Below are positions 1 through 64,000 of a stretch of 64,000 nucleotides of DNA, one piece after another (position 1 is the first letter of the stretch; every line of letters starts with the position of its first letter). Below the pieces are notes generated by a model. That model was not told where the DNA came from. It saw only the letters and a program-made list of their open reading frames with translations, and did no database searches. Origin of the DNA: an uncultured Opitutia bacterium (GTDB lineage: Bacteria > Verrucomicrobiota > Verrucomicrobiia > Opitutales > Coraliomargaritaceae). A program made the translations under genes and the position numbers. Where the stretch lies: positions 62,001 to 126,000 of the forward strand of contig CAKZOI010000021.1 of NCBI GenBank assembly GCA_937136395.1. Direction: 5' to 3'.

Positions 1-234
1 CCCATCTTTGATTCGAACGGGGTTGCAACGACCGGCAAGCTTGGGGCCAAAAATGGCTTCCCAGTTTTCAACTAGAGTTCGTTCTGGGCTTGGTTGTTCA
101 AGTTTATATTGCTCCTGTAAAACCACCAATAAGCTATCGAGTGCCATGGGGTCCTTGCACGCGGAAGTTGTCACTGTTCGCGGGAGTCCGCGAAAGTCGG
201 CGATGATATCTTCGGTGCTTTTGGTAAATTTCAT
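1..234 (-). CDS. DciA-like DUF721 protein, partial (C-terminus outside window)
   Basis: The reverse strand reads open from an ATG at 234 down to base 1, giving the first 78 residues; the gene continues beyond the window. Residues 54-70 (LVENWEAIFGPKLAGRC) match the core of the DUF721/DciA family, in which a helix with a conserved Trp is followed by a G-x-x-L-A turn. DciA proteins load or assist the replicative helicase DnaB in bacteria lacking DnaC/DnaI. The N-terminus (MKFTKSTEDIIADFRGLPR) is hydrophilic with no signal peptide, so the protein should be cytosolic. Family assignment rests on this one core motif. The start is the only ATG in the frame before the AT-rich intergenic region. Confidence 0.6.
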   Translation of the reverse strand, partial: MKFTKSTEDIIADFRGLPRTVTTSACKDPMALDSLLVVLQEQYKLEQPSPERTLVENWEAIFGPKLAGRCNPVRIKDG

Positions 235-310
235 ACTCTGTATCTAGATGTGTTATTCGGATAGTCTATTTTTTGCAAATATTTGAGCAAAAATGGATCC
301 TTTTTCCTAG

Positions 311-340
311 TTGGCATACTTAGTGTTATATTTGTTGTGT
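311..340 (+). promoter_or_regulatory. Candidate promoter of RNA copy 1
   Basis: A TTGGCA -35 box (311-316) is followed after 18 bp by TTGTGT (335-340). The predicted transcription start near 347 falls at the first hairpin of RNA copy 1. The same spacing is seen upstream of copies 2 and 3. The -10 box is a poor match to TATAAT, so this is a comparative inference. Confidence 0.35.
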
Positions 341-346
341 ATTGTT

Positions 347-430
347 TCTCCCGTGTATGGGAGTTGAGGTAATAAGACAAAGCAGAAAACAGTGTGGCGC
401 GGGGTTTAGGGGTAGGCCTCGCGCCACTAA
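347..430 (+). ncRNA. Tandem structured RNA, copy 1 (divergent)
   Basis: First of three related elements. Hairpin 1 pairs CTCCC (348-352) with GGGAG (359-363). A conserved linker TTGAGGTAATAA follows. Hairpin 2 pairs 394-404 with 417-427 around the 12-base loop TTTAGGGGTAGG, identical at 11 of 12 positions to the loop in copies 2 and 3. The stem sequence differs from those copies (GGCGCGGGG against GGCGCACTT) but the opposite arm changes to match, apart from one G-U pair. This covariation favours a selected RNA structure. Unlike copies 2 and 3 there is no clear T-tract after hairpin 2, so termination is less certain here. The RNA family is not one I recognise. Confidence 0.5.
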
Positions 431-476
431 TGTTTTACCAGAGAGGGTGTAAATGAATAGCTGTTGTATTATTAAA

Positions 477-495
477 ACTTATTCTAAGAATAAGT
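477..495. promoter_or_regulatory. Palindromic box upstream of RNA copy 2
   Basis: ACTTATTCTAAGAATAAGT is a perfect 19-bp palindrome apart from its central base. It runs into AAATTAAGTA. The same block (4 differences in 19) occurs at 832-850. In both places the ATAAGT half-site starts exactly 41 bp upstream of the -35 box, so this could be a regulator or UP-type binding site. The protein that binds is unknown. Confidence 0.4.
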
Positions 496-530
496 AAATT
501 AAGTATTTTAACGGTTTTCTCTAAATGCAC

Positions 531-560
531 TTGAAAATACTTAATAAGTGTGAATTGTAT
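531..560 (+). promoter_or_regulatory. Candidate promoter of RNA copy 2
   Basis: TTGAAA (531-536), an 18-bp spacer and TTGTAT (555-560) would start transcription near 567, just before the first hairpin at 574. Spacing is identical to copies 1 and 3. Confidence 0.4.
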
Positions 561-566
561 GTGAAA

Positions 567-656
567 TCAGTTTTTTCCCGCATGGGAAATTGGGGTAACA
601 AATAAAGTAGACAATGGTTGGCGCACTTCTTAGGGGTAGGAAGTGCGCCTTTTTGT
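567..656 (+). ncRNA. Tandem structured RNA, copy 2, with terminator
   Basis: Hairpin 1 pairs TTTCCC (574-579) with GGGAAA (584-589) around GCAT. The linker TTGGGGTAACAAATAAAGTA (590-609) is almost identical to copy 3. Hairpin 2 is a perfect 9-bp stem (620-628 with 641-649) around CTTAGGGGTAGG, followed by T5, so it also reads as an intrinsic terminator. Relative to copy 3 there is one extra base between ACAATGG and the second stem; this shifts any reading frame while leaving the structure intact, which argues against a coding role. Predicted RNA length is about 85-90 nt. Confidence 0.6.
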
Positions 657-831
657 GCGCAAAAGTTCCTGCGCACCAATCGCCTAGGTAAATGATTCAC
701 ACGTTCTATGTCGGAGAGCATCCCTTTACACGTGTCGCTTCGATGTCTCGACGGACCCGGTAATTCATCGAATTGTATCCGCTGCTCGTAGTTCTTTTTG
801 TCGCTAAATTCTCGCCTTTGTGATTAGGTGA

Positions 832-850
832 ACTAATTCTAGTTATAAGT
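832..850. promoter_or_regulatory. Palindrome-like box upstream of RNA copy 3
   Basis: ACTAATTCTAGTTATAAGT aligns with the palindrome at 477-495 and is followed by the shared GAATTAAGTA. Its distance to the -35 box matches that of copy 2 exactly. The dyad is less perfect here. Confidence 0.35.
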
Positions 851-885
851 GAATTAAGTAAGTGCTCATCTTTATGCAAATGGGC

Positions 886-915
886 TTGTCTGCATTTTAT
901 TTTTGTGGATTGTTA
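886..915 (+). promoter_or_regulatory. Candidate promoter of RNA copy 3
   Basis: TTGTCT (886-891), an 18-bp spacer and TTGTTA (910-915) predict a start near 922, about 9 bases before the first hairpin. The arrangement matches copies 1 and 2. Confidence 0.4.
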
Positions 916-921
916 TTTTCA

Positions 922-1010
922 TCAACATTTCTCCCGCAAGGGAGTTTGGGGTAACAAATAAAGTAGACAATGGTGGCGCACTTCTTAGGGGTAGGAAGTG
1001 CGCCTTTTTT
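922..1010 (+). ncRNA. Tandem structured RNA, copy 3, with terminator
   Basis: Hairpin 1 pairs CTCCC (931-935) with GGGAG (940-944) around GCAA. The linker carries GGGGTAACAAATAAAGTAGA (948-967). Hairpin 2 is a 9-bp perfect stem (975-983 with 996-1004), loop CTTAGGGGTAGG, then T6: a strong intrinsic terminator on the plus strand. Hairpin 1 has C-T/A-G pairs where copy 2 has T-T/A-A pairs, again with both arms changing together. It could be a trans-acting small RNA or, less likely, an attenuated leader for the AsmA-like gene 190 bp downstream. Confidence 0.6.
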
Positions 1011-1195
1011 GTGCAGAATTCTTGGAAGTTTTACGGCTTGAAGAGCACCTTATCGCTTAGTGATAGAGCGATTAAGCACCCACGCTAGCGGCTATTTCAT
1101 TCTGCGTGCGTTCTAGATTCTTGTTTAAGGTAAACAGGAACCTTGCGCAGTTCTACATTTCCAATAGCTTACATTCTATACCCGTAAATCTATTT

Positions 1196-4165
1196 ATGAA
1201 GACACTGTTCCGTATCTGTTTAATCTGCTTCGTCCTGTTAGTTGTTATCTTGGGTGCAGGCTATTTAGTCCTCACAAATGCCGGTTTTCAGAAGCGGATA
1301 TTGGAAGGTAAATTGCCCGCAGGTAGTTCGGTAAAGCATGTTCACGTGACTACCGGCGCCCTTAAGTTGTCTGAGCTGATTCTCGTTTTGCCAGACGGCA
1401 CACGTGTGAAAGTGGAGGGTGTGGATACATCATTTTCGCCACTAGCTGCGCTTTTTGAGAACACGATTCAACTAGGGGCTTTGGAAGTTGATGGGTTGAT
1501 GGTGCAATTGCCAAGTGCCGCAGTCGTTGGGGGTGAGCCCAGTTCTGTGTCGACTGATAGAGTCGTCGCAACTGGAGCAGATCAACCGATGGTCCCTCGG
1601 GGGGCTGTGGAAGTTCAGCCCGCAGGGAATCCATGGGACCTGGTGAATGCGATCGGTAATTTAGAATGGTTGCTGGATATTGAAACGATTCAGTTTAACG
1701 GCCAGATCAAGGATGCCGCGGGCACGACTTATGCCTTTGATGTCAAATCCGGAGCGATACGCCCAAGTGCTGAGACAGTAGTTGATGCATCTTTGCAGTT
1801 AATTTCCAGCGATCCTATTCAGTCTGGTTTGAAAGAGTTTGATTCAAGCGTTTTGTTGCGCTTTACGCAGAAGACCCATGGGGGCTTTGAGCAAATTCAT
1901 TTCGCGTCGAAGACTTCAGGTAAAGATGCCCGCGGTCGCGAGGTCTTATCGCTCGGCAACGAAGTGGATTTGGTATTCGACGGATTTCAAGAGACTGCAA
2001 GTTTGAAAGTCGATTTTAATGCGGACGTGCAACGGCCTGAAATGTTTGTGCCAGAATTGGCAAGTCTGGGTGTGCTCAAGCTGAACGGTCGCGCGCAAGC
2101 AAAGGTTGATGGAGTTGTGACGACCTTATCGGATGCAGGGCTTGAGCTCTCCGCCAATGGTGTAGAAGTGTTGGTTCTTGATTTGAAGAAAACTTTGAAT
2201 CTTGGAGGTAAGCAAGATTTGAGTGGCGAGTTACTAGAGTTGAGGCTCATCGAATTGCCATTCACATGGCTGGCTCCGTGGTTGCCAGAGGGAATGTCTA
2301 TAGTCGGGGCTCCGATAAATGCTCAGATCGGCGTGCAGGGGCTTGTGGATGGGGCGATGGAAGTGACCACTCAAGCACCTCTTCGCATCGGTCCGATTAC
2401 AGTGCAAAATGCGGGTCAAAATCTGCTGCAAGAAGCCACAGTGGTGCTCGATCCTGTGATTCGGGTGAATGCGGATCAGTCCATTAATTATGATTTCAAG
2501 ACCTTCCAATTAATAGACCGCTATGGTGAAGTAATGAGCGGCACGCTCAGTGGTCAGTCAAAAAAGGTGGAGGTGCGGAGTCACCCATTTGCTGGGCATA
2601 TTGCGGATGTGAAATTGAACATTGGGCTTCAAGAGCTCTTTCAACAACCAATACTTAAGGATAAAGCATCGATATTGGGTGGCACTTTAGCCCTAAGCCT
2701 AAAAGTTGACGGTGAGAGTGCATATCCTTTGACGGCTCAAGGTGCTATACAGGGCTTACGGCCACGTTCGGCTCCTGGTAGCATTAAAGATTATCGTTTT
2801 GCATCCCAGTTAAAGGCAATACAATCGAATGTTTGGGAGCTTGGCTTGAATGTTGAATCTGGTTCAGTCGATCGTCCCAGCACTGTTTTTCAGTTGTCGG
2901 GGCAGGCCAATATTGAGGCGAGTCCGTTAACCTTTGAAGTCGACCTTAAAGGAGCTCAAGTCACCCAAGCAGATTTAGATGTATTTGTAGCTGCCTTCTC
3001 GCCAAACGAGTCTACTACAAGAATTCCCCCTGCCTCAAATATCTTGCCCCGGATAAATGACAGGCCAATGGAAGCCGATTCGTCGACACCGGCACCAGTC
3101 GAATCACCTATGCCGCCACCTTGGTCGGATCTTAACGGTAAAGCATCGATTCATCTGGATCGTGTAGTGCTGAAATCGGGGCAAACGGTTCGTGATATCG
3201 CCGCTCATGTGGTCATTTCTGAACCACTCTTTCAAGTGAGTGGCGTGACTGCTCAACTGGGCGAGGGCAGGATTCAAGGCGCGGGTGAAGTTCGCTATCA
3301 AGAGACTCAAGCAAATGCGTATATGATGCTTGCTGATTTTGGATTTCAACAAATTAATCCGTCGGTATTTTCGCAGAAGCGCTCAAGGGGGTTTCCTTTG
3401 AAAGGTGTGTTCGATGGTCAATTCAAATTCACAGGTGCCGGTTCGAGCCTTGAAGAGGCAGCTGATAATTCAGTAGGTGATCTAATTATTACGGGACGTA
3501 AAGGCGTTGTGACTGCTTTTGAGCTCGATAACCGCAGTCAGCTAGGACTTGGTATCGTTGGCCTGCTGGGGCAACAATTTGATCGGCCTGGTATTGCTGC
3601 ACTTGCAGAGACGGTGCCTTATTTTAAAGACATTCATTTTGATAACTTCATCTTGGAGCTGAAGCGTGGCGTGGATCGAAAAGTGTTGGTCCCTCAATTA
3701 CGATTTGAGGGGCAGAGTTTATTGATCAATGGATCGGGCTTTATCGCGGCCAGTAGTTTTAAGGATATAATGGAACAGCCATTGCAGCTTGGCCTAGAAC
3801 TCGGTGCCAAAGGTCGGCTTACTCAATATTTAGAAACTTTGCAGCTGTTACAGCCCACGGTTTCGGAAGATGGCTTTCGGCGCTGGACTAAATCGGTGAA
3901 TATCAGCGGCACATTACGTGATCCAGATACTGATGAGATTATGGACCTATTGAAGTCGGCGGCTCGTTCAGCTTTAGATAAGCCTAAGAATACACCACCC
4001 GTGTCCAATGCTGATCCAATCGAGGATGTGCAAACCGATGCGCAGTCAGGCGCGCCGGATCAGCAGACCTCAAGTGAGGAGTCTCGCGAGAAGACAAAAG
4101 AGGAGCGGTTACGCGATGACATCGATGTCGGGCTGGATTTATTTAACTCGGTATTCGGCGACTAA
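1196..4165 (+). CDS. AsmA/YdbH-like inner-membrane-anchored envelope protein
   Basis: A 989-residue protein with one N-terminal membrane segment (about residues 4-27) and a long beta-rich periplasmic body, the build of AsmA/TamB/YdbH bridge proteins that carry phospholipid between the membranes. A Pro-rich linker near residues 628-643 separates the body from a C-terminal module (about 640-920) with amphipathic, AsmA-like repeats and a charged tail. I start it at the ATG at 1196: the 30 upstream in-frame residues look non-coding and would put a polar stretch before the membrane anchor. No clear Shine-Dalgarno is present. Exact subfamily is uncertain; YdbH-like is attractive because ynbE/ydbL homologues lie at 33655-34256. 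Confidence 0.65.
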   Translation: MKTLFRICLICFVLLVVILGAGYLVLTNAGFQKRILEGKLPAGSSVKHVHVTTGALKLSELILVLPDGTRVKVEGVDTSFSPLAALFENTIQLGALEVDGLMVQLPSAAVVGGEPSSVSTDRVVATGADQPMVPRGAVEVQPAGNPWDLVNAIGNLEWLLDIETIQFNGQIKDAAGTTYAFDVKSGAIRPSAETVVDASLQLISSDPIQSGLKEFDSSVLLRFTQKTHGGFEQIHFASKTSGKDARGREVLSLGNEVDLVFDGFQETASLKVDFNADVQRPEMFVPELASLGVLKLNGRAQAKVDGVVTTLSDAGLELSANGVEVLVLDLKKTLNLGGKQDLSGELLELRLIELPFTWLAPWLPEGMSIVGAPINAQIGVQGLVDGAMEVTTQAPLRIGPITVQNAGQNLLQEATVVLDPVIRVNADQSINYDFKTFQLIDRYGEVMSGTLSGQSKKVEVRSHPFAGHIADVKLNIGLQELFQQPILKDKASILGGTLALSLKVDGESAYPLTAQGAIQGLRPRSAPGSIKDYRFASQLKAIQSNVWELGLNVESGSVDRPSTVFQLSGQANIEASPLTFEVDLKGAQVTQADLDVFVAAFSPNESTTRIPPASNILPRINDRPMEADSSTPAPVESPMPPPWSDLNGKASIHLDRVVLKSGQTVRDIAAHVVISEPLFQVSGVTAQLGEGRIQGAGEVRYQETQANAYMMLADFGFQQINPSVFSQKRSRGFPLKGVFDGQFKFTGAGSSLEEAADNSVGDLIITGRKGVVTAFELDNRSQLGLGIVGLLGQQFDRPGIAALAETVPYFKDIHFDNFILELKRGVDRKVLVPQLRFEGQSLLINGSGFIAASSFKDIMEQPLQLGLELGAKGRLTQYLETLQLLQPTVSEDGFRRWTKSVNISGTLRDPDTDEIMDLLKSAARSALDKPKNTPPVSNADPIEDVQTDAQSGAPDQQTSSEESREKTKEERLRDDIDVGLDLFNSVFGD

Positions 4166-4206
4166 GCGGTAACGCCTTGTATACAGTTTAAAAGCTGAGT
4201 GGAGGC

Positions 4207-5502
4207 TTATTGTTTCTTTACGAGTAAGAATGCGCCAGCGCCATCGTGGCCACTTTCCCAGGGTAGGCTCTGCTCGGCTTTTTTAAGCTCAAAGTTAGTG
4301 CCTTCGGGTGATTGTAGAAAAGCGTCGACCACGTCTTTGTTTTCGGCATTTTCGATGCTGCATGTGCTGTAAACGAGTCGGCCATGTGGTTTCACAAATC
4401 GGGAAGCGACTTTCAAGAGTTGCGTCTGCAGTTCAGAGCAGGCTGCGATATCGTTTGCGTTGAGACGCCATTTTACATCGGTGCGACGTTGAATGACACC
4501 TGTATTGGAGCAGGGTGCATCTAGCATGACACCATCGTAGAGTTCCGGTAGCTTTTGCTTTGCGAAATCAGAATGAGTTAATTTTAGCACGTCTTTCTCT
4601 ACGATTTTACAGAAGAGTTTTTCTGATTTGAGTGTCGATAGGTTTTCTCGGAGACGGGCGATTCGCTTACCAGGCAAGTCGACTGCGATGATCAAGCCTT
4701 GCTGCTGCATCGCATGTGCTATGTCGAAAGCCTTACCTCCTGGCGCTGCGCAGAGATCGAGGATCGCTTCATTTATTTTAGGTGCTAAGAGACCTGGGGC
4801 GATTCGCGTGGAAGGGTCTTTTGCATAGGCGTCACCGTTATTCAAGAGTGGGCGCAAATCATCATTCCATGAGGCGTCAGCAGTTGCGCTATAAAATTGA
4901 GGCCATTCGGTGGCTTCAAGACCATACGGAATCGTCCCGGGAGTCTGGTAAAGTTTGAAATACGTTTGCGGCGTGCCTTGGTTCCATTGCAGTAATTGAG
5001 CCGTAGTTTGCGCTCCGAATTCGCTGTTCCAGCGTTCAACAAGCCATTGTGGATGACTGTAGTAATCTGCGGGTTGTTCGGGTTCTGTGATATTTGCCAG
5101 CGATTCGGGGAGGCGGCGTAGCACCGCATTAAGAAAGCCGAGCTCCGATTTTGCCACGAACTGTTTGCCCCGTTCGACCGCATGGTGCACGATTTTGGGC
5201 CTTTTCTCGTCATCAGCGACCAGGATTTCGTAGCCGGCAACAAGTAAGATTGCCTGCACGAGCGAGCGCGGTTGCTTGCGTAGCAATGGCTTTAAAGCTG
5301 CTTGAACACGGTGCCCGTGGCGCAATGCACCTAAGAAAAGTGATTGGCAAATGGCCCGTTTTTCGCCAGTGAAATCGTTTGGTAAGCGCTCGAGTAGTTG
5401 GTTTGCCTTCAAGTTGCCAGAGAAGTAGCCGTCGACTAGGCTGACGGCGCCATCCCAGCCGGTAGAAGACTGTTTCGATAAATTTAACTTAATACTTCTC
5501 AT
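4207..5502 (-). CDS. rsmB: 16S rRNA m5C967 methyltransferase RsmB/Sun
   Basis: 431 residues. Residues 15-135 form a NusB-like RNA-binding domain; the rest is a Rossmann methyltransferase of the NOL1/NOP2/sun family. Visible motifs are the SAM-binding LDLCAAPGGKAFD (248-260), motif IV DAPCSNTG (328-335, Cys331, product release) and motif VI YSTCSIEN (378-385, Cys381, the nucleophile that attacks cytosine C6). The family methylates C967 of 16S rRNA using SAM. It is transcribed divergently from the GreA-like gene, with only 59 bp between starts, so the two promoters must overlap or face each other. Confidence 0.85.
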   Translation of the reverse strand: MRSIKLNLSKQSSTGWDGAVSLVDGYFSGNLKANQLLERLPNDFTGEKRAICQSLFLGALRHGHRVQAALKPLLRKQPRSLVQAILLVAGYEILVADDEKRPKIVHHAVERGKQFVAKSELGFLNAVLRRLPESLANITEPEQPADYYSHPQWLVERWNSEFGAQTTAQLLQWNQGTPQTYFKLYQTPGTIPYGLEATEWPQFYSATADASWNDDLRPLLNNGDAYAKDPSTRIAPGLLAPKINEAILDLCAAPGGKAFDIAHAMQQQGLIIAVDLPGKRIARLRENLSTLKSEKLFCKIVEKDVLKLTHSDFAKQKLPELYDGVMLDAPCSNTGVIQRRTDVKWRLNANDIAACSELQTQLLKVASRFVKPHGRLVYSTCSIENAENKDVVDAFLQSPEGTNFELKKAEQSLPWESGHDGAGAFLLVKKQ

Positions 5503-5561
5503 TGGTGAATAAACTGTGCATAGTTATCGTTTACGAATTAGAACCACATTCGCAAACTATT

Positions 5562-7424
5562 ATGAATAAAGAGGCAATTGACGCACTCATTGAGAAAAAT
5601 CCTAAACTTGTTTCGGCTCGCGCGAAACTTGAAACCATGTCTGCAGGCAATTATTGCCTACACCGCAGCTGGGGTTTCGGTAAGATCGTGGACTATGACG
5701 AAGCGAATGATCGCATCATCATCGACTTTGAAGATGGTAAAGACGGTCACGCCATGGCACCAGCATTCTGTGTCGATAAGTTGGAGATATTAAAGCCAGA
5801 TGACGTTTTGGTTCGTTCTCGTATCGAACCAGATGTGATTGAAGAAATGATCAAGAAGCGCCCAGCTGATTTGATGTGTGATATTTTAAAGACATCGGAC
5901 AATCAGGCGCTGATGACTACAGAGATCGAACGTATTCTGTCACGCGTTATAGGGCCAATCAAATACAAGAAGTGGTGGACCGCGACCAAGAAACTTCTCG
6001 TTGTAGATCCTCGTGTGGGAGCCCCGATCAAAAAATCGGATCCATACATTTATCGCGACGAGCCAGTGAAGCCTGAAGAAGAAATTCTTGAGCAGTTTCA
6101 CGCGACAAAAAATTCTAAGCAAAAGATCCTTCTTGGCGAAAAACTATATGCGCTTTCCGAAGACATCTCAGTTGTTCGCGAAGAAATGCCACAAATTCTT
6201 GAGGAGTTGACCGATTCGATTGCCAACGCGAAAAGTCTCAGCCAAGCAGATCGCCTGCATGGTGTGTGGGTGCGTAACAATCTCGCACGCGATTTGCATG
6301 AAGATGTTGAAGTGCTCGAGCCATCTTCTGCATCTATCCTCGACTCCACAGTCGATTACTCCGAGTTGGCTGCTGAGCTGCCTGCGACCTATTTTAAGCG
6401 TTACCTCGATTTGATCAGACGCACCTACCCAGATAAATGGCAGGCTATGATCGAAGATCTGCTCCGCAATTCCAGTGGTAAGTTCACCAGTGAGTGTATT
6501 AACTTCATGCTAGAGCAGGAGCTCGATGAACGTATTAGCTACTGCTTAAATCGCTGGTTGAACGAGCAAACTATTAAAGGTCCTCTTCTTTTCTGGGTGG
6601 TTAAGAATCGTCACTCCAAGAAGTATGCTTCGATTATCGAGCCATTGGTCACTCCGCGTTTGCTGGCTGCGATGTTCTATGCAATTGACTATGAGTCGCT
6701 TCAGAATGCAAGCACGCGTCGCATACCACTTGCTGACTTGCTCAGCGATGACAAGGATTTGATCCCGGATTTGCTTGCCGATGCCAACGTCGAAACCGCA
6801 CGTGATCTTGCTCAAACACTCTTATTGAATCAAGGGTTTGAGGATTTGACTAAAAAGTCGCTACTCGCGCGTTTCATTAAGAAATTCCCAACAATTCAAA
6901 GTCTGCTTGCTGGCGAGGCTGCTGAATCTTCAGAAGACGACGCACTCATCGTTTCTCAAGAAAGCTTCAATCGTGCTAAGGAAGAATACGAAGATCTACT
7001 CGCAACGAAGATCCCTGAGAATAAGGAAGCCATCGCAGTCGCTCGTGACCACGGTGACTTGAAGGAGAATTCTGAGTATAAGATGGCACGCCAAGATCAA
7101 GATATTTTGCTCTCTCGAAAGAATGAGTTGGAAGTCGATCTTTCTCGTGCACGTGTAACCGACTTTTCCGAAGCAACTGTCGACAATGTCGGTATTGGTT
7201 GCGTGGTTGAGCTTAAAGCAGGCTCCACTGGTAAGGCCGAAACCTTCTCGATCCTTGGCGCTTGGGATTCGGACCCAGAGAATAACGTCCTCTCTTATAA
7301 GACACCACTTGCTCAGCAACTCTTGGGCAAGGAAGATGGTGAAACCGTCACCACCAAAATTGGAGGTAACGAAGAACAGTGGACCATCCTCAGGATTAAA
7401 CGCTGGTTGGACGTAAAGAAGTAG
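5562..7424 (+). CDS. GreA-type transcript cleavage factor with long N-terminal arm
   Basis: 620 residues, about four times the length of ordinary GreA. The last ~160 residues are Gre: a coiled coil (about 460-535) with the acidic tip GDLKENSEY near residue 498, equivalent to the catalytic Asp/Glu tip that enters the RNA polymerase secondary channel, then an FKBP-like domain to the end. The first ~450 residues are mostly helical, with a small Trp/Gly-rich beta patch near 20-60 (HRSWGFGKIVDYDEANDRII). Chlamydial GreA has a comparable long N-terminal part. I start at the ATG at 5562; the 20 upstream in-frame residues are not conserved-looking and overlap the divergent promoter region. Confidence 0.8.
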   Translation: MNKEAIDALIEKNPKLVSARAKLETMSAGNYCLHRSWGFGKIVDYDEANDRIIIDFEDGKDGHAMAPAFCVDKLEILKPDDVLVRSRIEPDVIEEMIKKRPADLMCDILKTSDNQALMTTEIERILSRVIGPIKYKKWWTATKKLLVVDPRVGAPIKKSDPYIYRDEPVKPEEEILEQFHATKNSKQKILLGEKLYALSEDISVVREEMPQILEELTDSIANAKSLSQADRLHGVWVRNNLARDLHEDVEVLEPSSASILDSTVDYSELAAELPATYFKRYLDLIRRTYPDKWQAMIEDLLRNSSGKFTSECINFMLEQELDERISYCLNRWLNEQTIKGPLLFWVVKNRHSKKYASIIEPLVTPRLLAAMFYAIDYESLQNASTRRIPLADLLSDDKDLIPDLLADANVETARDLAQTLLLNQGFEDLTKKSLLARFIKKFPTIQSLLAGEAAESSEDDALIVSQESFNRAKEEYEDLLATKIPENKEAIAVARDHGDLKENSEYKMARQDQDILLSRKNELEVDLSRARVTDFSEATVDNVGIGCVVELKAGSTGKAETFSILGAWDSDPENNVLSYKTPLAQQLLGKEDGETVTTKIGGNEEQWTILRIKRWLDVKK

Positions 7425-7450
7425 TCGGGCTTCCTAGTTTTATATCAAAA

Positions 7451-7479
7451 GGCGTCCCACCAGTGGGGCGTCTTTTTTT
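7451..7479 (+). terminator. Intrinsic terminator of the GreA-like gene
   Basis: GGCGTCCCA pairs with TGGGGCGTC through two G-U pairs around a short loop, followed by T7, 26 bp after the stop codon. Confidence 0.8.
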
Positions 7480-7586
7480 GTTTTAAAACATTGTGTGAGT
7501 ATTCTTCGATGCAAACTCACATTGTTTAAAACGTTTGTATTATCAGCTTCCTAAAAAGAATAGCTGAAACCGAGCCGAACCAATTG

Positions 7587-7613
7587 TGAGCTGGCCCCGT
7601 AAAGTTGGACAGG
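7587..7613. mobile_element. Possible end of a decayed IS3-type element
   Basis: The stretch starting TGAGCTGGCCCCGTAAAG resembles terminal inverted repeats of IS3-family elements, which often read TGA-CTG-CCCC-TAAAAGTT. No intact orfA/orfB is next to it and I see no partner repeat in the flank, so this is only a resemblance. Confidence 0.2.
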
Positions 7614-7744
7614 TTGCTTCAGCCAACTAAGCTAGTCGCCCTTTGAAAAACCGCATCCATCTGATTATCAATCTGATATAATGCCTTAGGTGTTCTATGC
7701 CCGACCAGTAAACAGGCTTAAACCTCGAAAAACTGGTCAAATCA

Positions 7745-7849
7745 ATGAAACCGAAGCCTCGCCTGGAAGGATCCTTTGAACTTTTCCAACAAGATTTAGA
7801 GCATTTGCTCGATGGGGATGTCTCACGAGTTGTTAAAACTGCAAGGTGA
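7745..7849 (+). pseudogene. 34-codon fragment, perhaps a transposase N-terminus
   Basis: ATG to TGA encodes MKPKPRLEGSFELFQQDLEH followed by 14 more residues. The opening resembles the first residues of IS5-group transposases, which begin with a basic Pro-rich stretch and a conserved F-x-x-x-L helix, but it breaks off at the point where that family would continue. Lying between two other decayed IS pieces it is most likely a remnant. No function is claimed. Confidence 0.2.
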
Positions 7850-7915
7850 TTTCGATTCGTAGTTTTGTTTAGTGGTTTGCTTGTCTGATGAAGTCAATGC
7901 TCATGACTGAGGTTA

Positions 7916-7986
7916 GTCTGAATGCTTCGCGCAGGTCGTCCCGAAGGGTGCCGCGAAGCGGCAAGAGCGAAGCGAAGCGTTCAGAG
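7916..7986. repeat. Imperfect inverted repeat beside the IS256 remnant
   Basis: TCTGAATGCTTCGC (7916-7929) is matched, with one mismatch, by GCGAAGCGTTCAGA (7973-7986). The interior is rich in CGAAG/CTTCG motifs. It ends three bases before the transposase remnant's stop codon. Confidence 0.4.
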
Positions 7987-7988
7987 TA

Positions 7989-9030
7989 TTAGACGGCTTC
8001 ATGTTTAACATCAGTGCTTACTTTGAGTTCTAATGATTCGATCAGTTGTGGCATTTTTTTGAGACCTTTGATCCGATGGAAGACTTACGGTGCGAGTATA
8101 AACCACTGGCCAGCCAGCGATCTGCTTGATCGGTATGCTCACGCCATCGCGAGACGCGGCCGATGTGTCGGCGTAGGTTTTAGAAGATGTTTTCAATACA
8201 GTTGTCGAGAGTAAGGAGACGCTCAGTTCGTTGGAGACTTCGAGCCTTGCAAGTGTCAGCAACTCCGAACCTGCTTCCTCTAAACTGATGCGCGCTTGAT
8301 CGTTTTTATCGGCCCAAAAGAGTTCAATGGCATCGACAGCTTCCTTGCCCGTTTGCGCACCTTGGCTTTTGCGAAGCCGTGTAAATAAGCGGGCCAACTC
8401 ACCCCAATGACTCTTCGAGAGATAGCCCTGCAAGTTGCGCTCTTTATGGACTAAGCATCTTTGAATCAGCGTATTTGGATAACGCGACAAAAGCGCATTC
8501 TTCAATGCTTGTGAGCCATCGAGGACGGCCAGAAGCCTACCACCACTGGCCACTTTTAGCCCCCTGCGACTTAGACTACCCAGTAGATCTTCACAGACCT
8601 GTTGGTTCTCACTATGACCGACTCGAAAGCCTAGCACGCGCTTTTGTCCATCTTCGTTGACGGCTAAGGCAACCGTCGCTACCAATCCATCGGTGAGCAC
8701 GACAGCATCCAACATCAGGATCACCATATTAAAGTCACTCAGGTCACAGTCTTGCAGCTCTTCAACTAAAGCCGCCGACTTCTCCTGCCAAAGCCGTGAG
8801 GACGAACTGTGGCTTTCTTTGGCCACTTCTGTCTCACGTAAACTCGCTATCCAACGCGTGCTCACCCCGCGTAAGGTCGCACGCATCATTGACTCCTCCC
8901 AGGCATCCTGTGACTGCGCGAGCTTCCAACTTGTTAAACTGATCTCTTGACTGCCGCCATTTACACCACCTTTTCTCACACGTGGACGCTTCCGGGTTCG
9001 AGTCTGGAAGCCTGTTTTGAAACAATAGGT
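7989..9030 (-). pseudogene. IS256-family (Mutator-type) transposase, frameshifted remnant
   Basis: The main open frame (8011-8979) shows family blocks: MLDAVV with the first catalytic Asp, LGFRVGHSENQQVCEDLL, then VLDGSQALKNAL with the second Asp and IQRCLVHKERNLQGYL. Towards its end the reading frame moves: the family's continuation (NLRRHIGRVSRWREHTDQAD, then FHRIKGLKKMPQLIESLEL and STDVKHEAV) appears in the other two frames, interrupted by a stop, finishing at a TAA at 7989. The N-terminal part before 8979 (KTGFQTRTRKRPRVRKGG, closed by a stop) is also truncated. Such elements move by DDE cut-and-paste or copy-out; this copy should be inactive. Its terminal repeats were not located. Confidence 0.8.
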
Positions 9031-9212
9031 TTAATTAATTGGGAAGCCTCACCGTGTATAGATCGACGGCTCAGTTGCAGAAGTTGCCAATGGACAAAAC
9101 GATTGCTCAAGCCACTTTGCCTGAATCTGCATATATTTTTTGAGGAATCCGATTTAAGCTCGAATGTCACACAATGGTAATTAAGAATTTACTTATGGCA
9201 TGACTTACTTGG

Positions 9213-9241
9213 TTGAATGCTGATGAACCACTGTCTAAATA
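9213..9241 (+). promoter_or_regulatory. Candidate sigma-70 promoter of the uronate operon
   Basis: TTGAAT (9213-9218), a 17-bp spacer and TAAATA (9236-9241). The predicted start falls at about 9248-9249, i.e. at the ATG of the first gene, so the message would have little or no leader. Confidence 0.45.
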
Positions 9242-9248
9242 CTGATAT

Positions 9249-10121
9249 ATGAGATTACTGACATCACTATTTCTCTCCTTACTTTCATGCACCCCAATAG
9301 TATCCGCGATGGCGGTGCCCGCGACTGAAGCGGCTACTTATTGCCGTTTCGTGCCAGAGCGAGCAGACGATTTTGCATGGGAGAATGATAAAATTGCCTT
9401 TCGAGCATATGGTCCTGCACTTAGAGAAAAAGCTGAAGATAGTGGCTTTGACTGCTGGTTGAAGCGCGTCGATTACCCGATTATTGACAAATGGTATGCG
9501 GGCAATGCGGCAGGCCAGTCGTATCATGTTGATCATGGTGAAGGGTATGATCCCTATAAAGTCGGCGCTTCACGTGGTTGCGGTGGCTTGGCCCTTTGGA
9601 TTGATGGTGAGATGGTGAGCTCAGATGTTTACACCGCTTGGGAGATCTTGCAAAATGGTCCAGAGCAATCGGTATTTGTGCTGACATACGAGTGGTCGCA
9701 CGCAGGTGACTCATACAAAGAAGCAAAGCAGATTACTATCAAGTTGGGAGAGCGCTTGTTTCATTCGAAGTCGACCTTCTGGAAGAATGGCGAACTGGCT
9801 ACGGATCTACCAATTGCAATTGGCTTAGTTATGCATGGCAAAGCAGACGACATCTCAAAAGATCTCAAGGCTGGCTGGATTTCATATTGGGAAACGCTTG
9901 ATGGCGATGGTCTAGGCACGGGAGTCGTGATCGACCCAACTCGTATCGAGAGCTTTGAGCTTATTGAGTCTAAGGTGAAACTGGAGAGCCATGTTTTAGT
10001 CATCACCAAAACTGATGCTTCTGGTCAGGTCGAATATGCGACAGGTTACGGATGGGAGCGGGCAGGGGAGGTTACCACGCCTGCACAATGGAATGACTAC
10101 CTTGCAACTTTTAACAAATAA
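9249..10121 (+). CDS. Secreted DUF4861 protein of the uronate operon
   Basis: 290 residues with a signal peptide (about 1-22). The body carries the DUF4861 signatures ERADDFAWENDKIAFRAYGP, the CWLKRVDYPIIDKWY block, YHVDHGEGYDPYKVG and SRGCGGLALW. The family is common in polysaccharide utilisation loci for pectin and other uronic-acid glycans; its catalytic role is not well established, and it adopts a beta-sandwich like other carbohydrate-active folds. First gene of a tight operon with kduI (14 bp gap), a BNR propeller and kduD, so a job in trimming or binding unsaturated uronate oligosaccharides is inferred from context. Likely periplasmic. Confidence 0.7.
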   Translation: MRLLTSLFLSLLSCTPIVSAMAVPATEAATYCRFVPERADDFAWENDKIAFRAYGPALREKAEDSGFDCWLKRVDYPIIDKWYAGNAAGQSYHVDHGEGYDPYKVGASRGCGGLALWIDGEMVSSDVYTAWEILQNGPEQSVFVLTYEWSHAGDSYKEAKQITIKLGERLFHSKSTFWKNGELATDLPIAIGLVMHGKADDISKDLKAGWISYWETLDGDGLGTGVVIDPTRIESFELIESKVKLESHVLVITKTDASGQVEYATGYGWERAGEVTTPAQWNDYLATFNK

Positions 10122-10135
10122 ACGAATTAACTATT

Positions 10136-10966
10136 ATGGACGTTAGATATACAGTTGGAGTCAACGAATACAAACGAATGGATACGCAGGAGTTGCGTGA
10201 TGCCTTTATGATCGAGGCCTTATTCACCGACGGTGGATTAAATTTGCTCTATTGTGAGGTGGAACGAGGCATTGTCGGTGCTGCGGTGCCGACAAGTGAG
10301 ACATTGACTTTGGAAGCGGGCAAAGAGTTGGCCGCAGACTTTTTCTGCCAACGTCGCGAAGTAGGTGTATTAAACATCGGTGGTAACGGATCGATCACAG
10401 TTGATGGCACCGAGTATCCTATGGAAAACTTGGATGGTTTGTATATCGGTCGCGGATCGAAGGAAGTGAGCTTCAATAGTGCTGACGCCTCCGCGCCCGC
10501 ACGTTTCTACCTCGTGAGCTATCCGGCGCATGCTGAATACCCGACGACTCATGCGAAGAAAGCAGATGCCAATGCCTTGCACCTAGGCACGGTTGAAGAT
10601 GCCAATAAGCGCACGATTTATCAGTATATCCATGAAAATGGTATCAAAAGCTGTCAGTTGGTGATGGGCTTTACCGCACTTGAAGACGGGAGTGTTTGGA
10701 ACACCATGCCGTGCCACACACACGAGCGTCGCACGGAAGTATATCTCTATTTTGGCTTAGAAGAAGATTCGAAAGTGTTTCATATGATGGGGCCTGGCGA
10801 TGAGACGCGTCACCTTGCGATGAGTAACGAGCAAGCAGCGATTTCGCCAATGTGGTCGATCCACTCTGGGTGTGGCACGAAAGCTTACACATTCTGCTGG
10901 GCCATGGGCGGTGAAAATCAGCGGTTTGACGATATGGATCACATCGCGATTAAAGATCTGAAATAA
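10136..10966 (+). CDS. kduI: 5-dehydro-4-deoxy-D-glucuronate isomerase KduI
   Basis: 276 residues, the usual length. KduI converts 5-keto-4-deoxyuronate (the open form of the unsaturated sugar left by lyases) into 3-deoxy-D-glycero-2,5-hexodiulosonate. The zinc-binding cluster is visible: His194 and His196 in MPCHTHERRTE, Glu201 in the same block and His243 in SIHSG. No signal peptide, so cytosolic. Second gene of the operon, followed after 2 bp by the BNR protein. Together with kduD it makes 2-keto-3-deoxygluconate; the downstream KDG kinase and aldolase are not in the window. Confidence 0.95.
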   Translation: MDVRYTVGVNEYKRMDTQELRDAFMIEALFTDGGLNLLYCEVERGIVGAAVPTSETLTLEAGKELAADFFCQRREVGVLNIGGNGSITVDGTEYPMENLDGLYIGRGSKEVSFNSADASAPARFYLVSYPAHAEYPTTHAKKADANALHLGTVEDANKRTIYQYIHENGIKSCQLVMGFTALEDGSVWNTMPCHTHERRTEVYLYFGLEEDSKVFHMMGPGDETRHLAMSNEQAAISPMWSIHSGCGTKAYTFCWAMGGENQRFDDMDHIAIKDLK

Positions 10967-10968
10967 GC

Positions 10969-12333
10969 ATGCGTGTTCTGTTTCCTTCGGCTCTTATTCC
11001 GGCTGTTCTTTGTGCGCAGGCGCTTGCATCCACAATCAATTTGGTTGAGGTAAACGCGCCGACAAAGGCAGTAGCTGATGGGCAGATGGTGACCTTTATG
11101 GAGCATGCTGGTTGGTGCTGGTATCAAGACCCGCGAGCGATCGTGCATGATGGCACACTTTTTATCGGTGCCGTGCGTGGCAATGGCTCAGGTGCTGCGC
11201 ATGTAGGTGTTTTCGATCTCTCCACGATGGAACCTTTAGGAACTGTGCTGATGCAGGATAATTTTGATCGAGATGATCATAATTCACCCGTATTTCATGT
11301 GCGCGACGACGGTAGCGTCTTGGCAACCTATGCGAAACATCATCGTGATCAGTTTCACTATTCCCGCATTTCCGACTCTAGCGATCCATTAACATGGAGT
11401 GAGGAGTTTAAACATAAGCGAACTCCAAAAAGTCGAAATGATAAGGTGACTTACATGAACCTATACGAGCTAGAAGAGGAAGGTAAGTTGTATAACTTTT
11501 ATCGTGGTATCGACTTCAACCCAACTTTTGTGACGTCTACTGATGAAGGTAAGACTTGGTCAGAACCTGTGCACTTCTTTAAAAATGAGGTGGGTGGGCG
11601 TCATCGACCCTACGCCAGATATGCAAGTAACTACACGGACACGGTGTTTGTCAGTGTGACAGATGCTCATCCGCGTAACTTCGGTAACAGCTTATATTAT
11701 TTCGAGTTTCGTGATGGGAATTATTACAAGGCAGATGGTACTCTAATTAAAAACCTCGCTAGCGATGGAGCCTTGGCGCCTAGTGAAGCTGAAAAAATAT
11801 TTGTTGGTTCGGGGCAAAAACGTCAAGGGCATGGCGGTAGTGCACCAAGGGCTGCTTGGACGAGCTCTATCGCGACCGACGCTATGGGATATCCACATAT
11901 TGGATATACCCTTTATTTAGACAATGAGGATCTCCGCTTTCGTATGGCCTCATGGGATGGTCAGCAGTGGTATGATCGCGAAGTCGCCCATGCGGGTAAG
12001 TGCCTGTATCTAAAAGAGACCAGTTACACAGGCTTGATCACCCTCGATCCGATCGATCCTAGCTATGTATTCATTTCAACCGACGTGGACCCAAATACTG
12101 GAGAAGACCGCGGTGGGAAGCATGAGATCTATCGTGCACGGGTTACCAAGCACGACAATGTATCTACAATCGAATGGCAGGCGGTAACTCGCGATTCGCC
12201 AGTCAGGAACGTTCGCCCGGTGGTCTTGCGTGAAGATGATAAACGAGTCGTTATCTGGAACCGAGGGACATTTAACACTTTTGTCGATTACGATTTAGAC
12301 GCGGTAGGCTTTGTCGAATCTGTTGATAAATGA
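10969..12333 (+). CDS. Secreted BNR_4-type beta-propeller, candidate polysaccharide lyase
   Basis: 454 residues with a signal peptide (1-20). It is a BNR-repeat propeller of the BNR_4 family: a canonical Asp-box STDEGKTW (190-197), the early AGWCWYQDPRAIVHDG block, DDHNSPVFH (102-110, His104) and RHRPYARY (211-218). This family includes the seven-bladed ulvan lyases (PL24/PL25) and related lyases in which a His plus Tyr/Arg act on uronate-containing glycans. Its position between kduI and kduD, enzymes that process lyase products, supports a lyase role, but the substrate (ulvan, pectin or another uronan) cannot be told from sequence alone. Likely periplasmic or surface-exposed. Confidence 0.7.
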   Translation: MRVLFPSALIPAVLCAQALASTINLVEVNAPTKAVADGQMVTFMEHAGWCWYQDPRAIVHDGTLFIGAVRGNGSGAAHVGVFDLSTMEPLGTVLMQDNFDRDDHNSPVFHVRDDGSVLATYAKHHRDQFHYSRISDSSDPLTWSEEFKHKRTPKSRNDKVTYMNLYELEEEGKLYNFYRGIDFNPTFVTSTDEGKTWSEPVHFFKNEVGGRHRPYARYASNYTDTVFVSVTDAHPRNFGNSLYYFEFRDGNYYKADGTLIKNLASDGALAPSEAEKIFVGSGQKRQGHGGSAPRAAWTSSIATDAMGYPHIGYTLYLDNEDLRFRMASWDGQQWYDREVAHAGKCLYLKETSYTGLITLDPIDPSYVFISTDVDPNTGEDRGGKHEIYRARVTKHDNVSTIEWQAVTRDSPVRNVRPVVLREDDKRVVIWNRGTFNTFVDYDLDAVGFVESVDK

Positions 12334-12397
12334 ACGCATTTGGGCGGATAGTAATCTTGATCGCTGAGCGAGTATGTTTCATAACTAACAACACATT

Positions 12398-13168
12398 ATG
12401 AGTATTCTAGAAAATTTTTCACTGAAGGGTAAAACCGCATTGGTTACTGGCTGTAAGCGAGGTATCGGTAAGGCGATGGCCGTTGGTTTAGCGGAAGCGG
12501 GTGCGGATATTATTGGTGTGAGTGCAACCCTCGAAGCTGGCAACAGCTCAGTCGAGCAAGCTGTGACTGCCCTTGGACGTCAGTTTAAGGCTTACAGTTG
12601 TGATTTTTCGGATCGACAGGCACTCCATGCTTTTATCAAGCAGGCTAAAGCGGACTTCCCTGTAATTGATATTCTCGTGAATAATGCAGGAACGATTCTG
12701 CGTGCGCCAGCTGCCGAGCATGGTGATGACCTTTGGGATAAAGTGATTGAAGTGAACCTCAACGCACAGTTCGTGTTAACCCGGGAATTCGGCAAAGATA
12801 TGGTCGAGCGAGGAAGCGGAAAAGTGATTTTTACCGCATCCCTCTTAACTTTCCAGGGCGGTATCACCGTTCCAGGCTATGCTGCAAGTAAAGGTGGCAT
12901 TGGCCAACTCACCATGGCATTTGCTAATGAGTGGGCGGGTAAGGGGGTGAATGTGAATGCGATCGCTCCAGGCTACATCGACACTGACAATACTGAGGCG
13001 CTACGCAACGACCCCGTTCGTAGTGAGCAAATTCTAGGGCGTATACCAGCAGGTCGTTGGGGCAGTCCACAAGATTTTAAAGGGCCAATTGTTTTCTTAG
13101 CATCTGAGGCATCCAATTACATGAGTGGTCATACCATGTTGGTCGATGGCGGCTGGATGGGGCGCTAA
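12398..13168 (+). CDS. kduD: 2-dehydro-3-deoxy-D-gluconate 5-dehydrogenase KduD
   Basis: 256-residue short-chain dehydrogenase. Motifs: NAD-binding TGCKRGIG (17-24), NNAG (95-98), catalytic Ser148 and Tyr161-x-x-x-Lys165 (YAASK). KduD reduces 2,5-diketo-3-deoxygluconate, the product of KduI, to 2-keto-3-deoxygluconate. Assignment as KduD rather than another SDR rests on its place in the same operon as kduI and on the family-like opening LENFSLKGKTALVTG. There are 64 bp between it and the preceding gene, a looser joint than elsewhere in the operon. Confidence 0.9.
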   Translation: MSILENFSLKGKTALVTGCKRGIGKAMAVGLAEAGADIIGVSATLEAGNSSVEQAVTALGRQFKAYSCDFSDRQALHAFIKQAKADFPVIDILVNNAGTILRAPAAEHGDDLWDKVIEVNLNAQFVLTREFGKDMVERGSGKVIFTASLLTFQGGITVPGYAASKGGIGQLTMAFANEWAGKGVNVNAIAPGYIDTDNTEALRNDPVRSEQILGRIPAGRWGSPQDFKGPIVFLASEASNYMSGHTMLVDGGWMGR

Positions 13169-13184
13169 TTAGCTCCACTGATTT

Positions 13185-13256
13185 AGAATGTAGCTGCTTC
13201 GATCTGTTCACGCGTTGCCGATACCAGAACGGCGGCAGTGCACCGTTCTACATTCT
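13185..13256. repeat. Palindromic intergenic element
   Basis: AGAATGTAG at the left end is answered by CTACATTCT at the right, with a partly complementary GC-rich interior. It lies between kduD and the convergent fecR-like gene and may serve as a two-way transcription barrier or be a REP-type repeat. Confidence 0.4.
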
Positions 13257-13315
13257 CGTGTTCTCTTTGCTTGCGTGTGGTTAGGACGCCTGAATAAGGC
13301 ATTCATCGGTGATCC

Positions 13316-14623
13316 TTAGTGGGCACCTTCGAGCTTGATGGTCAGTCGTGGAGGCGTATTGCCTTTGTTCGAACTGAACCAAAAATCGTCGCCACCTTTA
13401 TCAAGCTTCACGACATATGTGTTGATGCCTGACTGGATGGATTCGGAACTTAGATCGAACTCAAGATCCATTCCAGCTCCGAGCCTACCGTGATGTGAAT
13501 CTACTTCCACCATTTCAGACTCTAAGACATCGTGAATCGTCGACTTTGGTGAGACTCTGAATAGACGTATCGTGCCTCGACCACCAAAGTCATTAACATA
13601 TCGTTCGACATGTAAACGAAGTCTTGCTTCAAGTATTGGGCCGGCGAGCTCTTTGCAGTCGAAGCGCAAGAAGCCGATATAGTTTCGCTCAGGGTCAATA
13701 GCGATAAATTCGTCCACCTTCTTTTTATTTAGCGTATGATTATAGATGGGTTCTTCTTCTTGGACAATAAACGCTTGGGTTTTCCAATCGCTGGACTGTG
13801 TAGATTTGGCGAGGAAGCCTGCATTGACTTTTAGCTGTTGTTGAGCGTCGAGCGAGTTGAAGCCTACTTGGCCACTTAAGACTACAAGACGTGTATAGTC
13901 TTTAGCTTGGAGCTCAAATCGGGTGCCAAGGACGACCGCTTCAGCATCTACAGTGGTTAGGCGCATTGGCTTGCCCTCACTTTGCTTAGCGACATCGGCT
14001 GTCAGTTCGCCATATTCAAGGTATATATTTTTGGCTCCATTGACTGTTGAGACAGTGAACTGCGATTTGTTTCTAAGGCCGACTGTCGTGGTTTCGCCTA
14101 GGTAACTAAATTCGAGGCGAGCGCTTTTTGGGAGTGTGATGGTATCACCTTCGATAAGCTCTGAGTGCGCTTCAAGATTTCGCAAATGGCCATTGTTATT
14201 CGCCACCACACTGTCTCCAGGGAGGGTGAAAATACTCGATATCACAGCAATGGACGCTTGTTCAACGGCGGTTGTCGTGGAGGCGACTACATTTCGAGTG
14301 AGTTGCTTCTCTTGATTGACGAACAAGGCGAAAAGTAAAAAGGCAACGCTTAGGCTAGCAGCAATGGCAACAAACGCTGGGCTCAAAAACACTCGTCGCT
14401 TGGGTTTGATAATCACAGTTTTCGATTCACGGACATACTGCTGGTCCATGTCGGAATGTATGTGGTGCAAGAGCCATTCATCTCGCGCGATGTTGGCAAA
14501 TTCTTCACGCAATACCTCGTCGCTTTTGAGCGCCTCTTGAAGCTGTTCTAACTCTTGATCGTCTAACTCACGCAAAAAGTAATCAGATAGCAGGTCGTGG
14601 GCATTATTGTTCGATGATTTCAT
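13316..14623 (-). CDS. FecR-type anti-sigma factor with C-terminal DNRLRE/CBM96-like domain
   Basis: 435 residues. The cytosolic part (1-75, LLSDYFLRELDDQELEQLQE) looks like an anti-sigma domain; one membrane helix at 81-102; then a periplasmic FecR domain (about 150-270, with VVLGTRFELQ and LVVLSGQVGF). Unusually the protein does not stop there: residues about 290-432 resemble the DNRLRE/CBM96 beta-sandwich (YIGFLRFD, ILEARLRLHVERYV, IRLFRVSP, PPRLTIKLEG) usually found in secreted glycan-binding proteins. It overlaps the sigma gene by 4 bp, the standard ECF/FecR pairing, where it should hold the sigma factor until an outside signal arrives. Confidence 0.75.
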   Translation of the reverse strand: MKSSNNNAHDLLSDYFLRELDDQELEQLQEALKSDEVLREEFANIARDEWLLHHIHSDMDQQYVRESKTVIIKPKRRVFLSPAFVAIAASLSVAFLLFALFVNQEKQLTRNVVASTTTAVEQASIAVISSIFTLPGDSVVANNNGHLRNLEAHSELIEGDTITLPKSARLEFSYLGETTTVGLRNKSQFTVSTVNGAKNIYLEYGELTADVAKQSEGKPMRLTTVDAEAVVLGTRFELQAKDYTRLVVLSGQVGFNSLDAQQQLKVNAGFLAKSTQSSDWKTQAFIVQEEEPIYNHTLNKKKVDEFIAIDPERNYIGFLRFDCKELAGPILEARLRLHVERYVNDFGGRGTIRLFRVSPKSTIHDVLESEMVEVDSHHGRLGAGMDLEFDLSSESIQSGINTYVVKLDKGGDDFWFSSNKGNTPPRLTIKLEGAH

Positions 14624-15165
14624 GGGCGCGCCTCCATATCTTTGAGTCTAAACTCAACACATTTTCGGAGCTCTAGTTTTAGGCGTTTTAAAAGTGAGTA
14701 AATGCCCTGTATTGGCCGTTTTAATTCTTCGGCGATCGTATGGCAGCTCTTGTCATGCATATAGCGTAGTCTGACAACTTCCTTTTGTTTGCTTGGTAAT
14801 TTCCCGATACAAGTATTGAGCGCCTCACGACGATTGGCAATTAAGTCGCTCTCAAAATTACTGTAATCGGAGATGCATTCTTCGAGAATATCTAGGCTGA
14901 CATTACGGCTGTTTCGCCCTTGGGACGTATACCATTTTTTTATGTGATTTTTGGCGATGCCGATAAACCATGGGGCTGGGTTTTTATCAAAATCGTAACT
15001 GCTAGCTTTTTGAGCCGTCACAATCGCCACAGACTGCAGAATGTCCTCGGTAGCATGATAATTCCGAGTGGCCGAAAAGATGTATCCGCGCAATTTGCTC
15101 TGTTGCGCGTAGAACTGTCGTAGGAGACGTTCTGTCTTTTCGGAGTCTGGATTATCCTGGTTCAC
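14620..15165 (-). CDS. ECF sigma factor (sigma-70 family)
   Basis: 181 residues with sigma region 2 (about 25-80: ATRNYHATEDILQSVAIVT, then PAPWFIGIAKNHIKKWY) and region 4 (about 120-175: LPSKQKEVVRLRYMHDKSCH, IAEELKRPIQGIYSLLKRL), joined by a short linker and no other domains. This is the RpoE-like/ECF build seen in many Verrucomicrobia and Planctomycetes. Its stop overlaps the start of the FecR-type anti-sigma gene (ATGA), so the two are translationally coupled. Targets are unknown; the neighbouring uronate operon is a candidate by proximity only. Confidence 0.85.
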   Translation of the reverse strand: MNQDNPDSEKTERLLRQFYAQQSKLRGYIFSATRNYHATEDILQSVAIVTAQKASSYDFDKNPAPWFIGIAKNHIKKWYTSQGRNSRNVSLDILEECISDYSNFESDLIANRREALNTCIGKLPSKQKEVVRLRYMHDKSCHTIAEELKRPIQGIYSLLKRLKLELRKCVEFRLKDMEARP

Positions 15166-15306
15166 AGGTATTATTACTGATTGGGCTGCAAATTAGGCAC
15201 CAAATCTTCAAAGAATACAGTTTTATTGCTGAGTCTTCAATTCGGGTATCAGCTTTTCAATTGATTATAAGGTGAAATCGGACGATCTATCTATCCAAAA
15301 GACAAA

Positions 15307-16179
15307 ATGGAGCCCATTTACATCAATTCTGCGATCGCGGCCCTCGGCTATGCGATCGCCGCCACACTTTCTAAACACGCACTTGCGCAAGGGGCAGGGA
15401 TTCTTCGGCTATCATTTGTTGCGAATTGGCTCTTTTTACCCGTCTTTGCTTTGCTCTTAATTGGGCATGAGTTCAGTTTTCCACTGTCTTACATCGGCTT
15501 CCCATTGCTTACGGGGCTATTTTTCTTTCTCGGGCAGATGTTTACTTTTGCGGCAATACGCTTGGGAGATATTAGTTTGCAGACTCCAGTCATGGGGACG
15601 AAGACCGTCTTTGTGGTGCTGATTGCATTGGCTTTGGGCACGGAGCCAATTTCAAAATCGATCATTCTTGCGGCAGTGGTTTCGATGTTTGGGGTGGCAT
15701 TGCTTGGGTTTTCTGGGGGTGGGGCACGACGTGTGGGGATGACTTTATGCCTCGCATTACTAAGCTCATTATTCTTCGCCGCAACGGATATGATGGTGAG
15801 CGCCTATGGCAGTCAGTTTAATGCCTCTGTATTTATTTTTATCGTGATCTTGGTCAATGCGGTGCTGTCGCTTCTATTGGTGCCGTTTTTCGATGAACCG
15901 CTCATTAAGATGCCCAAAGCGGCCTGGACTTGGGTTTTGGTCGCAGGGGTGATTATGGCCGCGCAGGCATTATTGCTCAATTATACACTGGCTCACTATC
16001 AAAATGCAGCGGTGTTTAATGTCGTCTATAGCACGCGCGGCCTTTGGTCGGTCGTGATCGGTGTGGCGCTGGCATATTTTTTGCGAATGCCTACGAAGAA
16101 AGGCGACGGTCGGCTTTGGGTGATGCGTTTAACTGGCGCACTAATGATGTGTGCTGCGATTCTTATACTCCAATTTTAG
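15307..16179 (+). CDS. EamA/DMT-superfamily membrane transporter
   Basis: 290 residues with about ten hydrophobic helices in two repeated halves, the EamA (10-TMS drug/metabolite transporter) pattern: small first helix, Gly-rich packing motifs, and the boundary between halves near residue 135 (LLGFSGGGARRVGMTL). Such permeases export or import small metabolites; the substrate cannot be told. Start is the ATG at 15307, 141 bp from the divergent sigma gene, so a promoter for each should lie in that gap. Confidence 0.75.
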   Translation: MEPIYINSAIAALGYAIAATLSKHALAQGAGILRLSFVANWLFLPVFALLLIGHEFSFPLSYIGFPLLTGLFFFLGQMFTFAAIRLGDISLQTPVMGTKTVFVVLIALALGTEPISKSIILAAVVSMFGVALLGFSGGGARRVGMTLCLALLSSLFFAATDMMVSAYGSQFNASVFIFIVILVNAVLSLLLVPFFDEPLIKMPKAAWTWVLVAGVIMAAQALLLNYTLAHYQNAAVFNVVYSTRGLWSVVIGVALAYFLRMPTKKGDGRLWVMRLTGALMMCAAILILQF

Positions 16180-16211
16180 GCGCTGACCAAACGGTGCCAT
16201 AGTTCAGCATT

Positions 16212-16727
16212 TTACCGATTCCAAGGCATCTTTGACAGCATGATTCCCATGCCGCAGGTGTCTGTGACTCCCGCGAAGACAAGACCTGCACCGACAAAAG
16301 CCGGAATACCCAAAAAGCCTGCATGCACCTGTAGCCCGAGCAATGTGCCCACAAAGACGAGACCACCTGCTACGATACGGACCTGTCGCTCGATTGATAT
16401 TGTTCCTTTACCATAATTCATATCGAGACCATGCTCGATTGCTGCCGCGGTGCCTCCTTCAACGACGATCACGTTTTGATGTCCTGCACGCGTCAATTTT
16501 TCTGCGGCCATACTGGCACGCTTACCGCTTTGGCAGAGCACGTAGACGGGGTTCTCGGTCCCATGCTGTTCACAGAAGGAAGTGGGGTCGAGTTGATCCA
16601 GTGGCTGGAGTTGCGCTCCATTGACATGAGCTGCCTTAAACTCTCCAGGTGTGCGCACGTCGATCACAGTGCTCTGATTTGCTAATAATTGCGGTAATTC
16701 GTGCGGTGAAATGGTATTTTGACTCAT
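16212..16727 (-). CDS. Membrane-anchored rhodanese (YgaP-like)
   Basis: 171 residues: a rhodanese domain (about 1-105) with the active-site loop CQSGKRA and nucleophile Cys65, then a DUF2892 pair of hydrophobic helices (about 118-160) that anchors it in the inner membrane with the catalytic domain in the cytosol. E. coli YgaP has this build and transfers sulfur from thiosulfate. It converges on the EamA gene with 32 bp between stops. Confidence 0.8.
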   Translation of the reverse strand: MSQNTISPHELPQLLANQSTVIDVRTPGEFKAAHVNGAQLQPLDQLDPTSFCEQHGTENPVYVLCQSGKRASMAAEKLTRAGHQNVIVVEGGTAAAIEHGLDMNYGKGTISIERQVRIVAGGLVFVGTLLGLQVHAGFLGIPAFVGAGLVFAGVTDTCGMGIMLSKMPWNR

Positions 16728-16876
16728 AAATGTATACGCTATTTACACTTTAAAAGAATTCAAGACTTGGCGCACAATCAACAGCCGCTTTAATCCCGCA
16801 CTTCACTTTCTCGAATTTCTAGTTTCGAAACCTTCGGGCGAACTTCTAGATTCTAACTTCTCGCTTTTATTATATT

Positions 16877-18427
16877 ATGCAAAGAACTGCACTGCTCTCC
16901 GTCAGCGATAAATCTGGCCTGGTCCCATTTGCCAAGGCACTCGTTGAAAAATATGATTACCGTCTGCTCTCCACAGGAGGCACTGCCAAGCTCCTTGAAA
17001 AGGAGGGCATCCCAGTCACAGAAGTGAGCGATTATACCGGCTTCCCAGAAATGATGGAAGGGCGCGTGAAAACCTTGCACCCGAAAATTCATGGTGGATT
17101 GCTCGCTCGTCGCGACAAAGCAGACCATATGGCCGCTGCCGCCGATCACGGTATCGACATGATCGATCTGGTGGTCGTCAATCTCTATCCTTTCGAGGAA
17201 ACGGTTGCCAAGCCAGACGTTACCTTCGAGCTCGCGATTGAGAACATCGATATTGGTGGACCCTCGATGCTTCGTTCAGCAGCCAAGAATCATGCGTCGG
17301 TTTCCGTCGTCGTTGATGCAGCTGATTATGATCGTGTATTGGCTGCCATGGATGATGGTGCCGCGCTGACAAAACTCCGCCGCGAGCTCGCACTCAAAGT
17401 CTTCCAACGCACGTCTGCTTACGATGGCGCAATTGCCAAATACCTCGAGGGGCAAGTCAGTGACGAGCCAAACCTCGGTGAACTCTCAGGAATCCCATCT
17501 GAGTTGGATATCAAACTCCCACAAGTGCAGAGCCTGCGCTACGGCGAAAATCCCCACCAAAAAGCGGCTCTCTATGGCAGTTTCTTTGATTGTTTCGAAC
17601 AGCTACAAGGCAAGGAACTCAGCTTCAATAACATCATCGATATCACCGCGGCGACTTATCTCATCGGAGAGTTCCAAAAGCCCACCGTAGCCATCCTAAA
17701 GCACACCAATCCGTGTGGTGTGGCTTCTGCTGATACGCTTGTCGAAGCATGGGAACAGGCATTTATCACTGATCAACAAGCACCTTTTGGTGGTATTATC
17801 GTGGTCAATCAAACGATGGATGCCGACCTCGCAGCCATTATTAGCAAGATCTTCTGCGAAGTCATCATTGCACCCGACTTTACCGATTCCGCGCGCGAAA
17901 TTTTCGCCAAAAAGAAGAACCTTCGTCTGATGATCGTGAAAGACAGTCTACCAGCGGATTCCTTGCAAGAGATTCGCTCGGTTGTTGGAGGTGTGTTGAT
18001 GCAAGATCGCGACACCATGCCCGACCGTCCAAGTGACTGGAAAGTCGTTTCCAAGCGCCAGCCAACACCCGAAGAGATGCGCGCAATGGTCTTCGGTTGG
18101 AATGTTGTTAAACACGTCAAGTCCAACGCAATTGTCTATGCAGGTTGTGAGCGCACACTCGGTGTCGGTGCTGGGCAGATGTCTCGCGTCGACAGTTCTA
18201 AAATCGCAGTGTGGAAAGCCGGCGAAGCTGGTTTGTCGCTCGATGGCTCAGTGGTCGCTTCCGACGCCTTCTTCCCATTCGCCGACGGTTTGATTGCCGC
18301 CGCCGAAGCCGGAGCCAAAGCAGCCATCCAACCAGGGGGCTCCGTTCGCGATGAAGAAGTCATTGCCGCAGCCGATGAGCGCGACATGGTCATGATCTTC
18401 ACCGGCAAGCGCCACTTTAAACACTAG
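16877..18427 (+). CDS. purH: Bifunctional AICAR transformylase/IMP cyclohydrolase PurH
   Basis: 516 residues, full length. The N-terminal MGS-like cyclohydrolase domain (1 to about 195) opens [18 protein letters not shown] and contains [11 protein letters not shown] and [11 protein letters not shown]. The C-terminal transformylase domain holds [13 protein letters not shown] and the catalytic [11 protein letters not shown] block near residues 273-282. PurH carries out the last two steps of IMP synthesis, using 10-formyl-THF. It is a single gene with its own terminator; purC, an earlier step, lies separately at 53896. Confidence 0.95.
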
Positions 18428-18464
18428 TCGCGCCTTCGGCGCTGAACGTCGAATTTTGAATTCA

Positions 18465-18493
18465 AGACCGAGTGGCAACACTCGGTCTTTTTT
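18465..18493 (+). terminator. Intrinsic terminator of purH
   Basis: A perfect 10-bp stem AGACCGAGTG/CACTCGGTCT around GCAA, followed by a T-run. Confidence 0.9.
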
Positions 18494-18617
18494 GCCTATG
18501 AATCACGCGAACTCGCACAGCCTCCGGTCTGGGGACATCCGACAGAATCATTTTTTCCAGAGTGAGGGGAGTGAAAGATAGCGGCGTGCGCGTGCCGGTC
18601 GTAGCTTTAGCGAAGAG

Positions 18618-19583
18618 TTGCGCCCGCAAGTATTTGAAAGTGTTTCAACTCAGATTAAGCCAACGCCATCACCGATTAAGCGAGTTGAGCCAGTGAGGCG
18701 TGAACCAAAAAGGAATCGATCCACTGAAACGAATCGTCGGGGACGAGATAACCGTATCGAGGCGGAACGTCAGCAGCGCAAACGTGCCGCTTCGAAGCCT
18801 GAAATTCGGCGCGTTAAGCCAAAGCCTCGACGTGAGTTTTCGAAGCGAAAGAGTGGTTGGGGTGAAGGGCCGACTGAAATGTGGCAATGGATACCGGCAT
18901 TACTCGGAATGCCAGTTGAGGATGAACAACCCTCTGGGCCACGTCAGTTGGATGAGAAACCATGGTTTACTTGGTTTTTAGCGGCGAGTATTGTCATCGT
19001 TAGTATACTGGCGATGACTGACCTACGTGCAGCGGTGGATGCTTATGGCTTAATTCCAGCGGAGTTTGGTCGCCAAGGTGGGCTCACTTGGTTGACTGCA
19101 TTTTTTCTACATGCAGGTATTTTACACCTCTTGGGTAATGTATACTTTTTGATTGTTTTCGGTGATAACGTTGAGAAGTGCTTAGGCACTTTGGAGTTTT
19201 TCCTATTGTTGTGTCTGGCTACGGCAGCAGGGCATTTTGCGCATATTTTAATGGAGCCTGATTCAACGGTTCCTTGTGTGGGCGCAAGTGGGGGAATTTC
19301 TGGAGTGATGGCCTTTTATGCGCTGCGTTTTAGGCAGCACCAGTTGGCAGTCATGTTTTGGTTTTTCTTTAAAACTTATTGGTTACGCATGAGTGCTTTG
19401 TGGATGTTTGGTATATGGGTGATTTTGCAATTTGTTATCGCTGGTCAGCAGATTATGGGCATTTCGAACGTTTCAGGAGGGGCACACCTTGGTGGTGCCC
19501 TTGCGGGGGTGTTTGTTTGGCTTGTCTGGAGGTTGAACCATGGCAAGCGCTATGAGAGTGAGGGTGGGTTTTCGAAAATTTAG
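18618..19583 (+). CDS. Rhomboid-family intramembrane serine protease
   Basis: 321 residues. The first ~105 residues are strongly basic (many Arg/Lys) and probably cytosolic; the rest is a rhomboid core with about six helices. Catalytic motifs are GASGGISG near residue 221 (Ser nucleophile) and the GGAHLGG His near residue 287; the HAGILHLLGN block is also present. Rhomboids cut membrane proteins inside the bilayer. The start is uncertain: the open frame begins after a TAG at 18579 and offers only TTG (18618) before the core. The same frame is open for 27 codons upstream of that TAG, from an ATG at 18498. Confidence 0.75.
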   Translation: MRPQVFESVSTQIKPTPSPIKRVEPVRREPKRNRSTETNRRGRDNRIEAERQQRKRAASKPEIRRVKPKPRREFSKRKSGWGEGPTEMWQWIPALLGMPVEDEQPSGPRQLDEKPWFTWFLAASIVIVSILAMTDLRAAVDAYGLIPAEFGRQGGLTWLTAFFLHAGILHLLGNVYFLIVFGDNVEKCLGTLEFFLLLCLATAAGHFAHILMEPDSTVPCVGASGGISGVMAFYALRFRQHQLAVMFWFFFKTYWLRMSALWMFGIWVILQFVIAGQQIMGISNVSGGAHLGGALAGVFVWLVWRLNHGKRYESEGGFSKI

Positions 19584-19691
19584 GTGTTTCAGGCATACGA
19601 GTCGCTGTCTTAATCTTACTCGTAATCTAGGTCTTTGCTGAGATCAGTGAGCCTTGAAAGTTATGGGGCGTCTACTCCCTTTAGCCGAACC

Positions 19692-19760
19692 CGTAGGGGC
19701 TTCATTGATGAAGCCCGCAGTGCTTTGGGTTGTTGCTAGGCGGTCTTCATAATAGAAGCC
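19692..19760. repeat. REPIN-like paired palindrome, family A copy 1
   Basis: Starts GTAGGGGCTTCATTGATGAA (itself containing GGGCTTCAT/ATGAAGCCC palindromy) and ends in GCGGTCTTCATAATAGAAGC. It aligns, in reverse orientation, with the element at 42062-42138, including the core CTAGCA and GCGGG joints. Confidence 0.65.
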
Positions 19761-19853
19761 TAGATAGCTATCTAGGAAACATGAAAGCGAACGCTTGCGG
19801 AAAGTCCTGAACTCTCTTTGCTTTTGAATGTCTACATTACAAAACCATCTATT

Positions 19854-20636
19854 ATGAAGTTTATCACAGCATCTGCGACCTTGGTGCTCAGTGCCTTGCT
19901 CTTTTCTACAGGCTGTCATACTGTGCCACAAACGGGGCGCTCGGCCTTACACTTGGTGCCAAATGATCAATTGACATCGATGTCAGCTGCTCAGTTTGGC
20001 CAACTCAAGCAAGAGACACCGATTTCTCGAGATCTCACTTATAATGCAATGCTGCGCCGCGTTGGCGATCGCATCGCCTATGTAGCAGATCCCGATATGC
20101 CAAATGCGCAGTGGGAGTTTGTTGTGTTTGAAGATGATAGCCAAATCAATGCCTTTGCAATGCCGGGCGGTAAAGTGGCTGTCTATACGGGCATTTTTAA
20201 GGTCGCTAAGACTGAAGATGATCTGGCTATCGTTGTCGGGCATGAGGTGGCGCACGTTGCGGCCGGGCATGGTAATGAGCGTGTATCCCACCAGTTACTC
20301 GCAGCCGGCGGTGCGTTGGCATTAGATATTGGCACTTCAGATATGGATAGTGGCGATCGCCAGTTGCTTATGGCAGCTTATGGTGCAGGTGCCACTGTGG
20401 GCGTTATTTTACCTTACAGCCGTTTTCATGAAAGTGAAGCAGACGAGATCGGCTTGATGTATGCTGCGAAAGCCGGCTACGACCCACGTGCAGCTATCTG
20501 TTTTTGGGATCGTATGGCCGCCCAAAGCCAAGGCGCGCCGCCTGAGTTTTTGTCCACACACCCATCAGGAGCGACTCGGGCAAGAAAGTTGCAAGAGCTA
20601 ATGCCTAAAGCGATGGAAGCCTATCGTAATCGGTGA
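19854..20636 (+). CDS. M48-family zinc metalloprotease, lipoprotein
   Basis: 260 residues from the ATG at 19854; the upstream in-frame ATG would bury the signal peptide. The signal ends in a lipobox LLFSTGC with Cys21 as the lipidated residue. The protease domain has the zinc motif HEVAH near residues 129-133 and the third ligand in ESEADEIGL near 193. This matches the LoiP/YcaL/BepA-like group, which degrades misfolded outer-membrane proteins. It should sit in the periplasm attached to a membrane. Confidence 0.85.
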   Translation: MKFITASATLVLSALLFSTGCHTVPQTGRSALHLVPNDQLTSMSAAQFGQLKQETPISRDLTYNAMLRRVGDRIAYVADPDMPNAQWEFVVFEDDSQINAFAMPGGKVAVYTGIFKVAKTEDDLAIVVGHEVAHVAAGHGNERVSHQLLAAGGALALDIGTSDMDSGDRQLLMAAYGAGATVGVILPYSRFHESEADEIGLMYAAKAGYDPRAAICFWDRMAAQSQGAPPEFLSTHPSGATRARKLQELMPKAMEAYRNR

Positions 20637-20747
20637 TTAATAGGTAATAATTAAAGGTTAATAGGTAAGCTGGCTGATAACACTGCATGACAGTCGGGAC
20701 GTCCGCCGCTAACATTTGAATTTCTATTTCACTCACGTTCACAATAT

Positions 20748-22124
20748 ATGACTCTCAATCCTCTCGAAACACTTAAAGAATACATTCGTTGCCAATCAGT
20801 TTCAACTGATCCCGCCTACGCGGAGGGTATGGACGAAGCACGCAATTATGCCACAGGTTTACTCAAGCAACTTGGTTTTAAGGTCGAGTCGGTCGAGACT
20901 GAGTTGCATCCCATTTTGTTGGCGGAGCGGCACGGCGACCCCTCTTGGCCGCATATAGTGATTTACGGGCATTATGACGTGCAACCTGCCGACCCATTTG
21001 AGCTTTGGACGAGTGATGCCTTCGAGCCAATGCTTCGAGATGGTCGTATCTACGGGCGTGGCACGGCTGATAATAAAGGTCCAACAATCGTGCACATGAC
21101 GGCACTCTCACGTGTGTTGGCAGAGTATCCCGATCTGCCGGTCAACTTGACTTACGTTATTGAGGGAGAAGAGGAGATCGGCAGTCCAAGCATGCCGAAA
21201 TTTTTCGACACCCATGCCGAGCGACTTTCCAAAGCAGATTTTCTTCTGGTCTCAGATACCGGTAGTCCGAATACCGAACAGATCGTAATCACCACTGCTT
21301 TGCGCGGCCTGGTCGATTTGGAGGTAAGCGTTAAAGGTGCGAAAGTAGACTTACATTCAGGCATTCACGGAGGCGCAGTTTATAATCCCCTGCAGGCTTT
21401 AAGCGAAATTTGCGCTTCTCTACACAATCCTGATGGCAGTGTGAATGTGCCCGGTTTCTACGACGATGTGCTGCCGGTATTTGATTGGGAACGTGAAGAA
21501 CTAAAGCGTTACCCAGAGACGGTGGAGAGCTATCGAGAACTGCTAGGTGTGCCTAAGTTTGCGCCGGCGAATGGACTGAATCCACTCGAAGCCGTTCGTT
21601 TCGGACCGACACTTGAGTTTAATGGCATCGGTGGTGGCTATCAGGGGAAAGGCTCAAAGACAGTCATCCCGAAAGAAGCGTTTGCCAAGATTACTTGTCG
21701 CATGGTGGCTGATCAGGATCCAGTAAAGGTGCAAGAGCAGGTGATCACGGCGATTAAAGAGCGCTGCCCAGAAGGCGTCACGGTCGATGTTCGCCAAGGG
21801 CCCGTTGCTCCCGCCTATCTTGTCGTCCCTCCAGAGCGCCCCAATACACCAGCCGATCAGCCAGCGCCGTTAGCGCGAGCTTTTAAGTCTGCAGATGCAG
21901 CGATTGAGCAGAGTTTTGGAAAAGCACCGATCTATCTTCGCGAAGGCGGCAGCATTCCAGTAATCGCGGATTTCAAGAAGCGCGCAGGTCTCGATGCGGT
22001 CATGGTTGGATTGTTTACTCCGCTCGATAATTTGCACGCTCCAGATGAAAGTTTTGATATCGGACTGATGGAAAATGCGATCTCAGCGTTTGAGCAGATC
22101 TTTAAAGACATCGCAGACGTTTAA
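20748..22124 (+). CDS. M20-family metallopeptidase (dipeptidase)
   Basis: 458 residues. The two-zinc M20 motifs are present: IYGHYDVQPAD near residues 72-82 (His, Asp), GTADNKGP near 105-112 (bridging Asp) and EGEEEIGS near 141-148 (catalytic Glu, ligand Glu), plus the dimerisation-domain His in DLHSGIHGG near 204. This pattern fits cytosolic non-specific dipeptidases (CNDP-like). No signal peptide. Its stop is followed directly, with no gap, by the VF530 gene, so they are probably co-transcribed. Confidence 0.85.
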   Translation: MTLNPLETLKEYIRCQSVSTDPAYAEGMDEARNYATGLLKQLGFKVESVETELHPILLAERHGDPSWPHIVIYGHYDVQPADPFELWTSDAFEPMLRDGRIYGRGTADNKGPTIVHMTALSRVLAEYPDLPVNLTYVIEGEEEIGSPSMPKFFDTHAERLSKADFLLVSDTGSPNTEQIVITTALRGLVDLEVSVKGAKVDLHSGIHGGAVYNPLQALSEICASLHNPDGSVNVPGFYDDVLPVFDWEREELKRYPETVESYRELLGVPKFAPANGLNPLEAVRFGPTLEFNGIGGGYQGKGSKTVIPKEAFAKITCRMVADQDPVKVQEQVITAIKERCPEGVTVDVRQGPVAPAYLVVPPERPNTPADQPAPLARAFKSADAAIEQSFGKAPIYLREGGSIPVIADFKKRAGLDAVMVGLFTPLDNLHAPDESFDIGLMENAISAFEQIFKDIADV

Positions 22125-22367
22125 ATGGCCAATCAAGAGCAGCCTAATAACCCGCTCCATGGATATACTTTGGAGCAGATTGTGATTAGCCTTTCAGATT
22201 ACTACGGGTGGGATGGACTAGCGGAGCGCATCCCTGTGCGATGCTTCATGTTTGATCCCACTGTCAAATCCAGCCTCAAATTTCTACGCCGCACTCCCTG
22301 GGCGCGTAAGAAAATGGAAGACTTGTTTGTCTATACTTTGGAGAAGTATGGTGCGGAAGATGAGTAG
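22125..22367 (+). CDS. VF530-family (DUF2132) small DNA-binding protein
   Basis: 80 residues that match VF530/DUF2132 nearly end to end: [34 protein letters not shown] and [20 protein letters not shown]. The fold is a small helical domain reported to bind DNA in Vibrio; the biological role is unclear. The ATG abuts the stop codon of the M20 peptidase gene, so translation is likely coupled. Confidence 0.85.
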
Positions 22368-22447
22368 GGAACCTTGAACATCGAATATAGAATGTGGCTG
22401 AGACTTGAGGGCTCAGGCTTGAATATTGAATGTCCAGATGTCCTAAA

Positions 22448-22521
22448 GGTATAGACTGCTGCCTTCAGCTGTCCAAATGATAGCCCGGTTGGGTGGACGC
22501 CTGAGGGCAGTCGTCTCTACC
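22448..22521. repeat. REPIN-like paired palindrome, family B
   Basis: A 28-base left arm starting GGTATAGACTGCTGCCTTCA is the imperfect reverse complement of the right arm ending GGGCAGTCGTCTCTACC, around an 18-base spacer. No coding potential is seen. Confidence 0.6.
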
Positions 22522-22587
22522 ATCTATGTGTTTGAATGTTTAGATAGGTCTTTGATTTCACGCGGATTTGTTACGTAGGCGAGAATC

Positions 22588-22625
22588 AAAAAAAGCACGG
22601 ACGCTTAGCGTGTCCGTGCTTTTTG
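22588..22625. terminator. Bidirectional intrinsic terminator
   Basis: AGCACGGAC pairs with GTCCGTGCT, flanked by A6 on the left and T5 on the right. It serves the membrane-protein gene on the minus strand and could also stop plus-strand transcription from the M20/VF530 pair. Confidence 0.8.
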
Positions 22626-22644
22626 AAAATGTATGTGATCCGTG

Positions 22645-23004
22645 TTAAAACGGGCGGATGTAAACCATGACCGCAGCGACTGCGCCAAGTGCGATCAGCC
22701 CCCACCAAAGTGCGACTGCGAGTGCAGGCTTACGATTGATTAAGGCAATTAATCCACCGAGGACGACCCAAATCACGACCTTGGCAATCATCCACGGTTC
22801 AAAGCTGTTGCCATAGAGTTTAGCTACCAAGCCGAAGCCTGCCACAATCATGAGCAGTAAACCAATGCCGCTGGTGATCGAGCCTAGTTTTTTGACCTTG
22901 GCGTCATTGCTGCCTGCGATGCTGCGACCGAGTAGTGCGCCGTAGCCGAGGAAGAGCATGAGGATGCCCATAAAATGAAGAATGTGGTAAATAGAAGGAT
23001 TCAT
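22645..23004 (-). CDS. Small four-helix membrane protein, unknown function
   Basis: 119 residues from the ATG at 23004 (a GTG three codons upstream is an alternative). Four hydrophobic helices are apparent at about 4-25, 42-62, 72-90 and 96-116, with short polar loops (AGSNDAKVKKLG) and an Arg-containing helix end. Nothing in it is a known catalytic motif. Its build resembles SirB-like or other small integral proteins, but I do not recognise a family. It lies between two terminators, so it is a single-gene unit. Confidence 0.65.
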   Translation of the reverse strand: MNPSIYHILHFMGILMLFLGYGALLGRSIAGSNDAKVKKLGSITSGIGLLLMIVAGFGLVAKLYGNSFEPWMIAKVVIWVVLGGLIALINRKPALAVALWWGLIALGAVAAVMVYIRPF

Positions 23005-23029
23005 GTGTGACACGTTTGCGTATCCCTAG

Positions 23030-23068
23030 AAAAAAGCAAGCCCGACTCTAGTTAAAGAGACGGGCTTG
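23030..23068 (-). terminator. Intrinsic terminator of hpf
   Basis: CAAGCCCG (23037-23044) pairs with CGGGCTTG (23061-23068), with CTCT/AGAG extending the stem; the A-run at 23030-23035 gives a T-run on the minus strand. Confidence 0.8.
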
Positions 23069-23089
23069 AGTTTGGGGGATGGGGAGTAT

Positions 23090-23455
23090 TTACATCGCCT
23101 TCGGTATATCAGCGGGGATGTCCACGTCGTGTGTGTTTTTCCGTTTCACCTTCTGCAGGCGGTGTCGTCGTCGTAGCATTCGATCCAGTTTTTGGACCAT
23201 GCCGTCGATTGATTTATACATATCGCCACTGGCGTCGGAGGCAAAGTGGTCGTTGCCACGGACTTCAAGCTGTCCCTTAGCAATAAATTCTTTTTGGTGA
23301 GAGGCTTGATGTGAGTCGTATTCTAGCTCTACACGCATACGGATAATCCGATCATCGTGTTCGAAGAGTTTTTCTGCTTTTTCATGAACCATATTTTTCA
23401 TCGCTTCGGTTAAATCTAAGTTCAATCCCGAGATGATAACATCATGTTGCTTCAT
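23090..23455 (-). CDS. hpf: Ribosome hibernation-promoting factor (short HPF/RaiA type)
   Basis: 121 residues with the HPF/RaiA fold: MKQHDVIISGLNLDLTEAMK, a KAEKLFEHDDRIIRMRVELE block and MYKSIDGMVQKLDRMLRR, then a basic tail (KVKRKNTHD). The protein binds the 30S decoding centre in starved cells and stalls or dimerises ribosomes. It lacks the extra C-terminal domain of long HPF, so it is the short type, which typically needs RMF-like partners for dimerisation. Single-gene unit with its own terminator. Confidence 0.85.
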   Translation of the reverse strand: MKQHDVIISGLNLDLTEAMKNMVHEKAEKLFEHDDRIIRMRVELEYDSHQASHQKEFIAKGQLEVRGNDHFASDASGDMYKSIDGMVQKLDRMLRRRHRLQKVKRKNTHDVDIPADIPKAM

Positions 23456-23533
23456 ATTTTTTTCCTTTTGTTTCTTGGTTCCATTTAACGAATCCGATTG
23501 AATCCGCTGCTTTCAGATAACTGGACATAAAAA

Positions 23534-24361
23534 ATGCCAACACCTTCAGAATATTTAAACCATGCGGCCGTAATCATTGTTACGGGTGGTTCTTCAGGTA
23601 TTGGCTGCTCAATTATCAAAGCAATTAAGACTGTAGGCACCAATGCGGTGGTATGCAACCTTTCTCGATCAAAACCTGATATTTTTTCCGATAAAACGGG
23701 GCTGCATATCAGCACCGATTTGTCCTCAGCTTCAGCTCTACAGACGGCTGCTGAGCGCCTAGAGCTAATCATCGATGAAGCCCCACCGGGCAAGGTTTTA
23801 CTTTTTAATAACAGTGGATTTGGTGATTATGGCAGGATCGAAGAACTAGATCGCTGTAAGCAGCTAACCATGATCGATTTGAATGTGAAGGCAGTTGTCG
23901 ATTTAACGCTTCGCTTGCTGCCCAAAATGCTCGAACGTGGCGGCGTGGTCGTGAACGTTGCATCGACCTCAGCATTCCAGCCAACGCCTTTCTTAGCCAC
24001 CTATGGCGCGACTAAGTCCTTTGTGCTCAATTGGACTTTGGCGTTGAATGAAGATCTTCGTGGCACGTCAGTGCGTGCGTTAGCAGTTTGCCCGGGGCCG
24101 ACACGTTCAAACTTCTTTAAATCTGCGGGATTTGAAACTCCGCCGATGAATAGCGGCGCGAATGCTACTTTGGATATGACATCCGATCAAGTCGCTGAAT
24201 ATACGCTCAACGCGCTCGCTAAGGGGCGCTCAATGGTTGTTACGGGCTGGAAGAATAAGTGTATTGCATTTTTTGGTAGCAAATTTCCAATTGTTGCGGT
24301 CACTCGAATCGGTGGCGTGATTTTACGCAAGCTACGCCTTGAGCAACATAGAAAGCATTGA
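23534..24361 (+). CDS. Short-chain dehydrogenase/reductase
   Basis: 275 residues. NAD(P)-binding TGGSSGIG near residues 17-24, NNSGFGDYG near 94-102 (NNSG replaces the usual NNAG), catalytic Ser in NVASTSAF and Tyr-x-x-x-Lys in YGATK. The group resembles DltE/oxidoreductases acting on lipids or ketones; substrate unknown. It overlaps the next gene by one base (TGATG), so the two are translationally coupled. Confidence 0.75.
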   Translation: MPTPSEYLNHAAVIIVTGGSSGIGCSIIKAIKTVGTNAVVCNLSRSKPDIFSDKTGLHISTDLSSASALQTAAERLELIIDEAPPGKVLLFNNSGFGDYGRIEELDRCKQLTMIDLNVKAVVDLTLRLLPKMLERGGVVVNVASTSAFQPTPFLATYGATKSFVLNWTLALNEDLRGTSVRALAVCPGPTRSNFFKSAGFETPPMNSGANATLDMTSDQVAEYTLNALAKGRSMVVTGWKNKCIAFFGSKFPIVAVTRIGGVILRKLRLEQHRKH

Positions 24362-25146
24362 TGATGGATCCATATGGCGAAGAAGCCCCTCTAGTCGACC
24401 CTGAGGTATTTCCTGAGTGGATCGTGCAAGAAGATGATGACCTGTTGATCGTGAACAAACCTGGCTGGTTGGTCTGCCATCCTTCCAAAAATGGACCGAT
24501 GTCGAGCCTTGTCGGTGTGGTTTCTGAGTATCTGGGTGGGGGCAAAATACACTTGGTGGCACGCTTAGATCGTGAAACTAGTGGCTTGATTTTTTTTGCC
24601 AAGCGACCCGCAGTGGCGCGCAAGTTTCAGATGGCAATTCAGCAACGGATCGTGAAGAAGGAATATATCGCCATTTTGGAGGGAGAGTGGACGGAGACGA
24701 TCCACGTCGATGAGCCGATCGCGCGACGCAAAGGCGGCCCAGTTATTGTGAAATCCGAGGTTAGCTACGACCGCACCTCGCAAACTGCGGTGACCGATTT
24801 TGTGCCTGTAATCAGTCAGAATGGATACACTCTGTGTCGAGTCTTTCCGGAAACAGGGCGTAAGCATCAGATTCGCGTGCATGCTGAACATATCAATCAT
24901 CGAGTGGTCGGAGACAAAATCTATGGCCCCGATGAAACCTTGTATATTGAGTTTATAGAAGGTGGCTGGTCAGACCGTATGGACGAAGCGTTGCCGATCA
25001 AGCGCCAAGGGTTGCACTGCTATCGTTACGTGTTTGAATTCCCACTACAGCCAGTTACTTTTTCAGCACCTTTACAAGAAGACATGTTAAGCTTTTGCAG
25101 AGTGCATATGAGTTTATCAAACGATGAGATTGCGGCGCTTTTGTAG
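24361..25146 (+). CDS. RluA-family RNA pseudouridine synthase
   Basis: 261 residues from the ATG at 24361. The RluA catalytic motif ARLDRETSGLIFFAK is at about 68-82 with the nucleophile Asp70; LLIVNKPGWLVCHPS precedes it and FPETGRKHQIRVHAEHINH follows, all family blocks. There is no S4 domain in front, so it resembles RluA/TruC-type enzymes, which isomerise uridines in rRNA or tRNA. The exact target base is not predictable. Confidence 0.85.
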   Translation: MMDPYGEEAPLVDPEVFPEWIVQEDDDLLIVNKPGWLVCHPSKNGPMSSLVGVVSEYLGGGKIHLVARLDRETSGLIFFAKRPAVARKFQMAIQQRIVKKEYIAILEGEWTETIHVDEPIARRKGGPVIVKSEVSYDRTSQTAVTDFVPVISQNGYTLCRVFPETGRKHQIRVHAEHINHRVVGDKIYGPDETLYIEFIEGGWSDRMDEALPIKRQGLHCYRYVFEFPLQPVTFSAPLQEDMLSFCRVHMSLSNDEIAALL

Positions 25147-25171
25147 GGGCTTTACTCGTGAAGTCCGCTGA
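25145..25171. repeat. Partial family-A palindrome copy
   Basis: TTGTAGGGGCTTTACTCGTG, continuing to GAAGTCCGC, matches one arm of the elements at 19692 and 42062 with a few changes; no second arm is seen. Confidence 0.4.
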
Positions 25172-25286
25172 AGAAGGGCGAATGCTACGAGGGGAGGTCT
25201 TAAGCGGAACGGTCGTGGAGCAACCGTCTGGGACGGCATTACACAAAGCGCGACCGAGCATAGATGACGCAAGAGGCTTTTGCGAA

Positions 25287-25712
25287 CTAATGAATACGCC
25301 AGTCGCTATCGTCCGCGAATGAGCCTTGGGCAAGCGTCAACCGCCGCCGAGTGCTAAGGTCTTGATGCGGTTGGCCACGAAGTATCCCGATCAAGTGCTC
25401 GAATTCGCGGAGGTAGGGACGGCGTATAATAGGAAATCGTAGGGGCTCGTCACACGCACTCGGCCTAAATAGCGACCGTCCGTGATGTCGAGCCTGTGCC
25501 TTGGAAGGTAACTTGCTCGCTTCGGCGAGATCTTCGGTGGTGAAATGTAGTCGACGCCAGTCGTCGATGGGCGTGCTGCATACGATAAAGGTAATCGGAT
25601 CCGAGAAGATCTTATCGCTGCTTGTCTCCAGGCACTTCTTGATCTCGTGGAAACCATTTCCGTTGCTGCTGCTGTCCCATGAAATGGAGAAGGGTGCGTC
25701 CTCTTTTTTCAT
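25287..25712 (-). CDS. Doubtful hypothetical ORF
   Basis: An open frame of 141 codons is the only sizeable one in the 770-bp gap 25147-25916. Its first ~65 residues (from MKKEDAPFSISWDSSSNGNG) have a plausible composition, but the rest is Arg/Pro/His-rich and a competing frame of similar quality overlaps it. I find no recognisable domain. It could be a decayed gene whose frame shifts near 25510. Apart from a partial family-A repeat, I see nothing else definite in this gap. Confidence 0.25.
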   Translation of the reverse strand: MKKEDAPFSISWDSSSNGNGFHEIKKCLETSSDKIFSDPITFIVCSTPIDDWRRLHFTTEDLAEASKLPSKAQARHHGRSLFRPSACDEPLRFPIIRRPYLREFEHLIGILRGQPHQDLSTRRRLTLAQGSFADDSDWRIH

Positions 25713-25916
25713 GATTTCACTGTCGTCCAGAAAGTAGGCTAGATTGTCGCAGGCTGCAGTGCTTCATTTAAAGAAAAAACCCTTTTTGAACCTAAACTAA
25801 GCTCACATGTTTACTTGCTGCTATATTTTGGCGGAGTTGATCAGTTGTCTTTGCATGAATCGTTCTTTTTGCTGTCAGCGATAGACTCAGTAGTTGTCTT
25901 TCGCCTGGAATGAGCT

Positions 25917-27671
25917 TTGGTTAAACATGTGGTAGATACGACGACAACTTTTGATTCCGTAGCATGTTCGACTGTGAATTCGGCATGGGCCGCACTGTCG
26001 ATGGAGGTGCTCGCACGTTTGGGTGTTGAAACCGTAGTAGTCTCGCCTGGTTCGCGCTCAACACCGTTGACAGTGGCTGCGGCTAGGAACCCCAGACTTG
26101 AAGCCTTAACTGTTTTGGACGAGCGTTCAGCAGGTTTTTTTGCCTTAGGCTTGGCAAAGCGCACGCGTAAACCGGTGGCCATTGTTTGCACCTCTGGATC
26201 TGCGGCGGCGAATTATTATCCTGCTGTGGTGGAAGCTTCGATGAGTGGCACGCCTTTACTTATCTTGACTGCTGACCGACCACCAGAGTTGCGGGATTGT
26301 TCCTCAGGACAGACGATTGATCAGTTCAAAATGTATGGGAACTATGCGCGGGCATTCTATGAAGTCGCTTTGCCTGAAGTGCGTTCTGAAATGTTGTCGT
26401 ATCTCCGTCAGACACTCGTGCATGCAGTGAATGGTTCGCTCGGTGCCAACCCTGGGCCAGTGCAGTTAAATTTCCCTTTTCGTGATCCGCTAGCTCCGGT
26501 TGAAGGAGAGGCTGTTATCGATGCGCCCACGCTCGATGCTGCAGCAACGGTAATCACTCGACCATGTGAGTCGGTGGCTACGGGTGCCAGTTTTGATGAA
26601 GTGGCACTGGAGCGTTTGTCGAGTCATCAGCATGGTTTGATTGTCGTTGGCAGTCATAACCCTAATGATGGAGATGAATCGTTTGCAGATGCGGTGACGA
26701 TGCTTTCGCAGAAGTTAGGCTGGCCTGTCTTTTGCGATGTATTGAATCCGTTACGAGGCCATGCCTTTGAGAACCCAGCTTTAGTGGCTCATTACGATGC
26801 CTTTCTACGTCAACCGGAATCTGTCGAAGCCTTACAACCGACAGCGATTCTACAGATCGGCGCGTTACCTACGAGTAAAGTGCTACGTAAATGGCTTGGA
26901 GATTTGGATGCCGTTTCTTTTCTGCTGACGGATCGCCCCGTAAATACAGACCCCTTACATCGCGTGGCAACCTTCATGCACGGCTCTGCGCACACACTTG
27001 CAAAGCATGTGCCGCATCTACGAGTCGACCTCGATTGGACGATGAAGTGGATGCAATTGGAGAGCACGACAGCGCAACGTATCGACAAAAAGTTAGCACA
27101 AACACAAGAACTCTTCGAAGGTAAGGCCGCTTGGTTGCTTTCGAACCATTTGCCGGTAGGCACCCAAGTCTTTCTCGCGAGCAGTATGAGTGTGCGCTAT
27201 GCAGAGTTTTTTTGGTGCGCGGGTAATCGGGCTTGCTCGGTATTTGCAAATCGAGGTGCCAACGGAATTGACGGCACCTTAGGTAGCGCGTTCGGGATGG
27301 CACATCGTGGACGTCCGGGAATTCTCTTAACCGGTGACCTTGCGTTCCTGCATGATAGTAACGCGCTGATGGTGGCGCAGCAACTTGCAGGTAGCCTGAC
27401 GATCGTGTTGATCAATAATGATGGTGGCGGTATCTTCGAGCACTTACCAGTGGCTTCGATGAAATCGACCTTCGAAGACTATTTCGCAACACCGCAAAAA
27501 GTTGACTTTGCGAACCTCTGTAAGGCACACCGGATCGAACATCAAGTGGTTACGGATTGGGAAACGTTCACGAATTTGATTTCGATTCTACCCACGCAAG
27601 GAGTGCGTGTGCTGGAGTTGCGGACCGACCGCAAAGTGGATCGTATCACACTTGCGAGTCTTATGGCGTAA
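25917..27671 (+). CDS. menD: SEPHCHC synthase MenD (menaquinone synthesis)
   Basis: 584 residues, the full MenD length. MenD joins isochorismate and 2-oxoglutarate using thiamine diphosphate. Motifs: VVVSPGSRSTPLTVAAA and DERSAGFFALGLAKRT in the Pyr domain; SANYY-like CTSGSAAANYYPAVVEA; the DRPPELRDCSSGQTIDQ block; and the PP-domain RGANGIDGTLGSAFG with LLTGDLAFLHD. The start is uncertain: no ATG lies in the first 50 codons, so TTG (25917) with GGAATGAG just upstream, or GTG (25929), is the likely start. No other men genes are in the window. Confidence 0.85.
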   Translation: MVKHVVDTTTTFDSVACSTVNSAWAALSMEVLARLGVETVVVSPGSRSTPLTVAAARNPRLEALTVLDERSAGFFALGLAKRTRKPVAIVCTSGSAAANYYPAVVEASMSGTPLLILTADRPPELRDCSSGQTIDQFKMYGNYARAFYEVALPEVRSEMLSYLRQTLVHAVNGSLGANPGPVQLNFPFRDPLAPVEGEAVIDAPTLDAAATVITRPCESVATGASFDEVALERLSSHQHGLIVVGSHNPNDGDESFADAVTMLSQKLGWPVFCDVLNPLRGHAFENPALVAHYDAFLRQPESVEALQPTAILQIGALPTSKVLRKWLGDLDAVSFLLTDRPVNTDPLHRVATFMHGSAHTLAKHVPHLRVDLDWTMKWMQLESTTAQRIDKKLAQTQELFEGKAAWLLSNHLPVGTQVFLASSMSVRYAEFFWCAGNRACSVFANRGANGIDGTLGSAFGMAHRGRPGILLTGDLAFLHDSNALMVAQQLAGSLTIVLINNDGGGIFEHLPVASMKSTFEDYFATPQKVDFANLCKAHRIEHQVVTDWETFTNLISILPTQGVRVLELRTDRKVDRITLASLMA

Positions 27672-27832
27672 GCTATTATCGACTTGTGGAGGGTTGCGCT
27701 CCGTCGCAACCGCCGAGTTCTGGCACAAGCATCGCCAATCAGTTTTGCCTGCTCAACAATTATGAGTGCAAGTGAATCCGAAACCGTTCTCATCCCACTT
27801 CGGGACTGCGTCGAAGTGCTTTTGGCTACAAA

Positions 27833-28558
27833 CTATATCTGGTAGTCTGAACCTCCTGTAATTTCGTGCAGTCCGCACTCACGTTTAAGTCCACCGAAGC
27901 GTGTGTCTTCAGCGCTCATGCCTTCACCCAGTTTACTGGTGCTATGCCAATCACCGACAGATACGTAGCCCATATCCCAAAGAGGGTGATAGGGCAGATC
28001 GTTTTCAGTCAGATAGGTATAGATGTCTCGATCATTCCAATCGATGATTGGGTAAATCTTTAAAATCTTATTTTGCTGTTGCGCCACCGGGCGATCTTCT
28101 CGGGAGGATGATTGTTTACGGCGCAGGCCGGAAAGCCAAGCTGTGGCACCAAGTTCGGTGACCGCACGATTCATTGGCTCAACTTTATTTAGACGGTTAT
28201 AGCGCTCGAGGCCTTCTAGGCCTTGTTCCCACAATTTTCCATGCACTGCCTCTTGCTGTGCAGCAGTTTGTCGAGGGACATAAGTTTTCAGATTAAGACT
28301 TAAACGTTCAGTCAATGATTCAGCAAAACGATAGGTCTCTGGGAAGAGGTAGCCCGTATCGACGAAAATCACTGGAATATCCGGAATCTGACTCGTTACC
28401 AGATGAAGCATCACCGCACTTTGCACACCAAAGCTTGTGCTGAGCACTAGCTTGTCGTCATGCGTCTCGTAAGCCCAGCGCACACGATCCACAGCGGAAG
28501 CGGTCTCGAGGTCCAACTCCTTTGCTGGTGGGGTTTGCGATATGATACTGTCGGTCAT
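27833..28558 (-). CDS. cysH: Phosphoadenylyl-sulfate reductase CysH
   Basis: 241 residues. PAPS-binding [17 protein letters not shown] near the N-terminus, then [17 protein letters not shown], the [11 protein letters not shown] loop and [20 protein letters not shown]. The redox Cys is in the C-terminal RECGLH. The CC...CxxC cluster of APS-type reductases is absent, so the PAPS form (thioredoxin-dependent, no iron-sulfur centre) is expected. It performs the second reduction step of assimilatory sulfate use. The rest of that pathway is not in the window. Confidence 0.85.
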
Positions 28559-28644
28559 TTAATCTATAACTTTAGTTGTTGACTCAAAAAGTCAAGAAAT
28601 GGCTTTAGTTTTTGTTTCGTTGCGGGAAGTAGAGGTTTATTCTG

Positions 28645-28678
28645 TAAAAAAGGCGACTCCGCGTGAGAAGTCGCCTTT
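28645..28678 (-). terminator. Intrinsic terminator of the cyclophilin gene
   Basis: AAAGGCGACT pairs with AGTCGCCTTT; the flanking A-run on the plus strand forms the T-tract on the minus strand. Confidence 0.85.
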
Positions 28679-28701
28679 GTAGAAGTCTGATAAAACAAAT
28701 T

Positions 28702-29172
28702 TTAATCAATCACTTTGCCCGAAATGATCTTTTGTTCTTCGATTGGGCGATCGCCAGGACCTTTTTTGACGCCTTCGAGGGCATCAACGATGTCCATGCC
28801 ATTCACGACTTCACCGAAGATGGTGTGGTTCATGTGCAGCCATGGCGTGGCGACTGTGGTGATGAAGAACTGACTGCCGTTGGTGCCAGGACCTGCGTTG
28901 GCCATTGCTAGGAGGCCAGGCTTGTCAAATTTGACATCTCGAGCGCATTCGTCTTCGAAGTTCTTGCCCCAAATGGACTCACCACCACGGCCAGTGCCGG
29001 TTGGGTCGCCGCCTTGGATCATGAACTCTTCGATGATGCGGTGGAAGATGACTCCGTCGTAATAGCCGTTTTTCACGTGTGTGGTGAAATTTTCGCAAGT
29101 TTTCGGAGCAATGTCGTCAAATAGTTTGAATTCGATCGAGCCTTGAGTGGTTTCTAGGATTACGTTTGGCAT
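28702..29172 (-). CDS. Cyclophilin-type peptidyl-prolyl isomerase
   Basis: 156 residues, single cyclophilin domain with no signal peptide, so cytosolic (PpiB-like). Family blocks: ENFTTHVKNGYYDGVIFHRI, FMIQGGDPTGTGRGG, PGLLAMANAGPGTNGSQFFI and WLHMNHTIFGEVVNGMDIVD. It speeds cis-trans isomerisation of X-Pro bonds during folding. Last gene on the minus strand before the terminator; 39 bp separate it from the upstream hemD fusion, so read-through from the hem genes is possible. Confidence 0.9.
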   Translation of the reverse strand: MPNVILETTQGSIEFKLFDDIAPKTCENFTTHVKNGYYDGVIFHRIIEEFMIQGGDPTGTGRGGESIWGKNFEDECARDVKFDKPGLLAMANAGPGTNGSQFFITTVATPWLHMNHTIFGEVVNGMDIVDALEGVKKGPGDRPIEEQKIISGKVID

Positions 29173-29211
29173 AGTTTTTAAGAAGTTAGAATTTAGGAGT
29201 TAGAAGTTAGA

Positions 29212-30744
29212 TTATTCGTTAAAGTGTTTTACAGCAGCTTCGATGAAGTGTTCCAAGCTGGAAACGGGTGCTTCAAAGCCGATGGGGAGTTTCTTTTCGG
29301 TGAGTGTTTTAGAGGTCATTGGTCCGATGCTGCCAAGCACGGGGTGACGAGCACCTTCTTCAAGTTTGAAGGCGGCATTCTGATCGATGAATGAATTCAC
29401 TGTCGAGGAACTGGTGAAGAGGATGGCGTCGGCACCTTCTTTGCGGAAACGCTCTGCAGCTTCGTTTTCGAGTAGGTTTGTCTTCTTGGTCTTGTAGAGC
29501 GGAAGTGTGTCGACGATCGCGCGTCCTTCGGTTTCAAGACGTTTGACGAGCGCTTCTCGGTTTTGGTTTCCAGTCACTACGAGCACTTGGACACTTTCCA
29601 TGCCTTCGTTTTCGATGAGCTCGTCGGCAAGTGCCTCAGCATTGGCTTTTTTAGGCACGAAGTCTACTTTTAGGCGGTGCTTCTCGATTTCGCGTGCCGT
29701 AGCGGCGCCGACTGCAGCTATGCGCATAGGACCGAGGCAACGAATATCATCGAATGCTTTGTAGAACAGATCGAAAAAGGTCTTCACCCCATTAGCGCTG
29801 GTGAAAATGATCCATTCGTAAACGGCGAGGCCTGTAAAGACTTCACTGACTAGTTTCGGATCAAACTCAGGAGTGACTTCGATGAAGGGGAGTTCAATAA
29901 CTTCCGCACCTTTGTCTTCCAGCATGTGAGTGAGTTGACCTGCTTGCTCGCGCGCACGTGTGACTACGAAGCGTTTCCCGAATAGTTCGCGTCCTTCGAA
30001 CCACTCAGTCTTGGAGCGGTGGGCGACGACTTCGCCGATGATGATCATGGCAGGTGTGCCGATGCCAGCTGCTTCGATGTCTGCAACGATGGTGTCGAGT
30101 GAGCCGTAAACGGATTGCTGGCGGTTCAGTGTTGCCCATTGAATGACGCCGACCGGTTTATCGCCTGGCATGCCGCCTTCCTTGAGTTCGCCGATGATGC
30201 GTGGCAATTGGCCAAGGCTCATGTAGAGGCAAAGGGTGCCATTGGTTTGGCCATGCTTGCGGAAGTCGATGCTAAGGCTTTGTTTCTCTGGATTTTCGTG
30301 ACCTGTCAGAAAGGTGATCGAGGAGCTGAACTCACGGTGGGAGAGTGGGATGCCTGCATACGCAGCAGCGGCAAGGGCAGCCGTGACGCCAGGGACAATT
30401 TCAAAGGGGATGTTGTCGATTTGTAGTTCGCCGATTTCTTCGCCACCACGGCCGAATACGAAAGGGTCGCCACCTTTGAGGCGCACGACTTGTTTGCCCT
30501 TATTCGCACGCTCGACGAGAATCTCTTCAATCTCATCTTGTGGAATCGAGTGTAAGCCTGAGCGTTTGCCGACATAAATACGCTCTGAGTCTTCTCGTGC
30601 CCAATCCAGTAGTTTAGGGTTGGCTAGGTAGTCGTAGATGATGACATCTGCGGCTTCAATCAGTTGGCGTGCACGCACGGTTACAAGACCTGGGTCACCA
30701 GGGCCTGCTCCAATAAGATAAACTTTTCCTTTTTTGTTAGACAT
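29212..30744 (-). CDS. Fused uroporphyrinogen-III methyltransferase / uroporphyrinogen-III synthase
   Basis: 510 residues made of two enzymes. Residues 1 to about 245 are a SUMT/CobA methyltransferase (VYLIGAGPGDPGLVT, then VVRLKGGDPFVFGRGGEE and IVPGVTAALAAAAYAGIPLS). Residues about 258-510 are HemD (LFGKRFVVTRAREQAGQL, WIIFTSANGVKTFFDLF, FTSSSTVNSF). HemD closes the tetrapyrrole ring; SUMT then methylates it towards sirohaem or cobalamin. Such CobA-HemD fusions occur in several phyla. It follows hemC by 11 bp, an operon arrangement. Confidence 0.9.
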   Translation of the reverse strand: MSNKKGKVYLIGAGPGDPGLVTVRARQLIEAADVIIYDYLANPKLLDWAREDSERIYVGKRSGLHSIPQDEIEEILVERANKGKQVVRLKGGDPFVFGRGGEEIGELQIDNIPFEIVPGVTAALAAAAYAGIPLSHREFSSSITFLTGHENPEKQSLSIDFRKHGQTNGTLCLYMSLGQLPRIIGELKEGGMPGDKPVGVIQWATLNRQQSVYGSLDTIVADIEAAGIGTPAMIIIGEVVAHRSKTEWFEGRELFGKRFVVTRAREQAGQLTHMLEDKGAEVIELPFIEVTPEFDPKLVSEVFTGLAVYEWIIFTSANGVKTFFDLFYKAFDDIRCLGPMRIAAVGAATAREIEKHRLKVDFVPKKANAEALADELIENEGMESVQVLVVTGNQNREALVKRLETEGRAIVDTLPLYKTKKTNLLENEAAERFRKEGADAILFTSSSTVNSFIDQNAAFKLEEGARHPVLGSIGPMTSKTLTEKKLPIGFEAPVSSLEHFIEAAVKHFNE

Positions 30745-30755
30745 GTGTCGTAAAG

Positions 30756-31616
<861 letters not shown>

Positions 31617-31628
31617 GGAAAGAGTGAT

Positions 31629-31703
31629 GTAAGACAGACACTCTTGTCTGTCTAGTTTGTATTACTGAGAGTTGGCACTGTCAGGCAAGAGTGCCTGACT
31701 TAC
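31629..31703. repeat. REPIN-like paired palindrome, family C
   Basis: Left arm GTAAGACAGACACTCTTGTC and right arm GCAAGAGTGCCTGACTTAC are reverse complements with a few changes; each arm is itself dyad-symmetric around CACTCTTG/CAAGAGTG. It lies between hemC and the ilvC terminator. Confidence 0.6.
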
Positions 31704-31739
31704 AAAAAAGCGGTCGACGGTATGAACCGACGACCGCTT
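31704..31739 (-). terminator. Intrinsic terminator of ilvC
   Basis: AAGCGGTCG pairs with CGACCGCTT, with CGG/CCG extending inward; A5 at 31704-31708 becomes the T-tract on the minus strand. Confidence 0.8.
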
Positions 31740-31762
31740 GGAAATTTCAGAAATGAAACGGC

Positions 31763-32794
31763 TTAGTTATTGTAAGCAGCTTGCGAACCCTTGATGTTGC
31801 GCTTCTTCACCCAAGGCATGAGCGCACGGAGGCGTTGGCCTGTCTTTTCGATTGGGTGGTTTTGGCCGTCCTTGACGAACTGCTTGTATTTTGGAAGACC
31901 GTTCTTGTATTCCTTGACCCAGTCCTTGGTGAACTTGCCAGTTTGGATGTCCTTAAGAATCGCCTTCATTGCCTTCTTGGAAGAAGCGTTGATGACGCGA
32001 GGACCGGAGATGTAGTCACCCCATTCAGCTGTTTCGGAAACGGAGAAACGCATACCGGAAACACCAGACTCAACCATAAGGTCGACGATGAGCTTCAACT
32101 CGTGCAAACACTCGAAGTAAGCCATTTCTGGTTGGTAACCCGCTTCAACAAGTGTTTCGAAGCCAGCCATAACGAGTGCAGATGCACCACCGCAAAGGAC
32201 CGCTTGCTCACCGAAGAGGTCAGTTTCACACTCTTCCTTGAAAGTTGTTTGTATTGTGCCGGCACGTGTGCCGCCTACGCCCTTCGCCCATGCAAGTGCT
32301 ACCTTCTTCGCATCGCGAGAAGAACCCTTGTTAATCGCGATCAGCGCTGGAACACCCTTACCTTCAACATATTGGCTACGAACAACGTGGCCTGGGCCCT
32401 TAGGCGCGATCATGATGACGTCGATACCCTTAGGTGCTTCGATCAAACCGAAGTGGATCGCAAGACCGTGTGTGAACGCAAGTGTCTTGCCCTTAGTGAG
32501 GTGAGGTAGGATGTCGTTTTCGTAAACTTGCGCCTGAAGCATGTCAGGAACCGCAATCATGATCACATCTGCTTTTTGAACCGCTTCAGCTGTTTCGAAT
32601 ACTTCGAAACCTTGGCTCTGTGCCACTTTCACGGACTTGCTCTTCTTGTAGAGACCGATGATCACATTGAGACCACTGTCCTTAAGGTTTTGGGCGTGTG
32701 CGTGGCCCTGTGAACCGTAGCCAATAATAGCTAGGGTCTTCTTTTTGAGTGTCCGAAGATCGGCGTCTTTATCTGTATAGACTTTTGCAGGCAT
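31763..32794 (-). CDS. ilvC: Ketol-acid reductoisomerase IlvC (class I)
   Basis: 343 residues from the ATG at 32794, nine codons inside a longer TTG-started frame. NADPH-binding [19 protein letters not shown] near 23-41, [15 protein letters not shown] with the catalytic-domain start, [13 protein letters not shown] and [14 protein letters not shown] with metal-binding acids. The short form is class I. It isomerises and reduces acetolactate on the way to valine and isoleucine. ilvN lies 78 bp upstream on the same strand. Confidence 0.95.
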
Positions 32795-32872
32795 ATTTTT
32801 CGTTGATTGTGGCAGCTGCAAGGCTGCCTGGTTGAATAGATACTAGTTCTAAAAAGGGATGGGAGGTTGGCA

Positions 32873-33346
32873 CTAACCGCGCTTCAATGCAAGGTTACCT
32901 GTGCGCGCCATTTCGATGATGCCGTATGGCTCGATCAAATTTAAGAAAGCCGTCACTTTGTTCGCATTTCCGGTCATCTCAATGTTTACCGAATCCGGTG
33001 AAACATCGATTATTTTAGCGCGGAAGATATCAGAGACCTGCATCACCTCGGAGCGTTGTCCAGCGGATGCTTTGACTTTGACCATGATCAATTCGCGCTC
33101 AGTAGCCTGCCCATCGGTAAACTCGGTGACTTCGAGCACGTTGATCAACTTATTCACTTGCTTGATCGCTTGGTCGAGGGCATCGCTATCACCCACAATC
33201 GTCGCGGTGATGCGAGACAGGCTCTCATCTGGCATTGGGCCCACATTCAGAGTCTCGATATTGAAACCACGACCGCTGAACATACCAGCGATACGGGCGA
33301 GCGCTCCGAATTTGTTTTCGACAAGGATTGAGATGATGTGACGCAT
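32873..33346 (-). CDS. ilvN: Acetolactate synthase small (regulatory) subunit
   Basis: 157 residues from the ATG at 33346 (MRHIISILVENKFGALARIA). It has the N-terminal ACT domain with GMFSGRGFNIETLNVGP and the C-terminal AHAS_C domain. The subunit confers valine feedback control on the catalytic IlvB. No ilvB lies beside it, which is unusual; upstream is tRNA-Val and a terminator-type hairpin whose T-tract ends only 5 bases from this ATG, leaving no room for a Shine-Dalgarno. Confidence 0.9.
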   Translation of the reverse strand: MRHIISILVENKFGALARIAGMFSGRGFNIETLNVGPMPDESLSRITATIVGDSDALDQAIKQVNKLINVLEVTEFTDGQATERELIMVKVKASAGQRSEVMQVSDIFRAKIIDVSPDSVNIEMTGNANKVTAFLNLIEPYGIIEMARTGNLALKRG

Positions 33347-33351
33347 GATAG

Positions 33352-33375
33352 AAAAAAGCTCGGTAAGAACCGAGC
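33352..33375 (-). terminator. Terminator hairpin between tRNA-Val and ilvN
   Basis: GCTCGGT pairs with ACCGAGC (7 bp, AAGA loop on the plus strand), and A6 at 33352-33357 forms the T-tract on the minus strand. It ends the tRNA transcript directly in front of the ilvN start. Confidence 0.8.
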
Positions 33376-33394
33376 GGGACAAACTTGATGAAAA

Positions 33395-33471
33395 TGGTAG
33401 ACGGTGAGGGATTCGAACCCACGACCCCCTCGGTGTAAACGAGGTGCTCTAACCAGCTGAGCTAACCGTCC
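33395..33471 (-). tRNA. tRNA-Val (anticodon TAC)
   Basis: A 77-nt cloverleaf on the minus strand: 7-bp acceptor stem (GGACGGT/ACCGTCT with one G-U), D arm GCTCAGCTGGTTAGAGC, anticodon arm CCTCG-TTTACAC-CGAGG with anticodon TAC, T loop TTCGAAT and an encoded CCA end. One T-T mismatch sits in the T stem. Confidence 0.95.
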
Positions 33472-33654
33472 TCAAGTTTTAGGAAAACGAGTAAGATGGT
33501 GCTGGCGGTCAGCGAATCAAGCCTAATTTCTCGCTTTTTTTAGTTTTCCACACTTTTAGGGCTTACATTATTATGGGAACAATCATTGCCAATAGACACA
33601 CTTAAATTATACACTGTCTATGAATTCAATGATCACCCTCGGATGAGTTGCCCC

Positions 33655-33870
33655 ATGAAAATGCGAATTTCCCGAACATGGCTGCACGTGCTGCCAATTT
33701 TAGCGTTTGTAGCGCTCCCAGGTTGTGTGTCTGTGAAGACTGAGCATCGAGTCGAACCAATACATATCACGATGGATGTGAATGTGCGCTTAGAGCGAGC
33801 GCTGGACGATGCATTTGCCGAATTGGATGCGCAGTCAGTAGCGATAGCCGAACAGAAAGGAATTAAGTAA
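33655..33870 (+). CDS. ynbE: YnbE-like small lipoprotein
   Basis: 71 residues. Signal peptide with lipobox, lipidated Cys24 in VALPGCVS; mature part VEPIHITMDVNVRLERALDD matches the YnbE pattern of P-I-x-I-x-M-x-V-x-I. In E. coli YnbE is an outer-membrane lipoprotein that pairs with the AsmA-like bridge YdbH. I start at the ATG at 33655; the longer frame would put 23 polar residues before the signal. Its stop overlaps the start of the YdbL gene by one base (TAATG). Confidence 0.75.
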   Translation: MKMRISRTWLHVLPILAFVALPGCVSVKTEHRVEPIHITMDVNVRLERALDDAFAELDAQSVAIAEQKGIK

Positions 33871-34256
33871 TGCGATTGAATCGAATAATCAGAATGTGTG
33901 TGTTGGTGTTGACCTCTACGATCGTTATACCGACGGCTACCTATGCGGAGGAGACTGAAGCTTCGTTAATTCGTTCAATGGAGGCGCGTTTGCCGTCGTT
34001 GATGGAATTGAAGCTGGCTGGTAAAGTCGGAGAGACAAATTTAGCACTTGTTGAGGCTCGAACTGAGCTCGCACGCAATGAGCGCAAAGTGCTGTCTGCC
34101 GAGAATCGTGATCGAAACATGCATTACGCGTTGATTGCGTCACGCATAAACGTATCTGTGAAGGCTGTGCAGCTTAAGCGGGCTCAGCAAATTCGTGAAA
34201 ATTCACCTAAGGGTATCTGGATACAGTCAAAATCTGGTGAATGGATACAAAAGTAG
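33870..34256 (+). CDS. ydbL: YdbL-like DUF1318 periplasmic protein
   Basis: 128 residues with a signal peptide (about 1-26) and a DUF1318/YdbL body: SLIRSMEARLPSLMELKLAG, KVGETNLALVEARTEL, AENRDRNMHYALIASRINVS and a C-terminal GIWIQSKSGEWIQK. In E. coli ydbH-ynbE-ydbL form an operon, and YdbL is proposed to modulate the YdbH-YnbE bridge. Here ynbE and ydbL are coupled but ydbH is not next to them; the large AsmA-like gene at 1196 could fill that role. Confidence 0.8.
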   Translation: MRLNRIIRMCVLVLTSTIVIPTATYAEETEASLIRSMEARLPSLMELKLAGKVGETNLALVEARTELARNERKVLSAENRDRNMHYALIASRINVSVKAVQLKRAQQIRENSPKGIWIQSKSGEWIQK

Positions 34257-34385
34257 GGATGCTTTAAGAGTTGTTTCAAATTGCCAAGTCTTTGACATCA
34301 CGAATGATCGTCGATTATTGATACGCGGTTTTAAGGCACCGAAAAAGTGGATGTCTTGTAGCTGGCGTGATGAAGTTACACACCG

Positions 34386-36227
34386 ATGCTGGATTCCACT
34401 AAACGCCCTCTATTAATTGATCTGGATAAAATAGTCGCTCCGCCTTGGAATGTGCTAAATCCATTGATTAGTCGGCTTCTGTCGATTGGCCGCTTGAATG
34501 GCATCTATACTGAGGTGCATGAGCAGCTTACCGACAGTGAGTATGACCCTGACTTTTTCATGAAGACGCTGCGGGTTATGGGCGTGCAGTTCGAGGTGGA
34601 TACAGAGTCCTTTGAGCGTATCCCCAAGGAGGGACCACTTATTGTCATTGCGAATCACCCATTTGGAGGTGTGGACGGAGTTGTGCTTGGGGCTCTGCTG
34701 CAAAGTCTGCGCACAGATACGAAGCTAATGGGGAATTATCTCTTAGGCACGATGGAGGGTATACGCGGAAACATCATTGAAGTCGATCCCTTCGATACCG
34801 AAGCGTCAGCGCGTGCAAATCTTGCCGGTATGCGCGCGGCGATAAAGTGGTTGCGAAAGGGCGGGTGCCTTGGTGCCTTTCCAGCAGGCGAAGTCTCTAG
34901 CTTTAAGTGCAAGCCATGTTCAGTCGTTGATTCTAATTGGACAGATCATATCGTGGGTCTTGCGCAGCGCACAAAGTCACCAATTTTGCCCATTTATTTT
35001 GAAGGTAGAAACAGTCTATTATTTCAAGCGATGGGTTTGATACACCCACGCATGCGCACGGCGATGCTGGCCCGTGAGTTTTGCCGATCTCAGAATACGC
35101 AGATTAAGCTACGGGTAGGTAAGTTGATTCAGCCAGATCGTATAGATCGGTTTGAGACCAATCGTGCGGCCACGGAATATTTACGCTTAAAGACCTATTC
35201 ACTGCGTGATCAACAACTGTCAGAGAAAGCCCGCCGGAAATTACGTTTACCCTTCCGATCTTCTGGTGTGAAAGCGCTAGCGCCCTTGGCTCCTCAGCAA
35301 TTGAAGCATCATTTGCGCGCTGAGATCGAGGCCTTATCTGGAGATCAAATCTTGGTTGAGCATGGTGATCTAATTGTGTGTTGTGCAAAGGCTCAAGAAA
35401 TCCCGAAAATGCTATTGGAGATCGGTCGCTTACGGGAAGAGACTTTCCGGGCGGTTCAAGAGGGCACCGGCGAGGCGCGTGACCTCGATGAGTTTGATGA
35501 ATACTATTGGCACTTGTTTCTATGGAATCGTGCAGAGGATGAAATCGTCGGTGCTTACCGGATCGGACTTGCCGATGAAATTGTCCGAGAGCGAGGCAAG
35601 CAAGGGCTGTATACCGCAACTTTATTTAAGTATAGTAGTGAATTCTTAGAACGCCTGGGGCCAGGCGTAGAATTGGGGCGTTCATTTATCTGTGTGAAGT
35701 ATCAGCGTAAGCGTTCTTCACTCGCATTGATTTGGCGCGGTATTGGCGAATTTGTAACTCGGAATTCTAAATATAAGACTTTGTTTGGTCCTGTTAGTAT
35801 AACGGATGCCTATCATCGAATTTCAAAAGACCTGATGGTCCACTTTTTTCGTGAACACAATTTTGATGATGAAATGGCTCAACTTGTGAAGCCGCGTAAG
35901 GCACCCAAGTCGCCTAAAATGATGCGTGGAATTTCTCTGAAGAGTATCGGTGAATCGATTCAATCGGTGGACGCAGTTTCCGCGATCATTTCTGGTTTTG
36001 AAGATGACGAGAAAGGCATTCCCATTCTATTGAAGCACTACCTGAAGTTGAATGGGGTGCTTTTGAGTTTCAATGTCGACCCCGCTTTTAGCGATGTGAT
36101 TGATGGGTTAATTCTTGTCGATTTGACGAAGTCCGATCCTAAGTTGTTGCAGCGCTATTTTGGTAAGGAGTGCTACGCCACATTCGCAAAGAATCATGGC
36201 ATTCATGAAGAATATCAGGTTATATAA
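34386..36227 (+). CDS. Two-domain acyltransferase, OlsF-like (candidate ornithine lipid synthase)
   Basis: 613 residues. Domain 1 (about 60-290) is a lysophospholipid-type O-acyltransferase: ANHPFGGVDG at 89-98 (His91, Asp97, an H-x5-D spacing), GGCLGAFPAGEVS and SPILPIYFEG. Domain 2 (about 300-540) resembles the OlsB/hemolysin-like N-acyltransferase: LIVCCAKAQE, LREETFRAV, WNRAEDEIVGAYRIG, PGVELGRSFICVKYQRK. OlsF proteins fuse these two activities (O-acylation and N-acylation) to make ornithine lipids in one polypeptide. The product is inferred, not shown. It follows ydbL by 129 bp and precedes a nitrilase-superfamily gene by 6 bp. Confidence 0.65.
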   Translation: MLDSTKRPLLIDLDKIVAPPWNVLNPLISRLLSIGRLNGIYTEVHEQLTDSEYDPDFFMKTLRVMGVQFEVDTESFERIPKEGPLIVIANHPFGGVDGVVLGALLQSLRTDTKLMGNYLLGTMEGIRGNIIEVDPFDTEASARANLAGMRAAIKWLRKGGCLGAFPAGEVSSFKCKPCSVVDSNWTDHIVGLAQRTKSPILPIYFEGRNSLLFQAMGLIHPRMRTAMLAREFCRSQNTQIKLRVGKLIQPDRIDRFETNRAATEYLRLKTYSLRDQQLSEKARRKLRLPFRSSGVKALAPLAPQQLKHHLRAEIEALSGDQILVEHGDLIVCCAKAQEIPKMLLEIGRLREETFRAVQEGTGEARDLDEFDEYYWHLFLWNRAEDEIVGAYRIGLADEIVRERGKQGLYTATLFKYSSEFLERLGPGVELGRSFICVKYQRKRSSLALIWRGIGEFVTRNSKYKTLFGPVSITDAYHRISKDLMVHFFREHNFDDEMAQLVKPRKAPKSPKMMRGISLKSIGESIQSVDAVSAIISGFEDDEKGIPILLKHYLKLNGVLLSFNVDPAFSDVIDGLILVDLTKSDPKLLQRYFGKECYATFAKNHGIHEEYQVI

Positions 36228-36233
36228 TTGTAT

Positions 36234-37025
36234 ATGAAGATAGCGCTAGCACAGATGTCGGTCGCACGCGGTGAGCTTGCTTTGAACCTTGCGAAAATCG
36301 CAGGTTTTGTTGCGGAGGCAAAATCATCTGAGGCAGAGGTGATTTTCTTTCCTGAGATGTGCACTACTGGTTTTGATTGGACGAAGAATCGAACGATGTT
36401 GAATGAGGCGTCTGAAACGATTGACCACCTACAGGGTTTGGCGAGAGACGCTGGAATAGCTCTGTGTGGATCGTTTTTGGAAAAGACCGAGCAAGGAGGT
36501 GCTGCCAATACGCTTTATTATATCGAAGCCAATGGGACGATTGCCGCGAAATACCGCAAGGCACATTTGTTTTCCTTGTTTCACGAAGACGAGCATGTCG
36601 AGGCTGGCCAATCAATCGAAGTTGCAAATACCCGTGTCGGTAAAATCGGATTATCGATTTGTTATGACCTTCGTTTCCCTGAACTTTTTCGGAAGTGCGC
36701 TTTAGCAGGAGCTGAACTGCAGGTATTACCCGCCGCATTTCCACATCCGCGCCTCGCACATTGGCAGACTTTGATTCGGGCGCGAGCGATTGAAAACCAG
36801 TCGTTCTTTATTGCAGTCAATCAGAGTGGTTTTGAGGGACACGGATCGGATGTTGGCCAGACGCAATACTTCGGACATTCCATGGTCGTCAACCCGTGGG
36901 GAGAAACCCTATATGTGGCCGACGAATCTGAATGTTTAGGTCTCGTGCAAATTGATATCGCTGAAGTGCCAGCTACCAGGGATCAGTTGACCGCATTAGC
37001 GGACCGTCGCCCCGAGCTCTATTAG
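36234..37025 (+). CDS. Carbon-nitrogen hydrolase (nitrilase superfamily, omega-amidase-like)
   Basis: 263 residues from the ATG at 36234 (a TTG two codons upstream is possible). The catalytic triad is visible: Glu41 (FFPEMCTTGF), Lys109 (KYRKAHLF) and Cys143 (SICYDLRFPELFR). The motif order and RARAIENQSFFIAVN point to the omega-amidase/YafV branch, which hydrolyses alpha-ketoglutaramate or related amides. Cytosolic. It starts just after the acyltransferase stop, so co-transcription is likely. Confidence 0.8.
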   Translation: MKIALAQMSVARGELALNLAKIAGFVAEAKSSEAEVIFFPEMCTTGFDWTKNRTMLNEASETIDHLQGLARDAGIALCGSFLEKTEQGGAANTLYYIEANGTIAAKYRKAHLFSLFHEDEHVEAGQSIEVANTRVGKIGLSICYDLRFPELFRKCALAGAELQVLPAAFPHPRLAHWQTLIRARAIENQSFFIAVNQSGFEGHGSDVGQTQYFGHSMVVNPWGETLYVADESECLGLVQIDIAEVPATRDQLTALADRRPELY

Positions 37026-37032
37026 TCTCAGT

Positions 37033-37695
37033 CTACTGCTTGCAGACTGTTTTGATGAATTCTGAACGGTCTTCTGCCTTATAAAAAGCGGTGCCAGCAA
37101 CCAGTGTATCCACTCCAAGTTCCGTGCAGCGACCTGCGGTGTTGAGGTCGATGCCTCCATCGACTTGAAGGCGATAATTTAAGTCAAGTTCATCGCGCCA
37201 CTTTGCAAAAGTTTCTATTTTAGGGAGCACGTCTTCGCGAAAGCTCTGACCGCCAAAGCCAGGTTGCACGGTCATGAGTAAGATGATGTCGCAGTCTTCA
37301 AGAAACGGCTTGGCGTCTTCAGCTGGTGTGCTGGGGTTGAGCACTACGCCGCATTTACAGCCTTTGCTTTTAATGTAAGCGAGCGTCTCGGCGACAGGAT
37401 AGTCGGGCTCAACGTGAATCGTGATTTGTTCGGCGCCTGCATCGAGAAACGCGTCGATGTATTTATCAGGGTTATCAAGCATCAAGTGCACGTCGAAGAA
37501 GAGTTCGGAATATCCTCGAAGCGCTTTAATTGTTTGTGGACCAAAGGAGAGGTTGGGCACGAAATGACCATCCATAATATCTAAGTGCACCCAGCTCAGG
37601 CCCGCATCGGCAATCTCTTGAATACTCGACTTTAGATCAGCGTGGTCGCCTGCGAGGAGTGAAGGTGCTAGGATGATTTCGTGTGTAGTTCCCAT
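37033..37695 (-). CDS. rpe: Ribulose-phosphate 3-epimerase
   Basis: 220-residue TIM barrel. APSLLAGDHADL, HLDIMDGHFVPNLSFGP, DVHLMLDNPDKYI, TVQPGFGGQSF and VDGGIDLNTAGRC are the family blocks and carry the metal-binding His and Asp residues. It interconverts ribulose 5-phosphate and xylulose 5-phosphate in the pentose phosphate pathway, the same pathway as transketolase at 56469. It converges on the nitrilase-superfamily gene. Confidence 0.95.
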   Translation of the reverse strand: MGTTHEIILAPSLLAGDHADLKSSIQEIADAGLSWVHLDIMDGHFVPNLSFGPQTIKALRGYSELFFDVHLMLDNPDKYIDAFLDAGAEQITIHVEPDYPVAETLAYIKSKGCKCGVVLNPSTPAEDAKPFLEDCDIILLMTVQPGFGGQSFREDVLPKIETFAKWRDELDLNYRLQVDGGIDLNTAGRCTELGVDTLVAGTAFYKAEDRSEFIKTVCKQ

Positions 37696-37784
37696 ACGCT
37701 AGTTTTTGTTTTGAAAACAAAAACTGCAAGAACACCTTGTCTCTAGATGGGTTTTTCTTGTCGGTGCTTGGTCGGTGCTCATTA

Positions 37785-38777
37785 ATGAGCGTCATGTTTG
37801 AATCATTCGAAGCAAAAAAAAGCTGTTGTGCCCCAAAACGTGCCACGGACGAGAACTTGGCTTCAGTGAAACTTCCTGAGATACGTTCAGAGGGGGCGGA
37901 AACTTCCACAGAAGGAATGATTCGTTTAGATGGAGGCTCCTTTCAAATGGGTTATGAAGGACCAGAAGCATGGGAAGCAGATGGTGAAGGGCCTGTCCGC
38001 GAGGTGAAGCTTTCTCCTTTTTGGTTAGATATGACGGCGGTGACTAACGCACAATTTAAAGACTTTGTGGATGCAACAGATTACCAGACGGAGTCCGAGC
38101 GTTTCGGTTGGTCATATGTCTTTATCGGCCAATTATCAGCTTCAAAGCAGCGTAAGCTACGCGAAACACAAACGGTGCAAGGCTTGCAATGGTGGTATGC
38201 CATCGAAGGAGCTTGTTGGAAGAAGCCGGAAGGCACGGGGTCTCATATCAAAAAACGTATGGACCACCCAGTGGTGAGTGTCTCTTGGAACGATGCGGTC
38301 GCGTATGCAAAATGGTTGGGCAAGCGATTGCCTACCGAAGCTGAATGGGAGTATGCGGCTCGTGGTCCTTCACAACAAACGATGTATCCGTGGGGTGACG
38401 AACTTGAACCAAGAGGCAAGCATCGATGCAATGTCTGGCAGGGCGATTTTCCCCACACGAATTCCGCTGCAGATGGTTATGCATGGACAGCACCTGCACA
38501 ATCGTTTCGTAAGATGGATTGGGGCTTTTATAACATGATTGGAAATGTGTGGGAGTGGTGTGCCGATTGGTTTAGTCCGACATGGCATGCTACCGAGTCG
38601 GATGTGACTCGAATCAACCCTCAAGGGCCGACGAGTGGAGATACTCGAGTGATGAAAGGCGGCTCATTTTTGTGCCATGACAGTTACTGTAATCGATACC
38701 GCTTAGGTGCACGCACTGCAAATACTCCTGACTCAGCGACGACAAATGTCGGCTTTCGTTGTGCGATGGATCTTTAG
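37785..38777 (+). CDS. Formylglycine-generating enzyme (sulfatase-modifying factor)
   Basis: 330 residues from the ATG at 37785. FGE-sulfatase domain from about 45 to the end: [46 protein letters not shown] and the C-terminal [15 protein letters not shown]. Cys297 and Cys302 match the copper/catalytic pair of true FGE, not the FGE-like proteins that lack it. FGE oxidises the CxPxR Cys of type I sulfatases to formylglycine using O2. The [12 protein letters not shown] stretch near the start is also typical of bacterial FGEs. No sulfatase is in the window; Opitutia often encode many. Confidence 0.85.
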
Positions 38778-39454
38778 TAAGTGTCGAGCACTTCTGGGTA
38801 AATCTGTCCTGTTGGACTGATTTTAAATAGGGTGATTTGCCCCTCTTTCAAGCGGCTATAGATCGCATTACCAAAGATAGCAGTGATGCCGTATTGGCTC
38901 AGTTGCTGAGGGTCGTTGGCCAATTTCCAAATCGCTTCCCAAAAGAGGTCACTATCTTTCATGCGAAGTGATTTCGTAATTGAATGGTAGCGCTCTGGGG
39001 CCTCGCCGGGGAGTTCGATGAGCTCTCCGCTCGCGGGGCTGCTGCCTTCGCCGTAAATACGACGCCATAGATAGAGGGAGCGCCCCTTACCGTCTTGCAC
39101 ATATTGATTGTTAAATTTAACGATGAGGGCATCAAAATGAATAATGTCACCCGCAACTGTAAACAGTTGCTCAGATACGATTTCCTTTGGTTTGCCCGCG
39201 GCTGTTTGGACGAATCGAACGGTGCTTTGGAGCTGTCCTAAACTATCGCGTGTTTGAGATTGTAGCGTTGCGTAGCCGATTTGCTCTTCGGCGGTTAGAT
39301 TTTTGATCGCTTTATTGAGTTCGTGGTTCTCCGTAAGTAGCGAATGGATGGTTGAACTCGATAGGTAAAAGCTTACGCCAAGTATGGCTGCAGTTAGAAT
39401 GGTTGCAGCCGCAAGTAGTTTTGCCGTAACTTTACCTGAGTGGTCTTGCTTCAT
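38774..39454 (-). CDS. Membrane-anchored protein of unknown function
   Basis: 226 residues from the ATG at 39454; the 30 upstream in-frame residues do not look coding. A membrane segment (about 10-35, [20 protein letters not shown]) is followed by a short coiled-coil region (about 38-75) and a soluble domain with no motif I recognise ([30 protein letters not shown]). Both its neighbours read on the plus strand. Its stop codon overlaps that of the FGE gene, so the two converge. A link to FGE is not implied. Confidence 0.6.
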
Positions 39455-39528
39455 GTGGATATCAATGACTGATAAAAACTCGAAATACAATTGAGATTCT
39501 TCAACAAGTGAGAAACCTTTTCCCCTGC

Positions 39529-40758
39529 ATGAGTCATCAACCATTTGATTTTGCCCAAGTTCGGGCTGATTTTCCTATTCTCGCAACTGAAGTGCGCGGT
39601 AAGCCGTTGACGTATCTGGACAACGCCGCCACAGGGCAGAAGCCGCAGGTGGTGATTGATGCGATTGAGCGCTACTACGCTGCGGAGAATTCAAATATCC
39701 ATCGAGGCGTGCATTATCTCAGTGAGCGTGCGACAGATGCGTATGAGGCGGCGCGAGCAAAAGTTGCTGGCTTTATAGGCATTGAGGATTCTGATGAGAT
39801 TATTTTCACGCGCGGCACGACTGAGAGTATCAACTTGGTCGCCCATGGTTTTGTCGAAACCATTTTACTTGAAGGCGACGAGATCTTGATCAGTCACATG
39901 GAGCACCATGCCAATATAGTGCCATGGCAGATTGCTGCCGAAAAGACGGGTGCTATTTTAAAAGTTGTGCCAGTGGGCGATGACGGTGTTCTCGATATAG
40001 ATGCCTTTGATCAAATGCTTTCAGGAAAAACCAAGCTTGTCGCGATCACGCATATATCCAATGCGCTCGGCACGATCAATCCAGTTGAGAGCATTATTGA
40101 AAAAGCCCACGCCCAAGGCGTCCCAGTGCTGATCGATGGCGCACAATCAACACCGCACATGGAAGTGGATGTGGCAGCTTTAGGTTGCGATTTCTTTGTT
40201 TTTTCAGGGCATAAGGTATTTGGACCAACTGGGATTGGAGTGCTCTGGGGGAAACGCGAATGGCTAGAGCGTTTACCGCCGTATCAAAGTGGTGGTGATA
40301 TGATCGAGAAAGTTGATTTTGAAGGCACTACCTACAAAGGCATTCCTGGTAAATTTGAAGCAGGCACGCCGCATATTGCAGGCGTGATTGGTCTAGCGGC
40401 AGCTGTGGACTATTTACAATCGATTGATCGAGTAGGCGCGCTGCAGCACGAGACGGCATTGCTGAAAGCCGCTACGGAGAAGTTAAGCGCTATCGACGGC
40501 ATGCGCTTTATTGGCACGGCTGCGCGGAAGGCGTCGGTGATTTCGTTTTTGATCAATGACATTCATCCGCATGATATCGGCACGTTTCTAGATGCCGATG
40601 GTGTGGCGATTCGTGCGGGGCATCATTGCACACAGCCATTGTTGAAGCGTTTTGGTGTGCCCGCTACGGCGAGAGCGTCGTTTGCATTTTATAATGATTT
40701 CGACGATGTTGATCGACTCGTCAATGCCGTGCAAAAGATGCAACGCTTTTTCGGTTAA
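39529..40758 (+). CDS. sufS: SufS-type cysteine desulfurase
   Basis: 409 residues from the ATG at 39529. PLP-binding Lys229 in [10 protein letters not shown], substrate-binding and fold blocks [25 protein letters not shown] and [14 protein letters not shown], and the active Cys367 in [11 protein letters not shown]. This is the SufS (group II) form. It moves cysteine sulfur to SufU, the next gene, 6 bp downstream, for iron-sulfur cluster assembly. Confidence 0.95.
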
Positions 40759-40764
40759 TCGGTG

Positions 40765-41193
40765 ATGAGCGATTCACTACAAGACCTCTACCAAGAGATC
40801 ATCCTGAATCACAATAAGCATCCGCGTCAGTATGGTGCACTGGTAGACTATACGCATACGGCAGAAGGGTATAATCCGCTTTGTGGCGATAAGCTCAATA
40901 TATATGTGAAGCTTGATGGCGATGAGATCGAAGCTATTCAATTTGAAGCGGCGAGTTGTGCGATTTGTAAAGCCTCAGCGTCAATGATGATGGAAGCTTT
41001 GCAAGGGCAGACTCTGGAGGCCGCACAGGCACAAAATACCCGAGTTAATCAATTGCTCACTACCGACGTCGAAGCGGACATGGAGGCTGATGGCGAGTTG
41101 GCATCCTTGGTGGGCGTGCGAAAATTCCCTGCACGAGTCAAATGTGCGACATTGCCGTGGCACACTTTCGAGTCTGCGTTGAAAGAGAAATAG
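40765..41193 (+). CDS. sufU: SufU-type iron-sulfur scaffold/sulfur relay
   Basis: 142 residues with the three conserved Cys and the Asp of SufU/Isc[20 protein letters not shown] and [16 protein letters not shown]. The insertion of about 20 residues between the second and third Cys region ([19 protein letters not shown]) is the SufU signature, as opposed to IscU. In Firmicutes SufU is a zinc-dependent sulfur acceptor for SufS. An ATG at 40765 follows a GTG; either could start it. Confidence 0.9.
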
Positions 41194-41239
41194 TCACTTT
41201 CGCTTGCGCTTAACGCTGACTGCTCAAATAGATAGCGCT

Positions 41240-42040
41240 ATGAAATTTTTGGATAGTCTCGAAAAGCGCTTAGGTCATTTGGCGATTCCAAATGTGGTGC
41301 TGATCTTAATCGTCGCCCAGTTGGTGATGTTTGCGGCCATTCTCGTCGGCCGTCTTGAATTTATCTCTCTGATTCTATTCCCGAAAGCGGTGATGGATGG
41401 TGAGTGGTGGCGTTTATTTTCGTTCACTATAGCGCCTCCTACAATTCCTACATCAATGCTTTCGGGGGTCTTTCTGGCTTTTTATTGGTATATTTTTTGG
41501 ATGATGAGTAGCGCCTTGGAGGAAGCATGGGGCGTCTTTCGTTTCAATCTGTTCTTATTTGTCGGCTTCCTATTTTCGATTGTTGGTGCCTTTTTTGGGC
41601 AATTTATTTCGCCGAGTGCGCTGATTTTTGTCTCCCCGTATTTCCTCTATTTGAGTGTGTTTTTCGCCTTTGCTACGTTGAATCCGAATATCCAGTTTTT
41701 GATTTTCTTCGTTATTCCTGTGAAGGTGAAATGGATCGCTTGGTTTGTCGCAGTGCTCACTGCGGTTTCATTCCTAGGGGCAGGTTCGATGGGGGAGCGC
41801 GTTGCCATACTTGCACCGATCTTAAACTACTTTCTTTTCTTTCGTGATGCGATGACCCAGGCTCTTCAAAGCCGCAAGCGTCGTGCAGAATTTGATAAGG
41901 AACGCCGAATGATTGCTGATCAAGCGCTGCATACATGCGAAACTTGCGGTGCCAGTGATCGCACGCACCCTGCGCGTGACTTTCGCTACAAGATGGTCGA
42001 TGGCAATGCCGTTTGTGTCTGCAGCGAATGTCGGGGCTAG
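41240..42040 (+). CDS. Rhomboid-fold membrane protein lacking catalytic Ser, with C-terminal zinc finger
   Basis: 266 residues from the ATG at 41240. Six hydrophobic helices (about 15-185) look like a rhomboid fold: DGEWWRLFSFTI and AWGVFRFNLFLFVGF match the family, but no GxSG or catalytic His is present, so it is a pseudoprotease or an unrelated scaffold. The tail holds a likely zinc ribbon, CETCG and CSECRG (about 234-265), after a charged helix. Function unknown. It follows sufU by 46 bp and may share its transcript. Confidence 0.65.
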   Translation: MKFLDSLEKRLGHLAIPNVVLILIVAQLVMFAAILVGRLEFISLILFPKAVMDGEWWRLFSFTIAPPTIPTSMLSGVFLAFYWYIFWMMSSALEEAWGVFRFNLFLFVGFLFSIVGAFFGQFISPSALIFVSPYFLYLSVFFAFATLNPNIQFLIFFVIPVKVKWIAWFVAVLTAVSFLGAGSMGERVAILAPILNYFLFFRDAMTQALQSRKRRAEFDKERRMIADQALHTCETCGASDRTHPARDFRYKMVDGNAVCVCSECRG

Positions 42041-42061
42041 ATTATACTTACGATACTTAGC

Positions 42062-42138
42062 CGTAGGGGCTTCATTTATGAAGACCGCCTAGCACAAAGG
42101 CCAAAAACACCGCGGGCTTCATAAATGAAGCCCCTACG
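42062..42138. repeat. REPIN-like paired palindrome, family A copy 2
   Basis: Two 27-base arms, each nearly palindromic (GGGGCTTCATTTATGAAG and its partner), are reverse complements with one mismatch around a 23-base core CTAGCACAAAGGCCAAAAAC plus ACC. The element at 19692 is a second copy in the opposite orientation. Confidence 0.75.
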
Positions 42139-42215
42139 TGCTCGTCTAAACGATTTCTACCAACAATAATCACACGATGGCGTGTGGCAATACGCTTGAG
42201 AACCTGTGGGGCGAT

Positions 42216-43622
42216 TTACGCGCTGTGGATCGAGTTTCCGTCCACCGCCATCGCAGCTTCCTTCATGGCTTCACTCATGGTTGGGTGTGCATGGATGGTG
42301 CGGGCGATGTCTTCGGCACTGCCACCGTATTCCATGTGAGTCACCGCTGCGGCGATGAGCTCAGAGGCGCCTTTGCCGATGATTTGGACGCCGAGCAATT
42401 TATCGCTGGATTTGTCGGCTATCACTTTCACGAAACCATCGGTGCCATCGGAAGCAATGGCACGACCATTGCCTGCAAAGTTGAATTTCCCTGTTTTGAT
42501 TGCGATACCCTGTTCTTTTGCAATCGCTTCAGTGATACCTACACTGGAGATTTCTGGCTCTGTGTAGATGACGTTTGGAATGACGTCATAATTCACGTGC
42601 CCAGCTTGTCCGGCGATGCGCTCGATACAGGCGACAGCCTCTTCTTCAGCTTTGTGTGCGAGCATTGGGCCAGGAATGACGTCGCCAATCGCGTAGATGC
42701 CTTCGGCAGATGTCTTGTAATGTGCGTCGACGGGGATGCGTCCTTTATCATCGAGAGTGATGGCCACTTTATCTAGGCCAAGACCTTCTGTGTAAGGCTT
42801 ACGGCCAACGGCAACGAGCACTTTATCGACTTCAAATTCAAGTGCCTTATCGCCTTTTTCTGCGGTAAGGACGTGCTTGCCTTTGGACTTTTTGAGACCT
42901 GTGACTTTCGTATTCAGGTGGAAGTTGAGCCCCTGCTTTTTGAAAATACGCTCAGCCATTTTGGATACGTCCTTATCGAAGGTTGGCGCGATGGCTGGTA
43001 GAAACTCGATAACATCGACTTGCGAACCGAGGCGCGCCCATACGGATCCCAGTTCTAGACCGATAGCACCTGCGCCGACGACGGCGAGCTTCTCAGGCAC
43101 TTTATCAAATGCGATCGCCTGATCACTGCTGACAATGGTTTCCCCGTCGAATTTGAGGAAGGGGAGTTCAATGGTGGATGAACCAGTCGCGAGAACGATA
43201 TGTTTGCCGCTTATGTCGATGTTTTGACCAGTTGCGCGCACGCTTACTTTGTCGCCTCCAGCTAAGGAACCAAGGCCGCTAAAGACCTTGATTTTATTCG
43301 CCTTCATCAAGTGCTTCACACCGTTGCGTAGCTGGTCGACGGTCTTGCTCTTTTTGGCCATCAATTTCTCGATGCTGATCGATAGATTAGTCAAATCAAT
43401 GCCATGATCTGCCGCGCCGTGTCTGGCGAAGTGATACATCTCGGTTGAGTGGAGTAATGCCTTACTTGGGATACAACCGACGTTTAGGCAAGTGCCACCG
43501 AGATTCTCATCCTTTTCGACGATGGCCGTTTTGAGTCCCAGTTGAGCGCCGCGGATGGCAGCTACATAACCACCAGGGCCTGAGCCGATGATGATGAGAT
43601 CGAAGTTGTTTTCTTCTGACAT
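42216..43622 (-). CDS. lpdA: Dihydrolipoyl dehydrogenase (E3)
   Basis: 468 residues. FAD site [20 protein letters not shown] near 10-29; redox disulfide Cys45 and Cys50 in [16 protein letters not shown]-binding [20 protein letters not shown]; and the C-terminal His-Glu pair in [11 protein letters not shown]. It reoxidises the lipoyl group of E2 and passes electrons to NAD. Third gene of the sucA-sucB-lpdA set. Confidence 0.95.
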
Positions 43623-43661
43623 AGGAAAAATGGCTAATAGCTAATGAGTAATGGCTAAATG

Positions 43662-44915
<1,254 letters not shown>

Positions 44916-44954
44916 TATTATACAAAATTTGAGGGAAATGTGTCGTTTTGGAAT

Positions 44955-47687
<2,733 letters not shown>

Positions 47688-47847
47688 AGCGATATGTATT
47701 GGGTAATTTTGAAGGCTTACAACATGCATCGTTGTATTAGTCATACAAATCTTAAAGGTATGTATTTGCTGTTATTCGAAATGCTAATATTAGGATTTGT
47801 AAGTTAAGGACTTGCGATGACTTCGAGCCTGTTTTGACTGTCCCATC

Positions 47848-48060
47848 ATGGATCGTGAACAAATTAGAGTGGACTTGGAGAAAGTCGCGCAAAAGCAAGC
47901 GCTCAGTGCGGAAGAGACCATGGCGGATGTGCTTGGTCGCTTAGATTCGGTCGCTAAACAGGGGGGGATCCCCGAGCGCCTAAAGCACTATCTTTCACAG
48001 CGTAGCTATCTGAAGGCCTTGGAGTGGTTGGATCACCCGGAAACCCCGCACTATGTATGA
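47848..48060 (+). CDS. Small conserved-looking hypothetical protein
   Basis: 70 residues, mostly helical and charged (MDREQIRVDLEKVAQKQALS, SQRSYLKALEWLDHPETPHY). No family is recognised. It overlaps the SUI1 gene by 4 bases (ATGA), so the two are translationally coupled, which supports it as real. Confidence 0.55.
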   Translation: MDREQIRVDLEKVAQKQALSAEETMADVLGRLDSVAKQGGIPERLKHYLSQRSYLKALEWLDHPETPHYV

Positions 48061-48455
48061 GTCAGCGTAAATCATCAAAAATTGTCACAGATGGAAAGGG
48101 CGCCGATTTTGGAAGTAATCCATTCGGAGGGCTTGACCTCGGCGGACTCCCGGAAGCGCCAAAGAAACCTTCAACGATTCACAAGCCTAAGAAGGCAAAG
48201 TCGACTTCGAAAGGGCGTGTCGAGGTGCGGCGTGAAAAAGCTGGTAGAGGAGGCAAGACAGTCACAACGCTTAAGGAATTTGCCTCAAGTATACCGCTTG
48301 CGGAGCTCGAAAAGCTTACGTTTGAATTGAAGAAAACGTGTGCCTGTGGCGGCACCTTGAAAGGGCGTGTGGTCGAGTTGCAAGGCGATGTCTGCGATCG
48401 AGTGATGCAGGAGCTTGAAACGCGCAATTTTCGCCCCGTTCGATCTGGAGGATGA
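48057..48455 (+). CDS. SUI1/eIF1 (YciH-like) translation factor
   Basis: 132 residues from the ATG at 48057. The SUI1 domain occupies about 60-132: GRVEVRREKAGRGGKTVTTL, LTFELKKTCACGGTLKGRVV, ELQGDVCDRVMQELETRNF. The first ~55 residues are a Pro/Lys-rich tail with NPFGGLDLGG. Bacterial YciH proteins affect start-codon and initiator-tRNA fidelity in a non-essential way. Coupled to the preceding 70-residue gene. Confidence 0.8.
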   Translation: MSQRKSSKIVTDGKGADFGSNPFGGLDLGGLPEAPKKPSTIHKPKKAKSTSKGRVEVRREKAGRGGKTVTTLKEFASSIPLAELEKLTFELKKTCACGGTLKGRVVELQGDVCDRVMQELETRNFRPVRSGG

Positions 48456-48738
48456 CCTTTTTAATCAGTAAACAAACAGGACGTGCCATGATGGCTCGCC
48501 CTGAGTGGAGCTTGTTTATTTAGGATGTCGAATTGGCGACCATTTAATGATCCGAACCGGGTGACACCCTCAGATGGTAATGACAGTGTCAAGGTGGATA
48601 GGTTCCCTTAGTTGTTGCAGGTAAACGCTTCAAGCGGTTCCTGTAAGGGGCTCAGCCTTAAGCGTAGTTTTGGAGGAAATTCATATTTGAGTGCAAATAG
48701 TGGGTTGCAACTTGGGGCGCTGAGGCTAGTTTAATAAG

Positions 48739-49191
48739 ATGCCTTTAAATAAAGTATCTGTTACCACTATCCTTAGCGAAAAAAGTTCATCACTTTATAC
48801 GATTCCTGTTGATTCTACTGTCGAGAGTGCGGTTTCAGAGATGAACCGTGAACGCATCGGATCGCTTATGGTTAAAGATGGCGAGGACTGTGTGGGAATC
48901 TTTACCGAGCGCGATGTATTGACGCGTGTGGTTTCCGGATCGCGTGATCCAAAGACAACACCTTTGAGGGACGTGATGACACGTGACTTTCAATCGATTT
49001 GTTCAGACACATCTGTGGAAGATGCGATGCAGATCATGACAGATAAACGTGTGCGGCACTTACCGATTCTAGATGGTAAAAAGCTGGTTGGCATGATCTC
49101 GATCGGTGACGTCACGCGCTGGTTATTGAAGGTGAATGAGCTCGAGGCTGAGAATCTACGCCGCTACGTATTTTCAGAATATCCAGGCTAG
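48739..49191 (+). CDS. CBS-domain-pair protein
   Basis: 150 residues forming one Bateman module: ILSEKSSSLYTIPVDSTVES, GSLMVKDGEDCVGIFTERDV, VMTRDFQSICSDTSVEDAMQ and RHLPILDGKKLVGMISIGDV. Such stand-alone CBS pairs bind adenosyl ligands and regulate partners; the partner is unknown. A 283-bp gap lies upstream (48456-48738) in which I see nothing beyond a weak AAACAA/TTGTTT dyad. Confidence 0.8.
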   Translation: MPLNKVSVTTILSEKSSSLYTIPVDSTVESAVSEMNRERIGSLMVKDGEDCVGIFTERDVLTRVVSGSRDPKTTPLRDVMTRDFQSICSDTSVEDAMQIMTDKRVRHLPILDGKKLVGMISIGDVTRWLLKVNELEAENLRRYVFSEYPG

Positions 49192-49328
49192 GCAAGTTTT
49201 CGCTACTTCAGGTGATAGGATACGAGCACCGATGTGTCAGTGTTGGTTATATTCCTGTAAAATAATCTTTGCCCACAGGTAAAGTTACACACAGGTATTT
49301 CAATTTGCACGTAAGATGCTAAGCGTAT

Positions 49329-49823
49329 TTGGTAGTGAGTTTTTTTAAACAAATTTCAAGGATTCGACTTAAGCGTTCGAATACATTGCCTAAACAGCCT
49401 TACCTTTCCGGTCTAGAATCAGAGTCGAATAATCAAAAGGGCGCGAACTTAGTGCAGGTGCGTATCGAGCCCGACTCTGCCGAGACGAAGGCACAAAGCC
49501 TGTTAAAGGCACGGACGATTGAATCTTCGGTGTTCACTATCGGAAGACGACGAGGTTTGGTGTCTGATAGCCCAGATGATATCGATTTTTCGATTCGGCA
49601 GGTTGAACCTTACACAGTTTCTAGAAGGCACTGCTCGATAGAACGATTGGAGGATTGTATTATTTTACACGACTTAGGTGGCAAATACGGTAGTTTGGTC
49701 AATGGTCAACGAATCGGCGGGAGAGCAACCGCGCCTAAATCGATTCGGTTGGCTAGGGGGCAGTATGATTTAGTATTAGGGCCACGAGATAGCACGTTTC
49801 GGTTTAAGCTTATCATTGATTAA
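49329..49823 (+). CDS. FHA-domain protein
   Basis: 164 residues. The FHA fold takes residues about 65-160: FTIGRRRG, the phosphothreonine-binding TVSRRHCSIERL and DLGGKYGSLVNGQRI. The N-terminal ~60 residues are basic and probably unstructured. FHA proteins dock phosphorylated partners of Ser/Thr kinases; no kinase is nearby. The start is uncertain: TTG at 49329 or GTG at 49335. Confidence 0.75.
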   Translation: MVVSFFKQISRIRLKRSNTLPKQPYLSGLESESNNQKGANLVQVRIEPDSAETKAQSLLKARTIESSVFTIGRRRGLVSDSPDDIDFSIRQVEPYTVSRRHCSIERLEDCIILHDLGGKYGSLVNGQRIGGRATAPKSIRLARGQYDLVLGPRDSTFRFKLIID

Positions 49824-49919
49824 GCATTCATTGAAATTGCTATCAGCTTGACTCCGAGTCCGGCATTCGTGGACACTGCGACCTTTACTCAATTCAACCT
49901 AAATTAAGGAATTATTACT

Positions 49920-50228
49920 ATGGCAGGAGTCGGAAAACTTTTGAAACAAGCCCAGAAGATGCAAAAGCAGATGGAGGCAATCCAAGAGCAGCTCGCAGAG
50001 CAGATTATTGAAGTGTCTAGTGGCGGAGGTGCTATTCAGATTCAGATTAACGGGCAGGGGGACTTTCAGTCGTTTAAACTCGATCCTGAATTCCTTAAAG
50101 AAGACGCTGATTTTGTTGAAGAGACATTGTTAGCTGCGGTTCAAGAAGCAGCTGCGAAGGCAAAGGAGACAAGTGAGGAAGCCATGGGCTCAGTGACTGG
50201 CGGCATGGGTGGTTTTCCGGGATTCTAA
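49920..50228 (+). CDS. YbaB/EbfC nucleoid-associated protein
   Basis: 102 residues: GVGKLLKQAQKMQKQMEAIQ opens it, then EVSSGGGAIQIQINGQGDFQ, DADFVEETLLAAVQEAAAKA and a Gly/Met-rich tail. The family binds DNA and is usually encoded directly before recR, as here (3 bp gap). Confidence 0.9.
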   Translation: MAGVGKLLKQAQKMQKQMEAIQEQLAEQIIEVSSGGGAIQIQINGQGDFQSFKLDPEFLKEDADFVEETLLAAVQEAAAKAKETSEEAMGSVTGGMGGFPGF

Positions 50229-50231
50229 TTC

Positions 50232-50828
50232 GTGACTCCTGCTTACGAGTATCTGCTTAATAAGCTCAAGAAATTACCTGGGCTTGGCTATCGTTCCGCG
50301 GAGCGAATCGCCATGCATTTGCTTGTTGAGAAGACCGACGAGCTCGAGGGCTTGATTCGCTCACTGGATGCTGCGCAGAAAGTTGTCGGGCGCTGTGCGA
50401 CCTGCGGTAATATGGCCGAAGGTGAGCTCTGCTCGATATGCGTCGATACGGGGCGCGATTGCTCTAAAGTGTGCGTGGTTGAGCATGTCCCTGATTTAAT
50501 TGCGATTGAGCGTTCAGCAGCATGGAAAGGGCAATATCATGTTTTACATGGTAAACTCTCACCGATTCATGGTGTTGGGCCAGAAGCCTTAAACTTTGAA
50601 AGCCTGCAGCGACGTATCGAGCAGGGTGACATTCAAGAATTTGTGCTGGCTTTATCGAACGATATCGAGGGTCAGGCGACTTGTCATTACATACAAGAGG
50701 AGATTATCGGTAATCGAGAGATTCAAGTGACACGTATCGGCTTTGGACTCCCTAGCGGCGGCGGAGTGACCTATGCGGATTCAGTAACTTTGCGCAGTGC
50801 CCTAGATGGTCGCCGAGACTATGAATAG
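50232..50828 (+). CDS. recR: Recombination mediator RecR
   Basis: 198 residues from a GTG start. Helix-hairpin-helix (LKKLPGLGYRSAERIAMHLL), zinc finger CATCGN...CSIC (about 57-75), Toprim domain (CVVEHVPDLIAIERS, LHGKLSPIHGVGPE, ALSNDIEGQATCHYI) and the closing TRIGFGLPSGGGVTYADSVT. It loads RecA on gapped DNA together with RecF/RecO. Confidence 0.95.
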   Translation: MTPAYEYLLNKLKKLPGLGYRSAERIAMHLLVEKTDELEGLIRSLDAAQKVVGRCATCGNMAEGELCSICVDTGRDCSKVCVVEHVPDLIAIERSAAWKGQYHVLHGKLSPIHGVGPEALNFESLQRRIEQGDIQEFVLALSNDIEGQATCHYIQEEIIGNREIQVTRIGFGLPSGGGVTYADSVTLRSALDGRRDYE

Positions 50829-51070
50829 ACTCTCACTTCACTAAACCAGAGTCGACCGGCTCATACTGCCAACTAAAGTAAAAGTTTGATAGCTTGGTAT
50901 GCCGCCCCATTTTTCTTTTGAGCTAGGAGTCGAAGTCGATAGATCTGACGATTATACTTCGAGTATTCACCTCGCCTATAGTTATTGCGACACCTGCTAG
51001 CATTCGTTCGCGTGCGTTTTGAAATTAGAAGGCAAAAATTTCACACGCAAATGATTCATAGAGCCCTACC

Positions 51071-53395
51071 ATGAACCTTAAAAAAATAGTTCCCGTTGTA
51101 TTCAGCATCGTTGCGTCGATTGCTAGCGCAGGCAGCCAGGTTTCTTCAGCGCAATGGATTATGGCGCAAGGAGTTGAGGCAAGCTCTGTGGCTCATTATC
51201 GCCTTGAGATTTCTCTGAGTGAGAAGCCAACGGCGTTCGAAGTGCAGCTGACTGCAGATTCGATTTACCGTTTCTACGTCAATGGGACTCTCATTGCCAC
51301 AGGCCCTGCTTCAGGTGACCTAAAGAAATGGCGCTATGATACCCTCGATATTGCCCCACATTTACGGGTAGGGGAAAACGTTCTTGCGGCGGTTGTCTGG
51401 CACCCATCGGGTGATTGGCAAGTGCCAATGGCCTTGATGCAAGGATCGCCCGGTTTCTATCTTCGCAGTGATGCAGCTCCATCGGTAAATACTGGCGTTG
51501 CTGCGTGGAAAACCTTTATCAATCCAGCCTATGCGCCGCAGAAGCGGAATCGATTTAAAGGTTATTTTGCGCTAGGGGATTTTGAGAATTTTGACGCAAA
51601 TGTCTACCCGTGGGGATGGGAGACGAATGACTTTGACGATCGCGATTGGGTGGATGCCGAATTAGGGAAGCAAGACTATCGTATGATCCCGCGACAGATT
51701 CCGATGATGGAGCATCGATCTGAGCGCCTGCAAGCCGTTCGTCGGACTGAAGGCGCGGATCTAGTAACCGATCGGTTTCTTGAAGGCCACGCGCCTTTGA
51801 CGATACCAGCTCACTCAGAAGTTACCTTGCTGCTGGATCGTGGGGAGTTGAGCAATGCGTATCCAGAACTGACACTTAGCGGAGGTAAGGATGGCGTCGT
51901 TCAGATGGCATATGCGGAGTCGCTGATGCTCGCAAAAATGACCTTGCGCAAAGGGGATCGAAGCAAAATTCAAAACAAAGTTTTTGAAGGACCGCATGAT
52001 CAAATTAAGTCTGATGGCGGACAGCTTCGCTCTTATCGTCCGCTTTGGTTTCGCACCTTTCGCTACATACAACTTCACATTGTCACTGATGAAGACCCTT
52101 TAACTTTGGTGAACTTGAAAACAGAGACCATTGGTTATCCATTTGAAGAAATTGCATCCTTCGATGCTGGCCAAGACGAGTTGGAGCGGATCTGGGATGT
52201 CGGTTGGAGAACTCTGCGACTGTGCGCAGTCGACAACTTTTACGACTGTCCATTCTACGAGCGATTGCAATATGTCGGCGATACACGGATCGAAGCGCTC
52301 ATCTCAGTTTATGTTTCAGGTGACAGTCGATTGATGCGCAAGGCAATTGATCTCTTCAGAGATTCGCAGGACGGATACGATATTACTGCGAGCCGTTACC
52401 CCAGTAGGGTCAGGCAAGAGATTCCCACTTTTTGCAATTGGTGGATCGCTATGGTGCATGATTATAAGATGCTAGAGGGCGACCGGGCGTTTATCGAAGA
52501 GATGATGCCCACGATCGAATCGATTATTTCGCGTTTTCAAGCAAATACCGATACGAAGACTGGCCTTGTTCAATTTAGTCTCGGCCGTGAATGGGATTTC
52601 GTTGATTGGGCTGGCCATCTAGCACATGTTAAGGAGCGGAGATCAAATACAACATCACCCTCTGGACTCCTTACGCTCAATCACCTCTATGCAGTTCAGC
52701 ATGCTGCCGAGATTATGCGTTACATTGGTCGAGATGAACAGGCAGAGGAATACCTCGCACTCGGTGAGCGCCTCAAGCTTGCAGTTATGACGCATTGCTG
52801 GGATGAAGATAGGGGGCTTCTTACCGATGATCCGGGTCACCAGCGATTGACTGAGCATGTCAATTTGCTTGGCATCTTAACAGATACAATTCCACCTGCT
52901 AAGCAAGCCGAGGTCATGCAAAAGATTCTAGACGGACAACCGTCAATGACCCAGGCAACGATCTACTTTCGCTTCTATTACAATCGCGCTCTAGTCAAAG
53001 TTGGCATGGCGGATCGTTATCTCGACACTCTGGACATTTGGCGCGCCCAGTTGGAGTTGAATTTAAGCACTTGGGCAGAAAAACCAGAGCCATCACGATC
53101 TGATTGCCATGCTTGGGGGGCTTCCCCTAATTACGAATTCCTTGCCACAGTTGCTGGAATTACACCAACCTCACCAGGGTTCAAAAAAGTGCGTATTGCG
53201 CCAGCACTTGGCTCACTTCAGGAGATTGAGGCCCAAATGCCTACTAAGCATGGCTTGATTCAGGTCAAGTTGAAGCGTAAGGGAACCGATGGCATCGACG
53301 CTATGGTCACGCTTCCCGCTGGGATTTCAGGTCGATTCGAATGGAACGGAAAGAGTCAGGTCATTGAGCCTGGAGAGCAAATGATCCATCTTTAA
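51071..53395 (+). CDS. Secreted GH78-like alpha-L-rhamnosidase
   Basis: 774 residues with a signal peptide (about 1-20). N-terminal beta-sandwich (YRFYVNGTLIATGPASGD is the rhamnosidase signature), another sandwich, then an (alpha/alpha)6 barrel with DNFYDCPFYERLQYVGDTRI, which aligns with the DCPxRxERLGWTGD motif holding the general acid, and the closing STWAEKPEPSRSDCHAWGAS block with the second carboxylate (Glu) and His. The arrangement is GH78. It would release L-rhamnose from rhamnogalacturonan, ulvan-type oligosaccharides or glycosides. It is 38 kb from the uronate operon, so a shared pathway is only suggested. Confidence 0.8.
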   Translation: MNLKKIVPVVFSIVASIASAGSQVSSAQWIMAQGVEASSVAHYRLEISLSEKPTAFEVQLTADSIYRFYVNGTLIATGPASGDLKKWRYDTLDIAPHLRVGENVLAAVVWHPSGDWQVPMALMQGSPGFYLRSDAAPSVNTGVAAWKTFINPAYAPQKRNRFKGYFALGDFENFDANVYPWGWETNDFDDRDWVDAELGKQDYRMIPRQIPMMEHRSERLQAVRRTEGADLVTDRFLEGHAPLTIPAHSEVTLLLDRGELSNAYPELTLSGGKDGVVQMAYAESLMLAKMTLRKGDRSKIQNKVFEGPHDQIKSDGGQLRSYRPLWFRTFRYIQLHIVTDEDPLTLVNLKTETIGYPFEEIASFDAGQDELERIWDVGWRTLRLCAVDNFYDCPFYERLQYVGDTRIEALISVYVSGDSRLMRKAIDLFRDSQDGYDITASRYPSRVRQEIPTFCNWWIAMVHDYKMLEGDRAFIEEMMPTIESIISRFQANTDTKTGLVQFSLGREWDFVDWAGHLAHVKERRSNTTSPSGLLTLNHLYAVQHAAEIMRYIGRDEQAEEYLALGERLKLAVMTHCWDEDRGLLTDDPGHQRLTEHVNLLGILTDTIPPAKQAEVMQKILDGQPSMTQATIYFRFYYNRALVKVGMADRYLDTLDIWRAQLELNLSTWAEKPEPSRSDCHAWGASPNYEFLATVAGITPTSPGFKKVRIAPALGSLQEIEAQMPTKHGLIQVKLKRKGTDGIDAMVTLPAGISGRFEWNGKSQVIEPGEQMIHL

Positions 53396-53429
53396 AGCAC
53401 GCCGTGGATTTTTAGCTCTAATGCTCCAC

Positions 53430-53462
53430 AAAAAAGCCCTAGGTGTTGGTTTACCTAGAGCT
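53430..53462 (-). terminator. Terminator beside the displaced tRNA-Glu end
   Basis: AGCCCTAGGT pairs with ACCTAGAGCT (one mismatch); A5 at 53430-53434 is the T-tract on the minus strand. It follows the copied 3' end of tRNA-Glu in the same way that a terminator follows a real tRNA. Confidence 0.7.
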
Positions 53463-53464
53463 TT

Positions 53465-53489
53465 AAAAATGGCCTCCCGTAGGAGATTG
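53465..53489. repeat. Copy of the tRNA-Glu 3' end
   Basis: AAAAATGGCCTCCCGTAGG is identical to 53639-53657, which holds the CCA end and acceptor stem of tRNA-Glu; similarity continues for six more bases with two mismatches. The copies are 174 bp apart in the same orientation. The bases between do not form a second tRNA. Confidence 0.75.
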
Positions 53490-53603
53490 GTGTCGCGTTG
53501 CTCCATCGCTTCGCGACCGTCTCCTTGAGCCGCCCCATCTCCGCTCATTGCATTCGCTCCGTCGAACCTAGGGTTCTCATCCCTTGAAGTTTGGGTATAA
53601 AAT

Positions 53604-53636
53604 AGCCTAAGCGATTGATAAACAACTGCTTAGGCT
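53604..53636 (-). terminator. Hairpin following tRNA-Glu
   Basis: AGCCTAAGC pairs with GCTTAGGCT. On the minus strand it is followed by ATTTTATA, a modest T-tract, so it is a weaker terminator than the one at 53430. Confidence 0.55.
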
Positions 53637-53643
53637 AAAAAAA

Positions 53644-53721
53644 TGGCCTCCCGTAGGGGATTCGAACCCCTGTTGCCTGGATGAAAACCAGGTGTCCTAG
53701 ACCGGGCTAGACGAACGGGAG
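53644..53721 (-). tRNA. tRNA-Glu (anticodon TTC)
   Basis: A 78-nt cloverleaf on the minus strand: acceptor stem CTCCCGT/ACGGGAG, anticodon arm CCTGG-TTTTCAT-CCAGG (anticodon TTC), T arm AGGGG-TTCGAAT-CCCCT, and an encoded CCA end. Confidence 0.95.
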
Positions 53722-53895
53722 GGAGGAGAAGTCACGGAAGCTATGTTTCAGTATCTATGGCGCAAGTCTTTTTTTCTAAAAAATACTAGAAAACAATGGA
53801 TTCCTTCAGAAACCGTTTGCGCACACCGTGTGGAAAGCTAATGAAAAGGTATGTATTCTGAGAGTCTTCCATTTCCTCTACCTAAAACACCTTTG

Positions 53896-54759
53896 ATGAA
53901 GGTCGAAAATATTCCGTATCCACTTGTGGCATCAGGTAAGGTGCGTGAAGTTTTTGATATGGGCGATGCATTGCTGATGGTCGCGACCGACCGTGTTTCT
54001 GCTTTTGATGTCATTATGAAAGAGGGGCTAGCAGGGAAGGGCGTATTGCTCACGCAAATCAGTTTATATTGGTTTTCACGTGCGTCTGCACTGACACAGC
54101 ATCATTTGGTGGAGAACCATGCTGAACGCATTGTCGATTTAGGTAAGGAGTATCCGGAGCTACAATATCGCAGCATGATTGTTAAGAAGCTCACACCTTT
54201 GCCGATCGAAGCGGTGGTTCGTGGTTACCTTTCTGGTTCAGGTTGGAAGGCGTATCAAGCGACCGGAGCACTCTTCGAATATCCATTGCCCAATGATTTA
54301 CAGAATAGCAGCCAACTGCCTAAGCCAGTCTTTACACCGACAACAAAAGCAGCAAGTGGCCATGACATGCCGATCGACTGCGCAGATGCCGCTAAGCTCA
54401 TTGGCGAATCGCTATTTCAAAAAGTTCACGATCTAAGTCTCGAATTGTATAACATGGGTGTTCAGCGTGCGGATGCGGCTAGCCTCATATTGGCAGACAC
54501 GAAGTTCGAATTTGGCACAGACGAAGCAGGTGAGCTCTATTTGATCGACGAAATTTTAACGCCTGATTCTTCTCGTTATTGGCCGCGTGATGGATACGCG
54601 CCGGGTGGAGCGCAGCCATCTTTCGATAAGCAATTCGTTCGAGACTACTTAGAGTCTCTTGATTGGGACAAAACACCGCCGGCACCCTCACTGCCAGAGT
54701 CTGTTCTGAAAGGCACCTTGGACCGCTATATACAAGCTTATGAGACGATTGTCGGCTAG
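53896..54759 (+). CDS. purC: SAICAR synthase PurC
   Basis: 287 residues from the ATG at 53896; an in-frame ATG at 53851 would add 15 residues that do not look conserved. Family blocks: VASGKVREVFDMGDALLMVA, ATDRVSAFDVIMKEGLAGKG, GYLSGSGWKAYQATG and LADTKFEFG, then IDEILTPDSSRYW. It joins CAIR and aspartate in purine synthesis (an earlier step than PurH at 16877). This longer PurC form resembles the eukaryote-like group seen in many PVC bacteria. Confidence 0.9.
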   Translation: MKVENIPYPLVASGKVREVFDMGDALLMVATDRVSAFDVIMKEGLAGKGVLLTQISLYWFSRASALTQHHLVENHAERIVDLGKEYPELQYRSMIVKKLTPLPIEAVVRGYLSGSGWKAYQATGALFEYPLPNDLQNSSQLPKPVFTPTTKAASGHDMPIDCADAAKLIGESLFQKVHDLSLELYNMGVQRADAASLILADTKFEFGTDEAGELYLIDEILTPDSSRYWPRDGYAPGGAQPSFDKQFVRDYLESLDWDKTPPAPSLPESVLKGTLDRYIQAYETIVG

Positions 54760-54824
54760 CGACGAAGCCTCGTTATCGATCATGCTACGCGGGCTTCAGC
54801 GATTAATAATGTGGTGAATGTCTG

Positions 54825-55283
54825 ATGCCAATTTGGTTAATTGAATACTTTGCTGCGGACGATCTAAACGCGTTGTTTGTTTTTATCGCGGTAATGACGG
54901 TGCCAATCTGGGTCGGAATGATCTTTTTTGCTAAGTCGAAATGGACGCGTCGTATCGCTCAACCATTCCTCATTACTCCCTTTTATTGCGGTCTGCTCTT
55001 GTTACTCTTATGGAAAGCATACGATGCATCTATCCTGCCCGATCCAATTGTGAATGCTACCTATGAATCGGCTCGTGATTTCTCGGATCATCCCATAGCT
55101 TTTCTCATCTTGTTTTGTAATTATCAGATACTGAATTTGTTTCTTGGCACCATGATGTTTCAGCATGCCAATAAGCGAGGGTTTCACGCACCTATCGAAT
55201 TATGCATTTGTTGCCTATTGGGTGCATTTGCATTGGTGCCTTATGCCGTGCGGTTACTTGTTCGAGGAGAGAGGCTCTCATGA
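54825..55283 (+). CDS. ABA4-like (DUF4281) membrane protein
   Basis: 152 residues with four hydrophobic helices. Pattern of the ABA4-like family: NALFVFIAVMTVPIWVGMIF, SKWTRRIAQPFLITPFYCGL, LNLFLGTMMFQHANKRGFHA. Plant ABA4 acts in neoxanthin formation; bacterial members have no settled role. The identification is moderate. It overlaps the phosphoesterase gene by 4 bases (ATGA), so the two are probably expressed together. Confidence 0.55.
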   Translation: MPIWLIEYFAADDLNALFVFIAVMTVPIWVGMIFFAKSKWTRRIAQPFLITPFYCGLLLLLLWKAYDASILPDPIVNATYESARDFSDHPIAFLILFCNYQILNLFLGTMMFQHANKRGFHAPIELCICCLLGAFALVPYAVRLLVRGERLS

Positions 55284-56404
55284 AGTCGCTTGGTGAGTTA
55301 GCGATGACAGATGTCGCTTCGCGCCCACGTGGTCGCGGTGCTTGGAAGCTTGGAGCGTTCGTTGGTTTACTCGTTTTCCTGTATGTCATTATTCGGAATT
55401 ATTTTTTCATTCGAGATGGAATGCTAGATCCTGATTTTGGGGTCATACATCGTGCGTATGAATTTAACCTCGGTGAACTCGCTTGGCTGTTATCAGTCGT
55501 CTCGATCATCTTTATCGGCTTGTCGATGACTTGGAAAAGTGTGCGACCGCAATTGCTGGCTCTGTCCGCACTATATGCATTTCTATCGATCGATCTATTT
55601 GCACTGCGTTACTATGTGACGAATGTGGAACCAGAGCATTTAGTGGTCAAACATGTGAGGTTGGAGACGCCCAAGCTGACGAAACCGATTCGTCTACTTC
55701 ATATTAGTGATATACAGGCGGGTTCGATTACGGATTATCAGCAAAAAATATTCGAAAAGATTCATGCGCTTCAGCCAGATATTATTTTAAATACTGGAGA
55801 CTTTCTACAAGTGGTGCCACCGGCGACTTTTACAGGTGAATGGCAGAAGTTGTTAGAATTAATAAAGTCCGTGAGTCCGCGCTACGGAACCTATGCGGTT
55901 TTTGGGGACACAGAACGTGAATTGTATCGCTTTAAACAAGAAGAGTTGGAGCCCTTGCGTATGCTTTCATCTCGATCCGAACGTGTGGTGGTTGATGGTG
56001 GTGTGCTGAATCTGCATGGGCTGAGCCTCTATCAGTCTAGAAAAGGCGAATGGGCAATGAACTCCATCGACCGTTGGCTGAATGAAGCGCAAGCAAATGA
56101 TTTTCGCATCTTGTTTGGGCATGCTCCAGATTACGCGCTTTCGGTATCGGATAAGTCGATTGATTTGTGCTTAGCAGGGCATACGCATGGAGGGCAAGTG
56201 CGCTTACCTTGGTATGGACCTTTGGTGATTGATAGTGAAATTCCGAAGGAGTGGGCGCAGGGTTTTCGCCGAGTGGGCATTCCCTACCTAAATGTCTCTG
56301 CGGGCGCGGGATCGAATCGCCACAAAGGTTTGCCGCCTATACGGTTTAACTGTCCGACAGAGATGACTTTGATCGAGCTCGTTCCTATTCGGCCACTGCG
56401 CTAA
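55280..56404 (+). CDS. Membrane-anchored metallophosphoesterase (YkuE/YaeI-like)
   Basis: 374 residues from the ATG at 55280. Three to four hydrophobic helices at the start (about 20-120), then a calcineurin-type domain with the metal motifs LLHISDIQAG, LNTGDFLQ, GHAPDY and AGHTHGGQVRLPW. Similar proteins hydrolyse UDP-2,3-diacylglucosamine or other phosphodiesters; the family is broad. It is coupled to the ABA4-like gene. Confidence 0.75.
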   Translation: MKSLGELAMTDVASRPRGRGAWKLGAFVGLLVFLYVIIRNYFFIRDGMLDPDFGVIHRAYEFNLGELAWLLSVVSIIFIGLSMTWKSVRPQLLALSALYAFLSIDLFALRYYVTNVEPEHLVVKHVRLETPKLTKPIRLLHISDIQAGSITDYQQKIFEKIHALQPDIILNTGDFLQVVPPATFTGEWQKLLELIKSVSPRYGTYAVFGDTERELYRFKQEELEPLRMLSSRSERVVVDGGVLNLHGLSLYQSRKGEWAMNSIDRWLNEAQANDFRILFGHAPDYALSVSDKSIDLCLAGHTHGGQVRLPWYGPLVIDSEIPKEWAQGFRRVGIPYLNVSAGAGSNRHKGLPPIRFNCPTEMTLIELVPIRPLR

Positions 56405-56415
56405 GCTTGAATATG

Positions 56416-56445
56416 AAAAAGGCCGTCCCCATGCAGGACGGCCTT
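56416..56445 (-). terminator. Intrinsic terminator of tkt
   Basis: AAGGCCGTCC pairs with GGACGGCCTT; A5 on the plus strand becomes the T-tract on the minus strand. It lies between the convergent phosphoesterase and tkt genes and may act for both. Confidence 0.85.
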
Positions 56446-56468
56446 CGTAGTTGAATGAATGATACGCT

Positions 56469-58454
56469 TTAAAGGATGCCTTTGGCAACGGCTGCCACAT
56501 TGTCGGCAGTCATACCTAATTGCTCCATCACAGTGTTGCCAGGAGCAGAGATGCCGAAGCGATCGATGCAGACGGTCTTACCTGCAAACCCTACGTATTT
56601 ACCCCAAGTTGATGAAACGCCGGCTTCAACCGCTACACGCTTAGCGCATGCGCTAGGGAGCACGCTTTCGATGTAATCTGCAGACTGACGCTCGAAACGC
56701 TCAAAGCTCGGGAGTGAAACCACACGGACACCTTCACCAAGTTGCTCCGCAGCGCCGAGTGCGTGTTGCACTTCGGAACCAGTTGCCATGATGATGAGTT
56801 TTAAATCGCCAGACTCTTTTTTCGCAATGTAGCCACCCTTGAGAGTGCCTTCGCGACGCTCTTCGACGCTAATCGCATCGTTTGCTGGAACATTTTGACG
56901 AGTTAGAATCAGTGCCGTTGGGCCATCCTTGCGAAGTGTGGCTGCAGCGAAGGCTGCAGCAGTTTCTTCAGCATCAGAAGGTCGAATGACATCGAGATTT
57001 GGAATCACGCGCAACCCGCTCACTGTTTCCACTGGTTGGTGTGTTGGGCCGTCTTCACCGACACCGACTGAGTCGTGCGTGAAGATGTAGGTGACCGGTA
57101 GTTTTGCTAAGGCTGCTAGGCGGATGGATCCGCGCATGTAGTCAGCAAATACGAGGAAAGTTGCACCACTCGCGCGGAAGATGCCATCATAGGCGATACC
57201 ATTGCAGATTGCGCCCATGCCGTGTTCACGAATGCCGAACCATATGTTGCGACCAGCAAAGTTGTCTGGACCGAAATCGCCACCGTCTTTGATGTAGTTC
57301 TTCGTTGAGCCATAGAGGTCGGCAGAACCTGAAATAAGGTGTGGCACTTCTTTGGCGACTGCGTTGATCACGACTCCGCCAGATGCGCGAGTCGCTGAAC
57401 CAGTGCCAGCGTCAAATGCTGGGATACGTTGTGCGAGGTCAGTCACGACTTCGTCGTTTACGCCAGCTTCAAGTTCGGCTGCGAGTTCTGCGTTGGCGGC
57501 TTTCCATGCGCTGTAGGTCGCGTCCCACTCAGCTTTGACTGTTTGGCTGCTTTTAGCGACTTCGGCAAAATGCGTGCGAACATCGTCGGATACAAAGAAT
57601 GTTTCTTCTGGCAGGCCGAGACCTTTACGAGCAGACTCAGCAAATTTGGCGCCACCTTCACCGTGTCCTGCTGCAGTGCCCTCGACTTCAGGGATGCCCT
57701 TGCCGATTGTTGTTTTTGCGATAATGACCTTCGGCTTACCATTGTCGTTCGACTTGGCTGTGCTGATTGCCTCAGAAATGGCAGACAAGTCATGTCCGTC
57801 GATCGTTACAGCATCCCAACCTTGTGACTGGAAGTATGCTGCTGCATCTTCGCTTTGCGTGCGATCTGCCATGGCGTCGAGTGTGACGTCGTTGGAATCG
57901 TAGATAAGGATTAGGTTGTCGAGTTGGTTGTGCCCTGCAAATGCAATGGCCTCCCTAGCGACACCTTCTTGCAAGCAACCATCACCATGTAGCGCGAAGA
58001 CGTGTTGATCGAAAATTGTGTGATCCGTAGTATTAAACTTTGCTGCGGCACGCTTTCCTGAAAGCGCGTAGCCCACTGCGTTGCCGATGCCTTGTCCGAG
58101 AGGGCCAGTCGTCGCTTCGACACCAACAGTGTCGCCAAATTCTGGGTGGCCTGGTGTTTCTGACCCAAGTTGACGGAAATTTTTCACTTCTTCTAGAGAG
58201 AGGGCATAGCCTGCCAGGTGCAGCCAAGAGTAGATGAACATAGAGCCATGGCCACCGGAGAGCACGAAACGGTCGCGATTTAACCATTTAGGTGCTGTCG
58301 GATCGTAGCGTAGGCCACCGTTTCCGAATAGAACGGCACCGATTTCGGCGCATCCGAGTGGTAGCCCTAGGTGACCTGAGCTGCATGCGTGAATGGCATC
58401 GATAGCAAGGCCACGAGCCTGTGTTGCTGCTTTTGAGAGAATCTCTGTTTGCAT
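56469..58454 (-). CDS. tkt: Transketolase
   Basis: 661 residues. Thiamine-diphosphate site [51 protein letters not shown], and the middle domain [17 protein letters not shown] and [20 protein letters not shown]. It moves two-carbon units in the pentose phosphate pathway, complementing Rpe at 37033. Single-gene unit with its own terminator. Confidence 0.95.
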
Positions 58455-58635
58455 AGTCTGTATTCCGTTGTGGAGGGAGTTGCACCTGAAATTGGCGCGT
58501 TTGTTGATTAAAAGGGATCTAAGATGCCCGAGTTCCTATCGATGAAAAGGAAAATCCCTAATTCTACATGAATTTGCTTCATCGTAGACATTCAAATCTC
58601 GACTCAGAGGAGCGGAGCACTTTAGACCTAGTTTC

Positions 58636-59061
58636 ATGACTCATGAAGAACTTGAAGAGGGTAAGGTCTTAAACCTTGATTTCACTAAATTGCGCAAGGT
58701 CGCTAATTGCGATACGGACGTGCTTCCCGCGATCGCTCAGGATGCTAAGACGGGTGAAGTCTTGATTGTTGGCTATGCAAATTCGCTGGCGCTAGAAACC
58801 GCTCGTGAATGCGGTATGGCTACTTTTTGGAGCACCAGCCGCAATGAACTTTGGATCAAAGGGAAGACCAGTGGTGACTTCTTGAAAATTGAAGCGATTT
58901 GCGTAAATTGTGAGCAAAATTCAATTCTATATAAAGTGACTCCTGCCGGAAAGGGCGCTTGCCACACTAAAAACCAAGAAGGTGTCGCGCGTTCGGGCTG
59001 TTACTACCGTAAAATTTTAGAGGACGGCTCTTTGGAGTTCGTCAACTCGCAGCAGATATAA
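58636..59061 (+). CDS. hisI: Phosphoribosyl-AMP cyclohydrolase HisI (variant metal site)
   Basis: 141 residues without a fused HisE domain. GEVLIVGYANSLALETAREC and WSTSRNELWIKGKTSGDFL match HisI. The three zinc-type Cys remain (in VNCEQN, GACHT and SGCYYR), but the usual DCDxD acidic motif reads NCEQN, and there is an extra loop KNQEGVAR before the last Cys. It opens the ring of PR-AMP in histidine synthesis. Whether the variant is active needs comparison with relatives. Confidence 0.8.
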   Translation: MTHEELEEGKVLNLDFTKLRKVANCDTDVLPAIAQDAKTGEVLIVGYANSLALETARECGMATFWSTSRNELWIKGKTSGDFLKIEAICVNCEQNSILYKVTPAGKGACHTKNQEGVARSGCYYRKILEDGSLEFVNSQQI

Positions 59062-59107
59062 ATAGAAACAGCTAAGGTCGGCCCTAGATTGATTCCTGTA
59101 GCGTAAG

Positions 59108-59725
59108 CTACTCAGTAGCAGCTTCTACACTTTCAGCTTCGTCGGCTGCAATTGCGATGGCTTCCTCTTTACGGCTTGGCCAAGGGCTCAATACTTCGTC
59201 TGTAATTTGGCGAGCGATGCCACGAGCGATGCGAGACATGGCGTTGTATTCAGCTTGTACGTAGCCTTGCTTCTGGGCCGTTGTGGTGGCGTATGGATTG
59301 TCTGAGTAAACGCTGGTGCTTTGCTCTAGGCGACGGCTTTCAAAATAGAAATCACCTGAATTCGCATTATAAAGAGAAATTTCAGCGGTGAGCTCTAGAC
59401 GAAAAGTGCGTGCAACTTCGGTATCTACACGCGAGCGTGCACCGGCTTGTCGCTCGTAATCGGTGAGTGTGACATCGAGAACAGCATCTGCCTCGGTTTC
59501 TTTATTTAAAACTCTCACCCGTCCATCGCGTATAAATGCTTCGCGGATTTGGGCGCTGATGATTGCTTGCGACTGAGGTGCGAAACTCTCATTGACTGCG
59601 GGGCGTATATAAATCGTTTCAAATGGCAAGGTGCCATGCGAGCCTAACTTATAGGAAGCGCAACCACTGAAAAGTGCGACTATGATAAGGCTGAGTCCAC
59701 AGAGGAGTGTGCGTTGTGCTTTCAT
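59108..59725 (-). CDS. LptE-like LPS-assembly lipoprotein
   Basis: 205 residues. Lipobox LFSGCAS with Cys22 lipidated; the mature domain follows the LptE pattern (LPFETIYIRPAVNESFAPQS, LTDYERQAGAR, RSRVDTEVARTFRLELTAEI, IARGIARQITDEVLSPW). LptE plugs the LptD barrel that inserts lipopolysaccharide. It ends the minus-strand run uppP > elbB > rpmF > plsX > fabH > BamD-like > lptE, 34 bp after the BamD-like gene. Confidence 0.75.
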   Translation of the reverse strand: MKAQRTLLCGLSLIIVALFSGCASYKLGSHGTLPFETIYIRPAVNESFAPQSQAIISAQIREAFIRDGRVRVLNKETEADAVLDVTLTDYERQAGARSRVDTEVARTFRLELTAEISLYNANSGDFYFESRRLEQSTSVYSDNPYATTTAQKQGYVQAEYNAMSRIARGIARQITDEVLSPWPSRKEEAIAIAADEAESVEAATE

Positions 59726-59759
59726 AGATTGAAGATATGGGAGGATAGCCTTAAATGAA

Positions 59760-60785
59760 CTAATCTGTTAAAAGGAGTTTACGAAGAATCGATGCTCCAT
59801 TGGTTGGGCGCACGCCGGCTTCGATGTCATCAATGCGTGTAGTGGCTTCTTGGGCGGCCTCAGAGTCGGGCGCTATGGTAATGGCCTCGTTGTAAAAGAT
59901 TAGAGCGGCTGTATTGTTGCTACGGTAGTAGTAGTAAAAGTCACCTAGGTTTAACCGGCTTGTCGATAAGAGGTTTTCCATACTGTTCAAGTTGGACTCC
60001 ACTTCACCGGTATAGCTGCTCTTCGGAAACAATACTAAGAAGTCTTCGTAGTAGCTGATCGCTTGGCGTGTGGAACCTTGGTCATATTCACTACCTGCGA
60101 CTAGATTGGAGTAGGTTTCTGCAAGGTTGTAGTAGGCATCGGGTGCCAACATACTTTGTGGATAGTAGTTAATCAAACGATCTAGTGCATCGATGGCGAG
60201 TTCGGGCTCTTCTTCTTGCTGGGCAGTAAGGGCGATATTCATCAATGCGAGCGGTGCGTAGTCGCCATACGGCGCGTTGTTCACGATTAATTCAAATTCT
60301 GCCATCGCACGATCGTATTGACGAAACCCTGGGAATACCCAGAAAATGCGCCCGCGCGCACCTTCCATGTGTGCAGTTGCGCATTCAAATTGTGCACTGA
60401 TGACCTGGTTGAATTGTTCGTAATTTGGGTGCTCCTGAACGACGTTCTGAAGTTCATCAAATGCTTTCTTCCAGTTGCCACGTGTCATTAAGATTCTCGC
60501 CCTAAGGAATCTTGCCTCAGCTGTGGCTACGGCTAAGGGGTATGTCTTAATGATTTTCTTAAAGGTGCGATTTGCCGAGCTTAAGTTGCCTGATTGCATC
60601 TTAAGTCGTCCAGATTGGAGCATGCTCTCAGCGGCAGCTTCATCGGAAGAACTAGCAATGCGTAGGTTCTCATGCTCTTTGTCGTCGTTGGTAACCCAAT
60701 CAATTGGGTTAAGCGAAAAGTCGGCACTTAGTGTAGATGCAAGCGATAGTGAGATCGCGAAGAGATATGTTTGAATACGGCGCAT
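59760..60785 (-). CDS. BamD-like tetratricopeptide protein
   Basis: 341 residues from the ATG at 60785 (an upstream ATG at 60803 would overlap fabH). Signal peptide about 1-21 without a lipobox Cys, then several TPR units (AESMLQSGRLKMQSGNLSSA, ANRTFKKIIKTYPLAVATAE, YPQSMLAPDAYYNLAETYSN, GSTRQAISYYEDFLVLFPKS). The arrangement resembles BamD, the outer-membrane assembly subunit, but absence of lipidation and the extra length make it a distant relative. It starts 8 bp after the fabH stop. Confidence 0.65.
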   Translation of the reverse strand: MRRIQTYLFAISLSLASTLSADFSLNPIDWVTNDDKEHENLRIASSSDEAAAESMLQSGRLKMQSGNLSSANRTFKKIIKTYPLAVATAEARFLRARILMTRGNWKKAFDELQNVVQEHPNYEQFNQVISAQFECATAHMEGARGRIFWVFPGFRQYDRAMAEFELIVNNAPYGDYAPLALMNIALTAQQEEEPELAIDALDRLINYYPQSMLAPDAYYNLAETYSNLVAGSEYDQGSTRQAISYYEDFLVLFPKSSYTGEVESNLNSMENLLSTSRLNLGDFYYYYRSNNTAALIFYNEAITIAPDSEAAQEATTRIDDIEAGVRPTNGASILRKLLLTD

Positions 60786-60793
60786 GTGTTTAA

Positions 60794-61792
60794 TTAATGC
60801 CATTTGATAAGTGAGGAAGCCCAGGTCAAGCCTGCGCCAAAAGCGACGAGTAAAATAATATCCCCAGATTTAATACGGCCAGCTTTGTAGGCCTCATCTA
60901 GAGCGATAGCTACGGATGCTGCAGATGTGTTTCCATAACGTTCTAAATTGTTATGAAATTTTTCCATGGGGATTTTCATGCGCTTCGCTAGGCTGTCGAT
61001 AATGCGCATGTTGGCTTGGTGGGGAACGACGAGATCAATGTCGCTTGCTTGATGTCCAACTTTCTCCAGAATATCCGCACTGGCCTGTCCCATCACACGA
61101 ACGGCTTGTTTGAAGATCTCTTTGCCGTTCATTTTTAGATAATGTTGACGTGCTTGAATGGAATCGACTGAAGCAGGAATCGCGGATCCACCAGCAGGCT
61201 GTTGCAATACAGACGGGTCTGATCCATCCGAACCGCCGATAGTGCCGAGAATGCCCACGCCCTCGATCTCTTCACGAGTTAGAATCGCTGCACCTGCACC
61301 ATCGCCGAACAGCACGCAGGTCGTGCGGTCTTCGAAATCGAGTATCGGACTGGTCTTTTCTGCGCCAATCACGAGTGCCTTATTAAAATTTCCTGATTGG
61401 AGCATTGAGCTCGCAATTCCCAAGGTGTAGACGAATCCCGAGCAAGCGGCTTGCACATCGAAAGCACATACATTTGGGAGTTGAAGCTTGCTCTGAACCA
61501 AGCACGCGGTTGAAGGGAAGGGCATGTCTGGTGTCATCGTTGCGACGATGATCAAATCGATATCGTTGCGGTCGATACCAGCGGCTTGAATTGCCCGTTC
61601 GCCAGCTGCGCATGCCATATCACTGGTGGCTTCACCTTCAGCGGCAAATCGACGCTCACAAATGCCCGTTCGGGTGCGGATCCATTCGTCAGAGGTGTCG
61701 ACCATTTTAGCCATATCGTCATTCGTGACGATGTTTTCGGGGACATAGGAGCCCGTTCCGAGTATAATGACCGATTGCTTTTGACTAGACAT
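60794..61792 (-). CDS. fabH: Beta-ketoacyl-ACP synthase III FabH
   Basis: 332 residues. Catalytic Cys117 ([13 protein letters not shown]), His258 (VPHQANMRI) and Asn288 (GNTSAAS) are all present. It starts fatty-acid synthesis by condensing acetyl-CoA with malonyl-ACP. Classical cluster order rpmF-plsX-fabH is kept. Confidence 0.95.
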
Positions 61793-61836
61793 GAATAAGG
61801 GAAGGGGCTTTCGGGAATGGCTAAGTTCCAGAGAGC

Positions 61837-62895
61837 TTATGTGGTTTCTGTAGCATCAATCAACTCATTAGCTTGATTGATTTCACTTTGTATTGAATCA
61901 ATCATGTCGTGTTTGACCAAATCACCCGCAATCCGCAGTGCATTTCCGATAGCGGTGTAGTTTGAAGACCCGTGTGATTTTAAAATATTGCCTTGTAGGC
62001 CGAGAAGCGGTGCCCCCGCATGTTGATCGGGGCTAAGGCGCACCTTCATATCCTTAAATGCAGAAGCGGAAAGGGCGGCGCCAATTTTTCGCTTTGGATT
62101 GCGTAATAGCTCCTCCTTGATGGTGCTACCTATAAAACCAAAGAGCGCTTCGCTTGATTTGAGCACAATGTTGCCAACGAAACCATCGCAGACCACGACA
62201 TCAACATTGCCATCGAATAGCTGAAAGCCTTCGATCGGTCCGACATAGTTAATGATGCCTGTTAGCTTTTGAAGCTGGAGGTGCGTCTCATTTATCAGAG
62301 TGTTGCCTTTACCTTCTTCAGTGCCGATGGTGAGTAGAGCCACTCGGGGATTTTCGATGCCGAGTGCCGCCTTGGCATAATTGGAGCCTAGGACTGAGTT
62401 GTGAACGAGATTGATTGCTGTCGATTCAGGGTTGGCTCCGACATCGGTGAGCACGAAAGGTTTTTTTCGACTCGGCACAATCGTAGCTAATGCTGTTCGA
62501 TCCAGACCAGGTAGTGGGCGCATACGTAGTGTGCCGCCCGCCATGAGTGCTCCTGTGTTTCCGCAACTAACGACTGCTTGTGCATCACCATCTTTTAGTA
62601 ATTTGATGGCCTGCACCATCGAAGAATCTTTCTTTTGCTTGAGTGCTTGGATCGGTTTCTCGTCCATGCCGATCACTTGAGTCGCATTATGTATTTTAAT
62701 ACGCGCTGGATCGATGCTAAGTTTGCGCACCTTTAAAAGGCGTGTCAGTAAACGCTCTTTGCCTACAAGAATGAAGTTGCTCTGCAGCTTGAGCTCTTCG
62801 GTGGCATAAAAAAGCCCACGGATGAACTCCGTGGGGCCTAGGTCACCTCCCATAGTGTCGACTGCAATGGTGCAGTTCACCGTGCTGTCGACCAT
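61837..62895 (-). CDS. plsX: Phosphate acyltransferase PlsX
   Basis: 352 residues from the ATG at 62895. [19 protein letters not shown] opens it; [35 protein letters not shown] and [20 protein letters not shown] follow. PlsX makes acyl-phosphate from acyl-ACP, the first step of phospholipid synthesis. It lies between rpmF and fabH. Confidence 0.95.
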
Positions 62896-62936
62896 GGGAA
62901 GTTTACAATGCAATAGTGCGTGGGAACGGCGAAGCC

Positions 62937-63116
62937 CTAAACGTCTACGTCTAGAACTTGGCGTCCGCGATACATGCCGTTGGCAGGATTCACGCGGTGT
63001 GCACGAAAACGAGTGCCATCTTGTGGATCCTTAGCGAGTTGTGGAAGTGCGAATGTGACTGCACCACGGCGCTTAGCGCTGCGTTGCTTAGATTGTTTGC
63101 GTTTTGGCTGTCCCAT
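62937..63116 (-). CDS. rpmF: 50S ribosomal protein L32
   Basis: 59 residues, MGQPKRKQSKQRSAKRRGAV at the start and RAHRVNPANGMYRGRQVLDV near the end. It matches L32 with its basic N-terminus and is in the usual place directly upstream of plsX (41 bp). The zinc-binding Cys residues found in some L32 proteins are absent, so this is the Cys-free form. Confidence 0.9.
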   Translation of the reverse strand: MGQPKRKQSKQRSAKRRGAVTFALPQLAKDPQDGTRFRAHRVNPANGMYRGRQVLDVDV

Positions 63117-63226
63117 AAAAATAGTGTGTTAGAAATAAAAAATGATGCGATGACTCGGAAAGTGCGCGGATTAAAGGGGCAAAAAGCAGTCAGTCAAGCA
63201 CTCAATGAGGAATCATGCACATTCTT

Positions 63227-63883
63227 TCACGCAATTTCAAGCACGGCCTTGACCAGTTTATTGATTCCACTTTCGGCTTCTAATATATTTGTTGCGAGCA
63301 TGTAAGCTGGAGTGCTGACTACTTTATTCTCGGAATCGATAACGATGTCATCGACGGGGCATTCTAGGTGTTGTGCTCCTTTGGCCTCAAGCGCTGCGGC
63401 CGCATCTGCATCGTTACCGATAGTGAGCGTTACGTGCTGTGCCCCCAAGGCGCGGGCAGCGAGCACTGGCGCAATACACATGAAACCTTGCGGCAATGCG
63501 GCATTATGCGCGCTTTGGATAAGATTTACGGTGGCAGGATCGGCATCATATTCTGCGCCATCAAAGGCATAACTAGAAAGGTTTTTAGCCACCCCAAAGC
63601 CGCCTACGTAGATGAATGCGTCGAATTGTTGTGCATTGATTGCGTCGAGCGAAAGAATTTCTCCACGAGAAATGCGTGCAGCCTCTTGCAGCACATTGCG
63701 ATCCTCATCGAGCATGACTTCACCTTTACTATGGTCGATGACGTGTTTTTGGGCGATATCGGGTGCGACACAGGTAACTTCGGCACCGGATCGATTCAGC
63801 GCAAGCAAAGTGAGCACAGCTTCGTGAATTTCAGAACCATCGTATACGCCGCAACCGGAGAGAACTACTGCAACATTCTTCAT
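63227..63883 (-). CDS. elbB: ElbB-type DJ-1/PfpI glyoxalase-like protein
   Basis: 218 residues. KNVAVVLSGCGVYDGSEIHE opens it, then SRGEILSLDAINAQQFDAFI, YVGGFGVAKNLSSYAFDGAE and CIAPVLAARALG with the nucleophile-elbow Cys. The ElbB family is a DJ-1/PfpI-like group linked to isoprenoid metabolism and methylglyoxal detoxification, with weak activity in E. coli. It lies between the partial uppP-like gene and rpmF on the same strand. Confidence 0.85.
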   Translation of the reverse strand: MKNVAVVLSGCGVYDGSEIHEAVLTLLALNRSGAEVTCVAPDIAQKHVIDHSKGEVMLDEDRNVLQEAARISRGEILSLDAINAQQFDAFIYVGGFGVAKNLSSYAFDGAEYDADPATVNLIQSAHNAALPQGFMCIAPVLAARALGAQHVTLTIGNDADAAAALEAKGAQHLECPVDDIVIDSENKVVSTPAYMLATNILEAESGINKLVKAVLEIA

Positions 63884-63933
63884 ACTACTGAGCAGAAAAT
63901 AGTTTTTGAGGACTGCAATATTTTAGCACACAA

Positions 63934-64000
63934 TTAAGCGAGAAAGAGCAGCACTACTATCGCTAGAGCAATGCGATACCAAGCGAAGGGGGCAAGTCCG
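63934..64000 (-). CDS. UppP/BacA undecaprenyl-diphosphatase, C-terminal end only
   Basis: Reading the minus strand from the window edge, 21 codons end in a stop at 63934-63936: GLAPFAWYRIALAIVVLLFL then Ala. The P-F-x-x-Y-R-I-x-L pattern and final hydrophobic helix match the C-terminus of UppP, which recycles the undecaprenyl carrier for cell-wall synthesis. The rest lies outside the window, so the call depends on this short tail. Confidence 0.45.
   Translation of the reverse strand, partial: GLAPFAWYRIALAIVVLLFLA

Follow-up and report, generated by a model that had tools for sequence, protein, structure and literature searches.

A family of tandem two-hairpin small RNAs in the Opitutales, apparently undescribed

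The window, i.e. the whole 64-kb stretch of DNA analysed here, begins with a dciA-like gene on the minus strand (1–234; Pfam DciA, 27.1 bits) that extends past the window edge. Divergent from it, three two-hairpin RNA units lie on the plus strand, at 345–431, 572–655 and 928–1010, followed on the same strand by an asmA-like gene (1199–4165, ATG at 1199; Pfam AsmA, 27.4 bits, slightly under the 29.8 cut-off), which is not a constant neighbour. The three tandem units, first proposed in a sequence-only reading, are borne out by folding, with z-scores of about −4, and by a covariance model, R1, built from 18 family copies. On the window, R1 matches copies 1, 2 and 3 with 84.5, 100.5 and 98.7 bits (E 2e-17, 5e-21 and 1.3e-20) and nothing else. 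The RNAs themselves are placed at 338–440, 567–655 and 922–1010. All three share the core TTAGGGGTAGG, whose other matches in the genome are confined to one telomere-like contig end. A 6-kb contig of the same assembly (G000:C77) carries a TTAGGG array in its last ∼60 bases, to position 6041 (L004 1455–1516); this vertebrate-type telomere repeat probably marks a eukaryotic contaminant.

Each copy consists of a short 5′ hairpin, a linker of ∼30 nt and a second hairpin of 13 bp. In copy 1, hairpin 1 (CUCCC-GUGUAU-GGGAG, 348–363) is followed by the linker UUGAGGUAAUAAGACAAAGCAGAAAACAGU (364–393) and by hairpin 2 (394–427), with a GGGG tetraloop at 409–412. In copy 2, hairpin 1 (UUUCCC-GCAU-GGGAAA, 574–589) precedes a linker motif GGGGUA (592–597) and a hairpin 2 with U-tract (620–654; GGGG loop at 633–636). 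Copy 3 has the same order, with hairpin 1 (CUCCC-GCAA-GGGAG) at 931–944, GGGGUA at 948–953 and hairpin 2 plus U-tract at 975–1010 (GGGG loop at 988–991). The sequence-only reading took TTAGGGGTAGG for an invariant loop; its invariance in the window stands, but most of it is stem (U–G, U–A and A–U pairs) around the GGGG tetraloop. Across the family alignments, the unpaired linker and the tetraloop are near-invariant, and GGGGUA is therefore presented twice. A UA-GGGG-UA loop occurs in 127 of 127 distinct copies, in a collection whose search pattern itself demanded part of that loop. In the linker of one class of copies (type A, below), two genera have an extra GC-rich hairpin, which separates GGGGUAA from AAAGUAGACAAUGG without disrupting either motif (loci L038, L040, L044, L048, L049, L051 and L058).

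The compensating changes proposed for both stems hold in the wider comparison. In stem 2 of the 18 family copies, all 233 of 233 cells are standard pairs, against a shuffled mean of 80.5%; both sides have changed in 7 of the 13 pairs, with a covariation score of 0.54, compared with 0.16 for shuffles. Because loop indels made MAFFT misalign hairpin 1, it was examined apart from the main alignment, in 28 distinct Opitutaceae versions. These were anchored on the two inner pairs, which are therefore excluded from the count; among the outer pairs, 127 of 140 cells are paired, whereas 2000 shuffles average 107 and reach at most 115. Comparison thus shows both hairpins to be under base-pair selection. 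RNAalifold offered an alternative fold, in which the 5′ CUCCC pairs with the GGGG of the linker; in hairpin 1 variants such as CATCTGC/GCAGATG the GGGG persists without such pairing, and the alternative was set aside. A coding function was also rejected. The one-base indel noticed between copies 2 and 3 is present (TGGTTGGC/TGGTGGC), linker length varies, and the copies have neither a start nor a reading frame in common.

The strand is fixed by the terminators. In 121 of 127 distinct copies, hairpin 2 runs into a U-tract, which puts the predicted transcript on the plus strand. Copies 2 and 3 end, as had been claimed, in terminator-like stems with U-tracts, predicted to be intrinsic terminators, and the terminator of copy 1 is weaker. 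A functional RNA on the other strand would expose C-rich loops (CUACCCCUAAG) and resemble anti-Shine–Dalgarno sRNAs; C-rich loops are indeed frequent in sRNAs of Hfq-poor bacteria. This reading is hardly credible, since an A-rich upstream flank, which would be the U-tract on the minus strand, is found in just 5 of 118 copies, the conserved G–U pairs of the stems would become A–C, and the predicted promoter signatures lie on the plus strand.

Two paralogues can be told apart by linker sequence. Type A, represented by copies 2 and 3, is order-wide and has the linker GGGGUAACAGAAUAAAGUAGACAAUGG. Type B, represented by copy 1 and assigned by its linker GGGGUAAUAAGACAAAGCAGAAAACAGUG, is recognized in the family of the window's genome only; where a family genome carries both, it mostly lies directly 5′ of type A, often beside dciA. 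The conserved linker of the sequence-only reading therefore needs qualifying: GGGGUA is found in copies 2 and 3, but copy 1, a distinct paralogue, has GAGGTAA in place of the GGGGTAA seen in most relatives.

The two types also differ in their predicted promoters, sigma-70-like for type A and sigma-54-like for type B. The paired boxes 18 bp apart, earlier assigned to every copy, are weak in the window: TTGAAA and TTGTAT for copy 2 (531–560), TTGTCT and TTGTTA for copy 3 (886–915), both from sequence reading, and a promoter scan of the locus found no plus-strand sigma-70 site. Among relatives, 49 of 69 type A copies have a −35-like TTGAC/TTGC box 40–75 nt 5′ of the linker motif, against 11% of shuffles. 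Copy 1 instead has a sigma-54-like −24/−12 element, TTGGCATACTTAGTGTT (311–327), with a predicted start at about 338. Type B copies share TTGGCAC-N5-TG(T/C), near the sigma-54 −24/−12 layout (TGGCACG-N4-TTGC(A/T), at fixed spacing). The consensus is matched at 9 of 13 positions in copy 1, weaker than in most relatives, and 17 type B relatives score 9–12; at least 10 positions are matched in 14 of 17 type B copies, against 3 of 71 type A copies and 2% of shuffles. Of 44 family genomes, 40 encode RpoN itself, among them 20 of 20 of high quality. At three loci of one family (L054, L082 and L083), a sigma-70-like TTGAC(A/T) box abuts a TTGGC(A/C)C sigma-54-like stretch 5′ of the RNA, as if the promoters overlapped, as in glmY of Escherichia coli.

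A 29-bp palindromic element, ACTWATNCTNNNWATAAGTNNNNTWAGTA, precedes type A in the window's genus. The palindrome pointed out in the sequence-only reading is real, with no chance match in shuffles, but limited to copies 2 and 3 (ACTTATTCTAAGAATAAGTAAATTAAGTA at 477–505 and ACTAATTCTAGTTATAAGTGAATTAAGTA at 832–860); copy 1 has none. The 44 family genomes contain four matches, every one beside these RNA genes and within the window's genus, and looser versions stand 5′ of type A in other genera. The element looks like a dedicated operator.

The family extends over most of the order. R1 matches 249 of 373 Opitutales genomes (79 of 100 genera) and none of ∼325 phylum genomes outside the order; all 59 positive genomes of a phylum-wide sample fall within it. 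Matching genomes carry 1–6 copies, often in tandem. Names attached to matches include Opitutales, Opitutaceae, Puniceicoccaceae, Pelagicoccus, Cerasicoccus, Ereboglobus and IMCC26134. Within the order, seven families are without a match among the genomes listed. They are represented by small genomes (∼0.8–1.5 Mb), so that loss of the RNA in reduced genomes is likely, an impression drawn from those listed. A strong copy (53 bits, L146 834–909) stands on a contig filed as Parcubacteria GW2011_GWA2_36_10, which is probably mis-binned Opitutales DNA. Phage and plasmid searches gave no match, and a mobile element is not supported; two IMG/VR pattern matches were attributed to chance, as they lie in tail-gene contigs negative with the covariance model.

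Rfam 15 (4227 families, gathering threshold) yields only sub-threshold matches in window positions 1–3000, e.g. mir-4018 at 24.2 bits against a threshold of 66, and a search of 16 diverse RNA loci returns tRNAs and no other family. The literature searched holds no description of the RNA, though one may exist elsewhere. For comparison, an Rfam-based count gives eight distinct sRNAs for the whole PVC group (PMC9029176). Order-wide homologues, compensatory changes, the negative Rfam result, and predicted promoters and terminators on the same strand strongly support the earlier suggestion of a multi-copy small-RNA set outside known families. We regard it as a real and widespread small-RNA family of the Opitutales, apparently undescribed. 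The family is new but its kind, that of sibling sRNAs, is known: there are several homologous free-standing RNA genes with their own terminators and predicted promoters, and a conserved secondary structure supported by covariation.

That the RNA is free-standing follows from its neighbours, which vary between lineages (DciA, a YgfZ-like protein with a GCV_T domain, DAHP synthase, DinB, a UvrB/C-motif protein and others). A dciA-like gene lies 5′ of it in many family genomes. That the RNA acts in cis, as leader or attenuator of the gene downstream, might be suspected from the terminator at the end of each RNA and from the same-strand DAHP synthase gene that follows it in many Opitutaceae. Such a role is very unlikely, because the downstream genes change with lineage, the nearest downstream open reading frame is on the opposite strand at 58 of 148 loci, and the next element after copy 1 is another RNA copy.

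Several known systems offer partial parallels. LhrC of Listeria is encoded in redundant copies with C/U-rich seeds, and Qrr of Vibrio in redundant copies that are Hfq-dependent and under sigma-54 control. The Opitutales RNAs resemble both in copy redundancy, and Qrr also in sigma-54 control, here predicted, but their motif is not C/U-rich like the LhrC seeds, Hfq, on which Qrr depends, is absent from the sampled genomes, and there is no homology by Rfam. CsrB/RsmX-type sponges likewise repeat a short motif in loops and linkers and are present in several gene copies; CsrA sites carry a GGA core. The layout of the Opitutales RNAs is similar, but such a sponge was rejected as CsrA is missing from the sampled family genomes (that of the window, G000, and five others) and GGGGUA holds no GGA.

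A matching layout is seen in NmsRA and NmsRB of Neisseria meningitidis, which are tandem, structurally near-identical siblings. Their recognition sequence is exposed twice, once in the linker that follows stem-loop 1 and once in the loop of stem-loop 2, and they act by base pairing with mRNAs (PMC5362039). The NmsR motifs, unlike those described here, are UC-rich, pair with Shine–Dalgarno sequences and belong to RNAs of three stem-loops (PMC5362039); the Opitutales motif is G-rich and unable to pair with Shine–Dalgarno sequences, and there is no sequence relation. Because the NmsR siblings use the same two-site layout, a reading based on mRNA pairing is favoured by analogy. Chaperones of the usual kind would not take part, since neither Hfq (0 of 103) nor ProQ (0 of 87) was found in the sampled genomes of the order; any pairing would therefore be independent of both, and membership in the Hfq- or ProQ-dependent sRNAs was rejected.

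The sequence-only reading also suggested that the G-rich loop pairs with C-rich targets; this is not supported by the tests made, which reveal neither enrichment nor a conserved site. Targets were sought with k-mers and duplex energies in one nearly complete relative (G037; 1,697 predicted genes) and with orthologues in part of a second genome (G043). In the first, UACCCC-type complements are not enriched around starts, a negative weakened by the simple rule used to call starts; the reversed control has 8-nt matches in as many start regions as the complement itself (15 genes each), and duplex energies at starts stay within the range of shuffled motifs. Two candidates, a nucleoside-transporter-like gene with CCTACCCCT 5′ of its start and a fucose-permease-like MFS gene with TTACCCCAAA in the same position (both named by sequence reading, not family search), were rejected, as neither site is conserved beyond near-identical orthologues. 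In 44 genomes, the complement of the entire 11-nt loop hardly occurs outside the RNA genes themselves. The seed-like motifs of linker and loop are conserved, and an enriched or conserved mRNA complement was not found in the nearly complete relative.

As no enriched, conserved or energetically unusual sites emerged, a protein partner becomes a serious rival. The repeated GGGGUA would then titrate or guide an RNA-binding protein, with no role for mRNA pairing. Its presence in two structural settings, the many gene copies, single-stranded blocks invariant past seed length and start regions devoid of seed-match enrichment all point this way. The known candidates do not fit: CsrA, the classical partner, is not in the family genomes tested and is patchy in the order (18 of 87 genomes), its GGA core is lacking from the motif, and Hfq and ProQ are missing. 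A protein-binding or sponge RNA is a tentative proposal, and an mRNA is favoured over a protein as the partner.

A further scheme is suggested by GlmY and GlmZ of enterobacteria (PMC7073468, PMC6075780), two homologous sRNAs, one of them transcribed from a sigma-54 promoter. A homologous pair with sigma-54 control of one gene is found here too, by prediction only. Type B, under sigma-54 control, would titrate a shared decay or adaptor protein and so spare type A, the sole RNA acting on targets. The common structure and loop with differing linkers, the predicted sigma-54-like promoter on type B and sigma-70-like promoter on type A, reminiscent of E. coli GlmY (sigma-54) and GlmZ (PMC7073468), and the usual position of type B, just 5′ of type A in family genomes having both, would suit such a pair. 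It is nevertheless improbable. The RNAs differ from GlmY and GlmZ in size, motifs and clade, with no sequence relation and a negative Rfam search; type B, as defined by its linker, is seen in the window's family alone while type A is order-wide; and the two glmS start regions read contain no UACCCC, so that no pairing with glmS is seen.

The mRNA-pairing reading is thus the one we retain, as plausible but about evenly poised between right and wrong. The RNAs would be trans-acting sibling sRNAs of ∼85–110 nt, intrinsically terminated and independent of Hfq and ProQ, the three members of the locus acting in trans as regulators with GGGGUA as their recognition site, displayed in the linker and again in the loop of the terminator hairpin. 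GGGGUA would most likely pair with UACCCC-containing stretches of mRNAs and alter their translation or stability. Type A may keep up a supply that is basal or under operator control, and type B may place the same output under a sigma-54 activator.

The family is present in most genera of the order, including the cultured Pelagicoccus, Cerasicoccus and Ereboglobus, and its covariance model is ready for use. It is tempting, if still doubtful, to see in it a regulatory RNA of the order's core that works without Hfq or ProQ, whose two GGGGUA sites would define either a C-rich seed regulon or an RNA-binding protein, and whose sigma-54-driven paralogue would modulate the housekeeping one. Such a family allows sRNA regulation without Hfq or ProQ, and the reader of GGGGUA, to be tested directly.
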